From Vicinamibacteraceae bacterium (GTDB lineage Bacteria > Planctomycetota > Phycisphaerae > Phycisphaerales > UBA5793): a DNA stretch of 64,000 nucleotides. Made by a program: the position numbers and the translations under genes. Below, piece after piece: positions 1 through 64,000 of the stretch (the stretch's first letter is position 1; every line of letters begins with the position of its first letter). The stretch covers positions 1 to 64,000 of the forward strand of contig WYBR01000096.1 in assembly GCA_011525805.1 (NCBI GenBank), read 5' to 3'. The notes under the pieces are model-generated. The model saw nothing but the letters and a program-made list of their open reading frames with translations. It had not been told where the DNA came from and searched no databases.

Positions 1-2
1 GC

Positions 3-146
3 CTGCGCATCGCATGGCAGGGGAGCAACGACGCCGACGGCGGCCGCGTCCTCAACACTACCGCCCCGCCCGGCGCCTGCGGCCAGTTCGTCCAACTGCT
101 CGACGCGAGCACCTGCAACGTCAGCGACGTCGTGCCCATCGAGTAG
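3..146 (+). CDS. C-terminal end of a secreted protein (5' truncated by window edge)
   Basis: Only the last 47 codons are inside the window, read from base 3 to a TAG stop. They end with GACGQFVQLLDASTC followed by a short VSDVVPIE tail. This matches the ends of the SBBP propeller protein at 8635-11154 (GGYLQLVDIATC, SNVARIE) and the Kelch protein at 56873-58435 (SGYLQFVDLRQC, SNVVEVPD). By analogy this is the end of a secreted or surface protein that uses the same C-terminal beta-rich domain. The upstream domains cannot be seen, so no function is assigned. The reading frame is supported by this similarity, not by length. Confidence 0.7.
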   Translation: MRIAWQGSNDADGGRVLNTTAPPGACGQFVQLLDASTCNVSDVVPIE

Positions 147-210
147 CGCTCCGGCCATCCGGCCCGTCGAGATTGAGCGCGGGGCGGCGGTCTGCCCGAT
201 ACGGCTCAGC

Positions 211-1434
211 ATGGCTGTGTCCTCCACACTCACGCCGCCGGTTTCCGCGAGCGCTGGATCCGCCTGGCATATCGACCCGGAAATGCTTGAGGCGTTCGTT
301 GTGGTGCGGGCTGACGTTGTCGGGCGCCACGCCATCGCCCCCGCCGACTGGCTCGACCGCTTCGCCGCATATCTCCGCGACCTTCCGAGCATCAGTGTCG
401 TCGGCGCCAAGCGCATCAGCGCCGGCCGGAAACTCGTCTCGATGGGTGAGTTCATCATCCACCCCAAGGGATTTCACCGTCTCGGCGAAGGATTGTCCGC
501 CGATGCGTTTCGCTTTCCCGAGGAGGTCGATGCGATCGCCGGCGGCATCGTCGCGATCGATCGCGCGGTATGGGATCAACTCGGCGGATTGGATGACGCG
601 ATGGGGCCGCTGGCGCTGCTCGATCTGACGCTTCGCGCGCGCCACGCCGGCGGGCGGTGTGTCTGCGTGCCGGATGTGATCGTGCAGGTTGAATTGACGC
701 TGACGCAGCGCGTGCCCGAGGATGAGCACTTCACTCTGCGCTGGGGCTTTGATCGATTGTCGCCTGACCTCGACGTGGTCCGGCAGCAATACGCCCGGAC
801 CGGCCTGCTGTGGAACGCGCGGTTCTGGGGCGCGGCCCTTCCCTTCGAGAAGTACGACCAGCGGCCGGCGCTGCACTGGAAGAGTTACGCCGAGGTCGAG
901 CCGTTTCGCCAGCGGGCCGACCACCTGGCGAAGATGCTGCGGAACCTCACGCCGCGCGGCGTCGCCGTCGATCTCGGCTGCGGCGACGGGCTGTATGCGC
1001 ATCTGCTCGCGAAACAGGGCGTCGAGACAATCGGCTTCGACCCCGAGCCGAGCGCCATTGAGCAGGCCAAAGCCGCGACGCAGGGGCAGGAGTATCCCGG
1101 CAGGCCGCCGCGCTTCGAGCGCCTCGCGCCCGGCCCGCTGCCGCTGCCCGATGGCGCGGCAGGCACCGTCTTCATGCTCGACGTGATCGAGCACCTGCCC
1201 AACCCGACCGCGGTGCTGCGCGAGGCGTCCCGCCTCGTCGCCCCCGGCGGGCACCTCATCGTCTCCACCCCCGCTTGGCAGTACGGCGGCTCATCCGATC
1301 CGACCTACCACGTCTGCGAGTACACGATGCCGGAACTGGAACGCCAGATCGAAGCGGTGACGGGGATGAAAGTCGTCAACCGCGCGCAAATCACGGGAGT
1401 CTACCGCGACATCATCGCCATCGCCCGGCGATAA
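211..1434 (+). CDS. Glycosyltransferase-remnant / class I SAM-dependent methyltransferase fusion
   Basis: 407 residues in two parts. Residues ~25-170 resemble the second half of a family 2 glycosyltransferase: the segments SVVGAKR, AIAGGIVAIDRAVWDQLGG and DLTLRARHAGGRC follow the order of GT2 proteins, but the N-terminal nucleotide-binding half is missing. Residues ~235-400 form a Methyltransf_11-type domain with motif I VAVDLGCGDGLY, an acidic loop GFDPEP, and VIEHLPNP before the post-I strands. The likely role is methylation of a glycan or small polar substrate; the substrate is unknown. No clear ribosome binding site precedes the ATG at 211, and an in-frame ATG at 283 is an alternative. 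It is a single-gene unit. Confidence 0.8.
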   Translation: MAVSSTLTPPVSASAGSAWHIDPEMLEAFVVVRADVVGRHAIAPADWLDRFAAYLRDLPSISVVGAKRISAGRKLVSMGEFIIHPKGFHRLGEGLSADAFRFPEEVDAIAGGIVAIDRAVWDQLGGLDDAMGPLALLDLTLRARHAGGRCVCVPDVIVQVELTLTQRVPEDEHFTLRWGFDRLSPDLDVVRQQYARTGLLWNARFWGAALPFEKYDQRPALHWKSYAEVEPFRQRADHLAKMLRNLTPRGVAVDLGCGDGLYAHLLAKQGVETIGFDPEPSAIEQAKAATQGQEYPGRPPRFERLAPGPLPLPDGAAGTVFMLDVIEHLPNPTAVLREASRLVAPGGHLIVSTPAWQYGGSSDPTYHVCEYTMPELERQIEAVTGMKVVNRAQITGVYRDIIAIARR

Positions 1435-1450
1435 GGGCGGCTTACAGAAT

Positions 1451-1506
1451 GGTGGTGCAGGCTTTCCAGCCTGCACGATCGTACAGGCTCGAAAGCCTGT
1501 ACCACC
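1451..1506. repeat. Double-hairpin palindromic element
   Basis: Two adjacent 8-bp-stem hairpins with 4-nt loops (1456-1475 and 1482-1501) share the core AGGCT...AGCCT, are separated by CGATCG, and are enclosed by outer arms GGTGG and CCACC. The whole 56 bp can fold as one quasi-palindrome. It lies between the methyltransferase gene and the FliN-like gene. There is no T-tract, so it is not a typical terminator; a REP/MITE-like repeat is more likely. Confidence 0.6.
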
Positions 1507-1637
1507 GACCCGGACGGCTCATTCGGTGAGGCGTTCCAAGTCGATCCGCGTGAGCCCGCGGCGCCGCATCGGGCGGTACGGCTGTGCGACGTTTTTCTGT
1601 CCATTGAGCGGCTCAGTTGTCCGATAGAGAGGGAGTC

Positions 1638-1997
1638 ATGAAGTCCGATATCAGGTCGATCCTGAAACTCGAGGTGCCTCTGATCGTTCGCATCGCCGAG
1701 CGAGCGATGCACGTCGATGAAGTCGTGCAGTGGGTCCCCGGGATGATCATCGAGATGGGCAAGAGCGCCGACGAGGAACTCGAACTGCTCGTCAACAACG
1801 TTCCCATCGGGGTGGGGTCGGCGGTGAAGATCACGGAGAACTTCGGAATCCGGATTTCGTTTGTGGGAGACCTGAGGGAGCGGATCGGCGCCATGTCGGG
1901 CCGGGCGGTGGCTCCGGGCGAACTGGAAGCGGCCGTCTCGGGCGGCGCGCCGACGGCGAGCGAAGCGCAGCCTGCGGCGGATGCGGCCGGCGCGTAG
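1638..1997 (+). CDS. fliN: FliN-like flagellar motor switch (SpoA domain) protein
   Basis: 119 residues. The core (residues ~5-80) is a SpoA/FliMN C-terminal domain: LKLEVPLIVRIAERAMHVDE, then MIIEMGKSADEELELLVNN, then VPIGVGSAVKITENFGIRI and a short VGDLRERI end. FliN forms part of the C-ring on the cytoplasmic face of the flagellar motor and helps switch rotation. The tail is Ala/Glu-rich and low complexity. The start at ATG 1638 is chosen because GAGAGGGAG lies just upstream; a TTG 21 nt earlier is in frame but lacks a site. No other flagellar gene is present here, so this is an isolated copy and its exact switch role (FliN versus a chemotaxis or secretion paralogue) is inferred. Confidence 0.8.
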   Translation: MKSDIRSILKLEVPLIVRIAERAMHVDEVVQWVPGMIIEMGKSADEELELLVNNVPIGVGSAVKITENFGIRISFVGDLRERIGAMSGRAVAPGELEAAVSGGAPTASEAQPAADAAGA

Positions 1998-2109
1998 GGG
2001 CGGTTCCGAGCGCCTGCTGCCGGGCTAGACTGAATCGGCGCCCGGGCGGCCGGCCTCAGCGGGAGCCGGCGGCCGAAGGCCAAGTCGTGCTTGTGCAGGA
2101 GCGAGGAAC

Positions 2110-3285
2110 GTGAGTGGAAGACCGGGAACCCTCCGCCGCCGGACGTGGCTTGTGCTGGCCGGCGCTGCCGGCCTGTGCGCCGCGGGTTGCTATGGGCCCT
2201 ACAGGCCGCGATCCCTTCAGCGCATCATCGGCTCCGGACTCGCCGCCGAGTACGACTCGCACCGCGACCGGCTCGTTCGCTTCGGGCCGCGCGGCCGGTT
2301 CAACCTCCTACGCGTGCCCGACGAGGATGCAGGCGTCGGTGAAGACGGGTCGTACGGGCACTTCGGCGGGATGTACTCCTGGATCGCCCCGCAGAGCGCG
2401 TGGACCGACGAGCAGGGGCGCTTCCAGCCCTGGCCTCCGCCTGCCGCCATGGACGTCGGCCCCACGCGAGCCACCCGCCACGGTCTGAATGAGTTTGAGG
2501 CCTTCGGACCCGTCCTCCGATCCGGGCTTCAGGAGACCAAGAGCGTTCAGATCGGACGCGACCACTACGGCCCTCGCGCGCTGGTGACGCACGGCCTGCA
2601 CAACGCCGGCGACCAGGCCGCCCGCGGCGGCGTGTGGCTGAGCACGGGCGTCATTCCCGGCTCCGTCATCGCCGTCTTCACGCCCGAGGAAGGCCGCGAG
2701 ATCGAGTTCAGCACCCACCCAAATGCCCGGGAGGTCTGGGACAACGTCACCCGGTCGCGCGGCCGCTGGACGCTGGTGCGCACCAAGCGGTACTACGAGT
2801 GGCTGGGAATGGGCGGCACCTTCAAGGCCCGCATTCCCTCCGATCGCGTGATCGCGATGCATCGGCGCGGCCACTGGTTCGTGCGCATCGGCGATCCCTG
2901 GTCGCCCGAAACCGAGTCGCTCCTCACGGAGCGCGGCCACGCGCCGGTCGAGGTGGCCGTCAACTTCGGCCGCCGGATCCACGAGGCGGCGCTCCTGGGT
3001 CCGATTGAGACCATCGCGCCAGGCGAGACGAACGAGTATCGGGAGCGCTGGTACGTCATCCCCGGCATGGCGTCGCGCGTGCGGCAACTGGATCGCGTGC
3101 TTCATTCGATTGACCCCGCGCGCTTTCCCCTGCCGCACTACCTGGCGGATGAGCAGGACGATCCGGAACTTGAGCACTGGCTCAATGAGGAATCGGAAAC
3201 GGGTCCGCCGGCGGAGGAGGCGCCGCGCGGCCGCGACGCGCACGACGAGCCGCCGATCGACATCGACGACGTATCGGACCGGTGA
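2110..3285 (+). CDS. Putative lipoprotein of unknown function
   Basis: 391 residues starting at GTG 2110, preceded by GCGAGGA. The N-terminus has a twin-basic stretch (LRRRTW), a hydrophobic core and the lipobox LCAAGC near residue 26, so the mature protein is probably a lipoprotein anchored in a membrane. The body has no motif I recognise; it is rich in Trp, Arg and Gly (VWLSTGVIPGSVIAVFTPE, GMGGTFKARIP), which suggests a beta-rich fold, possibly carbohydrate-related. The last ~50 residues are acidic and Pro-rich (EEAPRGRDAHDEPPIDIDD). It stands alone, downstream of the FliN-like gene. Confidence 0.75.
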   Translation: MSGRPGTLRRRTWLVLAGAAGLCAAGCYGPYRPRSLQRIIGSGLAAEYDSHRDRLVRFGPRGRFNLLRVPDEDAGVGEDGSYGHFGGMYSWIAPQSAWTDEQGRFQPWPPPAAMDVGPTRATRHGLNEFEAFGPVLRSGLQETKSVQIGRDHYGPRALVTHGLHNAGDQAARGGVWLSTGVIPGSVIAVFTPEEGREIEFSTHPNAREVWDNVTRSRGRWTLVRTKRYYEWLGMGGTFKARIPSDRVIAMHRRGHWFVRIGDPWSPETESLLTERGHAPVEVAVNFGRRIHEAALLGPIETIAPGETNEYRERWYVIPGMASRVRQLDRVLHSIDPARFPLPHYLADEQDDPELEHWLNEESETGPPAEEAPRGRDAHDEPPIDIDDVSDR

Positions 3286-4059
3286 GCCGCCTTGAGCCGC
3301 CGAGCGCGAGGTCCGGCGCATCGCCTGCGCCGATGCCCCGCTGCAACGGTCGTTCAAGCGAGGAGAGTTGAGCCGGCGAGGACGGGGCGCGCCGCCCGTC
3401 CGGGAAAGTGGCGAACTGGGATTCCCGCGCAGAATGGAGAACGGCCGGCGCGATGGGAGCGAGTCGCGCGATGTGATATTCGCCCTCGGCGCTTCGTCCA
3501 TGTCATCAGATACGCGGCCGCCGCCTTTGTAAGACAGGGGCAGAACTCAGGCGGAGGCCGCCCCGCGAGGCCCGCCGCGCGCCGATAACATCATCGCCAC
3601 CCACGCGAGTCTATGTAATATATCAACGCGCGTCGAGCGCGGGGGACGCCGGAAACCCCCGTTCGTCGGCGCTGACGCCCGCTCATGAACAGAGGCGTCC
3701 GAGAATGGCACCATGTTGGAGAGGCGGCGCAAGCGGGGCGATGGCGAATCGCTCGCGCGCGGCAAGTGCGGCTCGAGGGGAGCGGGAGGCGCCGGCGGGC
3801 GCCGGTGATGGGGTCGCGAGCGAGCAGCGCGCGGCCGACATTTTTCAGGAAATTATGAGATTGTCGCTTCACATGCGGCGCGTTCGATGTATCTTATACG
3901 CCGGGCCGCGGCGGCCATCCTTCGGGCGGCGCGCCGGGCCTGGATATTAGAAGGAGAAACCGCGCCTCGAATGCGCGGCGGACGAAACAACGGCGGTTCG
4001 CCGGTGAGTTGCCGGCGCGCTGGCCCGACTGGATGGGAGCGGATGGAGGAGAGACTGAC
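3286..4059. other. Intergenic region, 774 bp, no gene recognised
   Basis: Reading frames here are Arg/Ala-rich shadows of high-GC DNA without initiation sites. Locally AT-richer stretches occur at 3595-3625 and 3840-3960, which could hold promoters for the small Cys-rich gene at 4060, but no -35/-10 pair stands out. Confidence 0.5.
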
Positions 4060-4461
4060 ATGGCACGAGTCCGAGAAGATGCGAGGCTGTGGAAGTGGGG
4101 ACTGGCGGCGGTGATGACGAGCGGAGCAATCCTGCTCACGGCCGCGCAGAGCGTCAGGGCGAGGCAGATTGCGGCGCCCGACATGGACTGCTACTTGGCG
4201 ATCGGCCGGGCGTGCCACATCGAGTACTACCCGATGTGCCACGAAAAGCCCGAAGGCACGACCTGCTACGAGTGCCCGGACATCTACTACGCCTACGCCC
4301 GGTGCCTCTACCGTCCGGAGTACACGTGCGTGCCCTCTGAGGAACAGCCCTTCAACTGCGGCAAGCGAATCTGGGGCATCTGCATCGACGGCGAATGCTG
4401 GGGCTCCTACGAAGGCGAAGAGTTCTGCACGATGCTGCAGTGCATAGCATACCCCACGTGA
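4060..4461 (+). CDS. Small cysteine-rich secreted protein, unknown function
   Basis: 133 residues. The start at ATG 4060 is set by GGAGGA at 4045-4050. Residues 1-36 form a signal peptide: basic N-region, hydrophobic core GLAAVMTSGAILLTAA, and possible cleavage near SVRARQ. The mature part holds 12 cysteines in about 85 residues, often in Cys-aromatic contexts (DCYLAIGRACH, TCYECPDIYY), with many Tyr and Glu residues. An even number of cysteines suggests a disulfide-rich exported protein. No family is recognised. The next gene (4551) starts 90 bp downstream and is also exported. Confidence 0.7.
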   Translation: MARVREDARLWKWGLAAVMTSGAILLTAAQSVRARQIAAPDMDCYLAIGRACHIEYYPMCHEKPEGTTCYECPDIYYAYARCLYRPEYTCVPSEEQPFNCGKRIWGICIDGECWGSYEGEEFCTMLQCIAYPT

Positions 4462-4550
4462 CCGGGAAATGTGTCGATGCCCCGGAGCGCTTCGGCCGAT
4501 CCTTGGGGCAGTGGACACTCCCGAAGTGGGGTTCCCGAAGGAGACGGATC

Positions 4551-5711
4551 ATGGGTTGGCGCACCTGGATTCTCGGGTCGGCGGCCATGCTCGTTGCGGC
4601 GTCGGCGTCGCTTGGACAGCCCTCGCCGCAACGAGCGGACGTCGCGGCGGCGTTGCGCGCGGCGAACGCACTTCGCGGAGAGTTCCGCATTCGATACGAG
4701 CGAGGCTCTCCCGCCGACCAGCGCCCCGCTGAGAAGGACCGCATCCGGATCACCCTGCTCCAGGACGGGCAGGGACGGGAGCGCAAAGAGGCCATCTTCC
4801 CTCAGCAGCACCGGAGCGTGGCCGCCATCGTCCAGGTGGACGTGTGGAACGGCGAACTCCAGATGCAGCAGGTCTACCAGCCGGCGAAGAAGGACACCGC
4901 GCGGCACATCGTCCAGGTGACCGACCTGCCCGTCGTCAGCAAGGACCTCGACATGGTCCTCGTCAGCCTCGGACTGCGCTTCTTCCATTCAGTCCGGCCG
5001 CCGGCCGAAATGCTGGAGAGCGACGAGGCGGAGGTCGTCATCCGCGAGGCGGACTACGACGGCACGCCGATCATCGAGTTGCAGTTCTCGAACATGCCCT
5101 TCAGTCGTGCGGCCACGATCGTTCATCGCTACGACCCCGCCCGACAGTGGCTGCTGCTCGAACAGGAAACCCGGACCTACGGCGGCCGGAGCACTCCCTC
5201 CCCCGACGATGATGTGCTGCTCTTCCACGAGCGCCTCGTCAACTCCGGCTTCGAGCAGATCGACGGCGTGTGGGTCGCGACGAAGTTCGAGGTCTTTACG
5301 ACGATCAGGCCCGGCCGCGCGGACGCCCAGCAGCACCACACGGTGACCGAGTTCGTGCAGATCGATTTCGATCCCCGTTACAGCGACAGCGACTTCACGG
5401 TCGATCTCGCCTCGCTTCCCCTGCACAGCGAAATTGTCGACGCGCGCCTCGCCATGACCTATCGGCTGGGCGAGGATGCGGTCGCGATTGACGGGCGACT
5501 TCACCAATTGCGCCAGCCCGTGAATGAGCCGATCGAGCCTGAGGACTTCGCGCTCGTCATGGCCGGATCCAAGATCATCGCCGATCCGCTTTATGGTTCG
5601 CCGAGGCGCACCCTCGGCGACTGGATGCGCCTCGTCGGCATCGGGCTGCTCGCGGTCGGCGCGGCGGGGGCAGTTGTGTTGTTCTTCCGGCACCGGTGGT
5701 CCGGCGCCTGA
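4551..5711 (+). CDS. Exported protein with C-terminal membrane anchor, unknown function
   Basis: 386 residues. The start at ATG 4551 is preceded by AAGGAG at 4538-4543. It has an N-terminal signal peptide (WILGSAAMLVAASASLGQ) and, at the C-terminus, one transmembrane segment (LVGIGLLAVGAAGAVVLFF) followed by a short basic tail, so most of the protein should lie outside the cytoplasm. The body shows alternating beta-strand patterns (VVIREADYDGTPIIELQFS) reminiscent of proteins that bind lipids or lipoproteins, but I cannot assign a family. It lies in a run of exported proteins (4060, 4551, 5971) on the same strand. Confidence 0.75.
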   Translation: MGWRTWILGSAAMLVAASASLGQPSPQRADVAAALRAANALRGEFRIRYERGSPADQRPAEKDRIRITLLQDGQGRERKEAIFPQQHRSVAAIVQVDVWNGELQMQQVYQPAKKDTARHIVQVTDLPVVSKDLDMVLVSLGLRFFHSVRPPAEMLESDEAEVVIREADYDGTPIIELQFSNMPFSRAATIVHRYDPARQWLLLEQETRTYGGRSTPSPDDDVLLFHERLVNSGFEQIDGVWVATKFEVFTTIRPGRADAQQHHTVTEFVQIDFDPRYSDSDFTVDLASLPLHSEIVDARLAMTYRLGEDAVAIDGRLHQLRQPVNEPIEPEDFALVMAGSKIIADPLYGSPRRTLGDWMRLVGIGLLAVGAAGAVVLFFRHRWSGA

Positions 5712-5970
5712 TCGGCCTGCGGCGCCGGCCGGTTCAAGGCGCCGACTCCGGGGTGGACCTTCAACGGTTGGATGGCGGCAGCGCGGCGGCGCGCGGTCGT
5801 GGTGGTGTCATGCGCAGCCGCGGGGGACGTGTGCCCTGCGGCGGGCGCGCCGATCGGCCCGGCCGGTCGGGCTGGGCAGTCGTCATCCAGAGGCGCTTCC
5901 CGCGGGGCCATCGAGCCGGCGACGGCTTGACCTGACCGCGGCGCCTCGAGGCTCATCCGGGGAGAGAGAT

Positions 5971-6849
5971 ATGAAACGCCGACACGCGCTCGTCGGGGCC
6001 GGCCTGGCCATCATCACACTCGTCTGCGGCGCCATGCTCGGCGTCGATCACTGGGGAAGGAACATCCCTTCCTACACGCAAACGCAGCAGTATGACACGG
6101 GCCGCATCGTCGTCACTCTGCCCCACACCGTCTCGCACCGATTCCGCTTTCGCAACGACCGCGACGAACCGGTGGAACTCGTCAAGGTGGATCCCTCGTG
6201 CGGATGCACCGACGTCGAGGCGCCGGTCCGCCGCCTCGAGCCGGGCCAGTCGGGGTGGATCGAGATGTCCGTCGCGCTGACCGGCTCGGGCGGCTCGACC
6301 ACCAGCGTCGCGCTCTCCTGGTCCACCGGCGAGACGGTGCGGTACCACTTCGACGCGTTCGCACAGGTCAGCCGCGAACTGAGCCTCTCGCGCATCACCG
6401 TCGATCTCGAGGTGGATGAGTCGCGGTCCATCCTGCTGACGTACATCGATCAGGAGGGGCGGGAGCCGGGGCCGGTGGTCTTCGACCCTCCTGAGGGGAT
6501 CGAGATTGAAGTCGCCCCCTGGGAGCAGGTGATCGCGTCCGACCGGCGGCTCGGCGTCGCGGCGCGGTACTCGGCCGCGGCGCGACTGCGCCTCACGCGG
6601 TCGATGGAGGAGGTCGGCCGCGTCAACTTCTCGCTGCCGAAGTACCCCGACGTGCCGCGGGCCCAACTGGTCGTGCGAACGCCGGAACTCATCGACCGGG
6701 TCGGCCGCGACGTGATCAAGCGGCTGCGCGAAGGGGCAGGCCCGATTCAGCCAAGATCGCCTGACGAAAGCGCCACGGGCGCACGCGCGGTCGTGCCCGG
6801 CTCCGCCGAGAGCGCCGCTACCGACCGGGGCGCGACCGATCGGCAATGA
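5971..6849 (+). CDS. DUF1573-family exported protein
   Basis: 292 residues. The ATG at 5971 follows GGGGAGAGAG. The N-terminal hydrophobic segment (ALVGAGLAIITLVCGAMLG) is a signal anchor. Residues ~40-125 match the DUF1573 Ig-like fold common in Planctomycetes and Bacteroidetes: HRFRFRNDRDEPVELVKVD, then the hallmark SCGCT, then EPGQSGWIEM. A second Ig-like half follows. The family's function is not established; the two cysteines of SCGCT may bind metal or form a redox pair. The 3' end overlaps the convergent gene 6818-8308 by 32 bp. The last ~35 residues are low complexity. Confidence 0.8.
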   Translation: MKRRHALVGAGLAIITLVCGAMLGVDHWGRNIPSYTQTQQYDTGRIVVTLPHTVSHRFRFRNDRDEPVELVKVDPSCGCTDVEAPVRRLEPGQSGWIEMSVALTGSGGSTTSVALSWSTGETVRYHFDAFAQVSRELSLSRITVDLEVDESRSILLTYIDQEGREPGPVVFDPPEGIEIEVAPWEQVIASDRRLGVAARYSAAARLRLTRSMEEVGRVNFSLPKYPDVPRAQLVVRTPELIDRVGRDVIKRLREGAGPIQPRSPDESATGARAVVPGSAESAATDRGATDRQ

Positions 6850-8308
6850 CCCTGATCTCGCCCGTCGGCAGGCCGCTCGCCCGCCAAAGTTGCTGAAGGC
6901 GCGATGGATCGCTCGGCTCGGTGTAGAGGCCCTCGGGCGAGATCATCCGCACGATCTCACCCTTCGCGGAAATCGTCTTGATCGTCGGCGGCAGGGAGGT
7001 GTCCGTCTTCGACTCGACGGTGAGCCGCTCGGCGCTGCTCATCGCCTTGATGATCTCCGTCCGCCGCTTCACGTCAGTGGTCTGGGGGCGGAAGAGGTAC
7101 ATGACGTAAGACCCCTCCTGGCCGGGGTTGAGAATCCGGTAGAGCAGGTGCTGCTCGGCCTGCGAGACGTAGGCCTCCGGCGTGGCGAAACTCGAACTGC
7201 CTCCGCGACCGTCGGAGACGTCCACGACCACGTCAATGCGCCCGCCCTGCCGCGTCCCGCTGATGGACGATCGGCCGACGATCACGTAGCCGCTGCCGGA
7301 CTTCTCATGCGAGACCTGGCGGGTGTACCAGATTTCCCGCTGGCGGTCGAAGGACATCCAGGCGAGGCTCTCGACTTCGGAGACATACGCATCTTCGCCC
7401 GCCGCCCCGGCCACGAGGAAGCGCGCCGTCTGGCTGACGAGAAGCCCCTCTTCCTTCTCGTCGGGAGAGAATCGCTCGGGATCGCGGTTCTCGCCGACCA
7501 GGCCGCGCGGCCCGATGTCCTCTCGGATGCGGTAGTAGGCCACTTCCTGCTCGCCGCCGCCGACCTTGCGGTACATGCGGTACCAGGTGTCCGGCACGAG
7601 CATGCCGCGATACTCCTCCGGCCCGAGGCGCGACAGCGCCTTCTTCGTCGCGTCGATGCCCTCCTGAAGTTCGCGCGCCACCTCCGCCGGGTCGCGGAAG
7701 CGGAAGGTCTCGACCGCCGCCTGCGTGAGGCTGATGATTTCGTCCGCGCGGGCCCCGTCGCCGCGCACGCCGTAGACCACGAACGTGCCGGGCGACGGAT
7801 TGAAGATCGAGTAGATGCGCACCTCCTGCACGATGCCGATGTCGCTGCTGAGCGAGAGTTCGACGGCGAACTGCTCGCCCTCCTGCTCGCCGGCCTTGAT
7901 CGTCTTGCGATAGCGCTGCTTCGACTCCTTGACCTGTTGCCGTGAGCCCTCGGTGGGTTGCAGGCTGGTCTCGATCGCGCGATCCGTCACCGACTTGAGC
8001 GTCTCCTCCTCGCTGCGCGTGAGGATGACCTCGAGCGTGGCGACCCACAACTGGTTCTCCGGCTCGACGAGCAGACGCTGCGTGGACTGGGGATTGCGCG
8101 TCACCTTGACCCCCTCGGGCAGGCGCATGGTCAGTCCGACGCTCTCCTCCTCGTAGACGGCTTCGCCGAGGCGGTTGGCGGGCGGGCTTGGCGCCGCGCC
8201 GGGCTGGGCCGTCGCAACGCACGGCGAAACCGCCAGGCACAGAAGCATGGCGGCCGTCCGCGACGACCATCTCGTCAGAGATCGAATCAGAATCATCACC
8301 CGACTCAC
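6818..8308 (-). CDS. Exported protein of unknown function, paired with a small membrane protein
   Basis: 496 residues. The signal peptide is RTAAMLLCLAVSPCVATAQ. The mature protein begins with a Pro-rich linker and then a domain (VGLTMRLPEGVKV, LWVATLEVILTRSEEETLKS) that resembles the fold seen in planctomycete proteins measuring exported-domain stress, followed by a beta-rich second half (SGYVIVGRSSISGTRQGGRI). I do not recognise a named family. The start is either GTG 8308, 16 bp after the upstream gene's stop, or ATG 8296. It converges with and overlaps the DUF1573 gene. Confidence 0.75.
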   Translation of the reverse strand: MSRVMILIRSLTRWSSRTAAMLLCLAVSPCVATAQPGAAPSPPANRLGEAVYEEESVGLTMRLPEGVKVTRNPQSTQRLLVEPENQLWVATLEVILTRSEEETLKSVTDRAIETSLQPTEGSRQQVKESKQRYRKTIKAGEQEGEQFAVELSLSSDIGIVQEVRIYSIFNPSPGTFVVYGVRGDGARADEIISLTQAAVETFRFRDPAEVARELQEGIDATKKALSRLGPEEYRGMLVPDTWYRMYRKVGGGEQEVAYYRIREDIGPRGLVGENRDPERFSPDEKEEGLLVSQTARFLVAGAAGEDAYVSEVESLAWMSFDRQREIWYTRQVSHEKSGSGYVIVGRSSISGTRQGGRIDVVVDVSDGRGGSSSFATPEAYVSQAEQHLLYRILNPGQEGSYVMYLFRPQTTDVKRRTEIIKAMSSAERLTVESKTDTSLPPTIKTISAKGEIVRMISPEGLYTEPSDPSRLQQLWRASGLPTGEIRVIADRSRPGR

Positions 8309-8324
8309 TTTCTGGATTGCCCGT

Positions 8325-8561
8325 TTACGCTGCCGACGACACGATGTTCATCGGCGATTGCGCCGCCGGTCTTGCACGCTCGGGCGCCGCCAGCAGGGCC
8401 ATCGCCCGATCGGCGCCCAGCCGGCTCGCGCCCGGCCGCGGCCTGGCTCGGGACATCGCCCACGCCGCCGCGAGCATCAGCAGCAGGAGCACGAGCATCG
8501 CGCCGCCGACGATGCGCAACCGGGAACGATCGCTGCCCCAGGGATGGTCCGAGCGCGGCAT
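8325..8561 (-). CDS. Small single-pass membrane protein
   Basis: 78 residues with one strong transmembrane helix (LRIVGGAMLVLLLLMLAAAWAM, residues ~16-37) after a basic N-terminus and before an Arg/Pro/Ala-rich tail. The stop is 16 bp before the start of the exported protein at 8308, so the two are probably co-transcribed. A competing frame on the same strand lacks a hydrophobic segment. No ribosome binding site is obvious before ATG 8561, so the start and even the gene are moderately uncertain. Confidence 0.5.
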   Translation of the reverse strand: MPRSDHPWGSDRSRLRIVGGAMLVLLLLMLAAAWAMSRARPRPGASRLGADRAMALLAAPERARPAAQSPMNIVSSAA

Positions 8562-8634
8562 GGGCAATGGTAGGGGCAGCAGCGCCGGCGGCACCCACCC
8601 CGTCACACACGTTTTGAGAACTTGGCAGAGTTGT

Positions 8635-11154
8635 CTATTCGATGCGAGCCACGTTGCTGGTGCCGCACGTTGCGATGTCGACCAGTTGCAGGTAGCCGCC
8701 GCAGGGGCCGGGGCCGGTGGTTGAGTTGAGGGTGCGTGAGCCGTTCTGGCCGGCGCTGCCTTGATAGGCGATCTGGATCTCGTTGCTGCCCAGGCCGAGA
8801 GTTGTACCGGCGCAGGGGCGGTTGTTGGGAATGATGAATGAGCCGGTGTCGCGCGCGAAGATGAGGGCGATCTGGCCGCCCCCCGTCGCGCCGGACCACG
8901 AGATTTGGATGGGGCCGCCGGAGGGGCAGGTGGCGGCGACGAGGAGTTGGAGCCCGCCGCTGCCGGCGCCCCGGAGTTTGACGACGAACGCATCCATGGT
9001 GCCGCCGTGGTATGCGTTGTTCCGGCCTTCGAAGGCGGTCGAGGCGGTGCCGCCCGTCGTGAGCGCGTTGCCGGCGCTGTCCACTGCGATGCCCTCGCCG
9101 TAGTCGTTGTTGCGTCCACCGAGGTAGGTCATCCACTGGAGAGCGCCTGGTGGGCTGACCTTGACGACAAACGCGTCGTAGGAACCGTGTTCTGTGTTGT
9201 TCCGACCTTCGAAGTCGGTCGAGTGGGTTTCGCCCGTCACTAGCGCGTTGCCCGTGCTGTCCACGGCGATTCCGTTGCCCCAGTCGTAGGCGCTTCCCCC
9301 GAGGTACGTCATCCACTGGAGGGCGCCCGAGGCGCTAACCTTGACGACAAACCCGTCGGCGTAGTTGTGGTAGGCGTTGTTCCGACCTTCGAAGACGCTC
9401 GACCAGGTTTCGCCCGTCACCAGCGATTTGCCAGCGCTGTCCACGGCGATGCCGTTACCCTCCTCCCGGTCGCTTCCACCGAGGTAGGTCATCCACTGGA
9501 GGTCGCCTGAGCCGCTGACCTTGACGACAAACGCGTCGCTGGCGCCGCCGTGGGATGCGTTGTTCCGACCTTCGAAGTCGAACGAGCCGGTGCCTCCGGT
9601 CACCAGCGCGTTCCCGGTGCCGTCCACGGCGATGCCGCGCCCATAGTCGTAGTCGGTTCCACCGAGGTAGGTCATCCACTGGAGAGCGCCTGAGCCGCTG
9701 ACCTTGACGGCGAACGCGTCGTAGTAGCCGCGGTATGCGTTGTTCCGACCCTCGAAGTCGGTCGAAGTGGTGGAGCCCGTCACCAGCAAGTTGCCGGCCT
9801 TGTCCACGGCGATGCCGCCGCCAAAGTCGTCGCGGCTTCCACCAAGGTAGGTCATCCACTGAAGGGCGCCTGAGGCGCTGACCTTGACGACAAATGCGTC
9901 GTAGGGACCGCCGTGGGATGCGTTGTTCCGCCCTTCGAAGTCGGGCGAATAGGTATTGCCCGCCACCAGCGCGTTGCCGGCACCGTCCACGGCAATGTCG
10001 TAGCCTTCGTCGTCGAGCCTTCCACCGAGGTAGGTCATCCACTGGAGAGCGCCTGAGCCGCTGACCTTGACGACAAATGCGTCGTATTCGCCGCCGCGAT
10101 ATGCGTTGTTCCGACCTTCGAAGTCGGTCGAATAGGTGAAGCCAGTCACCAGCGCGTTGCCGGCGCTGTCCACGGCGATGCCGTTGCCCCGGTCGCCGCC
10201 GCTTCCTCCGAGGTAGGTCATCCACTCCAAGTCGGGATCGATGATGAGTTCGCGCGTCGGATCGACGGGGCCATCGAGCGCGAAGCGGTAGGTGCGATCG
10301 TCGCAGAGTTCGAAGCGGGCGGGGACGGCGTCGCGCGACTGGCCTTTCACAAAGCCCCCGGTCAATGACCGGGGGTGATACACCACCGGCGCACCGTCGG
10401 CAAGTGTGCCAAATGACGTGTTGATCTGAACATTGCCGGCCTCGTCGATGCACAGGGAATCAATGCCGTGGTAGGCGATGCGGATTTGCGCGTAGTCCGC
10501 CCCCGGCGCGACGTGGAACTCGTACTTCAGCACGCCGTCGTCATTGCCCCTCACGTGCAGGTCCACGCCGTCGTAGAGATCCTCGTAGATGACCGCGCCG
10601 TAGGAGAGAACGCCGCTGGCCGTGGTGCGCCCTTCGCCGCCGACGAAGTAGTTGAACTTCGCCGCCTGCGGCTGCGCGCCAATGGGCAGCACACCGTTGC
10701 TGCCGGGGAAGGTGATGGTGAGTGTGAGGCCGTCGTACGCGGCGGACTCGCCTGACGAGCCGCGCGTGTCAGCAAGCGGCACATCGCGCTCGACGTTCAA
10801 CGCCGCTTCCTCACGGGCGCGGCTCGTTGAGGCAGCGGCGCGGCTCGTAGAGGCATCGGCGCGGCTCGTAGAGGCATCGGCGCGGCTGATTGAATCGACA
10901 TGCCGCGTCAGGTGCATCGTCAGTGCCGACTCCCGGAAGGCGACATCGAGACCGCGCGAGCGCAGGGCGTAGTGGACTTCGCGATCCGCCCACTGTCCCT
11001 GGTTGGGCACAATGTAGACGCCGCACAGGCCGAGTTTGAGCATCTCGCTTGCGGCGGGATCGCTCTCCGCCGGGCCGCCTGTGGCCGGCGGCGCAATGAG
11101 CACGCAGCAGGCAAGAACCACACCCATCGCCGACCACGTGGTGAAACGACGCAT
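8635..11154 (-). CDS. SBBP-repeat beta-propeller secreted protein
   Basis: 839 residues. ATG 11154 has an excellent site, AGGAGGAGG, 8 nt upstream; upstream in-frame sequence is not needed. It has a signal peptide (MGVVLACCVLIAPPATGG). Next is a DUF7948-like N-terminal domain (GVYIVPNQGQWADREVHYAL ... RELIIDPDL), broken by a low-complexity heptad RADASTS repeated about three times. Seven SBBP repeats of ~54-56 residues follow, each starting LQWMTYLGG and carrying GIAVDSAGNALVTG, FEGRNNA and DAFVVKVS; seven blades would close one propeller. The C-terminal ~105 residues are the domain shared with three other proteins here, ending in YLQLVDIATC. It is probably surface-exposed or secreted; binding partner unknown. 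Confidence 0.88.
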   Translation of the reverse strand: MRRFTTWSAMGVVLACCVLIAPPATGGPAESDPAASEMLKLGLCGVYIVPNQGQWADREVHYALRSRGLDVAFRESALTMHLTRHVDSISRADASTSRADASTSRAAASTSRAREEAALNVERDVPLADTRGSSGESAAYDGLTLTITFPGSNGVLPIGAQPQAAKFNYFVGGEGRTTASGVLSYGAVIYEDLYDGVDLHVRGNDDGVLKYEFHVAPGADYAQIRIAYHGIDSLCIDEAGNVQINTSFGTLADGAPVVYHPRSLTGGFVKGQSRDAVPARFELCDDRTYRFALDGPVDPTRELIIDPDLEWMTYLGGSGGDRGNGIAVDSAGNALVTGFTYSTDFEGRNNAYRGGEYDAFVVKVSGSGALQWMTYLGGRLDDEGYDIAVDGAGNALVAGNTYSPDFEGRNNASHGGPYDAFVVKVSASGALQWMTYLGGSRDDFGGGIAVDKAGNLLVTGSTTSTDFEGRNNAYRGYYDAFAVKVSGSGALQWMTYLGGTDYDYGRGIAVDGTGNALVTGGTGSFDFEGRNNASHGGASDAFVVKVSGSGDLQWMTYLGGSDREEGNGIAVDSAGKSLVTGETWSSVFEGRNNAYHNYADGFVVKVSASGALQWMTYLGGSAYDWGNGIAVDSTGNALVTGETHSTDFEGRNNTEHGSYDAFVVKVSPPGALQWMTYLGGRNNDYGEGIAVDSAGNALTTGGTASTAFEGRNNAYHGGTMDAFVVKLRGAGSGGLQLLVAATCPSGGPIQISWSGATGGGQIALIFARDTGSFIIPNNRPCAGTTLGLGSNEIQIAYQGSAGQNGSRTLNSTTGPGPCGGYLQLVDIATCGTSNVARIE
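10355..10375. repeat. Palindrome of the TCAnTGA family, in frame inside the SBBP gene
   Basis: Perfect 10-bp arms (10355-10364 and 10366-10375) around a single central base: CCCCCGGTCA, A, TGACCGGGGG, preceded by AAAG. It shares the AAGCCC...TCAnTGA...GGG layout with the elements at 25217 and 52206 although the inner arm bases differ. On the minus strand it encodes part of HPRSLTGGFVKG, which interrupts the normally compact end of the N-terminal domain. Confidence 0.65.
10818..10890. repeat. 21-bp tandem repeat encoding heptads in the SBBP protein
   Basis: Three units of 21 bp (GCGCGGCTCGTAGAGGCATC-like, two of them identical) and a partial fourth. On the minus strand they encode RADASTS heptads, a Ser/Thr/Ala linker between the signal peptide region and the N-terminal domain. 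Copy number could change by slippage in steps of seven residues without a frameshift. Confidence 0.75.
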
Positions 11155-11510
11155 TGCTGGGCCTCCTCCTGCTCGAGCACGCTGGCGGCAAGAACGGGAC
11201 TGCCAATCCCGGCGGCGAGCGTGGCCTACATTATCCTGTATCCCGGCCGCATGTGCAAGCAGAAAACACCCCCGAGAGAAGAAACATCGCGAGTCCTCCT
11301 CTCGCGGCCGGGGGAGAGGGGATTGCCCGCAGGAATCGGGCTTCGCCTCGACATGGGATTGCACCGCGTCAACTGTGTTCTTTCGGGCAAAGTGGGAGCC
11401 GCGGTTCGGATTGTGGTCGATACGAACGGCATTAATGATCCTCGCTGGCGCGTCGGCCTGGTATCGTTGGACCGTCCGGATCGGGATTCGGCATCGAGAG
11501 GGGGGAGGCC
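11155..11510. other. Divergent intergenic region, 356 bp
   Basis: It lies between the start of the SBBP gene (minus) and the methyltransferase at 11511 (plus), so promoters for both should be here. I see no convincing -35/-10 pair and no gene. Confidence 0.5.
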
Positions 11511-12236
11511 GTGACCACAGTCATTGAGGCATGTCCGGTGCTCGCCGAGATGTTTGAGTCGGGCCGCACCCTCGCCGCCGACGGCGGCGAGATGCCGATT
11601 CACTCGCACATCCCCGTCGCGTACGCCGAAGCGCTCTTCCGCGTCGTGCGCGACCTGCGGCCTCGCGCGTGCGTCGAGATCGGCCTGGCGCTGGGGACTT
11701 CGGCGCTGGCGATCCTCGCCGGACTCGAAGCGGGAGGCGGCGAGGGCCGCCTCATCTCCATCGATCCCAAGCAGCGCGACAAGTGGCGCAGCGCCGGACG
11801 CGCGGCCGTCGAGCGCGCCGGCTATGCCGCCCGCCACGAACTGCTCGTCGAGCCGGACTTCACCGCCCTGCCGGCCCTCTTTCGAATGGGCCTCCGCGCC
11901 GAGTTCGGCTACATCGACGGCTGGCACACCTTCGACCACGCCATGCTCGACTTCTGGTACATCGACCGCATGATGCCCGTCGGCGGCGTCGTGGCCTTCA
12001 ACGACTGCGGGCTTGCAGGCGTGGACAAGGCCATCGGCTTCGTCCAGTCGCACCGCCGCTACGAGGAGTTGAACGTCGGCCTGTCGATCGACTACGGCTC
12101 TCTCGGCCGCACGCGTTTGCTCGGGCGGCTCCTGCGCGGCCGCACCCGCGGCCTGCGCCTGCGCCAGCACCAGGACCGCTACTTTCGCAAGGTCGAGGAC
12201 TGGCAACCGCCGTGGGACTTCTACGCGCCGTTCTGA
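11511..12236 (+). CDS. Class I SAM-dependent methyltransferase (Methyltransf_24 type)
   Basis: 241 residues from GTG 11511, which follows a strong site GGGGGAGG. Motif I is ACVEIGLALGTSALAIL and the acidic post-I loop is GRLISIDPKQ; later FGYIDGWHTFDHAMLDFWY and GGVVAFNDCG match the Methyltransf_24 pattern of small O-methyltransferases and cephalosporin-hydroxylase-like enzymes. It is predicted cytoplasmic; the substrate is unknown. The basic stretch LLGRLLRGRTRGLRLRQ near the C-terminus is unusual. It stands alone after a divergent intergenic region. Confidence 0.82.
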   Translation: MTTVIEACPVLAEMFESGRTLAADGGEMPIHSHIPVAYAEALFRVVRDLRPRACVEIGLALGTSALAILAGLEAGGGEGRLISIDPKQRDKWRSAGRAAVERAGYAARHELLVEPDFTALPALFRMGLRAEFGYIDGWHTFDHAMLDFWYIDRMMPVGGVVAFNDCGLAGVDKAIGFVQSHRRYEELNVGLSIDYGSLGRTRLLGRLLRGRTRGLRLRQHQDRYFRKVEDWQPPWDFYAPF

Positions 12237-12280
12237 GGCGCGAATCCGTTCCTGTGAGTAGGGACGGCCAACGCGTTTGG

Positions 12281-13195
12281 ATGATGTGGAGCACGGAACA
12301 CGTCATGGATGCGACGGATGCCAAAGAGCCTTGCGGCCCCGGTATCTACTGCGTGCGGTGCGGCTACGACCTGCGCGTCACACCGAAGACGGGTATCTGC
12401 CCGGAGTGCCGCGAGGTGTGTGAAGCGTCCCTGTGGATTCGCACGCATGCGGGACAGCGGTGGCGGCGGCGGATGCATCGAGGGGCGATATGGCTGGCGG
12501 TGGCGGCGATGGCGCGACTTCTTCCCGGCGCGGGCACAATGCTCGCGACCTGGTTCGGATACCCTGTGTCTTACGGGGTGTACTACTGGTGCGAGTGGGT
12601 TCTGTGGTGGACGGTTCCATTGAGCATTGGCGCGCTGCTGATTACGACTCCTTTCGAGCCGGATCGGGGACGCCGAAGATGGGCCGTGCCAATTCGGCTC
12701 GTGGCACGCTGGGTCGTTCTGCTGTGGGCGTTTCAGGAGGTGGCAGCGCCGCTGCTGTACTTTGCTCTCACCTTCAACGGCGTGGAGGGCGCATCAAGTC
12801 CTCTGATGCTGCCGCCAGCGTGGAGTAGGGTCTTCGCGGTTTCTGTGTGGATGAACTGGCCCATCTGGATGACGGGTCTGCTGGGACTGCTGGCTCACAT
12901 CTTCATCATTGCAGCGCGGCTGCGCAGCAAGCGACTGCTGATGCAACTTCGCACGCTGGCCGTGCTGCTGGCGGCCTGGTCCGTTGTCGCGTACAACGTG
13001 GATTGGTTCCATCGATTGCTGGACCGAGGCGGCTCGTCCATGCTGGCGACTGTGATGGACGCGATCGATGTTTTCGTGCACTCTTCCACGTGGTGGACGG
13101 AGTTCGTGCTCGAATCGTGGGCTGTGGTTCTGATGCTGTGGTTGGCGCGGATGTATTCGACGCCGCTCCCGGAGCATCCGGTAGAATCAGGGTGA
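12281..13195 (+). CDS. Zinc-ribbon multi-pass membrane protein
   Basis: About 304 residues from ATG 12281 (ATG 12305 and GTG 12254 are in-frame alternatives; none has a strong ribosome binding site). The N-terminus has a zinc ribbon YCVRCGYDLRVTPKTGICPE with two CxxC knuckles. It is followed by about six hydrophobic segments (AIWLAVAAMARLLPGAG, WVVLLWAFQEVAAPLLYFAL, TLAVLLAAWSVVAYNV and others). This ribbon-plus-membrane layout recurs at 54718-55650 and, reversed, at 16729-17106. Function unknown. It converges with the PHP-domain gene, overlapping by 9 bp. Confidence 0.75.
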   Translation: MMWSTEHVMDATDAKEPCGPGIYCVRCGYDLRVTPKTGICPECREVCEASLWIRTHAGQRWRRRMHRGAIWLAVAAMARLLPGAGTMLATWFGYPVSYGVYYWCEWVLWWTVPLSIGALLITTPFEPDRGRRRWAVPIRLVARWVVLLWAFQEVAAPLLYFALTFNGVEGASSPLMLPPAWSRVFAVSVWMNWPIWMTGLLGLLAHIFIIAARLRSKRLLMQLRTLAVLLAAWSVVAYNVDWFHRLLDRGGSSMLATVMDAIDVFVHSSTWWTEFVLESWAVVLMLWLARMYSTPLPEHPVESG

Positions 13196-14437
13196 TGTTG
13201 AATCCCCGGCTTGGCCGTGGATTACCACCGGCTGCACCCACGCCATCTCGCGGTCGCCCTTGGCGAAGGGGTTGGGGTGTACCTTTGACGAGATGATGAC
13301 GGCGCGGACGTAAACTTCGTCGCCGGCAAAGGTGTAGGTCGCCGGGTTCGCCATGGTCTCATCGAGGATTTCGCCGACGATACCCAGGTCAGGTTGGCCG
13401 TCGCCGTCGGCATCTCCCACGCGGCGCGTGCCGAGGAAGCGCGTCGTGTAGGCGACGTCCGGCTCGGCGCGGATGTGAATGGTGAGGTGATGATCGTCGC
13501 TTTTGATGGCGTCGAGCACTACGCCGCTGCTGGCGTAGAAGTCGCCGCGATGCATCGCATTCAGAATCGCCTCGGCGTCGAGCGACTCGGCCCGCACCAT
13601 GATCCAGCCGCGCCCGGGGTTCGAGTGTCCCTCGGGAACCTCGTGGTAGTTGTGCGCATCATCGGTGGCGAGGCCGTAGAGCGGGCCGAGGTCGAGTTCG
13701 GTGAGTCGCTTCGTCAGCGCGAGGTCCCACATTTCTTCGGTGCCGGCATGGTCGGCGTCGCCGTGGTTGCGGACGCTGCGGTGGCCGTTGTAGATCTCGA
13801 AGAACTGCTCGCCGCGCAGGCGGGCGATGTCCTCGACGCTCACGCCCCAGCCGAAGTTGGGATGGTTGACGTGCGCCAGCGTGGTGCGGTCGTGCGCGTG
13901 GCCGTGCGCGATGACGGCGTCGAGATTGCGCTGCATGACGTCAACCACGCTCTCGCCTCCCTGCGGCTTGATGAGTTCGGCGAGGTTCAGGCCGTTGATG
14001 TGCACCGGCAGGCGGTTGAACTGGTCGGTGATCTCCTCGCCTTCGATGAAGAGAAAAGCGCCGGGCTGCTCGAAGTCTTCGCGGAGTTCCTCAAGCGTGC
14101 GCAGGCGCATCTCGCGCTTGCCCTCCACTTCGCGAGTCTCAACGCGCTCTTCGCCGAAGCGGGCGATGAGATCATCGACGCGCTCACTCGTGAGGCGGCT
14201 GCGCGGCAGATCGAGAATGGGGAACCATTTTTCGTCGCGCGAAAGGATGTTGTGGTCGGAGAGGACGAGGAAGTGGTAGCCGTTGTCGCGGTACCACGCC
14301 GCGGCGAGTTCAGGCGCCGCGTCGCCGTCGCTCCAGAGCGTGTGCGTGTGGGTGTTGCCCTTCCACCACTGATCAGCGTCGTTGTCGCAGCCGGGGGCGC
14401 CCGCCAGCAGCGCCAGGGTGAGGATCATGATCCGCAT
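13187..14437 (-). CDS. PHP-domain metallohydrolase-like lipoprotein
   Basis: 416 residues; ATG 14437 is preceded by GGAGGA. The N-terminus (MILTLALLAGAPGC) is a lipoprotein signal with Cys near residue 17. The PHP fold is supported by GNTHTHTLWSDGD, LVLSDHN, LFIEGEEIT, AHVNHPNFGWG, FEIYNGH and LATDDAH, which supply the expected metal-binding His/Asp set. PHP proteins hydrolyse phosphoesters using a multi-metal centre; here the enzyme would act outside the cytoplasm. The C-terminal ~110 residues form a beta-rich domain. Single gene; substrate unknown. Confidence 0.85.
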   Translation of the reverse strand: MRIMILTLALLAGAPGCDNDADQWWKGNTHTHTLWSDGDAAPELAAAWYRDNGYHFLVLSDHNILSRDEKWFPILDLPRSRLTSERVDDLIARFGEERVETREVEGKREMRLRTLEELREDFEQPGAFLFIEGEEITDQFNRLPVHINGLNLAELIKPQGGESVVDVMQRNLDAVIAHGHAHDRTTLAHVNHPNFGWGVSVEDIARLRGEQFFEIYNGHRSVRNHGDADHAGTEEMWDLALTKRLTELDLGPLYGLATDDAHNYHEVPEGHSNPGRGWIMVRAESLDAEAILNAMHRGDFYASSGVVLDAIKSDDHHLTIHIRAEPDVAYTTRFLGTRRVGDADGDGQPDLGIVGEILDETMANPATYTFAGDEVYVRAVIISSKVHPNPFAKGDREMAWVQPVVIHGQAGDSTSP

Positions 14438-14524
14438 GTCGATTCCTCCATTGGGGGCGAGGTCCGCGAGGCATGGTACCGCCTCCGGCCGCCGCGTCCT
14501 CGGAGTCTGGCCGGGCAGGCCGAC

Positions 14525-16021
14525 TCACTCGAAAGCGGCCGGCCGCACGCGGCTCGTCGCGCATCGCTGCCGATCGACGCACTGCAGGAGAATCTCAATG
14601 CCGCGCGCGCCATGCGGAACAAAGCGATCGAGCGACGCGACACCCTTCGCGTCGGCCGCCGCGCTGCCGATGACCGCCGGCGCGTCGAGCATCACGTTCA
14701 CGCCGGGGCAGCCGGGAATCGGCGTCGAGCCTTCGCGCCGGGCGTAGACGAACCAGATCGTCGCGCCGGGTTGTGCGCCGATGGCGGTGAGGCGGTTGAC
14801 GCGACCCGCCTGCCCGGGGATGGGTTCGAGCACGGCGAAACTGGTTCCCTGGAACTCGTAGCAGCCGAGATCGACGATGGGGGCGCTGCCCCGGCCGCCG
14901 TCGGGCGTTCCGGGGTCGTCGATGAAACGCGGGTTGAAGTCGAGATCGAGCGTCTGCCCCGGCGGCACGCCGTCGTTGTCGCCCGCGTCGATGCAGGGGG
15001 AATTGGGCGCGAGTCTCAGGTCGCCGCCGGCGGGATCGACGAGCATGGGATCGGCGCTGAAGTTCCCCTCGCCCGGCCAGCCGCCAGTGATGCAGGAGTA
15101 GGTGGCGGTGATGCTCGACTTGAAGTTGCGGATTTCGTTGGGTGTGTTGTTCCAAAGAATGCTGTTGACGATGGCCGTTTCCGCGCCGTTGTTGGTGATC
15201 GCCCCGCCCTCGCGGTCGGCCCGGTTGTTGATGAATGTGCAGTTGCGGATCACGGCATGGGAGGACACGTTGGCGACTGCACCGCCGAACCCGCGCGCGT
15301 AGTTGTTGTAGAAGCGGCAGTTGACGACCTCGGTCGTTGTGTCGATGTTCGCCAGATAGACGGCGCCGCCATGACTGGCCGTGTTGGAGTCGAAATCGCA
15401 GTCGATGATTTCGCACTGCTCGGGTTCATCGATCAGAATGCCGCCGCCCCACGTGCCAATGTTCGCCCTGAACGTGCAGCCCGTGACTACAACTGCAAAG
15501 GCGAGATAACGGATATTGATCCCTGCTCCCCATGTACCATTTCCGAATGCAATCGTTACGTTCTCAATGGAGGCATACTCAGTTTCGGCGAAAGCGGAGA
15601 CCACAGTCTTGGTGTTGTCGGTCGCATCGTTCAGAATACCGATATCTCCGCTGAGGAGGGTCTGAAGCGCCCGTTGCGATCGAGGCGGGCGCGTGAGTTC
15701 GTATCCCGAAAAGCAACCGTAGACGCCGACATTGCTCACGAGAGCAAACGTGGCGTCTCGATTGCCCGTGCCCCTGTCGGGCTTGTACACGCCGCCGGCA
15801 ATCCATATCTCTCGCACCTCCGGCTCGCTTCTAGCATGATCAAGAGCGTCCTGCAAGTCGCGGTACGCAGTCTGCCAGGAAGCGCCGTCGCCGCCCGGCG
15901 TCGCCCTTGCGTCTACGTGAATGACGGGCTGCGCCTGAACGTTTGCGCTCAGGAACAACCCCAAGGCTGAAACGAGTACCCCGGACGCTGGGCGAAGTGA
16001 TCGGCGCATGGCGATGATCAT
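14525..16021 (-). CDS. Secreted right-handed beta-helix protein
   Basis: 498 residues. ATG 16021 overlaps the upstream stop as ATGA, suggesting coupled translation; ATG 16009 is an alternative. It has a signal peptide (GVLVSALGLFLSANVQA). The body is a parallel beta-helix of the choice-of-anchor type: VDARATPGGDGASWQTAY opening, then repeated turns such as VVTGCTFRANIGTWGGGIL and VVNCRFYNNYARGFGGAV, and the closing LRLAPNSPCIDAGDND. The C-terminal ~90 residues resemble the shared domain (GATIWFVYARREGS, LLQCVDRQRC). Probably a secreted or surface protein; a polysaccharide-related role is possible but unproven. Confidence 0.85.
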   Translation of the reverse strand: MIIAMRRSLRPASGVLVSALGLFLSANVQAQPVIHVDARATPGGDGASWQTAYRDLQDALDHARSEPEVREIWIAGGVYKPDRGTGNRDATFALVSNVGVYGCFSGYELTRPPRSQRALQTLLSGDIGILNDATDNTKTVVSAFAETEYASIENVTIAFGNGTWGAGINIRYLAFAVVVTGCTFRANIGTWGGGILIDEPEQCEIIDCDFDSNTASHGGAVYLANIDTTTEVVNCRFYNNYARGFGGAVANVSSHAVIRNCTFINNRADREGGAITNNGAETAIVNSILWNNTPNEIRNFKSSITATYSCITGGWPGEGNFSADPMLVDPAGGDLRLAPNSPCIDAGDNDGVPPGQTLDLDFNPRFIDDPGTPDGGRGSAPIVDLGCYEFQGTSFAVLEPIPGQAGRVNRLTAIGAQPGATIWFVYARREGSTPIPGCPGVNVMLDAPAVIGSAAADAKGVASLDRFVPHGARGIEILLQCVDRQRCATSRVRPAAFE

Positions 16022-16635
16022 TCAACGAGCGTGAAATAGTACGTGAAGGGCTGCACGTCCGGGTCTTCCGTCAACCCGAGATCGGATTTCAGCCCGTCCG
16101 CCTTCTCAATGATGCGGTACTCGCCCAAGGGCGTGACGCAAGGGCAGACAGGACACCTCGTGAGTTCCAGCACGTTGAGCGAGGTGTTCGCGCCGCTGGG
16201 AAGCAGGTCGTAGAGAAGCACTTCGAGACTTGAGAAGGCGCAGGTGCCTCCCGTAACCCACTCCTCGCTTTGCGGGTCGAACCACTGCAAGTCAACGTGA
16301 GGCCCGTCCCCTTCGAGGCGGATCGGGCCGTAAAAGACCAGGTCGATCCACTCGTCGCCGGTCTTCCAGTTGGCGAGGGAAATCTCGTTTGACCCGCCCG
16401 AACCCGAAGGCGGGAAGCAGGCTTCGAGATGGAGGTGGAAGCCAAGATCGTTTCCGGCGCCGTCCACCATCCCGATCGTGCCCCCGCCAGTAGTGACGAG
16501 GGAGTAAGCGGGGTTCTCCTCACTGGCGTTCGCGTCAGTCGCCCAGAAGCGCTCGTTGTTCGCGGCGTTGAAGATCAATTCGCGGTCCTCGTCATTGCCC
16601 GGCGAGTCGATGTCAGCGCGCGGGTCTCTTTGCAT
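16018..16635 (-). CDS. Hypothetical protein upstream of and overlapping the beta-helix gene
   Basis: 205 residues. It has no signal peptide or membrane segment at the chosen start, although the content (Gly/Asn-rich, LHLEACFPPSGSGGSNEIS, CPVCPC) looks like part of an extracytoplasmic protein, so the gene may be 5' truncated or start further upstream. The stop overlaps the start of the beta-helix gene by 4 bp. No ribosome binding site is obvious before ATG 16635. No family recognised. Confidence 0.5.
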   Translation of the reverse strand: MQRDPRADIDSPGNDEDRELIFNAANNERFWATDANASEENPAYSLVTTGGGTIGMVDGAGNDLGFHLHLEACFPPSGSGGSNEISLANWKTGDEWIDLVFYGPIRLEGDGPHVDLQWFDPQSEEWVTGGTCAFSSLEVLLYDLLPSGANTSLNVLELTRCPVCPCVTPLGEYRIIEKADGLKSDLGLTEDPDVQPFTYYFTLVE

Positions 16636-16728
16636 GCCCGATCATCCGTGTTCTACGCATCGGCATGTCACAACCGCATCGTGCAGGCATATGCTCACAA
16701 CGACCGAAGGAAGCCCGTGAGGACTGCT

Positions 16729-17106
16729 ATGACGTTGCACATGACCGCTGGCCAGATCAGCACCCTGCGAGGATGCGCAACGTGGGTCATTCGTTCGGTC
16801 GCGGTCATCCTCGTTGCCGTCGGGGCGTATCTCATGCTCAAGCGCCTTGCGTTCGGCGTGGGGGTGTGGGACTTTGAGACGGCGCTGCAGGTCTGGCAGG
16901 GCATCGGCGAGGAGCAGTCCTTCTATCGCGGCATCGCACTGGTCCTCACGGGGTTGCTGCTCGGCTTGTTTTCGCGGCGCATCGCGGCGTGGGTCATCGC
17001 CATGCCGCCGACGGGCTGCCCGCAGTGCGGCTACGCGGTGGCGCCGCCCACCGGCCGGACGGCGCCGCCGCGGTGCCCGGAGTGCGGGCTGCCGCTGGAG
17101 GATTGA
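16729..17106 (+). CDS. Two-helix membrane protein with C-terminal zinc ribbon
   Basis: 125 residues from ATG 16729, preceded by GTGAGGA. Two transmembrane helices (VIRSVAVILVAVGAYLML and GIALVLTGLLLGLF) flank a short loop, and the C-terminus is a zinc ribbon CPQCGYAVAPP...RCPECGLPLED. The ribbon has the same CxxCGY...CPECG pattern as the proteins at 12281 and 54718 but at the opposite end. Function unknown. It lies directly upstream of the S10 operon promoter. Confidence 0.7.
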   Translation: MTLHMTAGQISTLRGCATWVIRSVAVILVAVGAYLMLKRLAFGVGVWDFETALQVWQGIGEEQSFYRGIALVLTGLLLGLFSRRIAAWVIAMPPTGCPQCGYAVAPPTGRTAPPRCPECGLPLED

Positions 17107-17133
17107 CCCGCGGGGGCGCCGCATTCGCCCGAG

Positions 17134-17161
17134 TTGACCCGCCCCGGCGGATTCGTATACT
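17134..17161 (+). promoter_or_regulatory. sigma70-like promoter of the S10-spc operon
   Basis: TTGACC (17134-17139), a 16-bp spacer, and TATACT (17156-17161), each five of six to the consensus. It lies 156 bp before the rpsJ start, leaving a leader of roughly 150 nt that contains a TCGGCC/GGCCGA hairpin. Confidence 0.7.
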
Positions 17162-17316
17162 CACGGGCTTTTCACCGCGCGTCGGCCATGGGGGCCGATG
17201 CGCCAGTCCGGTGGTGGGCCAGGCAGGTTGTGCAGGCCGGCGGCGAGAAGGCGATGCCCCGCGGGATCGTCCCCGGCGTCGCAGTTGAACGATTCAAGTC
17301 GATCCCAGGTGACTCA

Positions 17317-17625
17317 ATGACCGAAGCCAAGATCCGAATCCGCATGGAAGCCTACGACCACCAGGCGCTGGACGCCTCGGCCCGCGAGATCGTCGACCAC
17401 GCCAAGCGCACCGGCGCCCGGGTGTCGGGTCCGATCCCGCTGCCGACGCGGATCGAGCGCTACACCGTGCTGCGCGGCCCGCACATCGACAAGAAGTCCC
17501 GCGAGCAGTTTGAGATCCGCACCCATAAGCGCATCATTGACATCCAGGAACCCAACTCCCGCACGGTCGAAGCGCTCAATCGCCTCGTGGTCCCGGCGGG
17601 TGTTTTCGTTAAGATCAAAGCGTGA
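17317..17625 (+). CDS. rpsJ: 30S ribosomal protein S10
   Basis: 102 residues, the usual length. Typical S10 features: [17 protein letters not shown] at the N-terminus, the loop [20 protein letters not shown], and [12 protein letters not shown] near residues 68-80. It sits in the 30S head and, as NusE, binds NusB in antitermination. ATG 17317 follows AGGTGA. It is the first gene of the operon; rpsL, rpsG, fusA and tuf, which often precede it, are absent. Confidence 0.97.
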
Positions 17626-17681
17626 GTCGAGTTGTCGCCGCGGTCGCCTGAAGAGGCGGCCGTTTGCATTGGTGGGTCGGT

Positions 17682-17702
17682 CGGCCCCGCGTTGCGGGGC
17701 CG
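17682..17702. other. GC-rich hairpin between rpsJ and rplC
   Basis: Stem CGGCCCCGC / GCGGGGCCG with a 3-nt loop. No T-tract follows, so it is not a standard terminator. It lies in an unusually long 190-bp gap and could be an RNA leader or attenuator for rplC. Confidence 0.4.
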
Positions 17703-17815
17703 ATCTCCCGGAAAAACAAGAGGTTTTCAGCCCCGGCCGTGTTTCCCGCTGACGCCGGCGATCGTTCGCCGACCCCTCGCGGGCAACCTCCGGCCCGAAT
17801 CGGAGCATCATCGCC

Positions 17816-18505
17816 ATGAGCAAGGCACTCCTTGGCCGCAAGATCGGCATGTCGCGCTACTTCACCGAGGAAGGGAAGAACGTCCCCGTCACGGTGATCC
17901 AGGCGGGTCCGTGTTTCGTGACCCAGATCAAATCAAAGAACGACCACGGCTACAGCGCGATCCAGATCGGCTTCGAGGACGTTGAGCCGGGGCGGACCAC
18001 GATGCCGCTGATCGGCCACGACGCCAAGGCCGGCGTCAGCCCCAAGAAGTTCCATCGGGAGGTCCGCCTCGATGAGGACGCCAAGGACGCCCAACTCGGC
18101 CAGCAACTCACCGTCGAAGTCTTTGAGGGCACGAAGTTTGTGGATGTGGTTGGGGTGAGCAAAGGCAAGGGCTTCCAGGGCACCATGAAGCGCCACAACT
18201 TCAAAGGCCTGTGCGCTTCGCACGGCACGGAGCGCAAGCACCGCTCGCCCGGGTCGATCGCCGGGCACGCAACCAACCGCGGCACCGGCCCCAAGCCCAA
18301 GAAGGGCAAGAAAATGGCCGGCCACATGGGAGCCGAGCGCGTGACCGCGCGCAACCTCGACGTGGTGGAAATCCAACCGGAAAGAAACATTTTGCTGGTC
18401 AAGGGGGCTGTCCCCGGGCCGAATGGCGGCCTACTCTTCGTCCGCACTTCGGTGCGTCTGGGCCGCTCCAAGCAACTCGCGGTGAGCGGCAAGAAGAAGA
18501 ACTAA
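17816..18505 (+). CDS. rplC: 50S ribosomal protein L3
   Basis: 229 residues. Starts with LGRKIGMSRYFTEEGKNVPV, and carries the central region GVSKGKGFQGTMKRHNF and GSIAGHATNRGTGPKPKKGK that reaches the peptidyl transferase centre, followed by KKMAGHMGAERVTARNL. L3 is one of the first proteins to assemble on 23S rRNA. Gaps of 190 bp before and 254 bp after it are long for this operon. Confidence 0.97.
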   Translation: MSKALLGRKIGMSRYFTEEGKNVPVTVIQAGPCFVTQIKSKNDHGYSAIQIGFEDVEPGRTTMPLIGHDAKAGVSPKKFHREVRLDEDAKDAQLGQQLTVEVFEGTKFVDVVGVSKGKGFQGTMKRHNFKGLCASHGTERKHRSPGSIAGHATNRGTGPKPKKGKKMAGHMGAERVTARNLDVVEIQPERNILLVKGAVPGPNGGLLFVRTSVRLGRSKQLAVSGKKKN

Positions 18506-18759
18506 CTCCAGCAGAGCGAGTGATTTTGGAATTTCGGGCGGGGAGAGCATCCCCCCCGGCCGGGGAAGCCCGACGACTTCATGGGTACTGCCCGGCGACG
18601 ACAGATACAGCAACGCGGCTCAAGCAGCAGCGAACCGAGTCGATTCCTGCCGCGCCGGAACAGTGATGGATGGCGCCGGAGGATAGGCGAAACGAGCCTT
18701 CAACCCGCACGAGAGACACCCGGGTGACTCCCAAGCGGGCGAGGCAAGGTGGAACCACC

Positions 18760-19446
18760 ATGATTGAACTGCCTGTTTACGATTTGGATGGAAAGCAGGT
18801 CGACACGTTCAGCGTCGACGAAGCGCTGCTCGGAGGTGAGATCCGCCCCGCGCTGCTCAAGCAGGCCTACGTCCGCTCCCACGCCAACCGGCGCCAGGGC
18901 TCGGCCCGGACGAAGAACCGCGGCAGGGTCGAAGGCTCGACTCGAAAACTCTTCAAGCAAAAAGGCACGGGCAACGCCCGCCGCGGCACCGTGCGCACCA
19001 ACATCATGAAGGGCGGCGGCGTCGCCTTCGCCAAGACCCGCACCGGCGAGGATTTTCGCAAGGACATGCCCCGCAAGATGCGCCGCCTCGCCAACCGCAA
19101 CGCTCTGCTCGCGAAAGCCGTCGACCAGGAGATCAAGGTCATTGACCGGATCAACCTGGACGCGCCAAAGACCGCCGCATTCAAGTCGATGCTCGAGAAG
19201 GTCGGTATCGACCGCTCCTGCCTCGTCGCGCTCGACTCCGCGAACGTCAACGCCCGCCGCAGCGCCCGCAACCTCGACGGGGTGGACACGATCCGCTGGG
19301 AGCAGTTGAACGCGTTTGAACTGCTCAACCATCGCTACCTCGTGATCGAGAAGGCGCACCTCAAGGCCTTCATCGAAGGCGCGCACTGCACGGGAGGCGC
19401 CGAGGGCGGCGCGCCCGCCCCGGCCGCGAAGAAGGGAGGCCGCTGA
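18760..19446 (+). CDS. rplD: 50S ribosomal protein L4
   Basis: 228 residues from ATG 18760. The start is set by the family N-terminus [14 protein letters not shown]. Typical L4 loop residues follow ([30 protein letters not shown]), which line the nascent-peptide exit tunnel. In some bacteria L4 also represses its own operon; whether it does here is unknown. The last ~20 residues (Gly/Ala/Lys) are an extra tail. The stop overlaps the rplW start by one base (TGATG). Confidence 0.96.
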
Positions 19447-19721
19447 TGGAAGCCACCACCGTCATCCGCAAGCCGCTGGTCACGGAGAAGAACTCGGCCG
19501 CGGCGGAGGAGAACCGCTACGTCTTCGAGGTCGATCGACGTGCGACCAAGCAGGACATCAAGCGCGCCGTTGAAGAACTCTACAAGGTGCGCGTGACGAG
19601 CGTGAACACCGCCAATCGCATCGGCAAGGTCCGCCGCACGCGGTTCGGCTACACGAGGACGCTGGACCTGCACAAGGCCGTCGTGCGGGTGCATCCCGAC
19701 GACCGGATTGAACTGTTTTGA
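19446..19721 (+). CDS. rplW: 50S ribosomal protein L23
   Basis: 91 residues, normal length. Opening [19 protein letters not shown] and the central [20 protein letters not shown] are diagnostic. L23 sits at the tunnel exit and docks trigger factor and SRP. Overlaps rplD by 1 bp. Confidence 0.96.
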
Positions 19722-19769
19722 AGCCGGCGTCGCGGCGACGGGCCGCGGCGCGACCAGAGGATTTGAGCC

Positions 19770-20624
19770 ATGCCGATTCGAGTCTACAAAAGAACCAGCG
19801 CCGGGCGGAGGAACTCCTCGGTCAACCTCCACGCCGAGGTGACCAAGCAGACGCCTGAGAAGTCGCTGCTGCGCCGCTATTCGAAGACGGCCGGGCGCAA
19901 CAACCAGGGCAAGATCACCGCGTGGGGTCGCGGCGGCGGGCACAAGCGGCGCTACCGCGCCATCGACTGGAAGCGACATCTCGACGATGTCCCCGCGAAG
20001 GTCGTCGGCGTCGAGTACGACCCGAACCGCTCGGCCCACCTCGCGCTGCTCGAGTACGCCGGCGGGGAGCGGCGCTACATCATCGCGCCCAAGGGGATCA
20101 AGGACGGCGAAGTGCTCCTGAGCAGCCGCCAGCGCATCGAGCCCAAGGTCGGCAACTGCATGCCGCTCAAGTACATCCCCACCGGCCTGAACGTGCACTG
20201 CCTCGAGATGGTGCCGGGCAAGGGCGGGCAACTCTGCCGCGCCGCGGGTATGTCGGCCCGCCTGACGAACCGTGAGGAGAAGTGGGCGACGCTGGTGATG
20301 CCCTCGGGCGAGATCCGGCAGGTTTCCATCGAGTGCCGCGCGACCATCGGCGAGGTCGGCAACACCGATCACCAGCAGGTGCGCCTGGGCAAGGCCGGCC
20401 GCAGCCGGCACCGCGGCCGCAAACCCAAGACGCGCGGCGTGGTGCGCAATCACTACGACCATCCGCTGGGCGGCGGCGAAGGCAAGTCCAAGGGCGGCCG
20501 CGCCCCCGCCAGCAAGACCGGCGTCTTTGCCAAGGGCGGACGGACGCGCAAGCGCAAACTCGCCTCCGCCAAGCGGATCATCCGGCGCCGCCGCAGCAAG
20601 CGCTACGGGCAACTGACGCTCTGA
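19770..20624 (+). CDS. rplB: 50S ribosomal protein L2
   Basis: 284 residues. Recognised by VYKRTSAGRRNSSVNLHAEV, GRNNQGKITAWGRGGGHKRR and VRNHYDHPLGGGEGKSKGG; the last contains the conserved His region near the peptidyl transferase centre. L2 binds 23S rRNA and is required for subunit joining. ATG 19770 follows AGAGGA. Confidence 0.97.
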   Translation: MPIRVYKRTSAGRRNSSVNLHAEVTKQTPEKSLLRRYSKTAGRNNQGKITAWGRGGGHKRRYRAIDWKRHLDDVPAKVVGVEYDPNRSAHLALLEYAGGERRYIIAPKGIKDGEVLLSSRQRIEPKVGNCMPLKYIPTGLNVHCLEMVPGKGGQLCRAAGMSARLTNREEKWATLVMPSGEIRQVSIECRATIGEVGNTDHQQVRLGKAGRSRHRGRKPKTRGVVRNHYDHPLGGGEGKSKGGRAPASKTGVFAKGGRTRKRKLASAKRIIRRRRSKRYGQLTL

Positions 20625-20681
20625 GGAATCGAATCGACGCGGCGGGCGGATTCGTCCCGCCGGTCAAGAGGAACGTGAATC

Positions 20682-20972
20682 ATGGCTCGATCACTGAAAA
20701 AAGGCCCCTTCGTCGAAGAGCATCTCTTCAACAAGGTGATGAGGATGTCCCAGGGAGGACGGCGCGAGCCGATCAAGACCTGGTCGCGCCGCTGCACCAT
20801 CGTTCCCGAGTTCGTCGGGCACACCTTCAAGGTGCACAACGGCCGGTCGTTCCTGGACGTCTTCGTGACGGAAGACATGGTGGGGCACAAACTCGGCGAG
20901 TTCAGCCCCACCCGGCAGTTCCGGGGCCACACGAACAAGAAGGAAGGCATCGTCTCCGGCGCCAAGGGCTGA
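20682..20972 (+). CDS. rpsS: 30S ribosomal protein S19
   Basis: 96 residues. [18 protein letters not shown] at the N-terminus, then [20 protein letters not shown] and [16 protein letters not shown], all standard. S19 is in the 30S head with S13. ATG 20682 follows AAGAGGA. Confidence 0.97.
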
Positions 20973-21001
20973 GCAGGCGCCGAACGAGAGGTTGACGCAT
21001 C

Positions 21002-21535
21002 ATGATTCTGAACGCACAACGATTCAACGCGGTGATGAAGGCCGCCGGGGCAAGCCCTGAGGACCTCGCGGCCGCCATCAGGCGGCCGGGGATCAACGCC
21101 GTCTCCGCGCTGCGCAACTGGTCGAAGGGCAACTACAAGCCGGCGCCGAAGCGCGAGGACATCCGCGCCCTCGCCGCCGCGCTTCGCGTCGGCGTGAGCG
21201 ACATCGCCGACTTCGACGGCGCGCACAAGTGGGCGCGGATTTCGCCCCGAAAGGTGCGGCTGGTGTCTGACCTCATCCGCGGCCGCGACATCGACACCGC
21301 CCTCACCGTGCTCAAATTCAGCAAGAAGCGGGCGGCGGTGTTCGTTCGCAAGGCCCTCGAGTCGGCCATCGCCTCGGCGGAAGACAATGAGGCTGATCTC
21401 AGCCGCCTCGTCGTCAGCGAGTCGCGCGTCGACGAGGGGCCGACGATGAAGCGCTTCCAGCCCAAGGACCGGGGCCGGGCGCACCCCATCATGAAGCGGT
21501 CCAGCCACGTGCGCGTCGCGGTGGCGGTCGCTTAG
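21002..21535 (+). CDS. rplV: 50S ribosomal protein L22 with N-terminal helix-turn-helix extension
   Basis: 177 residues, against about 110-120 for the family. Residues ~72-177 are normal L22 ([20 protein letters not shown], then [17 protein letters not shown] and the hairpin [16 protein letters not shown]). Residues 1-71 form an extra domain with an XRE-like pattern: [20 protein letters not shown], then [17 protein letters not shown] and [21 protein letters not shown] upstream of ATG 21002 and the lack of a good internal start indicate that the extension is translated. A role in binding the operon DNA or mRNA would be speculative. Confidence 0.93.
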
Positions 21536-21623
21536 GCAGGAGCAGGCCGGCGCGGCGCCGAAGCGCCCGCCCGCGAGAGACGAGACTCGGGGCCGCGGCC
21601 CCAGGAAACGGACTGGTCGAACC

Positions 21624-22322
21624 ATGGGACAGAAGTGTCATCCGCTCGGATTCAGGGTCGGCATCACCGAGCCGCATCGCAGCCGCTGGTACGCGCCCAA
21701 GGCGCTCTACGGCGAGTTGCTCGTGGAGGACTTCCGCATCCGCGAGTACGTGGACAAGCGCCTCAACCGCACGCCGCCCTTCGCCGCCGTCTCCGAGATT
21801 CACATCGAGCGGACGCGGCAGGAACTCTCGATCGTCCTCAAGACGGCGCGGCCGGGTCTGGTCATCGGCCCGCGCGGCGCCGAGGTCGAGAAACTCCAGC
21901 AGGATCTCCAGACCATGACCGGCCGCCAGGTCTCGATCAAGATCGTCGAGATCAAGAGCCCGGACACGAACGCGAAACTCATCGCCGAGGGAATCGCGGA
22001 GCAGTTGAAGAAGCGGGCGAGTTTCCGCCGCATCCTCAAGATGCGCGCCGAGGGCGCGATGCAGGCGGGAGCCAAGGGGGTCAAGATCAGCGTCTCGGGC
22101 CGTCTCGGCGGCGCCGAGATGAGCCGCAGCCTCACCGTCGCCCTCGGGTCCATCCCGCTCCAGACGCTGCAGGCGAACGTGGATTACGGCTTTGCGCCGA
22201 GTTTCACCAAGTCCGGGACGATCGGCGTGAAGGTGTGGGTGTACAAGGGTCTCTACGAAGCGAGCGAGGAGGCCGAGTCCACCGCGGCCGGCGGCCGGGC
22301 CCGTGCGCGAGGACGGCGTTGA
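21624..22322 (+). CDS. rpsC: 30S ribosomal protein S3
   Basis: 232 residues. Opening GQKCHPLGFRVGITEPHRSR, a KH domain with LVIGPRGAEVEKLQQDL around residues 72-90, and the C-terminal domain RILKMRAEGAMQAGAKGVKI, KISVSGRLGGAEMSR. S3 lines the mRNA entry tunnel. The C-terminus is Arg-rich. Confidence 0.97.
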   Translation: MGQKCHPLGFRVGITEPHRSRWYAPKALYGELLVEDFRIREYVDKRLNRTPPFAAVSEIHIERTRQELSIVLKTARPGLVIGPRGAEVEKLQQDLQTMTGRQVSIKIVEIKSPDTNAKLIAEGIAEQLKKRASFRRILKMRAEGAMQAGAKGVKISVSGRLGGAEMSRSLTVALGSIPLQTLQANVDYGFAPSFTKSGTIGVKVWVYKGLYEASEEAESTAAGGRARARGRR

Positions 22323-22384
22323 CCGCCGAGTGTGATTCCGCTTGCGCCGCGGCGCAAGTCCGCCAGACGAGAGGATGAGTTCCG

Positions 22385-22804
22385 ATGCCTCGAATGCCCA
22401 AGAGAATGAAGTTCCGCAAGCAGCAGCGCGGCCGCCTGCGCGGCAATGCGACTGCGGGCAACTACGTCGCCTACGGCGACTTCGGCCTGCAGTCGCTCGA
22501 GCACGCCTGGGTCAGCGCCCGGCAACTCGAGGCCGGCCGCGTCGCCTGCACCCACTTCCTCCAGCGCGAGGGCAAGGTCTTCATTCGCGTCTTCCCCGAC
22601 AAGCCGATTTCGAAAAAGCCCATCGAGACGCGCATGGGCAAGGGCAAGGCTGAAACCGAGTACTGGGCCGCGCGCGTCAAGCCCGGCACCGTGCTCTTCG
22701 AGATCGCCGGCGTGCCCCACGAGGCGGCGCAGGGCGCCCTGGCTCGCGTCGCCATGAAGATGCCCGTCCGCTGCCGGCTCATCACGAGGCGACTGACCGT
22801 TTGA
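22385..22804 (+). CDS. rplP: 50S ribosomal protein L16
   Basis: 139 residues. MPKRMKFRKQQRGRLRG opens the protein, followed by GDFGLQSLEHAWVSARQLEA, RVFPDKPISKKPIETRMGKG and KPGTVLFEIAGVP, all diagnostic. L16 lies at the A-site side of the 50S subunit near 5S rRNA. ATG 22385. Confidence 0.97.
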   Translation: MPRMPKRMKFRKQQRGRLRGNATAGNYVAYGDFGLQSLEHAWVSARQLEAGRVACTHFLQREGKVFIRVFPDKPISKKPIETRMGKGKAETEYWAARVKPGTVLFEIAGVPHEAAQGALARVAMKMPVRCRLITRRLTV

Positions 22805-22855
22805 CGAACCCGAGCGCAGCGCCGCGGCGATCCGCTCCAGAATCGGGAACACGAC

Positions 22856-23062
22856 ATGAAGGCCAAAGAAGCACACAAACTGAGCGATGAGGAAGTGGCG
22901 GTCGAGATCGATCGCATCCGGCGCCACCTCTTCGAACTTCGCACCCAGGCCGTCACCGAGAAGATCGAGGACTCATCGCAGTTTCCCAAGAACCGCAAGG
23001 ACGTGGCGCGGCTGCTCACGGAGCGCCGTCGACGCGAGATCGAAAGGCAGAGCCAGTCATGA
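22856..23062 (+). CDS. rpmC: 50S ribosomal protein L29
   Basis: 68 residues. Two-helix coiled hairpin typical of L29: EVAVEIDRIRRHLFELRTQA and the ending KDVARLLTERRRREIERQ. It sits by the exit tunnel next to L23. Its stop overlaps the rpsQ start by 4 bp (ATGA). Confidence 0.94.
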   Translation: MKAKEAHKLSDEEVAVEIDRIRRHLFELRTQAVTEKIEDSSQFPKNRKDVARLLTERRRREIERQSQS

Positions 23063-23379
23063 CCACCGCCGCCCCCGCCAGCAAGTCACGCCGCGTGCGG
23101 CCCCTCGAGGAGGGCATCGTCGATCGCGCCTCGAACGACAAGACCCGCCGCGTGCGCATCGAGTTCCAGGTGCGCCACCCGAAGTACGGCAAGTTCATCA
23201 AGCGCCGGGCGTTCCGCACCGTCCACGACGAGAAGAACGTCAGCGCCGTGGGGGATCGCGTCGAGATCATGCCCTGTCGCCCGATGAGCAAGACCAAGCG
23301 GTGGAAGGTGGTCCGCGTGCTCGCGGCCGCGGTGGGAGAAGTGTCGCTCCACGACGAGGGGCAGGGCGTCGTCGCCTGA
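23059..23379 (+). CDS. rpsQ: 30S ribosomal protein S17
   Basis: 106 residues, slightly longer than usual because of Ala/Arg-rich ends. OB-fold core: LEEGIVDRASNDKTRRVRIE, KYGKFIKRRAFRTVHDE, GDRVEIMPCRPMSKTKRWKV. S17 is a primary 16S rRNA-binding protein. Confidence 0.95.
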   Translation: MTTAAPASKSRRVRPLEEGIVDRASNDKTRRVRIEFQVRHPKYGKFIKRRAFRTVHDEKNVSAVGDRVEIMPCRPMSKTKRWKVVRVLAAAVGEVSLHDEGQGVVA

Positions 23380-23438
23380 TTGCACGACCATCGATCGCGT
23401 CGCTGCGGCGCCGCGGTCTGAGATGAACGGATCAAGCC

Positions 23439-23825
23439 ATGCTGCAACAAGAAGCCAGAGTCGAAGTCGCGGACAACACGGGCGCCAAGGTCGCCTACAT
23501 CATCCGCGTGCTGGGCGGGTCGACCTCCCGGGGCCGCTTCACGCGGCGCACCGCCGGCGTGGGAGACCGCGTCATCTGCGCCGTCAAGAAGGCCCTGCCC
23601 GGAGGCGACGTCAAGGCCGGCGACAAGGTCAAGGCCGTCGTCGTCCGCACCGCCTATCCAACACGCCGTCCGGACGGCTCGCTCATCCGGTTCGACAACT
23701 CCGCCGTCGTCCTCATCAACGACGACGGCAATCCCAAGGGCACGCGCATCTTCGGCGCCGTCGCCCGCGAACTCCGCGAGAAGAACTACCTCAAGATCGT
23801 CTCGCTTGCCACGGAGGTGCTCTGA
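23439..23825 (+). CDS. rplN: 50S ribosomal protein L14
   Basis: 128 residues. [17 protein letters not shown] opening, then [40 protein letters not shown] and [18 protein letters not shown], all family hallmarks. L14 contributes to intersubunit bridges. Confidence 0.96.
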
Positions 23826-23827
23826 TC

Positions 23828-24331
23828 ATGCCCGCCCACGTCCGCAGCGGCGACACGGTGATGGTGACGGCCGGCTCCGATCGGGGCCGGACCGGCACCG
23901 TCCTCAAGGTCATCCCCGCAAAGAGCCAGGTCATCGTGCAGGGGCTCAACACCCGCACCAAGCACCTCAAGCCCTCGCAGACCAATCCGCAGGGCGGGGT
24001 CATCACGCGCGAGATGCCCATTCACCTCTCCAACGTCAGCCCCGTCGTGGACGGCAAGCCGACGCGCGTTCGATTCGCCGTCAAGAGCGACGGGTCGAAG
24101 GTGCGCGTCGCGGCCCGTGGCGGGCAGGAACTCGGCGTCGTTCACGGGCCGCGCGAGTCGCGCGGCCCGGCGGGCGCATCACCCGGCCCTTCGCGGCGGG
24201 TCGCCTCGAAGAAGAAGCCCGCGCGGCGCAAGGGCGGCGCCAAGGCCGGCGGCAAGGCCGCTGCGGGCAAGTCCGCCAGCCGCAAAGCCGCCAGCAGCAC
24301 CAAGAAGACCGGCACCGGAAGGAAAACCTGA
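23828..24331 (+). CDS. rplX: 50S ribosomal protein L24 with Lys/Ala-rich C-terminal tail
   Basis: 167 residues against ~105 usual. Residues 1-100 are normal L24: VRSGDTVMVTAGSDRGRTGT (KOW motif), VQGLNTRTKHLKPSQTNPQG, and MPIHLSNVSPV. The last ~60 residues are a basic, Ala/Gly/Ser/Lys tail (VASKKKPARRKGGAKAGGKA, SASRKAASSTKKTGTGRKT) like histone H1 or nucleoid-associated tails. The start is ATG 23828, 2 bp after the rplN stop. L24 initiates 50S assembly; the tail may bind rRNA or other nucleic acid. Confidence 0.94.
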   Translation: MPAHVRSGDTVMVTAGSDRGRTGTVLKVIPAKSQVIVQGLNTRTKHLKPSQTNPQGGVITREMPIHLSNVSPVVDGKPTRVRFAVKSDGSKVRVAARGGQELGVVHGPRESRGPAGASPGPSRRVASKKKPARRKGGAKAGGKAAAGKSASRKAASSTKKTGTGRKT

Positions 24332-24377
24332 GCGACCCGGGACTCAACCAACCGCCTCCACGACTGGATGATCGACC

Positions 24378-24968
24378 ATGACAGCAACCGCCGCACCAAC
24401 GCGAATCAAAACCGCCCTTCAGGAGAAGTTCGAGAAGGAAGTTCTTCCCAAGGTGAAGGAGAAGTTCGGCATCACGAACCCGATGGCGCTGCCGCGCCTC
24501 GAGAAGGTCGTGATCAACACCGGCATGGGCAAGCAACTCGAGAACAACAAACTCAAGCCCGAGATCCGCGACGCGGTGCTCGGCACGCTCGCCGCCGTCT
24601 CCGGCCAGAAGCCCGTGTTGCTCACCGCCAAGAAGTCGGTGGCGAACTTCAAGGTGCGCGAGGGCGCGACCTCCGCGGCGATGGTCACGCTGCGGCGCGA
24701 CCGCATGTGGAGCCTGCTCCAGCGCGTCATTCACCTCGCCATCCCCCGCGTCAAGGACTTCCGCGGCCTCAAGGACACCTCCTTCGACAAGCAGGGCAAC
24801 TACTCCTTCGGCTTCAGCGAGCAGGCCGTCTTCCCCGAGATCGACATGGGCAAGGTGACCTTCTCGCACGGCATGCACATCAACATCTCGTTCCGCAACT
24901 CCAATCCAGCCATCAGCCGCTTCGTCCTCGCCGAACTCGGCTGGCCCTTCAAGCGCGAGGACTCGTAA
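24378..24968 (+). CDS. rplE: 50S ribosomal protein L5
   Basis: 196 residues. Recognised by [55 protein letters not shown], and [18 protein letters not shown]5 binds 5S rRNA and contacts P-site tRNA. ATG 24378. Confidence 0.97.
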
Positions 24969-25014
24969 GCGACGCAAGGCCTCAGGCGCGGCCCGGCCGC
25001 GAAGGAACCAATCA

Positions 25015-25200
25015 ATGGCGACGAAAGCACAAATGGCCAAGTTGAAGCGACCGCCGAAGTTCTCGACGCGCAAGGTGCGCCGCTGCGAGATCACCGGCCG
25101 GGCGCGGGGCGTGTACCGCAAGTTCCGCGTCAGCCGCATCATGCTCCGCGAACTCGCCCACCAGGGGCTTATCCCCGGCATGCGCAAGGCGAGTTGGTAA
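25015..25200 (+). CDS. rpsN: 30S ribosomal protein S14, short form with degraded zinc site
   Basis: 61 residues, the length of the short zinc-binding (type Z) S14. The alignable core is [20 protein letters not shown], then [20 protein letters not shown]. In zinc-binding S14 the pattern is CxxC...CxxC. Here only the first Cys (residue ~24) remains; the other positions read Thr, Ser and Met. So this is a short S14 that should not bind zinc through the usual site. S14 is in the 30S head beside S3 and S10. Confidence 0.93.
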
Positions 25201-25216
25201 ACACGCTCAGGCCAAA

Positions 25217-25239
25217 GCCCACGTTCAATGAACGTGGGC
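25217..25239. repeat. Palindrome of the TCAnTGA family between rpsN and rpsH
   Basis: Perfect 11-bp arms (GCCCACGTTCA and TGAACGTGGGC) around one central A. It lies 16 bp after the rpsN stop and 40 bp before the rpsH start. There is no T-tract. Almost the same sequence recurs at 52206-52226. Confidence 0.7.
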
Positions 25240-25279
25240 CTCGGACCTGCGATTGAAAGCATCCAAGAGGGTTTGACTG

Positions 25280-25678
25280 ATGTCATTCAACGACCCGATT
25301 TCCGACCTGCTCACGCGCATTCGCAACGGCCTGCAGAACCGCGCGGGAACCGTCAACTGCATCAACAGCCGCGTCTGCCGCGGCGTCTGCGACGTGCTGC
25401 GCGACGAAGGCTACATCGAGCGCTACGACGTCATCGACAACGGCCTGGGCGGGTTGATCCGCGTGCACCTCAAATACGGCCCGCGCGGCGAGACGGTCTT
25501 GCACAACCTGCGGCGCGAGAGCAAGCCCGGTCGGCGCGTCTACACCGGCGTGGACAACCTCAAGCGCCCGCTCGATGGCCTGGGCATCTCCATCGTGTCC
25601 ACCAGCCGCGGCGTGCTCAGCGATCGCAAGTGTCGGGAATTCAAGGTCGGAGGCGAGTTGCTGGCGACGGTCGATTGA
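25280..25678 (+). CDS. rpsH: 30S ribosomal protein S8
   Basis: 132 residues. DPISDLLTRIRNGLQNRAGT opens it, and the C-terminal GLGISIVSTSRGVLSDRKCR is diagnostic. S8 binds the central domain of 16S rRNA and in E. coli represses the spc operon near L5; whether the 25217 palindrome affects this here is unknown. Confidence 0.96.
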   Translation: MSFNDPISDLLTRIRNGLQNRAGTVNCINSRVCRGVCDVLRDEGYIERYDVIDNGLGGLIRVHLKYGPRGETVLHNLRRESKPGRRVYTGVDNLKRPLDGLGISIVSTSRGVLSDRKCREFKVGGELLATVD

Positions 25679-25752
25679 CCCGCGCACGGTCCGGCCGGCC
25701 GATCCGCTGCCGCGGGCCGGTCGAGCCCGGAGGCGCGGCAGGAGTATGAACC

Positions 25753-26307
25753 ATGTCTCGAGTTGGAAAGAAACCCGTCCCCGTCCCCGCCGGCGTCAAC
25801 GTCGCGGTGGCGAACCGCACGGTCACCATCGAAAAGGGCCCGAGCAAACTCCAGGTCACGCATCGACCCGAGGTCGATGTGCAGTGGCAGCCCGACAAGC
25901 GGGAGATCGTCTGCACCATCCCCGAGTCGAAGATGCGCGACCAGGCGTACAAGGCCTATTGGGGTACGACGCGCTCCCTCATTCAGAACATGATCCGCGG
26001 CGTGACGAAGGGCTACGAGAAGAAACTCGAAGTCATCGGCGTGGGCTGGAACGCCAACGTCCAGGGCAACAAACTGGTCATGAACCTCGGCTACTCCAAG
26101 CCCGTCGAGTTGCCGGTGCCCGCGGGAATCAAGGTCGCCGTCGAGCGACAGTTCATCACCCTCACCTCACCAGACAAGCAGGCGATCGGGCAGTTCGCCG
26201 CCACGATTCGCGCCAAGCGCAAGCCCGAACCCTACAACGGCAAGGGCGTGAAGTACGCGGACGAGCAGATCATCCGCAAGGAAGGCAAGACCGTCGTCGG
26301 CCGCTGA
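25753..26307 (+). CDS. rplF: 50S ribosomal protein L6
   Basis: 184 residues. SRVGKKPVPVPAGVNVAVAN, TRSLIQNMIRGVTKGYEKKL, LEVIGVGWNANVQGNKLVMN and the C-terminal RKPEPYNGKGVKYADEQI identify L6. It lies near the GTPase-associated centre. Confidence 0.97.
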   Translation: MSRVGKKPVPVPAGVNVAVANRTVTIEKGPSKLQVTHRPEVDVQWQPDKREIVCTIPESKMRDQAYKAYWGTTRSLIQNMIRGVTKGYEKKLEVIGVGWNANVQGNKLVMNLGYSKPVELPVPAGIKVAVERQFITLTSPDKQAIGQFAATIRAKRKPEPYNGKGVKYADEQIIRKEGKTVVGR

Positions 26308-26360
26308 GCGGCGCGCGGAACACCGCATCGGCTCGGGCCCCGGCCCGGGAGGAATGAGTC

Positions 26361-26723
26361 ATGAGTCGCACATCGGATCGAGTTCTCCGCCGCCAGCGCC
26401 GCCGGCGCGGGCTGCGCAAACGCATCTTCGGGACGCCCGACCGGCCGCGCCTGTCGATTTACCGCTCGCTCAAGTACGTGTACGCGCAGGTGATCGACGA
26501 TGTGGCGGGGCGGACCCTCGCCGCCGCGAGTTCGCGCGATGCCGAGTTCAAGGGGCCGTCGACTCGCGACTGCGCCGCCGCGGCCACCGTCGGGACGCTT
26601 CTTGCCCAGCGCGCCCTCCAGGCCGGCGTCACTCGCGTCCAGTTCGATCGCAGCGGGCTTCGGTATCACGGCCGCGTCAAGGCCATCGCGGAGGCGGCGC
26701 GCAAGGGCGGGCTTCAGTTCTAA
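26361..26723 (+). CDS. rplR: 50S ribosomal protein L18
   Basis: 120 residues, normal length. [52 protein letters not shown] and [20 protein letters not shown] are standard. L18 binds 5S rRNA with L5. ATG 26361 follows GGGAGGA. Confidence 0.97.
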
Positions 26724-26783
26724 CCACACCCAGGAGAGGCCGCAACCCGTTTGCTCCGCGCGACCGGGATCGGATGACCACAC

Positions 26784-27458
26784 ATGATCGACGAATCAAG
26801 CGAATCACAGGGATTTGAATCGAGCACGGTCGGCGTGTTCCGCACGGCCGCCACCGTCAAGGGCGGTCGGCGCTTCAGTTTCGGCGCGCTCGTCGTCGTC
26901 GGCGACCGGCGCGGCCGGGTCGGCTTCGGCTACGCCAAGGGCAAGGAAGTTCCCCCCGCGATCGAGAAGGCGGAGAAGACCGCCCGGCGCGACCTCCTCA
27001 AGGTCGAACTCATCAAGGGCACCATCCCGCACTCAGTGCTCGGCCGCTTCGGCGCCAGCGAGGTGCGGCTCCTCCCTGCCAGCCCCGGCACCGGCGTCGT
27101 CGCGGGCGGCACCGTCCGCGCTGTCCTCGAACTCGCCGGCGTGCGCGACTGCCTGACCAAGTGCTACGGCTCCACGAACAAGAAAAACCTCGTCAAGGCC
27201 ACGATGAACGGCCTGCAGCAACTCCGCTCTAAGCGCCTCGTCGAGGAGTTGCGCGGCGTGTCGATCGAAACCACCCACGTCGAGGAGTTCACCGCCAACG
27301 CCCCCGAGGTCGAATACGTTCGCAAGGCCCCGCCCAAACGCGAAGAGCAGTCCGGCGGAGGCCGTCGCGGCTCAGGCCGCGGACGCGGCCGATCTCGTCG
27401 CGAAGGCGGCGAGGAGGGCCAGGCCGGGCAGACCGGCCAGAGCCCCGCTCCGGAGTAA
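26784..27458 (+). CDS. rpsE: 30S ribosomal protein S5 with Arg/Gly-rich tail
   Basis: 224 residues against ~165 usual. The core is normal: VKGGRRFSFGALVVVGDRRG, KEVPPAIEKAEKTARRDLLK, PASPGTGVVAGGTVRAVLEL, and CYGSTNKKNLVKATMNGL. The C-terminal ~40 residues are an RGG-like tail (GGRRGSGRGRGRSRREGGEE) ending in Gln/Gly. S5 shapes the mRNA entry site and decoding accuracy. The usual next gene, rpmD (L30), is missing. Confidence 0.95.
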   Translation: MIDESSESQGFESSTVGVFRTAATVKGGRRFSFGALVVVGDRRGRVGFGYAKGKEVPPAIEKAEKTARRDLLKVELIKGTIPHSVLGRFGASEVRLLPASPGTGVVAGGTVRAVLELAGVRDCLTKCYGSTNKKNLVKATMNGLQQLRSKRLVEELRGVSIETTHVEEFTANAPEVEYVRKAPPKREEQSGGGRRGSGRGRGRSRREGGEEGQAGQTGQSPAPE

Positions 27459-27560
27459 CCACCGCCCCACCGCGGGCTTCGGCCCCGACGGCGCATCGCC
27501 AATGTCAGCCAATGCGGCCGGACCCGTTCCGACCCGCACGTCCGAAAGAGAGTTCTCACC

Positions 27561-28055
27561 ATGATGATCCACGAGATCACCAGCCTCGTCGAGCGACACA
27601 AGGACCGCAAGCGAGTCGGCCGCGGCCGCGGCTCCGGCCTCGGCAAGACCTCCGGCCGGGGCCACAAGGGCGCCAAGTCGCGCAGCGGCTGGAGCGAAAA
27701 ACTCGCCCGCGAAGGCGGCCAGTTGGCTTATTTCCGCCGAATCCCCAAGCGCGGTTTCTCCAATAAGAACTTCGCCACACGGTTCTACGTCGTCAACGTG
27801 CGCGACCTGCAGAAGCACTTCAGCGACGGCGAGGCGGTCAGCCCCGCGACCCTCATCGACAAGGGCCTGGTGCGCGACGCGGCCCTGCCGGTGAAGATAC
27901 TCGGCTGCGGCGAACTCACCCGTCGCCTCTCCGTCTCCGCCGGGCAGGTCTCCGCCTCGGCACGCGAGAAGATCGAAAAGGCCGGAGGAACGATCGAACT
28001 GAGCGACAAGAAATCCTGGACCCGGCCGCCGTCGAAGAAGACCGAACGCACCTGA
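27561..28055 (+). CDS. rplO: 50S ribosomal protein L15
   Basis: 164 residues. KRVGRGRGSGLGKTSGRGHK is the hallmark N-terminus; GGQLAYFRRIPKRGFSNKNF and the C-terminal SASAREKIEKAGGTIELSDK complete it. The extra C-terminal 12 residues are basic. Directly follows rpsE without rpmD. Confidence 0.95.
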   Translation: MMIHEITSLVERHKDRKRVGRGRGSGLGKTSGRGHKGAKSRSGWSEKLAREGGQLAYFRRIPKRGFSNKNFATRFYVVNVRDLQKHFSDGEAVSPATLIDKGLVRDAALPVKILGCGELTRRLSVSAGQVSASAREKIEKAGGTIELSDKKSWTRPPSKKTERT

Positions 28056-28142
28056 CCGCGCCCGCCACCCGCGCCGCGGAGGACGGCGGCGCCGCGGCGA
28101 CGTTTCCGCCTCACGAGTGATACCCAGATCGGCTTGCCCACC

Positions 28143-29549
28143 ATGCTACAGGCCTTCCTCAATGTCTTCCGCATCCCCGAACTGAGGAACAAACTGCTCT
28201 TCACGATCGCGATGCTCGCGATCTACCGGATCGGTTTCTGGGTCCCGCTCTCGGGCGTCGATCAGTCGCGCCTCGCCGCCTTCTTCGAGTCCGCGAACCA
28301 GGAGTCGGGGGCGGCGCAGAAACTCACTCAGTACATCTCCACGTTCACGGGCGGCGATCTCGGCCAGTCCACGATCTTCGGCCTGGGCGTCATGCCCTAC
28401 ATTTCCGCCGCCATCATCTTCCAACTCCTCGCCTCCGCCTGGGAGCCGCTCAAGAAACTCCAGAAGGAAGGCCCGACCGGCCGCCAGAAAATCCAGGAGT
28501 GGACGCGCTACGCCACGATCGGCCTGTGCATCCTCCAGGGCTTCGGCTGGCTCACCTACATGCAGTCCCAGGGGCTGATCTACCCCGCCATCTCCGACAA
28601 CCTCGGCCTGCTGTGGTCCTTCCGCATTCAGGGCGTCCTCGCGCTCGTCGCGGGCACCACCTTCCTCATGTGGCTCGGCGAGCAGATCGACAAATACGGC
28701 TTGGGCAACGGCGTCTCGCTCATCATCACCGCCGGCATCCTCGCTCGAATGCCCGCCGCCGTCAACCTCGTCATCGCCGACTTCAGCCTCGACGCCACGA
28801 GCGGAGCGAAGTACGGCCCGCTCTCGATCATCTTCCTCGTCTGCGCGTTCGTCGCCGTCACCGCCGGCGCCATCGTCATTACCGTCGCGCAGCGCCGCAT
28901 CCCCATCCAGCAGGCCAAACACACCCGCGGCCGCAAGGTCTACGGCGGGCAGAAGGCCTTCCTCCCCCTGCGCATCAACCACGGCGGCGTCATGCCCATC
29001 ATCTTCGCCCAGTCGCTGATGATCTTCCCCTCCGTCGGCCTGAGCAGCCTCGCCCAACTCGGCCAGCGCAGCGACGTCGAATGGTGGCAGCGGCTCACCG
29101 ACTTCCTCGGCCGCTCCTTCACGATGGGCAACTACCCCTACGTCGTCATCGAGATCCTCCTCATCTATTTCTTCAGTTACTTCTGGACCACCGTCCAGTT
29201 CAACCCCAAGGAGATGTCCGAGCAGTTGCGCAACCACGGCTCGTTCATCCCGGGTCTGCGGCCGGGGCCGCGCACCGCGGAGTATCTCGAAACGGTCCTC
29301 GAGCGCGTGACCTACGTCGGCGCCGGCTTCCTCGCCATCATCGCCGTCATTCCCACGGTCGTCGCCACGGGTCTGGGCATTCCCTGGGTCGTCTCGAGTT
29401 TCCTCGGAGGCACCGGTCTGCTCATCGTGGTGAGCGTCGGCCTCGACTTCGTCCAGCGCATCGAGGCGAACCTGCTCATGCGCAACTACGCCGGCTTCCT
29501 CGGCGGCACCGGCAGCGGCGACCGCATCCGCTCCAGCCGCGGCGCGTAG
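28143..29549 (+). CDS. secY: Preprotein translocase subunit SecY
   Basis: 468 residues, ten predicted transmembrane helices. MLQAFLNVFRIPELRNKLLF, GVMPYISAAIIFQLLASAWE, GRQKIQEWTRYATIGL, VSLIITAGILARMP, QAKHTRGRKVYGGQKAFLPL and NLLMRNYAGFLGG match SecY. It forms the Sec channel in the inner membrane with SecE and SecG; the secG of this window is at 62210. The start is taken at ATG 28143 (family N-terminus); a TTG 9 nt earlier is in frame. It is the last gene of the operon: adk, map, infA, rpsM, rpsK and rpoA do not follow. Confidence 0.96.
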   Translation: MLQAFLNVFRIPELRNKLLFTIAMLAIYRIGFWVPLSGVDQSRLAAFFESANQESGAAQKLTQYISTFTGGDLGQSTIFGLGVMPYISAAIIFQLLASAWEPLKKLQKEGPTGRQKIQEWTRYATIGLCILQGFGWLTYMQSQGLIYPAISDNLGLLWSFRIQGVLALVAGTTFLMWLGEQIDKYGLGNGVSLIITAGILARMPAAVNLVIADFSLDATSGAKYGPLSIIFLVCAFVAVTAGAIVITVAQRRIPIQQAKHTRGRKVYGGQKAFLPLRINHGGVMPIIFAQSLMIFPSVGLSSLAQLGQRSDVEWWQRLTDFLGRSFTMGNYPYVVIEILLIYFFSYFWTTVQFNPKEMSEQLRNHGSFIPGLRPGPRTAEYLETVLERVTYVGAGFLAIIAVIPTVVATGLGIPWVVSSFLGGTGLLIVVSVGLDFVQRIEANLLMRNYAGFLGGTGSGDRIRSSRGA

Positions 29550-29676
29550 CGCATTCTGCCGCCGGCGCCGCGCCCCGGCGGAGTTCGATGGCGCAGGTGC
29601 AAGTGCGCACGATGTCCATTGAACTCCGCGACGCCGCCCGCACGCCCGTCATGCATCGACCCCAGAGCGGGTCCAT

Positions 29677-29999
29677 GCATGGCACCACTCGAGAACGCCA
29701 CGTCCCGAACTCCGCGCGTGGTGCCATGCTTCGCGGCTCTGAGCGAAGCATGGCGAACGGGCAGACGCAATCGTGCCCCCCCCTCGCCCCTCGGCACACG
29801 TCGCCCGCCCTCAGTCCAACTCAGGCCAGGGAAGCGGGTCGATGTGTGGCACCCTCACTTGATTCACCGCAGCAGAGTGGGCGCCACACAGCATCGCGCC
29901 AGCGTGCTGTGTGCGGGCGAGCAACGACGAACGAATTGAAGGAGCGATGGCCGCTTCTGCCCGCTGCACTGCACTCTCGCTCAGAGCAGCGAGCGTGCA
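29677..29999. repeat. Cluster of nested palindromes downstream of secY
   Basis: At least four inverted repeats in about 320 bp: GCATGGCACCA / TGGTGCCATGC (29677-29687 and 29719-29729); ATGCTTCG / CGAAGCAT (29726-29751); CACACAGCA / TGCTGTGTG (29885-29913); and a 12-bp arm pair with one mismatch (29970-29999). The motif GTGGCACC or its complement recurs several times. There is no gene in 29550-30235 and no T-tract. These look like decayed copies of a repeat family. Confidence 0.6.
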
Positions 30000-30150
30000 G
30001 TGGCACCCCTTCGCGCGCAGGGTGGCATCGATCGCCGCCGCTCTGGGCGGAGATCGATGGCGAATGCGTCGCGAGACCAGACCGCAGCGCCGGCGAGGAC
30101 GAAAGGCGACGCGGCATTCGAGAGCGGAGCCTCGAGTCGCCTCGACTCAA

Positions 30151-30189
30151 GGAAAAGCAAACCGGGCGGCGCCTGGGGGCGCCGCCCGG
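30151..30189 (-). terminator. Intrinsic terminator of the PEP-CTERM gene
   Basis: A perfect 12-bp stem (CCGGGCGGCGCC / GGCGCCGCCCGG, 30162-30173 and 30178-30189) with a 4-nt loop. Read on the minus strand it is followed by TTTGCTTTTCC. It lies 47 bp past the stop of the gene at 30236-30853. Confidence 0.65.
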
Positions 30190-30235
30190 AGGAGGAATGC
30201 GTGCGTGTCGATGCGGCCTGGAGGGCCGCGTCGAA

Positions 30236-30853
30236 TCAGGCCCGGCGGCGGCGGGCGCCGCAAGCGAGGCCGGCAAGGCCGAGCAGCGCCAGCGAGGAAG
30301 GCGCCGGGATGTAGTTGATGTAGCCGGAGAAGGTGCGGGGCGAGAAGCGGCTGCCGCCGAACTCCGGCGCGCCGCGCGCCACATCGCTGAAAAGTGTCAG
30401 GTTGGCGTCGGAGAAGGTGGTCTGGTGGCCGCCGCTTCCCGTGCCGGTGTAGCGCACGCCGCCGATGAGCCCCTGGAAGAGGAATCCCGTCACTTCGCCG
30501 TGCGCGAGGGCGATCGGGTTGTTGAGAAAGAAACTGGTCGGGTTGGTCGTACCGGCGGAGAACGCATCGACCTCATCGACGATCGACCAGCCGTCAGACG
30601 TGCCGTCGAATCCGACGTAGGAGCCGGTGCGGCGCCAGACGCGCAGACGAACGGGGCCGTTCTCAGGCTCGCCCGAGACCATGCCGATTTCGATGACGGT
30701 GAGATTGCCGGACGTCGCCGTAAGATCGACGAACACTCCAGCCCCGTCTTCGCTGCGCCCGTTGTTGGGAGGCGCCGTGTTCAGGATGTCGGCCGAGGCC
30801 ACGGTGGTCGCCAGCGCGAGCGCGGCGAACGACAGAAACGCCTTGCGAATCAT
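30236..30853 (-). CDS. PEP-CTERM sorting-domain exported protein
   Basis: 205 residues; ATG 30853 has GAGGAGGAAGAGG upstream. A signal peptide (AFLSFAALALATTVASA) is followed by a ~150-residue beta-rich body with Gly/Thr-rich loops. The C-terminus IPAPSSLALLGLAGLACGAR plus RRRA is a PEP-CTERM-type sorting signal: Pro-rich motif, hydrophobic helix and basic cluster. Such proteins are processed by an exosortase at the outer envelope; no exosortase gene is in this window. It is a single-gene unit with its own promoter candidate and terminator. Confidence 0.85.
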   Translation of the reverse strand: MIRKAFLSFAALALATTVASADILNTAPPNNGRSEDGAGVFVDLTATSGNLTVIEIGMVSGEPENGPVRLRVWRRTGSYVGFDGTSDGWSIVDEVDAFSAGTTNPTSFFLNNPIALAHGEVTGFLFQGLIGGVRYTGTGSGGHQTTFSDANLTLFSDVARGAPEFGGSRFSPRTFSGYINYIPAPSSLALLGLAGLACGARRRRA

Positions 30854-31016
30854 GATTCCTCTTCCTCCTCAATCTGTTGCGCTCGGCGCGACGCCTGCAC
30901 GGCCGCGAATGCGGATGGGACGTTCATTGGCGCCCGTCGAGCCCACGTCAGGCGGCGAGCGCCGCCCACTCATTTCTCTCCTCGAGCCCCCGGACCCGGA
31001 GGCCCACGATGCTGCA

Positions 31017-31045
31017 AAGATAACCCAAGAACGCCGCCCGGACAA
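31017..31045 (-). promoter_or_regulatory. Candidate promoter for the PEP-CTERM gene
   Basis: Read on the minus strand: TTGTCC (31045-31040), 17-bp spacer, TATCTT (31022-31017), each four of six to the sigma70 consensus. It lies 164 bp before ATG 30853, in a 359-bp intergenic region (30854-31212) that otherwise shows only a short AAAATC/GATTTT hairpin. Confidence 0.3.
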
Positions 31046-31212
31046 GTACAAATCCTGAAAATCGTCAGATTTTGTTCGCAAGTGCTAAGGCCCGGCCGCC
31101 GTCGCGGTGGCCAGCCATGTGAAGCGTGCAAAAATGGGGACTCTGACGAAACCGGGAGGCCTCCGCCAGCGCCTCGCGATGGCCCGCCTCCACCCATATC
31201 GGGGAAGGGGGG

Positions 31213-33300
31213 TCAACTCGCCAGGTTCGTGATCAGGTTGAGCACGTCGTTGTAGAACGTCACGAGGAAGAGGCTTCCGATCAGCAACAGCCCGACCGCC
31301 GTCGCCGCGTTCTGCACCTGCACGCTGACGGGAGAGCCTTTGATCTTCTCGATGATGAGGAAGACCATCAGTCCGCCGTCCACGATGGGAATCGGCAGGA
31401 AGTTGAGCACCGCGAGGTTGACGTTGATGACGCCGAGGAACAGCAGCAGGTACGGCAGCCCCTGGCCGGCGACGCGCGTCCCGAGTTCAGCGATGCCCAC
31501 CGGCCCCTTCAACTGGTCCACCTTGATCGAGCCGCGCACCAGCCGATCGAGCGTCTGGTAGGTCGTGATGATCATCTCCCACGTGCGCTCGAGGCCCATC
31601 GAGATCGCGGCGATCGGGTTGTCCGCCCGCTGCGTTTCGGTGAGGGGCTGAAAGATCGTCACGCTCAACTGGCTGTGCCATTCAAGCGCCAGCACGGTGC
31701 GGGCCGCGTCCTGGTCGATCGACCACGTGAGCGGCTCGACCGGTCGGCCCGGTACGGGCAGTTCGCACGAGATTTCGATGTCCGTGCGCGGCGAGTCCGG
31801 GTCGAGCGCGCCGCGAAGGGCCAGGAAGACCTCGCGCCACGTCGCGACCTCGCGGCCGCCGATCGAGGCGATGCGCGATCCCGGCATAAGGCGAGGCGCT
31901 GGGGACGGCGCCGGCCGCTCCGAGCCCGACCCGTCCGCGACGCCGCGCAGGGGAAACGAGTCGATCGCGTCGACGACGATCGGCGGCGCCATGGCGGGCA
32001 TGTCAGTAAACGCGAAGCCCGCCCGCCCCGCCCGATCGACCGGCACGTCGAAATCGAGCTCGCGCCCCTCGCGAAGGACGGTCACGCGGCCCTTGGCGCG
32101 CGGCCTGAGGGCTCGCTGCAGTTCGTCGGATCGCAGCCACATCGCGCCGTCCGCTCCCACGATCACGTCGCCGGGCGCGATCCAATCCGCGGTTCGGCCC
32201 GGATCGACGTCGATCACCACCGGCGCCGGCACGAGGCCAAGGAGGTGGCGCACCGCGTACCACGAGCCGCCCTCCTCGATCTGCGAGAGCATGAAATCCG
32301 GATCGGGCCGCAACATGCCCCGGCTGACGGCGCCGGTCTCGGGATGCTCGAACGTGAGTTCAAGCGGCTTGCCCTCGGAGCGATCGATGGCGCGGCTGAG
32401 TTGCCAGACGGCGTCGATCTTCTCGCCGTTCACCTGCGCCAGGCGCAACCCCGGCGCGGGAGTGACGCCTTCCAGCCCCGCGAGGCGGAAGACCGTCTGC
32501 GCCTGCCGCTCGGCGGGCGACCCGGGCTTGTAGTCGAGCAGGGCGGCACTCTGCGTCGAGGCGATGCCCAGCGCCAAGAGGCGCGTCTCGCGGTCGGCCC
32601 GCGGCGCGAGGTCGAATGTCAGCCGCGTTCCGGCCCGATCCACCTCGATCCGCAGCGACTGCCCGGGCTTGGACACGGCCGCGGCAAGGAGAATCTGCTC
32701 GTAAGTCCGGATCGGCTTGCCGTTGATAGAGATAACTCGGTCGCCCGGCCGGATGCCCGGCCCCTCGATGCCGTGCTCGGCGGCGTTGGTCGGCATGGTG
32801 ACGGCGGCGAGGCTGTCGGGGCTGACGCCTCCGATCACGGGTACGAGGGTATCCACCCCCCACATGAAGCAGATCACGAAAAGAACCAGAGCAAAGATGA
32901 TGTTCATGACCACGCCGGCGGAGACGACGCACATGCGGGCCCAGATCGGCCGGCTGCTGTAGGAGCGCGGGTCGTTGACCACCGCGGCCATGTCGAGGTC
33001 TTCCTGCCCGAGCATCTTGACGTACCCGCCGATGGGAAGGTAGTTGAGGCGGTACTCTGTCTCGCCAAAATCGCCCGCGCGCCCGCCGGCCTTGAGCCGC
33101 GCTTCGTACTCCGGCGCCGTCGTGCCGGAACGAAAGCCGATGCCCTTGCGCCACGACAGGAGCGCCGGACCCATGCCGATGGCGAACTGCTCGACGCGGA
33201 TGCCGACCCACTTGGCGACGGCAAAGTGCCCCAGTTCGTGAACGAAGATCACGAGGCTGAAGCCGATGACCAAAAGGAGAAAGTCGAAGAAGGTGGACAT
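31213..33300 (-). CDS. rseP: RseP-type site-2 intramembrane metalloprotease with several PDZ-like modules
   Basis: 695 residues, against ~450 for typical RseP. The first helix carries the zinc motif VHELGHFAVAKW (HExxH, residues 21-25) and the last third carries NFLPIPIVDGG, the third zinc ligand region. GPVGIAELG and four to five membrane helices are standard. Between them are PDZ-like segments: IRPGDRVISINGKPIRTY, a second near LRLAQVNGEKIDAVWQ, a third near IAPGDVIVGADG, and a fourth near MPGSRIASIGGREVATW. RseP cleaves anti-sigma factors and remnant signal peptides within the inner membrane. It is transcribed after the GspF-like gene and dxr. Confidence 0.92.
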   Translation of the reverse strand: MSTFFDFLLLVIGFSLVIFVHELGHFAVAKWVGIRVEQFAIGMGPALLSWRKGIGFRSGTTAPEYEARLKAGGRAGDFGETEYRLNYLPIGGYVKMLGQEDLDMAAVVNDPRSYSSRPIWARMCVVSAGVVMNIIFALVLFVICFMWGVDTLVPVIGGVSPDSLAAVTMPTNAAEHGIEGPGIRPGDRVISINGKPIRTYEQILLAAAVSKPGQSLRIEVDRAGTRLTFDLAPRADRETRLLALGIASTQSAALLDYKPGSPAERQAQTVFRLAGLEGVTPAPGLRLAQVNGEKIDAVWQLSRAIDRSEGKPLELTFEHPETGAVSRGMLRPDPDFMLSQIEEGGSWYAVRHLLGLVPAPVVIDVDPGRTADWIAPGDVIVGADGAMWLRSDELQRALRPRAKGRVTVLREGRELDFDVPVDRAGRAGFAFTDMPAMAPPIVVDAIDSFPLRGVADGSGSERPAPSPAPRLMPGSRIASIGGREVATWREVFLALRGALDPDSPRTDIEISCELPVPGRPVEPLTWSIDQDAARTVLALEWHSQLSVTIFQPLTETQRADNPIAAISMGLERTWEMIITTYQTLDRLVRGSIKVDQLKGPVGIAELGTRVAGQGLPYLLLFLGVINVNLAVLNFLPIPIVDGGLMVFLIIEKIKGSPVSVQVQNAATAVGLLLIGSLFLVTFYNDVLNLITNLAS

Positions 33301-33348
33301 GCCGTGGAGATCCCGTGCGGTTGACAGAGCATAGGCGGGCGGGGGCGG

Positions 33349-33768
33349 CTACTGGCCGACGGCGTCGACCATCGTGTACAGCGGCGCGAGAAGGAGTAAA
33401 ACCTGAGCGATGATCGACGCCAGCAGCGCCGTCGCCAGGGCCATGGCCAGAAGCGGCGCGCGGCGCAGCGCCGCGAACAACCCCGTCACGGCGATGGCGG
33501 CGAGCGGGACGGCGATCATCCAGCCCGAAACGACCTGGCCCGCGCGATCGCCCCCCATCCACTCCGACGCCGCCAGCAGCCACCGCGTCGCGCGCGGCAA
33601 CTCGAACTCGAACTCCGCGAACATCTCGCGGAACATCGGAACGATGAAGAGCAGCGCCGCCGTCTGCACCGCGATCCACAGCCAGGCGAGCACGAGGCTG
33701 TACCAGAAGGTGAGACGGCGGACCACGGGGCGCGCCTGGCTCAGAACGTCATCGTGGGAACTCGTCAT
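33349..33768 (-). CDS. Small membrane protein resembling the end of GspF/PilC
   Basis: 139 residues with three hydrophobic segments (YSLVLAWLWIAVQTAALLFI, MIAVPLAAIAVTGLFAA, MALATALLASIIAQVLLLLA). The segment IVPMFREMFAEFEFELPRAT, then RWLLAASEWM, resembles the conserved C-terminal region of type II secretion F proteins (PxFxxMFxxxGxxLPxxT). It is much too short for a full GspF (~400 residues). It lies between dxr and rseP, where cdsA is often found. Function unknown. Confidence 0.7.
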   Translation of the reverse strand: MTSSHDDVLSQARPVVRRLTFWYSLVLAWLWIAVQTAALLFIVPMFREMFAEFEFELPRATRWLLAASEWMGGDRAGQVVSGWMIAVPLAAIAVTGLFAALRRAPLLAMALATALLASIIAQVLLLLAPLYTMVDAVGQ

Positions 33769-33777
33769 GGCCTCTCC

Positions 33778-34986
33778 TCAACGGGCGGCGGGAATCGGCG
33801 CGCCTAGAAGCGTGCGTACGTGCCCGCGGGCGCGCCGGTCCGCCTCGAAGACATCCTCGAGCGTGCGAATCGGACTGACGGAGATTGCATCGAGCGCGTC
33901 CGCGGCGAGATCGGAGATGCGCCCGAAGGGGATACTCCCGGCGAGGAAGGCGGCGACGGCTTCCTCGTTGGCGGCGTTGAAGATGGCGCCGCCCGTGCCG
34001 CCGGCCCGCACGACCTGCCGCGCCAGCCGCAGCGCCGGAAACCGCTCTTCGTCGGGCGCTTCGAAGTCCAGCCGGCTCAGCGCCGTCCAGTCGATCCGGC
34101 GGGCGCACCCCTCCGGCCGCCGCGGCCAGGTGAGCGCGTACTGGATCGGCGCGCGCATGTCCGGCTGACCGAGTTGCGCGAGCACCGAGCCGTCGTTGAA
34201 CTCCACGAAACTGTGGATGATGGACTGCGCGTGGACGAGCACGTCGATGCGCTCGGCCTCGAGGCCAAAGAGCCAGTGGGCTTCGATTACTTCAAGGGCC
34301 TTGTTGGTCATTGAGGCGCTGTCGATGGTGATCTTCGGCCCCATCTTCCAGGTCGGGTGGCTCAGAGCCTCGTCAACCGTGGCGCAGGCAATTTGTTGGC
34401 GGGGCCAGGTCCGGAACGGCCCGCCCGAGGCCGTCAGCACGATGCGCCGGACCGTCGAGGTGTCCAACCCGCGCTGATCGGCGCCGAGCGTCCGGGACTG
34501 AAGGCACTGAAAGATCGCGGAGTGCTCGGAGTCGACCGGGAGGATGTGCGAGCCGTGTCGTGCGGCGAGGGGCATGATGATCTCGCCGGCGGCGACGAGC
34601 GTTTCCTTGTTCGCCAGCGCGATGTCGCAGCCGCGCTCGATGGCCGCGGCGACGGCGGAGAGGCCGGCCGAGCCGACGACCGCCGCGACGACGACATCCG
34701 CCTCGACGGCCTCAACAAGCCGCCGCGCCGCGTCGGCTCCACTGAAAACGCGCATGCCGGAAGGGGCGCCCTGGGCCGCCTCGCGCGCCAGCGCCGCGTG
34801 CCGCACGCCGAAGCGCGCGGCCTGCTCGAAGAGCAGGGGCGCGTTGCCGCCGGCCGCGAGACCCACAACCTCGAAGCAGCCGCGGTCGATCGCGTTGAGA
34901 TGCTCGACGACCGCGAGCGTGCTCGTGCCGATCGAGCCGGTGGAGCCGAGGATGATGAGGCGTCTTGGTCGAGCGGCGTGATCCAT
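33778..34986 (-). CDS. dxr: 1-deoxy-D-xylulose 5-phosphate reductoisomerase
   Basis: 402 residues. An NADPH-binding GSTGSIGTSTLAVVEHL opens the protein; then ALANKETLVAAGEIIMPLA, PVDSEHSAIFQCLQS (metal and substrate site), LTASGGPF and TIDSASMTNKALEVIEAHWL. It converts DXP to MEP in the non-mevalonate isoprenoid pathway in the cytoplasm. The start is ATG 34986, 6 bp after the RNase E/G stop; a TTG at 34992 is in frame and closer to GAGGG. It is likely co-transcribed with the upstream ribonuclease gene and with rseP downstream. Confidence 0.95.
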   Translation of the reverse strand: MDHAARPRRLIILGSTGSIGTSTLAVVEHLNAIDRGCFEVVGLAAGGNAPLLFEQAARFGVRHAALAREAAQGAPSGMRVFSGADAARRLVEAVEADVVVAAVVGSAGLSAVAAAIERGCDIALANKETLVAAGEIIMPLAARHGSHILPVDSEHSAIFQCLQSRTLGADQRGLDTSTVRRIVLTASGGPFRTWPRQQIACATVDEALSHPTWKMGPKITIDSASMTNKALEVIEAHWLFGLEAERIDVLVHAQSIIHSFVEFNDGSVLAQLGQPDMRAPIQYALTWPRRPEGCARRIDWTALSRLDFEAPDEERFPALRLARQVVRAGGTGGAIFNAANEEAVAAFLAGSIPFGRISDLAADALDAISVSPIRTLEDVFEADRRARGHVRTLLGAPIPAAR

Positions 34987-34992
34987 CCGCAA

Positions 34993-37509
34993 TTATCCCT
35001 CGTCCGCGGGGGCCACGCTCGCGAGTTCAGCCGGCGTGAGTCTTCGCCGGCTGCCGTAGAGTCGGCGGCGCGGCTTGGGGACGCCGACCTGCGGCGGGGC
35101 CGAAGCGTCGCTTCCCGAGGGTCCGCTCGCCGGACTCGACGCGGGCGGCGGTGTGGAGCGAGACGCGGCGGGAGCATCGCCTGCCCCGGCCGCTCCGGCC
35201 GACTTGCCGCCACGACGGCGGCGCTTCTTCTTGCGCGCCGGGGAGGCGCCATCGACCGCGGCCGCGTCGTCTGCGGACATCGCTTGACCGGCGGCCGGCG
35301 CCGGGGCGCGGGTCGGATCGCCGGCGGCGGCCGGTTGACGTTCACCATCCCCACCGCGCGCGCGGCGTCGGCGGCGCTTCTTCTTGCCTCGGATCACCGC
35401 TTCGCCGCCGCCGCCGGGGCGCTCTCCGTCCGAGGAAGTCCTCGAATCCGGCGGCGCTTGAGCGGACGACTCCGGATCTGCCGGCGCCGCCTGGGCCGAG
35501 CCGCCGGCCGGGGCTGAAGCGCCTTCGGCTGCTGCGGCGCCCTCCGGACCCTGACCGGAAGCGGCGGCTCCCTTACCACGGCCGCGCCGACCGCGGCGCC
35601 GTCGCTTCTTCTTGCCCCCCGGTGCGCCTGGCGCCGGCAGCGCGTCGCCGTCGTCGCGGGATGCCGCGGCCGGGGACGCATCCGACCGGGGCGCGGCCGA
35701 ACCGTCTGCCGCGACGCCGCCGGCCCCATCCCGCCCCTTCCTCGATCGTCGACGGCGGCGCTTGCGCCGCGGCGAGGCGTCGGCGTTGTCCGGAGGCGCC
35801 GTCTCGGCCGTCGTCCCCGTCTGCTCGGTCACCTCCACCTCGACTTCGTCGAGGTCGTCGGCGGGCTCGGCGAGCACCATCTCATGGACGGTGCGCGCCG
35901 GCGCGGAGGCCGGAGCCGCCGGCGGCGGCGGCGTGATCGCCACTTCTTTCGGGAACGAGGCGGCGAGCGTCGCCAGGTCGAGGTCCGTCCGGTGGTCGTC
36001 GTAGGCGTAGAAGTCGACGCGCGACGCCGGCAGGTCGAGGCTCACTCGGATGTCGATGCGCTTGCCCGTCTCCGTTTCGAGGGCGACGATGGCGCGGCGC
36101 TTGCGGCTGAGCAGGACGCCGGCCACGGGCTGGCTCACCGCCACCTCCAGCGAAGCCACCTTGGGATGCGCGATCCAGTTGGCCATGTCGCGCATCGCCT
36201 CGTTGGCGATCGAATCGGGCGTGGCGAGTTGCCCGCGTCCCTCGCACGTCGGGCAGGGGGTGAAATGCGCCTTGCGCAGCGGCGGACGCATGCGCTGCCG
36301 CGTCATCTCGATGAGGCCGAACTGACTGATGCGGAGAAACTCCGTCTTGGCCCGGTCGCGCTTGAGGTTCTCGCGCAGTCGCGTCTCGAGTTCGCGGCGG
36401 TGGGCGGCGGAGATCATGTCGATCGTGTCGAGGACGATCAGCCCGCCGAGGTCGCGCAGCCGCAGTTGCCGCGTGATCTCGTCGATGGCCTGCATGTTGG
36501 TGCGGAAGGCGGTCGTCTCCGCGTCGCGGAACTGCCTCATCCGGCCGGAGTTGACGTCGATCACGACCATCGCCTCGGCCGAATCGATGATGATCGACCC
36601 GCCGCCGGGCAGCGGCACCTCGCGCGAGTGCGTGCTGCGCAACTGCTCCTCCACGCCGAAGCGGTGGAAGATCGGCACGCGGTCGCGATAGGCGACGACC
36701 TCGGGCCCCTTGCGCCGCGGCGCGACGATCTGGAGGAACTCGTTCACCCGCGCCAGCGCCTGCTCGTCGTCGATGACGATCTGCTCCAGGTCGGCCGTCG
36801 AGACGTCCCGGATCGTGCGGATGAGCAGGTCGGACTCGACGTAGAGTTCGCACGGCGCCTTGGCGCTGCCCCGCTGGCTGTCGATCGTCTTCCAGAGGCG
36901 CTGGAGGTAGGCAAGGTCGCGCTTGAGTTCGGTCTTGAGGGCGGTGAGGCCGGCGGTGCGGAGAATGAACCCGAACCCCTCGGGCAGTTCGAGCGAATCG
37001 AGGATCTTGCGCATCTCCCGGCGCTGCTCGATGTCCTCGACCTTGCGCGAGACGCCGAGTTGCTCCATGTGCGGCATCATGACGAGCAGGCGGCCGGGGA
37101 TGGAGAGGTAACTCGTGAGGGTGGGGCCCTTGGTGCCGATGCCTTCCTTGAGCACCTGCACGAGGATTTCCTGGCCGCGCTTGAGACAGTGCTGGATGGG
37201 CGGGCGCTGGCGGTGGGGGGTCTTCTGGCCGACGGCTTCGGTCGTCTCCGCATCTTCGCCGGGGAAGTGCATCGGGTGGAGGTCGGAGACGTGGAGGAAC
37301 CCGTTGCGCCCGACGCCGAAGTCGATGAAGGCGGCCTGGATGGCGGCCTCGACGTTGACGACCTTGCCGAGGTAGATGTTGCCGACGTGCAGGTCGTGGG
37401 CTTCGCGCTCGGTGTAAATCTCTTCGAGCCGGCCGTTCTCGAGGAGCGCGATGCGCGTTTCGTCGCCGGGGGAGTGGTTGACGATCAGTTGCTTCTTGAC
37501 GGAGGACAT
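34993..37509 (-). CDS. rne: Ribonuclease E/G family protein with repeated Arg-rich tail
   Basis: 838 residues. The N-terminal ~510 residues are the catalytic core: an S1-type RNA-binding segment (GNIYLGKVVNVEAAIQAAFI), the DNase I-like site with MVVIDVNSGRMRQ and LIVLDTIDM (the two metal-binding Asp), and the zinc-link knuckle TPCPTCEGRG. It cleaves single-stranded AU-rich RNA in mRNA decay and rRNA processing. The last ~320 residues are disordered, acidic/Ala-Pro spacers alternating with four basic clusters (RKRRRRRSRKGRDG, GGKKKRRRRGRRGRG, RGKKKRRRRRARGG, ARKKKRRRRGGKS). It could equally be named rng by size of the core; the tail argues for an RNase E-like scaffold. Confidence 0.92.
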   Translation of the reverse strand: MSSVKKQLIVNHSPGDETRIALLENGRLEEIYTEREAHDLHVGNIYLGKVVNVEAAIQAAFIDFGVGRNGFLHVSDLHPMHFPGEDAETTEAVGQKTPHRQRPPIQHCLKRGQEILVQVLKEGIGTKGPTLTSYLSIPGRLLVMMPHMEQLGVSRKVEDIEQRREMRKILDSLELPEGFGFILRTAGLTALKTELKRDLAYLQRLWKTIDSQRGSAKAPCELYVESDLLIRTIRDVSTADLEQIVIDDEQALARVNEFLQIVAPRRKGPEVVAYRDRVPIFHRFGVEEQLRSTHSREVPLPGGGSIIIDSAEAMVVIDVNSGRMRQFRDAETTAFRTNMQAIDEITRQLRLRDLGGLIVLDTIDMISAAHRRELETRLRENLKRDRAKTEFLRISQFGLIEMTRQRMRPPLRKAHFTPCPTCEGRGQLATPDSIANEAMRDMANWIAHPKVASLEVAVSQPVAGVLLSRKRRAIVALETETGKRIDIRVSLDLPASRVDFYAYDDHRTDLDLATLAASFPKEVAITPPPPAAPASAPARTVHEMVLAEPADDLDEVEVEVTEQTGTTAETAPPDNADASPRRKRRRRRSRKGRDGAGGVAADGSAAPRSDASPAAASRDDGDALPAPGAPGGKKKRRRRGRRGRGKGAAASGQGPEGAAAAEGASAPAGGSAQAAPADPESSAQAPPDSRTSSDGERPGGGGEAVIRGKKKRRRRRARGGDGERQPAAAGDPTRAPAPAAGQAMSADDAAAVDGASPARKKKRRRRGGKSAGAAGAGDAPAASRSTPPPASSPASGPSGSDASAPPQVGVPKPRRRLYGSRRRLTPAELASVAPADEG

Positions 37510-37816
37510 GGACCACAGGCTTTCAGCGTGGTCAATCGGGTGAAGCGCCGGGGCGGCTCGGAGAAGAGGTGGGGAGGCGGGCGCAACGCGCCGGGCGAAT
37601 CAGGCTCGCTCGGCAGGTCTGATTGTGCGCTCGGCACGACCATCGGCCATCCGTCCGCCCTTGCGGGCGCTGCTCGATTGTCGCTGCGGCGTCAGCACTG
37701 GCCCTTCTGAGAGGCCGGGCCGGAGGTGCTCGGCAACGGGCCGCGAGGGCCACGCGCGAACGATCCGGCGATTTGACAGCACGCAGCAGGCGTGTTTCAG
37801 ACGAGGGGGCGAGCCG
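37510..37816. other. Intergenic region, 307 bp
   Basis: Between the PTS enzyme I stop and the RNase E/G start on the minus strand. No gene, T-tract terminator or clear promoter was found. Confidence 0.5.
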
Positions 37817-39586
37817 CTATGCGACGCCGCCTTCGACGGAACGACCGTCGTACCCCTCGGGCATGACCTTTCGCGTCTCGTCCCGGATGAAGTTCAGGAC
37901 TTGACGCTCGGAATCGAACGAACCGACCTTTCGGGCGATCAGCTCACAATGTCTGGTATCGACGGCTCGAATCACCCGCTTGATATCGGGTATCGCCGAG
38001 GGAACCAGTGAAAGGTTACGCAGCCCGATCCCGATGAGCAACATAATGTAATCCGGGTCGGATGCGATTTCTCCGCACAGGCTCACTTCGATCCCCCCAC
38101 GCCGACCCGAACGGATGCAGTCCTTGATCAGCCTCAGAACCGCCGGATGGGCCGCAGAATAGAGGTTGGCCACGCGCTCGTTCGTCCGGTCCACCGCCAG
38201 CGTGTACTGGATCAGGTCGTTGGTCCCGATCGAGAAGAAGTCCACTTCGCGGGCGAAGGCGTGGCTCATGATCGCCGCGGAGGGGGCCTCGATCATGATT
38301 CCCACCGGCACGTTGCGGTTGAAGGGCACCCCCTCCTCGTGCAGGTCCTCCATCACGTCATTGAGCACCATCCGCGCCTGCCGCAGTTCCAGCGGTCCCG
38401 TCACGAGCGGGAACATCACCCGCAGGTTGCCCTCGACGGACGCCCGCAGGATCGCCCGCAACTGGGTCTTGAAAATCGGCAGGTTCTGGAGGCAGAAGCG
38501 GATGCTTCGGCAGCCCAGGGCCGGATTGCGCTCCGGCGCTTCGGCCCGCCGCTGGGTGTACTTGTCCGAGCCGAGGTCGAGGGTTCGGATGGTGAGCGGC
38601 TTGGCCCCGGACATGCGCAGCGCATCGCGGAAGGCTTCGTACTGCTCCTCCTCGGAGGGGTCGCGGTCGTGGGCGAGGAAGAGGAACTCGCTGCGGTACA
38701 GTCCCACGCCGTCGCCGCCGAAGCGGTCCACCAGTTCAACCTCGAAGGGGAACTCGATGTTGCCGTAGAGGTTGATGCGCACGCCGTCGGTTGTGACGGC
38801 CGGGGCCTTGGCGAGATCGACGAGGGAGAGTTCGTAGGAGCGCCGCGCCTCGATGCGCTTGGTGTACTCGGCCAGAGTTGGCTCATCGGGGTCGATGATG
38901 AGGACACCCCGGTCGCCGTCCACCACCAGCAGGTCATCCTCAAAGATGTCCGCCATGGCCCGTTCGAGGCCGACGATCGCGGGGATGCCGATCGAGCGGG
39001 CCATGATCGCGGTGTGGCTGGTGCGGCCGCCGGCATCGGTGACGAAGGCCTTGACGTGATTGGTGTCAAGGCCGACGGTCTGGCTCGGCGTGAGGTCGTG
39101 GGCGATGACGACGACCTCGCCTTCGACCTGCTTGAGACGGCTCTGCGTCTCTCCCACGAGGTGGCGCAGCAGCCGACGGTCGAGATCGAGAAGGTCGGAG
39201 ACCTTCGAGCGGAAGGCTTCGCTGTCGAGCGCGCGGAACTTGTCGGCCATGCCCTGGATCTCGGTCGTGACCGCCCACTCGGCCGGGACGCGCTCCTGTT
39301 CGATCCGCGCGTGAACCGGCTCGAGGAAATGCGGGTCGCCGAGCAGGACCATGTGGAATTCGAGGATCTTGGCCGCCTCGGGGTCGAGTTCCTGCGCCAC
39401 GCGATCCCGGAGCGTCTGGAGTTCATCAATGGAGGCGGCGACCGCGGCGTCGAGACGATCATGCTGGTGCGGCAGATCGCCTTCAGACACGTGTCTCCTG
39501 GGAATGTGAAGCGCGACGTCGTCGAGGACGAAAGCCCGGCCGATGACGACTCCCGGAGATACGCCGATTCCCTTGAGTAACTTCAT
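37817..39586 (-). CDS. ptsI: Phosphoenolpyruvate-protein phosphotransferase (PTS enzyme I)
   Basis: 589 residues, the usual enzyme I length. The N-terminus GIGVSPGVVIGRAFVL, the phospho-His site TDAGGRTSHTAIMARSIGIP (residues ~185-205), the PEP-binding GVGLYRSEFLF, GCRSIRFCL, and the C-terminal NDLIQYTLAVDRTNE and SLCGEIASDPDYIMLLIGIG (catalytic Cys) are all present. It transfers phosphate from PEP to HPr. No HPr, HprK or sugar permease is nearby, so here it may serve a regulatory PTS; that is inference. Confidence 0.94.
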   Translation of the reverse strand: MKLLKGIGVSPGVVIGRAFVLDDVALHIPRRHVSEGDLPHQHDRLDAAVAASIDELQTLRDRVAQELDPEAAKILEFHMVLLGDPHFLEPVHARIEQERVPAEWAVTTEIQGMADKFRALDSEAFRSKVSDLLDLDRRLLRHLVGETQSRLKQVEGEVVVIAHDLTPSQTVGLDTNHVKAFVTDAGGRTSHTAIMARSIGIPAIVGLERAMADIFEDDLLVVDGDRGVLIIDPDEPTLAEYTKRIEARRSYELSLVDLAKAPAVTTDGVRINLYGNIEFPFEVELVDRFGGDGVGLYRSEFLFLAHDRDPSEEEQYEAFRDALRMSGAKPLTIRTLDLGSDKYTQRRAEAPERNPALGCRSIRFCLQNLPIFKTQLRAILRASVEGNLRVMFPLVTGPLELRQARMVLNDVMEDLHEEGVPFNRNVPVGIMIEAPSAAIMSHAFAREVDFFSIGTNDLIQYTLAVDRTNERVANLYSAAHPAVLRLIKDCIRSGRRGGIEVSLCGEIASDPDYIMLLIGIGLRNLSLVPSAIPDIKRVIRAVDTRHCELIARKVGSFDSERQVLNFIRDETRKVMPEGYDGRSVEGGVA

Positions 39587-39772
39587 GCTCGTCTCGACCC
39601 GCTGGTGACGGGGCAGCGTGCGTCGAGGCCGGCTGCCGCGGTTTCCGGGTCGCCACAGGGTAGGAGAGGTTGCCCGTTTTCACAAGCCCCACCCGCTCCG
39701 GGGGCCGAAATTCCTCGAGACCCGCTCAGGGGACGGCTTGCCCGAAAATCAAGATCCGGGCCCGCCGGGTCG

Positions 39773-40159
39773 ATGAACTACCCCATGCGCTGGATCGGCA
39801 CTGATCGCCCGGCGGCGCCGTCCGCCCCAACGCCCGAAGTTCGACGCTGCGGCCGATTGCGCTGCAACATGCTCACCAGTTCGCTCGGGGAGGTCATCGA
39901 CATCTCCGCCGCGGGAATGCGCATCGCGCATCGCGGCCAGCCTCGAGTCGAGGTCGGCCAGGGCGTCGAGATCACGCTCGCGTTCGCATCCACCGAAGTC
40001 CGGCTGGCCGCCCGCATCGTGTGGATGCGGCGGACCGGGTTCCGGCGACACGAGATCGGCGTCGAGTTCTGCGACGCCGATCCGGACACCCGGACTTGCC
40101 TGACCGAGATCGCCCGCTGCGCCGCCAAACTCGCGGGCTTCCGACCCGAAGCGGCGTAG
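39773..40159 (+). CDS. PilZ-domain protein
   Basis: 128 residues from ATG 39773 (ATG 39785 is an alternative; neither has a clear site). The PilZ pattern is visible: RRCGRLRCN near residue 27, then EVIDISAAGMRI (DxSxxG-type), then ARIVWMRRTG and HEIGVEFCD. PilZ domains bind cyclic di-GMP through the Arg motif and DxSxxG; the RxxxR spacing is reduced here (RRCGR), so binding should be tested. Cytoplasmic. Unlinked to known c-di-GMP enzymes in the window. Confidence 0.8.
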   Translation: MNYPMRWIGTDRPAAPSAPTPEVRRCGRLRCNMLTSSLGEVIDISAAGMRIAHRGQPRVEVGQGVEITLAFASTEVRLAARIVWMRRTGFRRHEIGVEFCDADPDTRTCLTEIARCAAKLAGFRPEAA

Positions 40160-40229
40160 TCGTTTCGGCATCGCTTCGGCAGGCGCCGTCTCGTGCTGCC
40201 GCGCCCGCAAAGAGACCGAGGCCGGCGGA

Positions 40230-40802
40230 TCACGCCTCCGCGTTCGGGTCCGGCACGGGGTGCGCCGCGGGATCGATCGGATCCACTCGGCCCGCGTTTC
40301 GGTCGCGCAGAACCATGTAGACGTTGCGCAGGTAGATCGGCCAGCCGAGGATCTGTCCGAGAATGCCGATCGGCTCGCCCTGGACAATGAAGTAGGCGAG
40401 GAGGATGCTCGCGCCCGCGAGGCTCAGCCACCAGAATCCGAGGGGGACGACGCTGCGTCCGCGGCGCTCGCTCACGATCCACTGGAGCGCGAAGCGGCCC
40501 ATGAACATCGCCTGCCCGAGAAGGCCGAAGAGAAACAGCGCGATGGCGCGCGTCGATCGACCCTGCGAATAGAACAGGCTCAGGAAGGGCCAGTCCGAAG
40601 CGCGGGGATTGCGCGCGGCGCTGTAGACGTAAACGCCCGATCCATCGGCCGCCGGTTCATACCAGGCGGTCGTCCCGTCGCTGGCGCGGACCTGAACGGC
40701 GGTGGGCGCGGCGGGGGAGTCGCCCTGAGACGCGGCGCCCGTTCGAGCGCCAACCGCCAGGATGATCGCCGCCGCGAGCCAGATGTGAGAACGCCAGTGC
40801 AT
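40230..40802 (-). CDS. Lipid-A-disaccharide synthase N-terminal-domain membrane protein
   Basis: 190 residues; ATG 40802 follows GGGAGG. A signal or anchor at residues ~7-22 (IWLAAAIILAVGARTG) precedes a short exported stretch. The C-terminal ~110 residues are the LAB_N fold: LLGQAMFMGRFALQWIVSE, VVPLGFWWLSLAGASILLAY, GILGQILGWPIYLRNVYMVL. In some bacteria this domain is fused to LpxB; stand-alone copies occur in Planctomycetes. A role in lipid or glycan transfer in the inner membrane is inferred from family only. Confidence 0.82.
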   Translation of the reverse strand: MHWRSHIWLAAAIILAVGARTGAASQGDSPAAPTAVQVRASDGTTAWYEPAADGSGVYVYSAARNPRASDWPFLSLFYSQGRSTRAIALFLFGLLGQAMFMGRFALQWIVSERRGRSVVPLGFWWLSLAGASILLAYFIVQGEPIGILGQILGWPIYLRNVYMVLRDRNAGRVDPIDPAAHPVPDPNAEA

Positions 40803-40934
40803 GCGCTGCCTCCCGAGACAAGGTCGGCCCGAGGCACGAGCATAGGCGGCCCCGTGCGCCCACCGGCAGCGCGGCGCGGCCGCGCCCGGCGCGACGCGGG
40901 GCTGGGCATCGCCGATCCACGGCCCGCTCGCTCC

Positions 40935-40940
40935 TACACT
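40935..40940 (+). promoter_or_regulatory. Candidate -10 box for a leaderless rnhA transcript
   Basis: TACACT followed by 7 nt and then ATG 40948. There is no Shine-Dalgarno before the ATG. No -35 is obvious. Confidence 0.45.
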
Positions 40941-40947
40941 CCGCCCC

Positions 40948-41421
40948 ATGAGTGAGCCACCGGGCGAGGCGGCGCAGCGGCCGCGAGTGGAGTTGTTCAC
41001 CGACGGCGCGTGCTCGGGCAATCCCGGGCCCGGAGGCTGGGCGTTCATCTTGCGCCATCCCGCAAGCGGAACCGAACGCGAGCACAGCGGCGGAGAACGA
41101 TCGACGACGAACAACCGCATGGAACTCATGGCCGCGATTGAAGGCCTCCGCGCCATCAAGAAGCCCAGCATCGTCGATCTCTTCTCCGACAGCCAATACG
41201 TCGTGAGAGGGCTGAACGAGTGGGTGGCCGGCTGGAAAAAGCAGGGCTGGACGCGCGGCAAGAAGCGCGAACCGGTGCAAAACGTCGATCTCTGGCAGGA
41301 TCTTGACGATCTGCGGCATCGCCACACCGTCCGCCTCCACTGGGTGCGCGGCCACAGCGAGCACCCGGAGAATGAGCGCTGCGATCGCCTCGCCGTCGCC
41401 GCCCTTCAGCGATTCAAGTGA
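40948..41421 (+). CDS. rnhA: Ribonuclease HI
   Basis: 157 residues. The catalytic set is complete: [19 protein letters not shown] (first Asp), [15 protein letters not shown] (Glu), [18 protein letters not shown] (Asp) and [17 protein letters not shown] (His/Asp). It degrades the RNA strand of RNA-DNA hybrids, including R-loops and Okazaki primers. The basic segment [13 protein letters not shown] is the handle region of E. coli-type RNase HI. Convergent with the next gene, overlapping by 8 bp. Confidence 0.96.
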
Positions 41422-41845
41422 TCTCCGCCGTAACGTGCGTGCGGACGAGGTCGAGGATGCGATCGCGGTCTCGGCCCAGCGGCAGGCGCACCTCGCGGCG
41501 GGCGGCGAACCACGAGCGGCGGAGGCGCATCGAGAGCAGAACGCTGTGCGGGGCGACCTCGACGCGCCGCACGTGCCGCCATTCGAGGCGCCGGGTCGAG
41601 AGGGGCAGCGAGGCGCTGACGCCCTGCTCGTCGATCGTGTAGACGCTCGGCAGGAAGAACTGGTTGAGCGAGCCGAGAAGCACGGCGGCGCTGAGCAGCC
41701 CCCAGCCGAAGTGCTCAAACGTGATCGCCGCGGCGATCGAGAAGGTCAGGATGACCAGCCCGGTCAGGAGCGCGGCCTGCGGCCGTGTCGCGGCGGGGTG
41801 AATTCGCCAGGAGAGCAGCGGCGCCGGCGGGTCGGGGTCGGTCAT
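41414..41845 (-). CDS. Two-helix membrane protein with PH-like domain
   Basis: 143 residues. Two hydrophobic helices ([36 protein letters not shown]) are followed by a ~75-residue beta-rich domain ([38 protein letters not shown]) that resembles bacterial PH-like domains anchored in the membrane. Function unknown. Its start overlaps the esterase stop by 4 bp (ATGA), so the two are co-transcribed and possibly translationally coupled. Confidence 0.72.
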
Positions 41846-42783
41846 GGCGTCGGATTCGGTTCGGCCTTGAGGTGCTCGTCAAAGAATGTCACGGCCCCTT
41901 CGAGCGTGCGCAGGAGTTCCGCCCCCGTCCAGCCGTGGCCTTTGCCGATGAGCAGTTCGACGCGGCCGGACACGCCGGCCTGCGTCAGCGCTTCGCCCAT
42001 ACGCGTCGCCTGCGGCCAGAGGACGAGCGGATCGATCGTTCCCTGAAAGAGCAGCATCGGGGCGTCGCCGGCGTCAACGTGGTTCACGGGGGACGCCTGG
42101 CGGTACACCCCCGCCTGATCCTCGATCGTTCCGCCGAGAAAGTCGCGGACGAGATTCACGCTCTGCGGCGGATACTCGATGACAAAGTCGGTCGGGCCGA
42201 AGAAGGAGACGACCGCCTGGACCTTGCTCGACTCCTCCGCCCATCCGCCCTCGCCTTCGAGTCCGGCTTCGAGATCGACGGCGCCGAGCATCATGGACAG
42301 GTGGGCGCCGGCGGAGAATCCAATGGCGCCGATGCGCTGCGGATCGAGGTGGTGCTCGTCCGCGTGGGCGCGGAGGTAGCGCACGGCGCACTTCACATCC
42401 TCGACCTGCGCGGGGAAGACGTGCTCGGGGCAGAAGCGGTAACTCACGGTGGCGGCGACGTAGCCGCGCTTCGCCAGTTCGCGGGCCAGGTCATCATGGG
42501 CGCGGCGGTGCCCGGCGCGCCAGCCGCCGCCGTGGATGATCACAATGCAGGGGTGTCGCGCGTCGCCGCTGGAATCCGGTCGCGCGAGGTTGAGTTGCAG
42601 ATCGACGCCGCCTCCCTGGCCATAAACGATGTCCGGCAGCCATGCGACGCCGGATGCGGCCGGCGTTGACTCCGGCTGGGATGCGGGCGTCGCGGGCGGC
42701 GCGTGCGTCGCCGCGGCACGGGGGAATGGCGCCATCGCGGGGAGCGCGGCGGCGAGTGCGGTCCAGAACCTGCGGTGCGGCAT
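41842..42783 (-). CDS. Alpha/beta-hydrolase esterase (BD-FAE-like), exported
   Basis: 313 residues from ATG 42783, with GGGAG upstream. An Ala-rich signal peptide precedes a Thr/Pro-rich linker. The hydrolase core has the oxyanion motif CIVIIHGGGWRAGHR, the nucleophile elbow AIGFSAGAHLSM (Ser), FQGTIDPLVLWPQ (Asp) and GKGHGWTGAELL (His). The layout fits polyester/xylan-acetyl esterases of the HGGG type. The substrate is unknown; the signal suggests action outside the cytoplasm. Confidence 0.85.
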   Translation of the reverse strand: MPHRRFWTALAAALPAMAPFPRAAATHAPPATPASQPESTPAASGVAWLPDIVYGQGGGVDLQLNLARPDSSGDARHPCIVIIHGGGWRAGHRRAHDDLARELAKRGYVAATVSYRFCPEHVFPAQVEDVKCAVRYLRAHADEHHLDPQRIGAIGFSAGAHLSMMLGAVDLEAGLEGEGGWAEESSKVQAVVSFFGPTDFVIEYPPQSVNLVRDFLGGTIEDQAGVYRQASPVNHVDAGDAPMLLFQGTIDPLVLWPQATRMGEALTQAGVSGRVELLIGKGHGWTGAELLRTLEGAVTFFDEHLKAEPNPTP

Positions 42784-42972
42784 CGGAGCAACTCCCAAGA
42801 GCGTGAAGACGCGGCCGGAGATGATACCGGCCGGCGGCGCGCCGCGAAGTTCTCGGAACCTGGACGGGTCGAGATTCGTACATAAAGGTGGCCGCACGAC
42901 ACGCCGCGCCGCAGCCGCAGCGCTGGACCGGCGCGGCGGCGTGCCGCCCGAAAACTCGCTTTCTCTCCTTCC

Positions 42973-43016
42973 GACGTCGATCGTGCGGTCTCAACACGAT
43001 CGATGTCGTTTTTCTT
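42973..43016 (+). terminator. Terminator-like hairpin oriented to the plus strand
   Basis: GACGTCGATCGTG / CACGATCGATGTC (42973-42985 and 42995-43007) with one G-U pair and a 9-nt loop, then GTTTTTCTT. It matches an intrinsic terminator for plus-strand RNA, yet the flanking genes are on the minus strand, so it may block antisense transcription into 43028-43777. Confidence 0.45.
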
Positions 43017-43027
43017 GATCAAGCGGC

Positions 43028-43777
43028 TCAGCGGTCGCGCTTGGCCTTTCGCGGACCCTTGTGCCCCGCCTTGCCGCGCGCCGGGCGGCGAGGCCTGGGT
43101 CGGACCGGGGCCTCGGCTGCGGCGTGCGCCGAGGCGTCGCCGTGCGCCGCCTGGTGCGCCACTTCCGCGAGTTTCTGGTGCAGGAGTTCGCTCTCGGGCA
43201 GCGTCATGACCTTCTCGACGAGGTCCTCCACCTGGCGATGCAGCGCGCGGCCTGGGTCGAACGTCTCGAGCGCCGAGTTCGTCAGCGCCTCGACTGCCTC
43301 CAGGCACCACCGCGGCGTGAAGGCGCGCGGCGGGCGCATCTTCGCCCGGATCGTCGTCGCCCCCACCACCGCCAGGGGCAGCAGCCCCAGGCGCGTGCGC
43401 GGCTCCACCGCCAGCGCGAGAACGGGCACGCGCTGCTCGAACGCGGCCTCGGCGATGCGCCGCGCATCCGCCGCCACCAGCGGCGCGCACATCACGTAGC
43501 AGCCCGGCCGGAGTTTCGTCTCACCAGAGGGAGGGTCCTTCTCAAAGACAAAGATGCGATCGGCCTCGATCGCCAGGAGGCGCCGCTGCCGCCTCGCCTC
43601 CTGCAGCGGCAGCGCGATGCGCGCGACCAGTTCGAACTCGCCCCGCACAAAGGCCGACTGCATCGCCTTGGCGCAGAGGCGCTCGGAGGCGAAATAGTCG
43701 CCGCGCGAAAGCGCCGCGGAGGCTTCCTCCATCACTGCCTCGATCGTCCGCGTGGCGGGCTTCGTGGCTGCGGTCAT
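43028..43777 (-). CDS. Conserved-looking hypothetical protein with basic tail
   Basis: 249 residues. Residues 1-80 are helical with TPR-like spacing (ALSRGDYFASERLCAKAMQS). Residues ~90-140 form an alternating strand-helix unit (LRPGCYVMCAPLVAADARRI, VPVLALAVEPRTRLGLLPLA). The last ~35 residues are Arg/Lys/Pro-rich (RPRPRRPARGKAGHKGPRK). No signal peptide. It overlaps the upstream gene by 4 bp (ATGA). Function unknown; the basic tail hints at nucleic-acid binding. Confidence 0.7.
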   Translation of the reverse strand: MTAATKPATRTIEAVMEEASAALSRGDYFASERLCAKAMQSAFVRGEFELVARIALPLQEARRQRRLLAIEADRIFVFEKDPPSGETKLRPGCYVMCAPLVAADARRIAEAAFEQRVPVLALAVEPRTRLGLLPLAVVGATTIRAKMRPPRAFTPRWCLEAVEALTNSALETFDPGRALHRQVEDLVEKVMTLPESELLHQKLAEVAHQAAHGDASAHAAAEAPVRPRPRRPARGKAGHKGPRKAKRDR

Positions 43778-44400
43778 CCCGCCCCTCCCTCGTTCTGGAG
43801 CGATTCAACGCGCTCGCCGAGGCGCTCGACGAAGGCCTGCCAGTCGTCCACCACCGGCTGCATCTCGTAGCCGAGCGTGTCGGCGAGGCTCGACCAGTCC
43901 TGGCTGGAGATCGACCGGCGAATCTCCTCCAGTCGGTCGGCGAGCGAGTTGAGCGCCTTGGCCACGGCGGGTTCCTCGCTGCGCCACTGTTCGATGTCCA
44001 GGCCGATGAGCAGGCAGCCCTGCTCGACGCCCTGCCGGACGCTGTTCCACAGGCTCAGCGCTTCCTGGAGTTCGGAGAGCCCCTCGGCGAAGCGCCCCGC
44101 CTGAAAGTGCTCGGCGATGGCGTCGTGCGACGCAGAAACCTGGCGCAGCGCCTCCGCCGCGTACCCAAACGTCTCCGCCACGAGGTTGAGCGGGTCGGTG
44201 CTCGTGCAGCGCAGCACCGTTCCCGCTGGGTTGTCGCGAGCGAGGTCGTCCAGATCCGGCCCGTCGAGCCGTCGATCGTCGAGGAAAACGTCGGTGATGA
44301 TCCGGCCCTGCGACTCGCACGCGAGGCGCGCCGACTCCAGCGCCTCGGCCGCGCCGCCGCTGACCTCGTCGAGTTCGTGGTCGTCGAGAACAATGCGCAT
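43774..44400 (-). CDS. Hypothetical helical cytoplasmic protein
   Basis: 208 residues. The N-terminus (MRIVLDDHELDEVSGGAAEA, then GRIITDVFLDDRRLDGPDLD) looks like a small mixed domain, and the rest is predicted helical (EHFQAGRFAEGLSELQEALS, VAKALNSLADRLEEIRRSIS), acidic, without membrane segments. Its 3' end overlaps the next gene by 4 bp, so the two products probably work together. Function unknown. Confidence 0.7.
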   Translation of the reverse strand: MRIVLDDHELDEVSGGAAEALESARLACESQGRIITDVFLDDRRLDGPDLDDLARDNPAGTVLRCTSTDPLNLVAETFGYAAEALRQVSASHDAIAEHFQAGRFAEGLSELQEALSLWNSVRQGVEQGCLLIGLDIEQWRSEEPAVAKALNSLADRLEEIRRSISSQDWSSLADTLGYEMQPVVDDWQAFVERLGERVESLQNEGGAG

Positions 44401-44481
44401 GACAACATCATCGGCACGCCGCCGGCCTTTCGCAAGTGGAACGTCCGCAAAAAGGCGGCATCTTGCACCTTTCAGCCGCGC

Positions 44482-45162
44482 TCAACGCTCCGCAAGCGTC
44501 TCCAGCGTCAGGATCAGTCGCTCCCCCTCGAAGGTGAGATCGCGCAGGACGACGCGGCGGCCGTCGCTCAGGCGCAGCACCGGATCGATCGGTTGGCCAG
44601 CGATCGCGGCGCGCGCCTCGGGCAAGGATCCCGCCGCCGAGAAGAGCGCCTCGCCCGCGAACCCCAGCGGCAGCCGCAGCCGTCCCGCGCGAAGACGCAG
44701 ATCCTCGATCCGCAATCGCCCGTTCTCGTCGAGCCGGGGTCGAAACTCAATGCTGTAGGGCTGGCCCGCACCCGCCGGGCCGTAACTGAGCCCGAAGCGG
44801 ATGCGTCCGTCGCCGATGTCCACGTTTGCCTCGTCCACGGTCGCGGACCAGGAGAGCCCTCGGTTCGCGGCCCAGAGGGGCAGGCGCGTGGCGAGCCAGG
44901 CGTTGATCCACTGGTCGTCGAGTTCGAGCGTCCACCGCGCCGCCTCCGGCGGCCGCACCTTGTGAAACGCGGTAACGACCTGGTTCTCGAAGTACTCGCC
45001 CCGGACGATATTGCCGGTGGACTGCGCCTCGGCCGGATTCCACCACGCCGGCCGCGACCGGACCATTCGCCAGGCGACGGCCGCGATGAGCAGCAGCAGC
45101 ACCGCCGCCGCGCCCAGCGACCACCACAGCGCGCGCCGGGTGCGGGACCGGGCGGGCTTCAT
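44482..45162 (-). CDS. Membrane-anchored protein of unknown function in the ketosynthase operon
   Basis: 226 residues. One N-terminal transmembrane helix (ALWWSLGAAAVLLLLIAAVA) anchors a beta-rich outer domain. The segment WTLELDDQWINAWLATRLP and the repeated amphipathic strands (IEFRPRLDENGRLRIEDLRL) recall lipid- or hydrophobic-ligand-binding exported domains such as DUF2140 or AsmA-like folds; this is resemblance only. The start overlaps the ketosynthase stop by 4 bp, so it belongs to that operon. Confidence 0.72.
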   Translation of the reverse strand: MKPARSRTRRALWWSLGAAAVLLLLIAAVAWRMVRSRPAWWNPAEAQSTGNIVRGEYFENQVVTAFHKVRPPEAARWTLELDDQWINAWLATRLPLWAANRGLSWSATVDEANVDIGDGRIRFGLSYGPAGAGQPYSIEFRPRLDENGRLRIEDLRLRAGRLRLPLGFAGEALFSAAGSLPEARAAIAGQPIDPVLRLSDGRRVVLRDLTFEGERLILTLETLAER

Positions 45163-46484
45163 GCGCCGGCGAACCGCTTGACGACGAGCGTGTCGTTCTG
45201 CCCGCCGAAGCCGAAACTGTTGGAGAGCGCCACGTCCACCGCCGCCCGCCTCGACCGGTTGGCAACGTAGTCGAGATCACACGCGGGATCGGGCGTCTTG
45301 AGGTTCATCGTCGGCGGCAGCCAGCCCGTGCGGATCGCCTGGATGCAGGTGATGAGTTCGACAGCGCCGGCGGCGGCGATGAGGTGGCCCATCATCGACT
45401 TGATCGAACTGACGGGAATCTCCGGCGCGAGGTCGCCGAAGACGCCCTTGACCGCCCGCGTCTCGATCGAGTCGTTCTCCTGCGTGCCGGTGCCGTGGGC
45501 GGAGATGTAGTGGATGGGAGGCCGGCCGTCGGGCAGGCGCTCATGCGGATCGATGCCGGCGTCATTGAGCGCTTCGAGCATCGCCGCCCGCGCGCCCAGT
45601 CCCTCAGGTTGAATGTCGGTGATGCGGAACGCGTCGGCGGAAGAGCCGAAGCCGATGAGTTCAGCGAGGATCGTCGCGCCGCGCGCAAGGGCGTGTTCGA
45701 GCGTCTCGATGATGATCATCCCCGAGCCTTCGCCCATGACGAAGCCGTCGCGAGAGAGATCGAAGGGGCGCGAAGCGCTCTGCGGAGAATCGCGGCGGGT
45801 GCTCAGGGCGGTGAGGCGATTGAAGCCCGTTACGCCGAGCGGATGAAGCATCGTGTGCGCGCCGCCGGCGACCATGACATCTGCATCGCCGCGGCGGATG
45901 ATCTCCATGCCCTCGCCGACGGCCTGGGTCGAGGCGGCGCAGGCGGTCAGGCAGTTGTACGCCGGGCCGCGCACGCCGAGTTCCTGCGAAATGTGCAGCA
46001 GCGGCATGTTCGCCTCCTGCTCCACTTCTTCGTGCATGACGATGTGCTCGCGGGCCGCGGCGATCCACGCCTTCGCATCCACGCTCTGTCCGCCGCTCGC
46101 CTCCCAGCCGGCGAGGTTGGATTTCACACTGCTTTCAAACGCCGGCGGCCCTTCGCCCGCGCCGAGGTAGATGCCCACGCGCCGGCGGTTGAGGTTCGCA
46201 AAGCGATCGAGGCCCGACTGCCGCCACGCCTGCACCGCGGCGCCGAGCGCATATTGCGTGTTGAGCCGCGCATGCTCGTGCAACTTCGGATCGCGCAGAA
46301 ACTGTCGATAGTCGTAGTCGCGCACCTCCGCGGCGAAGGTGGTCGGAAAGGTCTCAGCATCGAAGCGCGTGATGCGATCGACGCCCGACTCGCCCTTGAC
46401 GAGGCGCTCCCACACCGCATCGATGCCGTGCCCCAGCGGGGTGACCCAGCCCATGCCCGTGATGACGACGCGCCTCTTGCTCAT
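45159..46484 (-). CDS. fabF: Beta-ketoacyl-ACP synthase II-like (catalytically complete)
   Basis: 441 residues from ATG 46484. The catalytic triad is intact: NCLTACAASTQAVGEG (Cys), HYISAHGTGTQENDSIET (His) and SSIKSMMGHLIAAAGAVE (His). It has the usual N-terminal RRVVITGMGWVTPLGHGI and C-terminal SNSFGFGGQNDTLVVKRF. FabF-type enzymes condense malonyl-ACP with acyl-ACP. The start overlaps the stop of the inactive homologue upstream by 4 bp, and its own stop overlaps the membrane-protein start by 4 bp, so the three are tightly coupled. Given its partner, it may serve a specialised type II pathway rather than, or besides, housekeeping fatty acid synthesis. Confidence 0.93.
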   Translation of the reverse strand: MSKRRVVITGMGWVTPLGHGIDAVWERLVKGESGVDRITRFDAETFPTTFAAEVRDYDYRQFLRDPKLHEHARLNTQYALGAAVQAWRQSGLDRFANLNRRRVGIYLGAGEGPPAFESSVKSNLAGWEASGGQSVDAKAWIAAAREHIVMHEEVEQEANMPLLHISQELGVRGPAYNCLTACAASTQAVGEGMEIIRRGDADVMVAGGAHTMLHPLGVTGFNRLTALSTRRDSPQSASRPFDLSRDGFVMGEGSGMIIIETLEHALARGATILAELIGFGSSADAFRITDIQPEGLGARAAMLEALNDAGIDPHERLPDGRPPIHYISAHGTGTQENDSIETRAVKGVFGDLAPEIPVSSIKSMMGHLIAAAGAVELITCIQAIRTGWLPPTMNLKTPDPACDLDYVANRSRRAAVDVALSNSFGFGGQNDTLVVKRFAGA

Positions 46485-47815
46485 GCCGATCGCCTGTGCC
46501 GTTTGAGGATGATCGCGGTGTTCTGCCCGCCGAAGCCGCTGCCGCACACGAGGACGTGTTCGAGGCGGGCGTCGCGCTGCCCGGTCGGTGCGGCATCAAG
46601 GCCATCCAGGCACTCCGCGGCGCCGAGCCGCGCCGGCAGCGACTGGTTGAGCACGCACAGCGCGCCGACCGCCACGTCGATGGCCGACGCCGCCGCCGCG
46701 CACAGGCCGATGTTCGGCTTGGTCGTCACCAGCGGAATGCGAGCCAGTCGAGCGCCGAATACCCTGCGCAGCGCCGCCGCCTCGGCCGCGTCGTACTCGG
46801 GCGCGCCGCAGCCGAGCGGCACGATCGCATCAATCGCCTCCGCGTCGATGGACGCATCGCCCAGCGCCTGGCGGATCGCGTCCGCCAGCCCCTCGCCGCC
46901 TGAATCCGGCCGTGGCGGGCAGACGCTCAGGTCGGCCGATTGGGTGGCGCCGAAGCCGGCGATGGTGGCGTAGACGCGGGCGCCGCGTTTCGTGGCCGTG
47001 TCGAGCGATTCGATCATGAGGATCGCCGCCCCTTCACCCGGCAGCGAACCGCTCGCTTCGGCGCCGAACGGCGCAACCACGCGCTGCGGATCCATGTCCG
47101 GCGAGGTGGCCGCGATCATGCCTGTGTGGAACTGCCGCAGCAGGCCGAGCATGTTGATCTTGCTCTCCGCCCCGCCGGAGAAGCAGACATCCGCATCGCC
47201 GCGCTCGATCACGCGGCGCGACTCGCCGATGCTCAAGGCGCCGGAGGCCTCGCCGCAGGTGATCGTGTTGCTCGGCCCCTGGCAGTCGTGGATGATCGTG
47301 ACGTGGCAGGCGAGCATGTTGGGGAGGTACTTGAGCAGCCAGAGAGGCGTCAGTTCGTTCATCCCCTCGCCGCCCCAGCGCTTCATGCTGAAGGCGCTGC
47401 TCTCATCGCGCGCTTTGGCGAAGGCGGTGGTGAGTTCATTGATCTCGGCGACGATGAGGCCGGCCCCGATCTGGCAGCCGACGCGATTGGGAGCAAAGGT
47501 CGGGGCCGCGCCGTCGCCGAGGCCCTTGGTCACCATCCGCGCATCCTCGACCGCCCGGGCCGCCCCGATCACCGCCAGTTCCACATCGCGGCACATGACC
47601 TTCACCGCCTTGCGGTAGGTCTTGGGCACATAGTCGCGGACCGACACGGCCGGATCGACTTCGGAGGCGAAGTTGAAGGGAAAGGCGGAGGCGTCAAACT
47701 GCCGCACCGGCCCGATCGCCGACCGCCCCGCGAGCAACCCCTCCCACAGCGCCTCACCGCCGATTCCAAGGCCGGTAACGACGCCAAGACCCGTAATGGC
47801 CACTTCGCGTGACAT
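46481..47815 (-). CDS. Ketoacyl-synthase homologue lacking catalytic residues (chain-length-factor-like)
   Basis: 444 residues with the full thiolase fold: EVAITGLGVVTGLGIGGEAL at the start, GSGFGGQNTAIILKRH at the end. The three active-site residues are replaced. The Cys position in NTITCGEASGALSIGES aligns as Glu (EASGALSIG versus CASGxxAIG; a Cys remains two residues earlier); the first His in VPLGCGAPEYDAAEA is Leu; and the second in VTTKPNIGLCAAAASA is Leu. The same loss (Cys to Gln or another residue) marks the KS-beta / chain length factor of type II PKS, which pairs with an active KS. Here it is directly upstream of, and overlaps, the active KS gene. Confidence 0.88.
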   Translation of the reverse strand: MSREVAITGLGVVTGLGIGGEALWEGLLAGRSAIGPVRQFDASAFPFNFASEVDPAVSVRDYVPKTYRKAVKVMCRDVELAVIGAARAVEDARMVTKGLGDGAAPTFAPNRVGCQIGAGLIVAEINELTTAFAKARDESSAFSMKRWGGEGMNELTPLWLLKYLPNMLACHVTIIHDCQGPSNTITCGEASGALSIGESRRVIERGDADVCFSGGAESKINMLGLLRQFHTGMIAATSPDMDPQRVVAPFGAEASGSLPGEGAAILMIESLDTATKRGARVYATIAGFGATQSADLSVCPPRPDSGGEGLADAIRQALGDASIDAEAIDAIVPLGCGAPEYDAAEAAALRRVFGARLARIPLVTTKPNIGLCAAAASAIDVAVGALCVLNQSLPARLGAAECLDGLDAAPTGQRDARLEHVLVCGSGFGGQNTAIILKRHRRSA

Positions 47816-47982
47816 GGTTCAAGTCTAGCGCGGGTACGGCGAAGGCAGGGGGCGATCGTTTCCGCGAGTGCAGTCCAGGACCATGGCGCTCTCACCAGCA
47901 AGCGCATCGATCCGCAGCGCGAATCGAATGTCGATCCGCCGCGAAGCGGCGAGCGCGAGGCTGAAGGCCTCATCGCAAGTAG

Positions 47983-48012
47983 CCGGGGGTGAAGCGCCAG
48001 CGCCACCCCCGG
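47983..48012. repeat. Palindrome, CCGGGGGTG family, copy 1
   Basis: Arms CCGGGGGTG (47983-47991) and CACCCCCGG (48004-48012), preceded by GTAG. The arms are shared with copy 2 at 48156. Confidence 0.6.
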
Positions 48013-48155
48013 AACGCGACGCCCACCCATCCCGATTCCCACTCCGGAGGAGTGGTCGTAGCGTCCTCTCAAGTGGAAGACGACACGCGCCGTGATCGCG
48101 CCGCTCGCCACGAAGACCGCCTTCGGGGTCCAACGAAGTCAACTATGCATCGCAC

Positions 48156-48190
48156 CCGGGGGTGGCGATTGAAACAATCGCCACCCCCGG
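48156..48190. repeat. Palindrome, CCGGGGGTG family, copy 2
   Basis: Perfect 15-bp arms CCGGGGGTGGCGATT and AATCGCCACCCCCGG with loop GAAAC, followed by CTAC, the mirror of the GTAG flank of copy 1. No T-tract. Confidence 0.7.
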
Positions 48191-48307
48191 CTACTCACGA
48201 TCAGACCTTCGGTCTGCAATCCATCATGCCGCGTCACCGCGACATGCCAGGAACTCGAACTGTGCCTTGCGGCGGCGAAGCGATTCACCACGCGAGGCGT
48301 TGAGCCG

Positions 48308-48313
48308 TACAAT
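48308..48313 (+). promoter_or_regulatory. Candidate -10 box for a leaderless AlkD-like gene transcript
   Basis: TACAAT followed by six C and then ATG 48320, so transcription would be expected to begin at or next to the A of ATG. No Shine-Dalgarno. TTCACC lies about 18 bp upstream as a weak -35. Confidence 0.5.
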
Positions 48314-48319
48314 CCCCCC

Positions 48320-49012
48320 ATGACCGTCAAGGAAGTCTTCGCACAACTCGAATCGCTCGGCGACGACGCTCGCCGCAAGTACAACGGCAAGACCGGGCCT
48401 GACGGAGTGGCCGGCGCGCCGGCGGACAAGCAGTTCGGCGTCAAGACCGGCGACCTCCGCGCGCTCGCGAAGAAGATCAAGGTCAACCACGAACTCGCGC
48501 TGGAGTTGTGGAAGACCGGCCACATGGATGCGCAGATGCTGGCCATCCTCATCATGAAGCCCAAAGAACTTTCGGCCAAACAACTCGATGCAATGGTGCG
48601 CGAGGCCCGCTTCTCGTGGGTGGCGGAGTGGCTGCAATCGTACATCATCAAGGAGCGATCCGAGGCCGAGAAGGAAACGCTGCGCGAGAAGTGGATGAAG
48701 GACAAGGATCCCTGGGCCGCCCGCGCCGGCTGGCACCTCACCGCTTCGAAGATCAACAAAGGCGCGGACGACCTCGACGTGCCCGCCTTGCTCGACCGCA
48801 TCGAAAGGGAAATGCCCAAGGCCCCGCCGGAGACGAAGTGGACGATGAACAACACCCTCGGCGCGATCGGCATCAAGCACGCGAACCACCGCAAACGCGC
48901 CATCGCCATCGGCGAGAAGATCGGCCTCTACAAGGACTGGCCGGTGTCCAAGGGCTGCACGATCCCCTACGTGCCGACATGGGTCGAGGCGATGGTGAAG
49001 GGGAAGGGGTAA
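48320..49012 (+). CDS. DNA alkylation repair protein (AlkD-like HEAT-repeat glycosylase family)
   Basis: 230 residues. Family features: QFGVKTGDLRALAKKIKVNH near residue 40, LALELWKTGHMDAQMLAILI, then HEAT-like helices, WMKDKDPWAARAGWHLTASK, and the conserved end TIPYVPTWVEAMVKGKG. These enzymes excise alkylated bases without base flipping; some members lack activity, so the activity here is inferred. The last 33 bp of the gene (48978-49010) are exactly repeated at 51025-51057. The present stop TAA uses bases just beyond the repeat, whereas the downstream copy runs into TGA. Confidence 0.88.
   Translation: MTVKEVFAQLESLGDDARRKYNGKTGPDGVAGAPADKQFGVKTGDLRALAKKIKVNHELALELWKTGHMDAQMLAILIMKPKELSAKQLDAMVREARFSWVAEWLQSYIIKERSEAEKETLREKWMKDKDPWAARAGWHLTASKINKGADDLDVPALLDRIEREMPKAPPETKWTMNNTLGAIGIKHANHRKRAIAIGEKIGLYKDWPVSKGCTIPYVPTWVEAMVKGKG
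48978..49010 (+). repeat. 33-bp direct repeat, left copy (3' end of the AlkD-like gene)
   Basis: The sequence from CATGGGTCGAGG to AAGGGGT is identical to 51025-51057. It could be an attL-like site or the trace of a duplication that came with the inserted segment 49011-51024. Confidence 0.85.
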
Positions 49013-49061
49013 ATTGCGGCGAGATCCTTTGGTAGCATCGCGACTCCGGGCAATGTACCAT

Positions 49062-49937
49062 CTACCCATACAGGTCGCGAACGTGGATGAATGGGTCGCC
49101 ACTCTCCGCTGCGCGCCGGACCTTTCTTGCCATGACGTCGCCAAACGGAAGTCGTCTCGCAAGCATTTCATACATGTCGAGCCCGTCCATGCAGACAACG
49201 CGCTTGCCTCGTCCGAATGCCGCAAGGCCATCCGCTGTAAACCCGCTTTGACTGACGAACAAACCTCTCGACCATGCTGCCTTGTCTGCCACCTTTCCTT
49301 CAAAGGAACGGAGGTCGGATGCTCCGATGGGCGGACCAGTCCACCGCGCCTCCAGGAGGTAGGTTTCACCTGATAGCTCGAAGCTCCCGTCAATCTGCTC
49401 ACCAACGTGCCGAAATGACGCTCGACCCGCCAAGCCGTTGGCGTCGAACAGTGCTTTCAGGAATCGCTCAAACGCATACCCGCGTGGCTGCGGGTCAAGC
49501 CGACTGACTTCAAGCAGCTGTTGCGTCAGGGCAAGCGAGCGAGATTCGTCAAAGACACTGATCGGCTCATGTGACACAGGTCGCGTCTCCGTGCCTGGCC
49601 GCTTGCCACCGAGCCTTTCGATAAGCAAATGGAATTGATCGTGCGCGTCCGGGATGTTTTCTGGGATCTGCCTTCTGCGGCGATCGTGTTCCCGATACTC
49701 CCACAAGGCCAACAACGTACGGACGCGGAGTTGAGGGTCGCAGTTCTTCAAGAAAAACCGCAGTCGCTTTGCCTTGCTCGTTCCTTCCACCCTGTACCGA
49801 GGATGATCGATATCTATGTCGAGTTCCTCCGCAAAGAAGGCGGAGAACGTGCGGTCGGAGAAGTTGAGGACATAACCGGCGCCCATTCCGAACAAATCGT
49901 CGATAAGTACCATGTCGAGCGTTCGAATCGTTGCCAT
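49062..49937 (-). CDS. Mrr-like (type IV) restriction endonuclease with AbiJ-like N-terminal domain
   Basis: 291 residues from ATG 49937 (AAAGGGA upstream), 2 bp after the companion gene. The N-terminal ~90 residues (NFSDRTFSAFFAEELDIDID, GTSKAKRLRFFLKNCDPQLR) resemble the helical domain found in AbiJ-type abortive-infection proteins. The C-terminal ~150 residues have a PD-(D/E)xK pattern of the Mrr family: GYAFERFLKALFDANGLAGR, then GEQIDGSFEL (Asp), then YLLEARW (Glu, with Arg in place of the usual Lys), then SFEGKVADKAAWSRGLFVSQ. Such proteins cut modified or foreign DNA. The Arg substitution is odd and may affect activity. Confidence 0.8.
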   Translation of the reverse strand: MATIRTLDMVLIDDLFGMGAGYVLNFSDRTFSAFFAEELDIDIDHPRYRVEGTSKAKRLRFFLKNCDPQLRVRTLLALWEYREHDRRRRQIPENIPDAHDQFHLLIERLGGKRPGTETRPVSHEPISVFDESRSLALTQQLLEVSRLDPQPRGYAFERFLKALFDANGLAGRASFRHVGEQIDGSFELSGETYLLEARWTGPPIGASDLRSFEGKVADKAAWSRGLFVSQSGFTADGLAAFGRGKRVVCMDGLDMYEMLARRLPFGDVMARKVRRAAESGDPFIHVRDLYG

Positions 49938-49939
49938 CG

Positions 49940-50536
49940 CTATCCCTTTGCGGACGTCACCTGTGGAATGACAGCACCGACTTCGTCCGCCCGCGAGAGA
50001 AACGAGGCCCACCACTCGTCCGGTATCTTGCCCGGAGTCTGCTTCTTAAGCCGAGCAACAACCATGAGCGGGTTGACGAGTAGCACGTGTCCGATCTGTT
50101 GCGCACCATTCGCCTTTATCCTGACGAAACCGTGGTCTTCAAGGATTCGCACGCGCTCCCGCCAACTTCGCAGACCGCGCTGTCCCGAATAACCAGCGGC
50201 GTACGCGTGGTCAGTTTCGTTCTTCACCTGCACATATCCTTCGTCGTAGACGCGAGCCCATAGCTCCACGTACACGGACGACGGATCGCCACCACCCGCA
50301 GACAAATGCTTGAGCAAGACGGTGACCCATGGCAGCAGGCGCGGAATGGTTGAGAAGCCATCGTTCTCGGTTCGTATCCACACCTCAGCGCCCGATCCTG
50401 GCCAAAGTTCGTCACGACGATCTGCGCGACGCTGATGCGCACGGCGGCGATCTCGCTTGTTGGCAGGAGCCTCGGGATCGGGGGTAACGGTGTGCTTGGT
50501 AACCGGTTTCTTCGTTCGCTTGGCCTTTGTTCGCAT
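49940..50536 (-). CDS. Restriction-cassette companion protein, possibly winged-helix
   Basis: 198 residues from ATG 50536. The first ~40 residues are Lys/Arg-rich (MRTKAKRTKKPVTKHTV). The body looks like a winged-helix DNA-binding domain: VYVELWARVYDEGYVQVKNE, then RSWRERVRILEDHGFVRIKA, then IGHVLLVNPLMVVARLKK. The stop is 2 bp before the endonuclease start, so the two form an operon. A regulator or DNA-recognition subunit is plausible. Start is weakly supported; no obvious ribosome binding site. Confidence 0.65.
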   Translation of the reverse strand: MRTKAKRTKKPVTKHTVTPDPEAPANKRDRRRAHQRRADRRDELWPGSGAEVWIRTENDGFSTIPRLLPWVTVLLKHLSAGGGDPSSVYVELWARVYDEGYVQVKNETDHAYAAGYSGQRGLRSWRERVRILEDHGFVRIKANGAQQIGHVLLVNPLMVVARLKKQTPGKIPDEWWASFLSRADEVGAVIPQVTSAKG

Positions 50537-51167
50537 CAGAATGTCCAATCGAAGACTTCGGAATTCCGCGTGACCTCGAGCGCCCAGGACGCTGGCGGAC
50601 CATCCCAGTGGCGTGTGGGCATCCTCAGCCATACTGAGCGTCGAGGCCGACGCATCACGCGAGTTCTGCAGTGGCAGTGCAGCGCTCGTGCATCTTCATT
50701 TTCCCGGCACTGGACAAGGAGTCTTGTGCGCTGATGAAGATGCTCTGGTACGGCAGGGGCACATTCCACGGTAAAGGATAGCGCCTCTCCGCGAGCCATC
50801 GCAGGATGGGCATGCGAGTGCGCGAGAAATCGCAGAGCATCGACAGACCGATCCCTGAGAATCCGGTCCCCTTTGCGCGTTTGTCGGTGCTCCTGTGCTC
50901 GACGTGCTCGTGCGTTCTCCGTGTGCTCCTAGTGCTCAGCGTGTGGGGATACGCAAGGGGGTACTGTGAATTCCCGATTCCGTTGTACGACCTAGAGTGC
51001 TGCGCGCCCCTCTGTTTGCGGACGCATGGGTCGAGGCGATGGTGAAGGGGAAGGGGTGACGGCGGATGCTCTGGCGCAGGCGACGCACGCTCTACCTCGT
51101 GAAGGCCAACGACGACTTTGTGAGTGGTTGTTCCTGCAGCAGCGCTCCCATTGCATCTTCCGCGCAG
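50537..51167. other. Intergenic region, 631 bp, with inserted-segment boundary
   Basis: No gene recognised. 50885-50945 is a degenerate run of GTGCTC-type units (GTGCTCCTGTGCTCGACGTG and similar). The right copy of the 33-bp repeat is at 51025-51057. Confidence 0.5.
51025..51057 (+). repeat. 33-bp direct repeat, right copy
   Basis: Identical to 48978-49010 and read into a TGA stop, as if this were the original end of the AlkD-like gene. A further partial match with a 2-bp indel extends upstream (GCGGAC versus GCCGAC). Confidence 0.85.
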
Positions 51168-51584
51168 ATGGATTGCCCGTGGTGCGGTTGCGGGTGGCTC
51201 TTCTCATGCCTTTATTGCCACGGGGCTTTCACATTCGCCCGCGCGGTGCTGATGAGAGAGTCGCTTGAAGAACTCGCCGCCCACGAGGTGCCTCGAACGC
51301 AGAGGGTCGTGTCGATGCAGGGCGAGATTCGTGAAGAGGTCCTCATTCCAACCGTCGAGGACTGGATCGAAAAGATGCAGCCGCTGATCGGCGCTCTTGA
51401 ACTCGACAGGACGTACGTGTATTTCGACGGGCATGCGATCCCCGCGGATGCGAATGGCGTTCGGATGAAGGGCATGCGCCGATCGCATGACCTGAACTAC
51501 GTTCCGCAGGTGCGGGCATTGACGGATCCCTCTGCCGAGGCGCTGCTGCACGACATCAAGTACTGGACCGCGGAAGACGAATAG
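51168..51584 (+). CDS. Small protein with N-terminal zinc-binding cysteine cluster
   Basis: 138 residues from ATG 51168, chosen because MDCPWCGCGWLFSCLYC then starts the protein; ATG 51066 gives a longer version. The N-terminal cysteines (CPWCGC...CLYC) form a likely zinc site. The rest is acidic with conserved-looking segments VPRTQRVVSMQGEIREEVLI and ELDRTYVYFDGHAIPADANG. No family recognised. It lies just right of the inserted segment, so it was probably next to the AlkD-like gene originally. Confidence 0.6.
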   Translation: MDCPWCGCGWLFSCLYCHGAFTFARAVLMRESLEELAAHEVPRTQRVVSMQGEIREEVLIPTVEDWIEKMQPLIGALELDRTYVYFDGHAIPADANGVRMKGMRRSHDLNYVPQVRALTDPSAEALLHDIKYWTAEDE

Positions 51585-51681
51585 CACTCGTGGGAGCAAG
51601 CGGTGGACCCGGCCGCGCGGCAATGGAGCGAGCTCGCTCACGCTTCGGGCTCGCTTTGGGCCGTGTTGCACGTTCGTGTTT

Positions 51682-51763
51682 TCTCACGCAGAGGCGCTGA
51701 GGCCGCGGAGGCGGCGATTTCATTTGTGTCCGATCTCTGCGACCTCTGCGCCTCTGCGTGAGA
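51682..51763. repeat. 16-bp-arm inverted repeat
   Basis: TCTCACGCAGAGGCGC (51682-51697) and its exact complement GCGCCTCTGCGTGAGA (51748-51763) enclose 50 nt. Similar CTCTGCGTGAGA-type repeats are, to my knowledge, common in several bacterial phyla; their origin is not known to me. Confidence 0.7.
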
Positions 51764-51914
51764 TTGAGGTTTCTGCGCTCGACGCGCTCCCCTGCGCAGA
51801 GCCTCCGGGTCGCGGCTAACCAAAGCCGCGATCCCCTGATGCCTCGATGCCTTGATGCCTCTCCCTATTGCCGAGTGCCTAGTGCCGAGTGCCTGCTGCC
51901 CATTGCCTGCCCCC

Positions 51915-51920
51915 TACCAT
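51915..51920 (+). promoter_or_regulatory. Candidate -10 box for a leaderless BFD-like transcript
   Basis: TACCAT followed by five C and then ATG 51926; no Shine-Dalgarno. Confidence 0.4.
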
Positions 51921-51925
51921 CCCCC

Positions 51926-52219
51926 ATGCACCCCGATGAAGACGTCTGCCTCTGCTATCACGTCACGCAGCGCAAGATTGTCGCGTATCTCAAGCGCGAG
52001 GATCCGCCGGTGGCGTCGCTCATCAGCGAGTGCCTCGGCGCGGGGACGGGCTGCGGCTGGTGCATCCCCTACCTCAAGCGCCTGCACGAAATGCACCAGG
52101 CCGGGCAGGAGCCGGACCTCGCGATCTCGCCCGAGCGGTATGCGAAGCAGCGGCTCGACTACCACAAGACCGGCGAGCGCCCTGAAGGTGATGAGGGAGC
52201 CGAAGCCCACGTTCAGTGA
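51926..52219 (+). CDS. BFD-like [2Fe-2S] binding protein
   Basis: 97 residues. The cysteine pattern of bacterioferritin-associated ferredoxin-like domains is present: DVCLCYHVTQRKIVAYL (CxC) and ISECLGAGTGCGWCIPYL (CxxC), both within the first 60 residues. The domain binds a [2Fe-2S] cluster and serves iron release or electron transfer in other proteins. The last residues (EGAEAHVQ) and the TGA stop are supplied by the palindrome at 52206-52226, which suggests that the original C-terminus was replaced by an inserted repeat. Confidence 0.78.
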   Translation: MHPDEDVCLCYHVTQRKIVAYLKREDPPVASLISECLGAGTGCGWCIPYLKRLHEMHQAGQEPDLAISPERYAKQRLDYHKTGERPEGDEGAEAHVQ

Positions 52220-52226
52220 ACGTGGG
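52206..52226. repeat. Palindrome of the TCAnTGA family, providing a stop codon
   Basis: Arms CCCACGTTCA and TGAACGTGGG around a central G, preceded by GAAG. It nearly equals the element at 25217-25239. The TGA at 52217-52219 is the stop of the BFD-like gene. Confidence 0.7.
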
Positions 52227-52255
52227 ATTCGGCGCGTGCTGCAACACGCGCGCCG

Positions 52256-52687
52256 CTACTGCTCCAGCGCCGGCGCCACGCGATGCTTCCACACGATGCG
52301 CGAGACGACCTCGACCGCCTCGCGTCGATGCGTGAGCATGATGGCCGCGAAGGCGATCCAGATGATGAGCAGGCTGAGGCGTGTGCGGCGCGAGGTGATC
52401 CATGCCGCAATGCTCAGCGGCACGGCGATGAACGCCGAGCCGGCGAGCGCGAAGCCCAGCACCTGACGGTCGTACACCCAGAGAAGTTCGAGCAGCCCGC
52501 CGCGCAGCGGCGTCGAGTCCGCGAGGGTGAGAAACAGCGTGAGCGTGATGGTGTTGAGGACGAGGACGATCGTCGTGAGGAGGCCGGCGAAACGATGCAC
52601 GGCGGCGGCGGCCAAGGCGCGCATCCGACGGATGCGGCTGCGCGATCGTCTTCGAGTTGTGGCGGCGGCGCTACCGATCGACAGCAC
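52256..52687 (-). CDS. Small multi-pass membrane protein
   Basis: 143 residues with three or four hydrophobic segments (LLTTIVLVLNTITLTLFLTL, VLGFALAGSAFIAVPLSIAA, LSLLIIWIAFAAIMLTH) after a basic N-terminus. No family recognised. It starts 6 bp downstream of the hslV stop on the same strand, so it is probably in the hslUV operon. ATG 52624 is an alternative start. Confidence 0.65.
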   Translation of the reverse strand: MLSIGSAAATTRRRSRSRIRRMRALAAAAVHRFAGLLTTIVLVLNTITLTLFLTLADSTPLRGGLLELLWVYDRQVLGFALAGSAFIAVPLSIAAWITSRRTRLSLLIIWIAFAAIMLTHRREAVEVVSRIVWKHRVAPALEQ

Positions 52688-52693
52688 TCCGAT

Positions 52694-53269
52694 TCACAGC
52701 GTCAGCACCGTGATGTTCGTGTTCGTGTAGACGCAGATCTCGCCGGCGATGCGCAGACTCTCGCGCGCGACATCAGTCGCCGACATGGACGTGTGCTCGA
52801 GCAGCGCCCGGGCCGCGGCCTGGGCGTAGGCGCCGCCGCTGCCGATGGCGATGATGCCGTCGCCCGGCTCGATCACGTCGCCCTGGCCCGAGATCATCAG
52901 GCTCTGCTTCGCGTCCGACACCGCCAGCAGGCTTTCGAGGCGGCGCATCACGCGGTCGGTGCGCCACTGCTTGGCGAGTTCGATCGCGGCCTTCATGAGG
53001 TTCTGCGGCGAGGCCTTGAGGTGCGTCTCGAACCGGTCGAGCAACGCGAACGCATCCGCGGCCGAGCCGGCAAAACCCACGAGCACGCCGCGACCCTCCG
53101 CGCCGAGCGCATCGAGTTTTCGCACCTTGACCGCGTTGGCCTTGGCGACCGTCTGCCCCAGCGTCACCTGCCCGTCGCCGGCGATCGCAACCTGCCTGTC
53201 GCGGCGAACCGAGACGATCGTCGTCGCGTGAAAGACGGTCGGGCCTGCATGTCCGGCGCTGCCGTGCAT
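52694..53269 (-). CDS. hslV: ATP-dependent protease subunit HslV (ClpQ)
   Basis: 191 residues. The catalytic Thr follows a ~15-residue propeptide ([13 protein letters not shown]), a layout known in several lineages. [40 protein letters not shown] and [20 protein letters not shown] are diagnostic. HslV forms the two-ring proteolytic core that works with HslU in the cytoplasm. It lies 10 bp downstream of hslU. Confidence 0.96.
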
Positions 53270-53279
53270 CGCGGTCTCC

Positions 53280-54650
53280 TCACAGGACGAATCGGCTCAG
53301 GTCTTCGTCGGCCACGATCGATTCGAGTTCCTCCCGCACCATCGCGGCGGTAATGCGGACCTGAGTCTCGCCCCGAGCCGGCATGTCCGGCGCGTCGAAA
53401 CTGATCTTCTCAAAGAGGCGCTCGACGATCGTCATGAGCCTCCGCGCGCCGATGTTCTCCATCATCGAGTTGGCGCGGGCGGCGACGTCGGCCATGGCGT
53501 CGATCGCATCATCCTCGATCTCGATGTTCAGCCCTTCGGTTTCGAGCAGCGCCTGCTGCTGCTTGAGCAGCGAGTGCTCCGGCTCGCGGAGGATGCGGAT
53601 GAAGTCGTCGCGCTTCAGGCCGGCGAGTTCGACGCGGATCGGGAAGCGTCCCTGGAGTTCCGGCATCAGGTCGCTGACCGTGGCGGAGTGAAATGCGCCG
53701 GCGGCGATGAAGAGGATGTGGTCGGTCTGCACCATGCCGTGCCGCGTGGCGACGCTCGAACCCTCGACGATCGGAAGAAGGTCGCGCTGCACGCCTTGGC
53801 GCGAGACATCCGCCCCGCCGACGGCCCCCTTGGGCGAGGCGGCGATCTTGTCGATCTCATCGAGGAAGATGATGCCCGACTGCTCGGTGCGCGCGATCGC
53901 CTGCTGGATCATCTTGTCGCGGTCGATGAGTTTGTCCGTCTCTTCTTCGAGCAGCAGGCGCCTTGCCTCGCGCACCGAGACCTTGCGCATCTTGTGCCGC
54001 GCCGGCATGAGTTGTTCGAGCATGCTCGTCACGCCCGGGTCGAGTTGGTCCGGCCCCATGCCGCCGATGAGCGGAATGGACTGCGCCTCGCGCACGGTCA
54101 GTTCGATCTCGCGCTCGTCAAAGACGCCCTGGCGGAGGCGTTCGAGCATGCGGTCGCGGGTGGTGCGGCTCGTCTCTTCGCCGCCGACTGCGGACTCTTC
54201 GGCGCTGACGTAGCCGCCGGCGGAAGGCTCCCGGCCGAGGAGGATGGAGACAAGGCGCTGCTCGACGGCCTCCTGCGCTTTGGCCTTGACGGTCTCAGCC
54301 TGCTCGGTGCGGACCATCTTGATGGCGAGGTCGAGCAGGTCGCGGATCATGGAGTCGACGTCGCGGCCGTGGTAGCCGACTTCGGTGAACTTGGTCGCCT
54401 CGATCTTGATGAAGGGGGCATCGACGAGCCGGGCGAGGCGGCGGGCGATTTCGGTCTTGCCGACGCCCGTCGGGCCGACCATGATGATGTTGCGCGGCGC
54501 GACTTCGCGGGCGAGGTCGCCTTCGAGGCGCTGCCTCCGCCAGCGGTTGCGCACCGCGATGGCGACGGCCCGCTTGGCTTCGCCCTGGCCGATGATGTAC
54601 TTGTCCAGTTCCGCGACGATCTCGCGCGGCGTGAGTTCACGTGGCGTCAT
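53280..54650 (-). CDS. hslU: ATP-dependent protease ATPase subunit HslU (ClpY)
   Basis: 456 residues. Walker [40 protein letters not shown] before the inserted I domain, Walker [13 protein letters not shown], and sensor region [15 protein letters not shown]. The C-terminal end [13 protein letters not shown] fits the tail that docks into HslV. It unfolds substrates for HslV. First gene of the hslUV unit. Confidence 0.96.
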
Positions 54651-54703
54651 TGGAGCGATCGTAGGCGCGGGCGGGGGCGACCCTGCCTCTCAGGGGTCCG
54701 CCC

Positions 54704-54709
54704 TACCAT
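54704..54709 (+). promoter_or_regulatory. Candidate -10 box for a leaderless transcript
   Basis: TACCAT followed by 8 nt and ATG 54718; no Shine-Dalgarno. Confidence 0.4.
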
Positions 54710-54717
54710 GTTCCGCC

Positions 54718-55650
54718 ATGGCCTTCTACAAGGTTGATGAGTACTACACATCCCGTGGACTGGCGGCGCCGGGGGTGATCGGCGACGACCGGTCCTGCAT
54801 CGCGTGCGGGTACGCGCTGCGCGGCCTGCGCGAGGGGCAGCGGTGTCCGGAGTGCGGCCGGCCGATCCTCGCCATCCGCGCCGAGGGGCTCGCTGAGGCG
54901 CAGACCGCCCATCTGCGGCGGCTGGCGCGGGCGCTGCTGCCGGGCGTGCTCGCATGGGCCGGTGCGATGCTGCTCTGGTTCTGGGTTTTCTATGGCCTGC
55001 TCGGCTCGGTCATCGTCTATGTGGCGGCGTTCACGGTCGTGTGCGCCCTTGTTTCGATCTTCGGGGCGACGGCGGTCTGGCCGCAGATTCACTCGCCGCG
55101 CCATCGCGCGGAGCATCGCCTGCCGGCGGCGCTGCGCGGCGTGCTGCTGGCGGCCATCGCCCTCACGGGCGCGCTGCTGCTCGTTCGCACGCGCTGGAGG
55201 ACTCCGGTCGACCCCGGCGCGCTCATCACGCTGGCCGCGTTCGTGGCGCTGGCGTGGCTCGGGCTGCAGACGCTCACCTGCCTGCTCCTTCGGCAGGTGG
55301 CGATCGCCGGCCACGATGATGCGCTCGCGGACCGGTTCTGGAACATCTCCTGGGCCATCGGGCTGTGCGCCGCGTTCTGGGCGCCTTTCTTCGCGCTCAC
55401 GCAGACCATTCAGACGCGCAGCGGCTTCGTGCCGGTCTGCTGCATGAGCGGCTACCTCGTGGCGATCGGCCTGCTGGCGGCGCAACTCTTCTTCGCGCAC
55501 TCGCTCCTCCAGGTGCGCGCGATGGTGCGCTGGAGTCTGCGCTACCGCGAGCAGTTCGACGACAAGACGAGGCGCATGATGAAGCGCGTCGAAGAAGGAC
55601 GGCAGGTCGGCGAGTCGGGCGGAACGGCCCTCGCGCGCGACGCCGAGTAA
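54718..55650 (+). CDS. Zinc-ribbon multi-pass membrane protein
   Basis: 310 residues from ATG 54718. After MAFYKVDEYYTSRG comes a zinc ribbon SCIACGYALRGLREGQRCPE with CxxC pairs, then about six membrane helices (LPGVLAWAGAMLLWFWVFY, GLLGSVIVYVAAFTVVCALV, VLLAAIALTGALLLVRTRW and others). The layout matches the protein at 12281-13195. Function unknown; the pattern is common in Planctomycetes. It is divergent from hslU, and its transcript may be leaderless. Confidence 0.75.
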   Translation: MAFYKVDEYYTSRGLAAPGVIGDDRSCIACGYALRGLREGQRCPECGRPILAIRAEGLAEAQTAHLRRLARALLPGVLAWAGAMLLWFWVFYGLLGSVIVYVAAFTVVCALVSIFGATAVWPQIHSPRHRAEHRLPAALRGVLLAAIALTGALLLVRTRWRTPVDPGALITLAAFVALAWLGLQTLTCLLLRQVAIAGHDDALADRFWNISWAIGLCAAFWAPFFALTQTIQTRSGFVPVCCMSGYLVAIGLLAAQLFFAHSLLQVRAMVRWSLRYREQFDDKTRRMMKRVEEGRQVGESGGTALARDAE

Positions 55651-55679
55651 GCGTGGTGTCAACCGCGGCGCGGCCCGCT

Positions 55680-55685
55680 TACGAT
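55680..55685 (+). promoter_or_regulatory. Candidate -10 box for a leaderless transcript
   Basis: TACGAT followed by 8 nt and ATG 55694; no Shine-Dalgarno. It lies 29 bp past the stop of the upstream gene. Confidence 0.35.
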
Positions 55686-55693
55686 CATGCGCC

Positions 55694-56728
55694 ATGGCGG
55701 AATCACGGACAGATCGGCCGTTGCGCGTCGGAGTGGTGGGGGTCGGCCGCATGGGCCGGCACCACGCGCGGCAGTACGCGCAGATGGAGCAGGTGGACCT
55801 CGTCGGCGTGGTCGACGCGGACGCCTCACGCGCCGCTGCCGCCGCGGAACAGTTCGGCACGCGCGCCTTTCCCGACGAGGCGGCGCTGATCGAGGCCGGC
55901 GCCGAGGCGGTGACGGTGGCCGTCCCGACGCGCGACCACCGCCGCGTCGCCGAGCCGCTTCTCCGCGCCGGCGTGGCGTGCCTCATCGAAAAGCCGCTGG
56001 CGCCCAACGTCGAGGAAGCGCGGCAACTGGCCGACCTCGCCGACGCCACGGGAACGATCCTCCAGGTCGGGCACATCGAGCGCTACAACCCCGCGGTGCG
56101 GGCGCTGGCGGCCCACTCCGACCTCGCGCCGCGCTTCATCGAGGTGCATCGCGTCAGCCCGATGACGTTCCGCAGCGTGGACGTGGGCGTGGTGCTCGAC
56201 ATGATGATCCACGACCTCGACGTCGTGCTCATGCTCACCGGCGGCGAGCCGGCGCGGGTGCAGGCGAGCGCGGTGGCGGTGCTCGGCGCGGCGGAGGATG
56301 TGTGCAACGCGAGGCTCGAGTTCCCGACCGGCTGCGTCGCCAACATCACCGCCAGCCGTCTCGCGCTCAAGACCGAGCGCAAGATCCGCATCGTCGCGGA
56401 GGACGCCTACGCGAGCGTGGACTTCGCGAAGAAGGCGGGGCTGATGATCCGCCGCACCGCCAACGAGGAACAGTTGGCGCGCGTGCGCCGCGAACTCGCC
56501 GCCGGCCGCGACCTCTCCGACCTCGATTACACCGATCTCGTGAACATCGAGCCGCTCGAGGTGGATGACGCCGACCAGTTGCAGATGCAGTTGCGCGACT
56601 TCGTGCGCGTGGTGCGCGAGGGGGGCCGGCCGGAGGTGGATGTCCACGCGGGTTTCGCCGCGGTGCGCACGGCCGAGCGCATCGTCGCCGCCGCCCGCGA
56701 GCACGCGGCGAGCATCAGGCCCAGGTGA
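55694..56728 (+). CDS. Gfo/Idh/MocA-family NAD(P)-dependent oxidoreductase
   Basis: 344 residues. Rossmann fold VGVVGVGRMGRHHARQYAQM, then VAVPTRDHRRVAEPLLRAGV and the signature CLIEKPLAPNVEEAR, and the second-domain motif VGHIERYNPAVRAL with MMIHDLDVVLMLTGGEP. Family members oxidise or reduce sugar nucleotides and other polyols. In other bacteria similar enzymes sit beside lpx genes and act in diaminosugar lipid A synthesis; that link is not visible here. Confidence 0.9.
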   Translation: MAESRTDRPLRVGVVGVGRMGRHHARQYAQMEQVDLVGVVDADASRAAAAAEQFGTRAFPDEAALIEAGAEAVTVAVPTRDHRRVAEPLLRAGVACLIEKPLAPNVEEARQLADLADATGTILQVGHIERYNPAVRALAAHSDLAPRFIEVHRVSPMTFRSVDVGVVLDMMIHDLDVVLMLTGGEPARVQASAVAVLGAAEDVCNARLEFPTGCVANITASRLALKTERKIRIVAEDAYASVDFAKKAGLMIRRTANEEQLARVRRELAAGRDLSDLDYTDLVNIEPLEVDDADQLQMQLRDFVRVVREGGRPEVDVHAGFAAVRTAERIVAAAREHAASIRPR

Positions 56729-56872
56729 GGGTCGGCGCCGCGCGTTCGCACTCTGTTTGCGGGGGAAACTGCCGGGATTCGGCGTGGGGCCGCGATTCCC
56801 CGGCGCGCGGGCGCCTCCGATCCTGTAGAATGGTGGGAGACTCTCGCCGCCGCGCTTTCCGGGAGGGGCATC

Positions 56873-58435
56873 ATGCGACTCACTTCGGCCCGGGCGATTG
56901 AATGCGTCACGAAAGCGTGGATGTTCTTGTCCGCGATCGCGCTTCTGCTCGGCGGGGCAGCGCCTTGCTCCGCTCGCCAGTGTAATGGCTGGGAGGAGAT
57001 TCTGGCCGCCGGACCAGCCGCCCGATCGCAGTTCTGCATGGTTTACATGGACCGCGCCCGGAAGACCCTGCTGTTCGGCGGCCAGGGGCGCGAGGGCGAA
57101 GTGTGGGTCAAGTACGACGACACATGGACCTGGGACGGCGCTGAATGGACGCAACTTCAGGTTGCGGGTCCCACGCCGCGCGTCGGCGCCAACATCGCCT
57201 ACGACCCGCTGCGCGACCGCGTTCTGCTCTACGGCGGGCTGACCTCAGCCGGAAGACCGACCGACACATGGGAGTGGGACGGGCAGCGCTGGCGGCTGCT
57301 CTCGGAAACCGGGCCGGAGATCGTCGGAGAGCGCTCGATGGCGTTCGACCCCTCGATCGGCAGGATCATCCTCTTCGACGGTCGGACGGGACGGCCGTCG
57401 AAAACCTGGGTCTGGACCGGCCACATCTGGCTGCTCATCGCCACCAATGGTCCGGCCGTTTCGAGTTACGCCCTGGTGACCGATACGGCGCAGGGGCGCA
57501 TCGTCATGATCACGGACACGTCCTACCGCGAGATCTGGGAGTGGAACGGCAGCGCCTGGCACTGGATTGCGAAGCACCAGGGTCCGGAACTCTGGTACAA
57601 GTTCGATGCGGCCTTTGACGCATCGCGCAGCGCGATCCTCGTCACCGGCGGCGCTTACGATGGAAACTACAACGATGAGACGTGGGAGTGGAACGGTCAG
57701 GACTGGTCGCTTCTCGCCAAGGAGCCGCGGCTGGCGCGTTACTCTCACCGAATGGTCTATGACGCCTCGAGAGACCGCCTCGTGCTCTTCGGCGGATACA
57801 ACGACTTGGGGCGCTTCGCGGACACCTGGGAAGCGGATGCGGACACTTTCCTTTCGATCATCGAGCAGCCGCGTTCCATTGTCGCGATTCCCGGCCATGA
57901 CGCGGGGTTTTCGGTTCGCACCGTCGGCTCGGGGCCGATGGCCTATCAGTGGCGCAAGGACGGCGAGGCGCTGGAGGACGGCGGACGCATCTCCGGCAGC
58001 CGAACCGCCGGGCTGCGCATTGAAGACGTCGGTGAATCTGATGTCGGCGCCTACGACGTTCTCGTGCGGCGCGAGTGCGGCGAGCGCCTCAGCGAGTCAG
58101 CCAGTCTGACGCTGCGTGTGATGCCGCTCCTCGAGGTGGGCGGACACTGTCCCGGGCAAGTCGGAGTGCGGCTGACCCGCGCGCGGCCGAACGGATCGGC
58201 CTTGCTGATCTATGGGGGAACTCGACGAGAGTGGTTCCAGTGGATTGAGCCTTGCGGGCCGATGTACCTTGAGATCGGGCCGCCCGGGGCAGCGCTGATC
58301 GGGTTCTTCCGCGTCGATGAATCCGGCTCGGTCAACCTTCGCGGCTACGCCGGACCGGGGCGATGCAGTGGCTACCTGCAGTTTGTCGATCTTCGCCAGT
58401 GCCTGCTTTCAAACGTGGTGGAAGTGCCTGACTGA
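56873..58435 (+). CDS. Secreted Kelch-repeat / Ig-like protein with shared C-terminal domain
   Basis: 520 residues; ATG 56873 follows GGGAGGGG. A signal peptide (ALLLGGAAPCSA) is followed by about five Kelch-type blades (TWTWDGAEWTQLQVAGPTPR, DTWEWDGQRWRLLSETGP, RIILFDGRTG, ETWEWNGQDWSLLAKEP). Residues ~330-420 are an Ig-like domain (FSVRTVGSGPMAYQWRKDGE, LRIEDVGESDVGAYDVLV). The last ~95 residues match the C-terminal domain of the SBBP protein (GHCPGQVGVRLTRARPNGSA, SGYLQFVDLRQC). Probably surface-exposed. A TAGAAT box lies 43 bp upstream. Confidence 0.85.
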   Translation: MRLTSARAIECVTKAWMFLSAIALLLGGAAPCSARQCNGWEEILAAGPAARSQFCMVYMDRARKTLLFGGQGREGEVWVKYDDTWTWDGAEWTQLQVAGPTPRVGANIAYDPLRDRVLLYGGLTSAGRPTDTWEWDGQRWRLLSETGPEIVGERSMAFDPSIGRIILFDGRTGRPSKTWVWTGHIWLLIATNGPAVSSYALVTDTAQGRIVMITDTSYREIWEWNGSAWHWIAKHQGPELWYKFDAAFDASRSAILVTGGAYDGNYNDETWEWNGQDWSLLAKEPRLARYSHRMVYDASRDRLVLFGGYNDLGRFADTWEADADTFLSIIEQPRSIVAIPGHDAGFSVRTVGSGPMAYQWRKDGEALEDGGRISGSRTAGLRIEDVGESDVGAYDVLVRRECGERLSESASLTLRVMPLLEVGGHCPGQVGVRLTRARPNGSALLIYGGTRREWFQWIEPCGPMYLEIGPPGAALIGFFRVDESGSVNLRGYAGPGRCSGYLQFVDLRQCLLSNVVEVPD

Positions 58436-58498
58436 CGCCCGGGAGACGCGGTCGGGGCCTTTCCCGCGATGTGATCGAAGAGTGAATCTTCGCTCGAT

Positions 58499-58648
58499 GC
58501 ACCCCACGATTCGCGGGGCCTCATCGTGAGATGCGCCCCACGATTCGCTCGAAGCCTCGCTCATCGTGAAACGCACCCCACGATTCGCTCGAAGACTCGC
58601 TCATCGTGAAACGCACCCCACGATTCGCTCGAAGACTCGCTCATCGTG
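58499..58648. repeat. Tandem 40-bp hairpin repeats
   Basis: Three full 40-bp units and one shorter diverged unit. Each holds CACGAT...ATCGTG, so each unit can fold as a hairpin with a TCGCTCGAAGACTCGCTC-type loop. They adjoin without spacers. They lie between the convergent Kelch and M48 genes. Confidence 0.8.
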
Positions 58649-58658
58649 GGCGTGGGCA

Positions 58659-60185
58659 TTATCCGAATCCATCGATCCACCAGGTGAGGGCCAGCGACGC
58701 GATAAGCGCGGCGGCCGCGAGGGCCTTGAGGACCCGCATCTGCCGGTCGATGGGCACGTCATTGCAGCGCCGTCCGATCAGAGTGCGCAGGTAGTCCTGC
58801 CGCCAGCGGATCGAGCCGTGGCGCCAACTCCTGCGTGTGATGGGGATGTGGTTGAGTTCGGCGACGACCTGGAGAGCGTCGCTCATGGCCTCGGCCGCTT
58901 CGGCGGTGATGACGCGCTCGCGGCCGTCGTCGCGCGTCATGCCGCTGAGGTGTTGAACGGCGAAGGTGTCCGCCTGCCGCTCGAAGCGCCGGCTGGTGAA
59001 GCCGAAGACTCCCAGCGAGATGAGCACGGTCGTGACGAGGCCCACCGGTTCGAGCCAGTCGCCTTTCGCGCCGGCGTCGAGCGGCGAAAGCGGAGACTGG
59101 CGCGACCGCGGCGCCGGCTCGATCCGCGCGTTGCGGGCCGAGATGACCTCGACGCGCGAGGGGCGCGGGTTGGCGACGGCATCGACGCCGCGCACCGCCA
59201 GCGTCGTCAGCAGCGTGACGGAGGAGAGGATCGCGAGCAGGCAGACCGCCAGCCAGGGCAGGTGGTGCCGCCGCGCGTGGCCGATCTCGTGCGCCATGAC
59301 CGCCTCGACCTGGCGCGTGGTCATGGCGTCGAGAAGCGCATCGGTCAGCAGGACGTAGCGCAGGCGGCCGAGAAGGCCCATCACCGCGCCGTTGATCATC
59401 CCGCCGTGCGTGTTCCAGACGAGCAGCCGCCGCACGCGCACGCCGTGCCGGGCGCAGAGTTGTTCGAGCCGGTCGCGCAGTTCGCCTTCGCTCAGCGGCT
59501 GCGTGTCCCAGATGCGGGTCATGAAGGTCGGCGCAAAGAGGAAGATGGCCGCGACGCCCAGTCCGAGCGCGGCGTGCCGCCACCACGGCGCGACCTCCTC
59601 GCTGACAGAATGCCGCCAGAAGAAGTCGATCCCCTCGGCCCAGCCCATGATGAGCATCGCGGGCAGCAGAACGAGGCCGAAGTGCAGCCGCGACTGGGAA
59701 ACGACGTACTCGCGCCGCGTCCAGATCGGGTAAATCGTGCGGCCGGCGTCGAGGTGGCGGATCAGCGACGCCTCGCGCAGCCGCCGGTTGATGGGGTAGT
59801 ACGCCCACCAGGCGCCGAGGAGGATCGCCAATGGAGGGAGCATCGCGATCGCTTCGTCGACGATCACCCAGTCGCCCAGTTTCGTTCGGATGGCGCCGTG
59901 AAGGTCGAGAGCGGCGATGTTGAAAGCGTGCAGCGCGAGCGAGAGCCACATCCCGGCGGTCATGAAGCGGTCGGCCAGAAGGGCGGCCCGCCACGAGCCG
60001 CGCCGGTCCATGCGCCGGCGGCACAGGCGCATCGCGGCGAGAACCAACCCGATCAGCGCGACCGGCCCGAGCAGGGCGGCGAGGAGGCGCTCGTTGAGCG
60101 TGAGGTCGATCGGCCAGGGCCACCAACGGGCGGCGTCCTCCGAGAGATACACCAGCGCGACGATGAGAAGCGTGACGATCTGCAC
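58659..60185 (-). CDS. M48-family membrane metalloprotease
   Basis: 508 residues from GTG 60185 (AGGAAGG 9 nt upstream). Several membrane helices in the first 220 residues (LLIVALVYL, LLAALLGPVALIGLVLAAMR, AALGLGVAAIFLFAPTF) precede the protease domain: VMAHEIGHARRHHLPWLAVC (HExxH, residues ~285) and a third ligand region FERQADTFAVQHLSG. This fits M48 (HtpX/Ste24-like) enzymes that cut misfolded membrane proteins. The layout, with N-terminal helices before HExxH, is nearer to Ste24/M48 than to HtpX. It is downstream of the kinase-like gene, 29 bp apart. Confidence 0.88.
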   Translation of the reverse strand: MQIVTLLIVALVYLSEDAARWWPWPIDLTLNERLLAALLGPVALIGLVLAAMRLCRRRMDRRGSWRAALLADRFMTAGMWLSLALHAFNIAALDLHGAIRTKLGDWVIVDEAIAMLPPLAILLGAWWAYYPINRRLREASLIRHLDAGRTIYPIWTRREYVVSQSRLHFGLVLLPAMLIMGWAEGIDFFWRHSVSEEVAPWWRHAALGLGVAAIFLFAPTFMTRIWDTQPLSEGELRDRLEQLCARHGVRVRRLLVWNTHGGMINGAVMGLLGRLRYVLLTDALLDAMTTRQVEAVMAHEIGHARRHHLPWLAVCLLAILSSVTLLTTLAVRGVDAVANPRPSRVEVISARNARIEPAPRSRQSPLSPLDAGAKGDWLEPVGLVTTVLISLGVFGFTSRRFERQADTFAVQHLSGMTRDDGRERVITAEAAEAMSDALQVVAELNHIPITRRSWRHGSIRWRQDYLRTLIGRRCNDVPIDRQMRVLKALAAAALIASLALTWWIDGFG

Positions 60186-60214
60186 CGGGGCGGGCCTTCC
60201 TGAAGGGCGAGCGG

Positions 60215-61279
60215 CTACTCGTGATTCAGGCGCGCGAGCAGTTCCTCCGCCGCCGTCGTCAGCCACTTGACCTTGCGATCGACGACGTCGAGAAACTCCA
60301 GCCCGCTCCATCGGCCGAAGCGGCCAGTCTGCGCGATCACGGGAAACGCCTCGGCGATGAGCGCTTCGGCCATGAGCGGCGCCAGCGCCTGCACCTCCGT
60401 CACGCTGAGCATGAGCGAGGGGTCGTGCGCGTCGTACCCGCTCAGAAACGCCAGGAGGATCGACTCGTTGAGTCCGTCCGGATGGCTGAAGGGGTCGTCC
60501 GACGTGACCTTCATCGCGAACTGGAGCGCGCCGTTGGCGACGTCGGCGATGCGCGGCTCGAGGCGGACGGTGTCGAAGTCGAAAACCCCCGCGACGTGGC
60601 CGTGCTCGCTGAAGAGCAGATTGCCCGGATGCCAGTCGCCGTGGACGACGAAGCGCGGCCACTGCGCGTACCCCATGAGGTCGGTGCGCTGCACGAGTTG
60701 GTCGTAGGCGTGGAAGAGGCGCTTGACGATCTCCGACGCGGCCTTGCGGTCTTCGTCGCGGCCGGTGACGATGCGGATCGCCCGCGGAATGTGGTCGGCG
60801 ATGCCCGCGAGATCGGGGCGGCGGTGGAAGGGCGTCGAGGTGGAAAGGGCCGGCACCTCCATCCCGCTCAGCGCCGCGTGCAGCCAGGCGAGGGTGCGGC
60901 CCGCCTCGCGCGCCTGCTCGCTGCTGCGGTCGAAGGAACTGCCTCGGATGAGGCGGGTGAGTTCGTAGATGCGCTCGTTGCCCTGGTAGAGGGAGCGATT
61001 GCCCTCGCGCGTGCCCAGGAGCGGCGCCACGGGGAACTGCGCCTCTTCGAGGCGCAACTGGACCTCGTGGGCAAAGGCGACCTGCTCGACCGTGGCCAGC
61101 GCCTCGGATCGCTCCTTGAGGACGAAGTCGCCCCGGCGGGCGCGGATGACCCACTTGCGCGAGCGGCGCGAGCCGATCACCGCCTCGACGATCGTCTGGA
61201 TCGGGCCGACGTCGTACTGGCTGCACGCGATCGCCAGGGCGGCGTCGTTGCGAATGTCCTGTGCGGTGCTCTCGGCCAT
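60215..61279 (-). CDS. Aminoglycoside-phosphotransferase-family (kinase-like) protein
   Basis: 354 residues; ATG 61279 follows GGGGAG. The protein-kinase-like core has an N-lobe with WVIRARRGDFVLKERS (Lys), and the catalytic loop FVVHGDWHPGNLLFSEHG (HGDxHxxN) and VFDFDTVRLEPRIADVAN (metal-binding DFD). These enzymes phosphorylate small molecules such as homoserine, choline or sugars; the substrate here cannot be told. It lies 15 bp after yicC in the tpiA-secG-yicC run. Confidence 0.87.
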   Translation of the reverse strand: MAESTAQDIRNDAALAIACSQYDVGPIQTIVEAVIGSRRSRKWVIRARRGDFVLKERSEALATVEQVAFAHEVQLRLEEAQFPVAPLLGTREGNRSLYQGNERIYELTRLIRGSSFDRSSEQAREAGRTLAWLHAALSGMEVPALSTSTPFHRRPDLAGIADHIPRAIRIVTGRDEDRKAASEIVKRLFHAYDQLVQRTDLMGYAQWPRFVVHGDWHPGNLLFSEHGHVAGVFDFDTVRLEPRIADVANGALQFAMKVTSDDPFSHPDGLNESILLAFLSGYDAHDPSLMLSVTEVQALAPLMAEALIAEAFPVIAQTGRFGRWSGLEFLDVVDRKVKWLTTAAEELLARLNHE

Positions 61280-61294
61280 CGCGCTCCCCGGCGG

Positions 61295-62185
61295 TTATTC
61301 GACGTTCTGCACCTGCTCCTTGATGCGATCGATGGCGCCCTTGATCTCGACGATGTCCCGGCTGATCTGCGCATCGTTGGACTTGCTGGCGATCGTATTC
61401 GCCTCGCGGAGCAGTTCCTGCGCGAGGAAGTCTAGGGTGCGGCCGACCGGCTCGCAGCCGTCTCCGTCGACCAGGTCGCGGAACTGGCAGAGGTGCGCCT
61501 TGAGCCGCGTGATCTCCTCGGCGATGTCGCTGCGCTCGGCGTAGATCGCCACCTCGCGCACGAGGTCGGCCTCGTTGACGTGAATGTTCGCGTCCTTGAG
61601 CATCGATTCGATGCGCGCCCGCAGCCGATGGTGGTACTCCTCGACGACCGTCTGCGTGCGGCCGGCGATGCGCTCGAGGCGGGCGCCGATCGACTCGTAC
61701 TGCCGATGCAGATCCTCGAGGAGCATCGCCCCCTCGCGGTCGCGCATCTCGATGAGCCGGTCGCACGCGGAGTCGAGCAGGTCATAGATGACGGGCTTGG
61801 CCTTCTCGATGCGCGACTCGAAGTCGGAAGGCGGCTGGAGCACGCCGGGAAGTTGGATCAGGCCCGCCACGTCGATGGGAACGGGATGCCCGACTTCGTG
61901 GGGCAACTGCCCGAGGCGCTCGATGTAGGACTGGAGCGCCTCGATGTTGATCCGGTACGCGGCCCGGGCCGTCGGATCGGAAAGACGCGCCTTGAGCGTG
62001 ATCGAGCCGCGCGTCAGCCGGCGGCGCAGGCGGGAGTCGATCTCCGCCTCGAGTCCCTCGAGTTCCTCGGGAAGGCGAATCGACGCCTTGTAGAACTTGT
62101 TGTTGATCGACCGGACCTCGACGGCATAGTGCACGCCCTGGACATCCGTCGTCGCCTCGCCGAAACCGGTCATCGATCGAATCAC
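61295..62185 (-). CDS. yicC: YicC/YloC-family endoribonuclease
   Basis: 296 residues. IRSMTGFGEATTDVQGVHYA, VRSINNKFYKASIRLPEEL, IDSRLRRRLTRGSITLKARL and the C-terminal EELLREANTIASKSNDAQIS are family hallmarks. YicC proteins degrade small RNAs and act in stationary phase. In many genomes gmk and rpoZ follow; here a kinase-like gene does. Confidence 0.94.
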   Translation of the reverse strand: MIRSMTGFGEATTDVQGVHYAVEVRSINNKFYKASIRLPEELEGLEAEIDSRLRRRLTRGSITLKARLSDPTARAAYRINIEALQSYIERLGQLPHEVGHPVPIDVAGLIQLPGVLQPPSDFESRIEKAKPVIYDLLDSACDRLIEMRDREGAMLLEDLHRQYESIGARLERIAGRTQTVVEEYHHRLRARIESMLKDANIHVNEADLVREVAIYAERSDIAEEITRLKAHLCQFRDLVDGDGCEPVGRTLDFLAQELLREANTIASKSNDAQISRDIVEIKGAIDRIKEQVQNVE

Positions 62186-62209
62186 GTGCTTCGAGTCCTC
62201 ATGGGCGAT

Positions 62210-62815
62210 TCAACCGCCCTCGCCGCCCGTCGCAGGCTGGTCGTCGGCGGGCTGGTCCTCCGCCGGCGGCGCCGCCGGGAGAGTGACCGGAATGGCGTCG
62301 GTCGGTTCGGAGTCGCCCAGCGTGTTCCGCGCAAGCACGCGGTAGAAGAAGGTCGATTCGGGCGTCAGGTCCGAGTGCGTGAAGGTCGTCACGTTCTCAT
62401 CGACGAACATGACCTCCGACCAGCCCGTCAGACCGTCGGCCGAGCGCTGGATGGCGAAGCCGCTTTCGTTGCGTGAGTTGTCGCTCCACGTGAGGATGAT
62501 CTCCGTCGGCGAGACGACCTTGACGGCCAGACGCGAGGGGGCGTCCGGCTCGGCCGGAGCGGCGCTGAGGAAGAGCGACTGGTTCAGCCACACCATGCCC
62601 ATCGACGTCAGGAGGAAGAGAACGAAGATGGCGACGGTGGCGTAGGTGAGCATGTCGCCGGTCTTGGCTCCGAAGGCCGACTGGCTGCTGGCGCCCGCCC
62701 CCCCGAAGGCCCCGGCCAGTCCGCCGCCCTGCGGCCGCTGAACCAGGATCACCAGAATCAGCGCCACGGCGACGATGATGAACAGGAGCGAAAGCAGAAT
62801 GGAGAGAATCGCCAT
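62210..62815 (-). CDS. secG: SecG fused to a fibronectin type III domain
   Basis: 201 residues from ATG 62815. Residues 1-85 are SecG: two helices (LSILLSLLFIIVAVALILVI and TYATVAIFVLFLLTSMGMVW) flanking VQRPQGGGLAGAFGG and SQSAFGAKTGDML. Residues ~98-185 are a fibronectin type III domain (RLAVKVVSPTEIILTWSDNS, GFAIQRSADGLTGWSEV, LTPESTFFYRVLARNTLGDS). The tail is Pro/Asp-rich. SecG aids SecYE translocation; both termini are periplasmic, so the FN3 module would sit outside the membrane near the channel exit. Standard SecG is ~75-120 residues. Confidence 0.9.
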   Translation of the reverse strand: MAILSILLSLLFIIVAVALILVILVQRPQGGGLAGAFGGAGASSQSAFGAKTGDMLTYATVAIFVLFLLTSMGMVWLNQSLFLSAAPAEPDAPSRLAVKVVSPTEIILTWSDNSRNESGFAIQRSADGLTGWSEVMFVDENVTTFTHSDLTPESTFFYRVLARNTLGDSEPTDAIPVTLPAAPPAEDQPADDQPATGGEGG

Positions 62816-62895
62816 GATGAGTGGTACCTTGAATGGCCGGGACGACCACCCGAACGCAGTGGCAGTGCCCGGCAAGCGGCCGCCGGGATGACCGG

Positions 62896-63666
62896 TCACC
62901 CCGCGTGGGCGGCGGCCTGAACAATAGCGCCGAAATCGTCGGCGTTGAGGGAGGCTCCCCCGATTAGTCCGCCATCGATGTCCGGCATTCTCATCAAACC
63001 TGCCGCATTGCCGGGTTTCATCGATCCGCCGTACTGAATCCGGGCGCCGCCGGCGGTGGCGGAGTCGAAAAGGCGTCCGAGCGTCCCCCGGATCGCCGCG
63101 TGCGCCGCCTGGGCATCCTCCGGCGTGGCCGTCAGGCCCGTGCCGATCGCCCAGACCGGCTCGTAGGCGATCACGACGCGGCGCATCTGCTCCCGGGTCA
63201 CCCCGTGCAGGCCCGAGGTCAGTTGCTGCTGGTTCACCGCGTCGGTCTGCCCCGCCTCGCGCTGGCCGCGCGTCTCGCCGACGCAGAGGATCACGTTCAG
63301 CCCCGCGCCCAGCGCGGCGAGGACCTTGCGGTTGACGAGATCATCCCCCTCGCCGATGACGTGCCGCCGCTCGCTGTGGCCGATCAGCGTCCACGCGCAG
63401 CCGCAGTCGCGGAGCATGCTCGCGCTGACCTCGCCGGTAAATGCTCCGTCTGGTTCGCAGTGTACGTCCTGGGCGCCGAGAGCGAGACGCGAACCCTCGA
63501 TGGCCTTGCCCACTTCAAGCAGGTAGGGGAAGGGGGGAAAGAGAACGACTTCGATTCCGCCGAGGCCGCCCACGGCCGAGGAGACGGCGCGGGCGAGCGC
63601 GACCGCGGAGGCGCGGTTGGTGTTCATCTTCCAGTTGCCGCCGACGATCGGGATGCGTGTCGCCAC
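62896..63666 (-). CDS. tpiA: Triose-phosphate isomerase
   Basis: 256 residues. The catalytic residues are clear: GNWKMNTNRASA (Lys), WTLIGHSERRHVIGE (His) and VIAYEPVWAIGTG (Glu), with loop QYGGSMKPGNAAGLM near the C-terminus. It interconverts glyceraldehyde 3-phosphate and dihydroxyacetone phosphate in the cytoplasm. It is the first gene of the tpiA-secG-yicC run; pgk or gapA are not in the window. Confidence 0.97.
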   Translation of the reverse strand: MATRIPIVGGNWKMNTNRASAVALARAVSSAVGGLGGIEVVLFPPFPYLLEVGKAIEGSRLALGAQDVHCEPDGAFTGEVSASMLRDCGCAWTLIGHSERRHVIGEGDDLVNRKVLAALGAGLNVILCVGETRGQREAGQTDAVNQQQLTSGLHGVTREQMRRVVIAYEPVWAIGTGLTATPEDAQAAHAAIRGTLGRLFDSATAGGARIQYGGSMKPGNAAGLMRMPDIDGGLIGGASLNADDFGAIVQAAAHAG

Positions 63667-64000
63667 CCTTGGCCTCCCTCATGAGGTGATCCGCTGGACA
63701 CGATGCCCCGCCAGCGGCGCCGAGCCGCGCGGGACCGCGATTGTACGCGGTTGGGCCGGAGCCTTCACACGCCGCGACGACCCGTGGAAGCGTGCGCCGC
63801 GGAACGGGAATACGACCGCGGCGACGCGGCCCGGATCACGACCGGCGCTGCGGCCCGCCGCCTCTGAGCAGGCGGCGCAGATTGAACTCCGGCACAACGG
63901 TTCCCCGAGACCGCCTCAACCCGCCATGTGTTTGCGCCGATCGCGTTTGATCGATGCGCCGCGATTCCCTCGACGAATCCCGATTCTCGGACCATGCGTC
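63667..64000. other. Terminal intergenic region, 334 bp
   Basis: No gene recognised up to the window edge. It should hold the promoter of the minus-strand tpiA run; I see no clear -35/-10. Confidence 0.5.

Follow-up and report, generated by a model that had tools for sequence, protein, structure and literature searches.

RESULTS

A duplicated gene end on either side of a small insert

In the 64,000-nucleotide stretch of planctomycete DNA analyzed here (the window), the end of an AlkD-like DNA alkylation repair gene is present twice, on either side of a restriction-related cassette of two genes, and the state of the locus in congeners indicates that this cassette is an insertion and not ancestral. 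We consider it probable that the cassette arrived by an ordinary insertion with a long target duplication, not site-specific in nature; its position may have been set by selection. The features of the locus are listed in Table 1.

Table 1. Features of the AlkD locus, in window coordinates
Feature	Position	Strand	Remarks
AlkD-like DNA alkylation repair gene	48320..49012	+	230 aa, intact, stop TAA; PF08713, E 6.6e-20
Left copy of the 33-bp repeat	48978..49010	+	Covers the final ten AlkD codons and the T of the stop codon; exact repeat
Insert	49011..51024		2014 bp with a GC content of 0.586; no terminal inverted repeats; absent from congener G003
Mrr-like nuclease gene (Mrr_cat)	49062..49937	-	PF04471, E 5.1e-8
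Companion gene	49940..50536	-	Separated by 2 bp from the downstream nuclease gene; ORF open to 50632
Non-coding DNA upstream of the companion gene	50537..51024		Makes up the right side of the insert
Right copy of the 33-bp repeat	51025..51057	+	Displaced old end of AlkD, then TGA (51057-51059); the ribosome-binding site of gene 51066 likely lies in it
Accessory gene with CxxC motifs (gene 51066)	51066..51584	+	172 aa; homologue in congener G002

The two copies of the repeat (CATGGGTCGAGGCGATGGTGAAGGGGAAGGGGT) are identical at 33 of 33 bases (100%), and the likeness stops on both sides: the 40 bp upstream of the copies do not align, and beyond a shared T the left copy continues with AA and the right copy with GA. 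The stop codon of the repair gene is thus TAA, with T from the repeat and AA from the insert, while the right copy ends in TGA. A direct repeat of this length is far above chance: when the 64-kb window was simulated 20 times with an order-4 Markov model, the longest direct repeat came to 16 to 21 bp. On these points the initial annotation, which had reported the exact repeat, an Mrr-like nuclease and a companion gene on the minus strand between its copies, and a repair gene kept intact by a new TAA, was accurate; the open reading frame with the PF08713 match is complete.

The repeat contains no dyad, and no third copy with up to 3 mismatches occurs in the source assembly (4.54 Mb in 138 contigs). 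A search for the 33-bp site at the ends of other cassettes had been suggested; searches for the AlkD tail elsewhere in the genus gave nothing beyond weak chance matches and an exact search of IMG/VR with a 30-bp piece of the repeat gave 0 matches. No similar gene-end repeat with a displaced remnant was recognized in approximately 805 kb (about 18%) of the same genome, so the pair looks local rather than part of a genome-wide element family. A repeat of another kind, a direct-repeat array with spacings near 183 bp and multiples of about 180 bp, lies in a coding-like region at 9062-10230.

The insert and its genes

The insert is foreign-looking, with a lower GC content than the window (0.586 versus 0.671). 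The part of it used as a query (50560-51090) was not found elsewhere in the family, and the non-coding right part showed no similarity elsewhere in the family except to the AlkD tail. No donor DNA for the insert was found. Only the nuclease and companion genes, arranged as a two-gene operon, were recognized in it, with no integrase, transposase, recombinase or methyltransferase gene among them, which bears out the earlier remark that integrase and transposase are missing. The insert ends also carry no terminal inverted repeats, their end-to-end score being equal to the shuffle mean, and a DNA transposon or insertion sequence with target-site duplication was ruled out on this ground.

At 57% identity, the nuclease matches restriction endonuclease proteins encoded by Vibrio plasmids, whereas many other plasmids and two IMG/VR contigs carry more distant relatives. 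No other genome of a 392-genome sample of the phylum yielded a match at an E value of 1e-25 or lower. Its motif reads LLEARW, with Arg at the E-x-K position normally occupied by Lys, and the four aligned relatives having E-A-x-W read EAKW. This Lys is the catalytic one in PD-(D/E)xK enzymes; judging from the motif, the Arg-bearing nuclease may be weakened or inactive.

The companion protein, whose start at 50536 was picked from its homologues, belongs to an unnamed family on small plasmids (32 to 37% identity over the aligned family). Its members reside on small ColRNAI-type plasmids of Enterobacterales, where a different second gene is the partner, and other plasmids carry members in the neighborhood of Abi or type I restriction genes; the companion is possibly a defense-related module with exchangeable partners. 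A role as a plasmid replication protein, which would make the insert an integrated mini-plasmid, is unlikely, since the ColRNAI-type plasmids of the homologues carry Rop and the second-gene partners vary. A sequence-based search found no solved structures for the nuclease or the companion, and an AlphaFold2 model of the companion from two sequences had a mean pLDDT of 50, too low to use.

The same locus in congeners

The site is empty in congener G003. Its one AlkD tail matches the right copy at all of 35 bp, TGA included, and runs into a short interval before a BFD-like gene (51929 in the window). The state in the window is therefore derived and the right copy represents the original end, displaced, in keeping with the earlier suspicion that its TGA is the original stop. 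The empty-site search proposed with the initial annotation succeeded to this extent; G003 also lacks gene 51066, and the exact ancestral junction between AlkD and gene 51066 was not seen directly.

Two further congeners carry another cargo. In G004, AlkD is intact; an ankyrin-repeat gene comes next, and behind it lies a 101-bp AlkD tail (L020:5154-5254), which is 93% identical to the tail in the window, against approximately 76% for the flanking genes, a difference that hints at recent exchange between lineages. In G002, the body of AlkD is gone and a tail leads into the ankyrin gene, behind which come another tail, now decayed (its local score is 53, whereas 300 shuffles gave 39 at best), and a gene homologous to gene 51066; the junction between tail and gene 51066 is homologous to that in the window. 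The contig of G001 ends at the locus and is uninformative. At least two different cargoes thus lie behind the same gene end, with AlkD tails behind them that differ in length.

These congeners also bear on whether the assembler could have joined the cassette to the AlkD locus at the 33-bp repeat. The assembly is fragmented (138 contigs) and short exact repeats can mislead assemblers, but an AlkD tail behind a cargo gene is seen independently in the G004 and G002 assemblies, the junction at which the right copy meets gene 51066 is homologous in G002, and a wrong join would still require an AlkD tail beside the cassette. We regard such an artifact as highly improbable.

In the order, AlkD is patchy, with a match in 53 of 301 genomes, and no tail duplication was found at the AlkD genes of the other genomes of the order or the other genera inspected. 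In a genome of another family (G191, L070:2053-2319), AlkD lacks its middle part, and only its first 26 and last 71 codons are left.

The history of AlkD itself is more involved. In a protein tree, in which some supports are moderate and G003 is represented by a fragment, the AlkD of the window groups with those of G003 and L053, and the full G004 AlkD falls elsewhere. The tail remnant of G004 is of native type at 14 of 19 informative sites; the left tail of G002 is of native type at 10 of the 19 and of foreign type at 5. The simplest reading is that the ankyrin cargo entered beside a native AlkD and that G004 later swapped its AlkD body, a reading that does not fully explain why the G004 remnant is well preserved and the G002 one decayed.

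The downstream gene and its start

Gene 51066 has no Pfam match and belongs to no named family. Its differences from the G002 homologue fall 29/23/72 by codon position, a distribution that points to purifying selection. The start at 51168 assumed earlier has to be revised: the gene most probably begins at 51066, since the G002 homologue is conserved upstream of 51168. It is rare (7 of 400 genomes of the order), and the interval between AlkD and the BFD-like gene is thus a variable spot in which gene 51066 is perhaps an older arrival.

Only 5 to 6 bp separate the old AlkD stop from the start of gene 51066, and a purine-rich AAGGGGAAGGGG in the AlkD end precedes that start. The element, which the G002 tail retains as AAAGGGGAAG despite having decayed elsewhere, is likely the ribosome-binding site of gene 51066. 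Downstream of the gene, at 51682-51763, there is a 29-bp inverted repeat with 90% complementarity (TCTCACGCAGAGGCGC...) and 24 nt between its arms, which could be a dispersed intergenic repeat.

DISCUSSION

How the gene end came to be doubled

The arrangement can be accounted for by an insertion that doubled the last 33 bp of AlkD, such that the left copy completes the repair gene with a new TAA, its AA supplied by the insert, and the right copy is the old end, displaced and keeping its TGA. The event itself may have been RecA-type or illegitimate rather than site-specific, by one of two routes: (i) a staggered break that was filled in, or (ii) recombination in which AlkD homology served as the anchor at one end while the other end was joined illegitimately. 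An insert doubling the AlkD end would keep both neighboring genes working, and selection would presumably retain only inserts that spare AlkD and leave gene 51066 its ribosome-binding site; the breakpoint would look exact because only such inserts survive. In the passages of PMC3874152 and PMC3031569 that cite Nobusato et al. (2000) and Furuta et al. (2010), restriction-modification systems are described as able to insert with long, variable target duplications, on the order of 100 bp, and one-sided homologous recombination is discussed in PMC2884548 and PMC5361080.

The initial annotation had likened the locus to elements that integrate in the 3' end of a gene and restore it. The insertion and the restored gene stood up to comparison; the attachment site did not, given the lengths of 33 and 101 bp, the lack of a dyad and the lack of an integrase. 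If the AlkD 3' end were nevertheless an attachment site, minimal cassettes carrying a matching gene end would have been inserted by a tyrosine recombinase acting in trans. Such a mechanism agrees with the restored gene end and the displaced fragment, as in the mapping of islands at tRNA genes (PMC4383910), and with the five tyrosine-recombinase matches elsewhere in the genome, and the two insertions of different cargo with their left edge at the same stop codon could reflect site specificity instead. It is at odds with several observations: (i) the end points of the repeats differ in the two events sampled, 33 versus 101 bp; (ii) the 33-bp repeat has no dyad and the insert no integrase; (iii) the site is found nowhere else in the genus; and (iv) AlkD shows no such duplication in the other genera inspected. 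We therefore hold it to be unlikely. Its fuller version, in which this planctomycete genus has a true attachment site at the gene end and integrase-less cassettes (the nuclease and companion, the ankyrin gene and perhaps gene 51066) are mobilized in trans and stack behind the repair gene, seems to us still less probable. The variable tail length, together with the absence of a dyad, of terminal inverted repeats and of an integrase, fits a long, variable target duplication better than an attachment site.

Homology-facilitated illegitimate recombination is a specific form of the target-duplication reading that we prefer. Here, DNA of a relative in which AlkD adjoins the nuclease would have recombined within AlkD, and its far end would have been joined illegitimately inside the old AlkD tail. 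The apparent movement of AlkD between lineages, seen in the separation of the full G004 AlkD from those of the window and G003, speaks for it, as does the stacking of cargo beside AlkD with remnants behind, an arrangement of the kind that PMC5361080 proposes for type VI effector modules. Yet the AlkD tails of the window and of G003 agree at every one of 114 bp, so that no divergent donor segment is seen there, and a donor with AlkD adjoining this nuclease was not found; we think of this form as possible though doubtful. It counts against the preferred reading that the G004 event was more complex than a simple target duplication, the full G004 AlkD having diverged from its remnant.

The kind of insertion considered here is already known, but in this case one gene end has been used at least two times within one bacterial genus. 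With its empty site and its second event, the locus offers a readable example of how small defense-type gene pairs may enter a chromosome without a transposase or integrase and leave their neighbors unbroken. It suggests that ordinary insertion, combined with selection where genes are tightly packed, can produce gene-end repeats of site-specific appearance, a point that matters wherever mobile elements are called from repeats of this kind.

Comparison with known systems

The locus resembles the restriction-modification insertions with long target duplication in that a small restriction-related cassette has entered without a transposase, the neighboring gene has been kept, and the direct repeats measure from tens of to about 100 bp and vary in length. 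It departs from the published cases, which are full systems, in that no methyltransferase gene accompanies the Mrr_cat nuclease in the cassette, in the ankyrin gene carried by a second insert at the same place and in its planctomycete host. With integrase-driven islands at gene 3' ends (Islander type, PMC4383910) it shares a left copy that completes AlkD and a displaced fragment at the other end, whereas its insert lacks an integrase and spans only 2 kb, its repeat length is not constant and the gene concerned encodes a protein and not a tRNA. The homology-anchored arrays of type VI effector-immunity and Rhs modules (PMC5361080) likewise combine a constant anchor on one side with successive cargo and remnants behind it; unlike in those arrays, the remnant here is a gene tail of 33 to 101 bp and the homologous donor arm is hypothetical.
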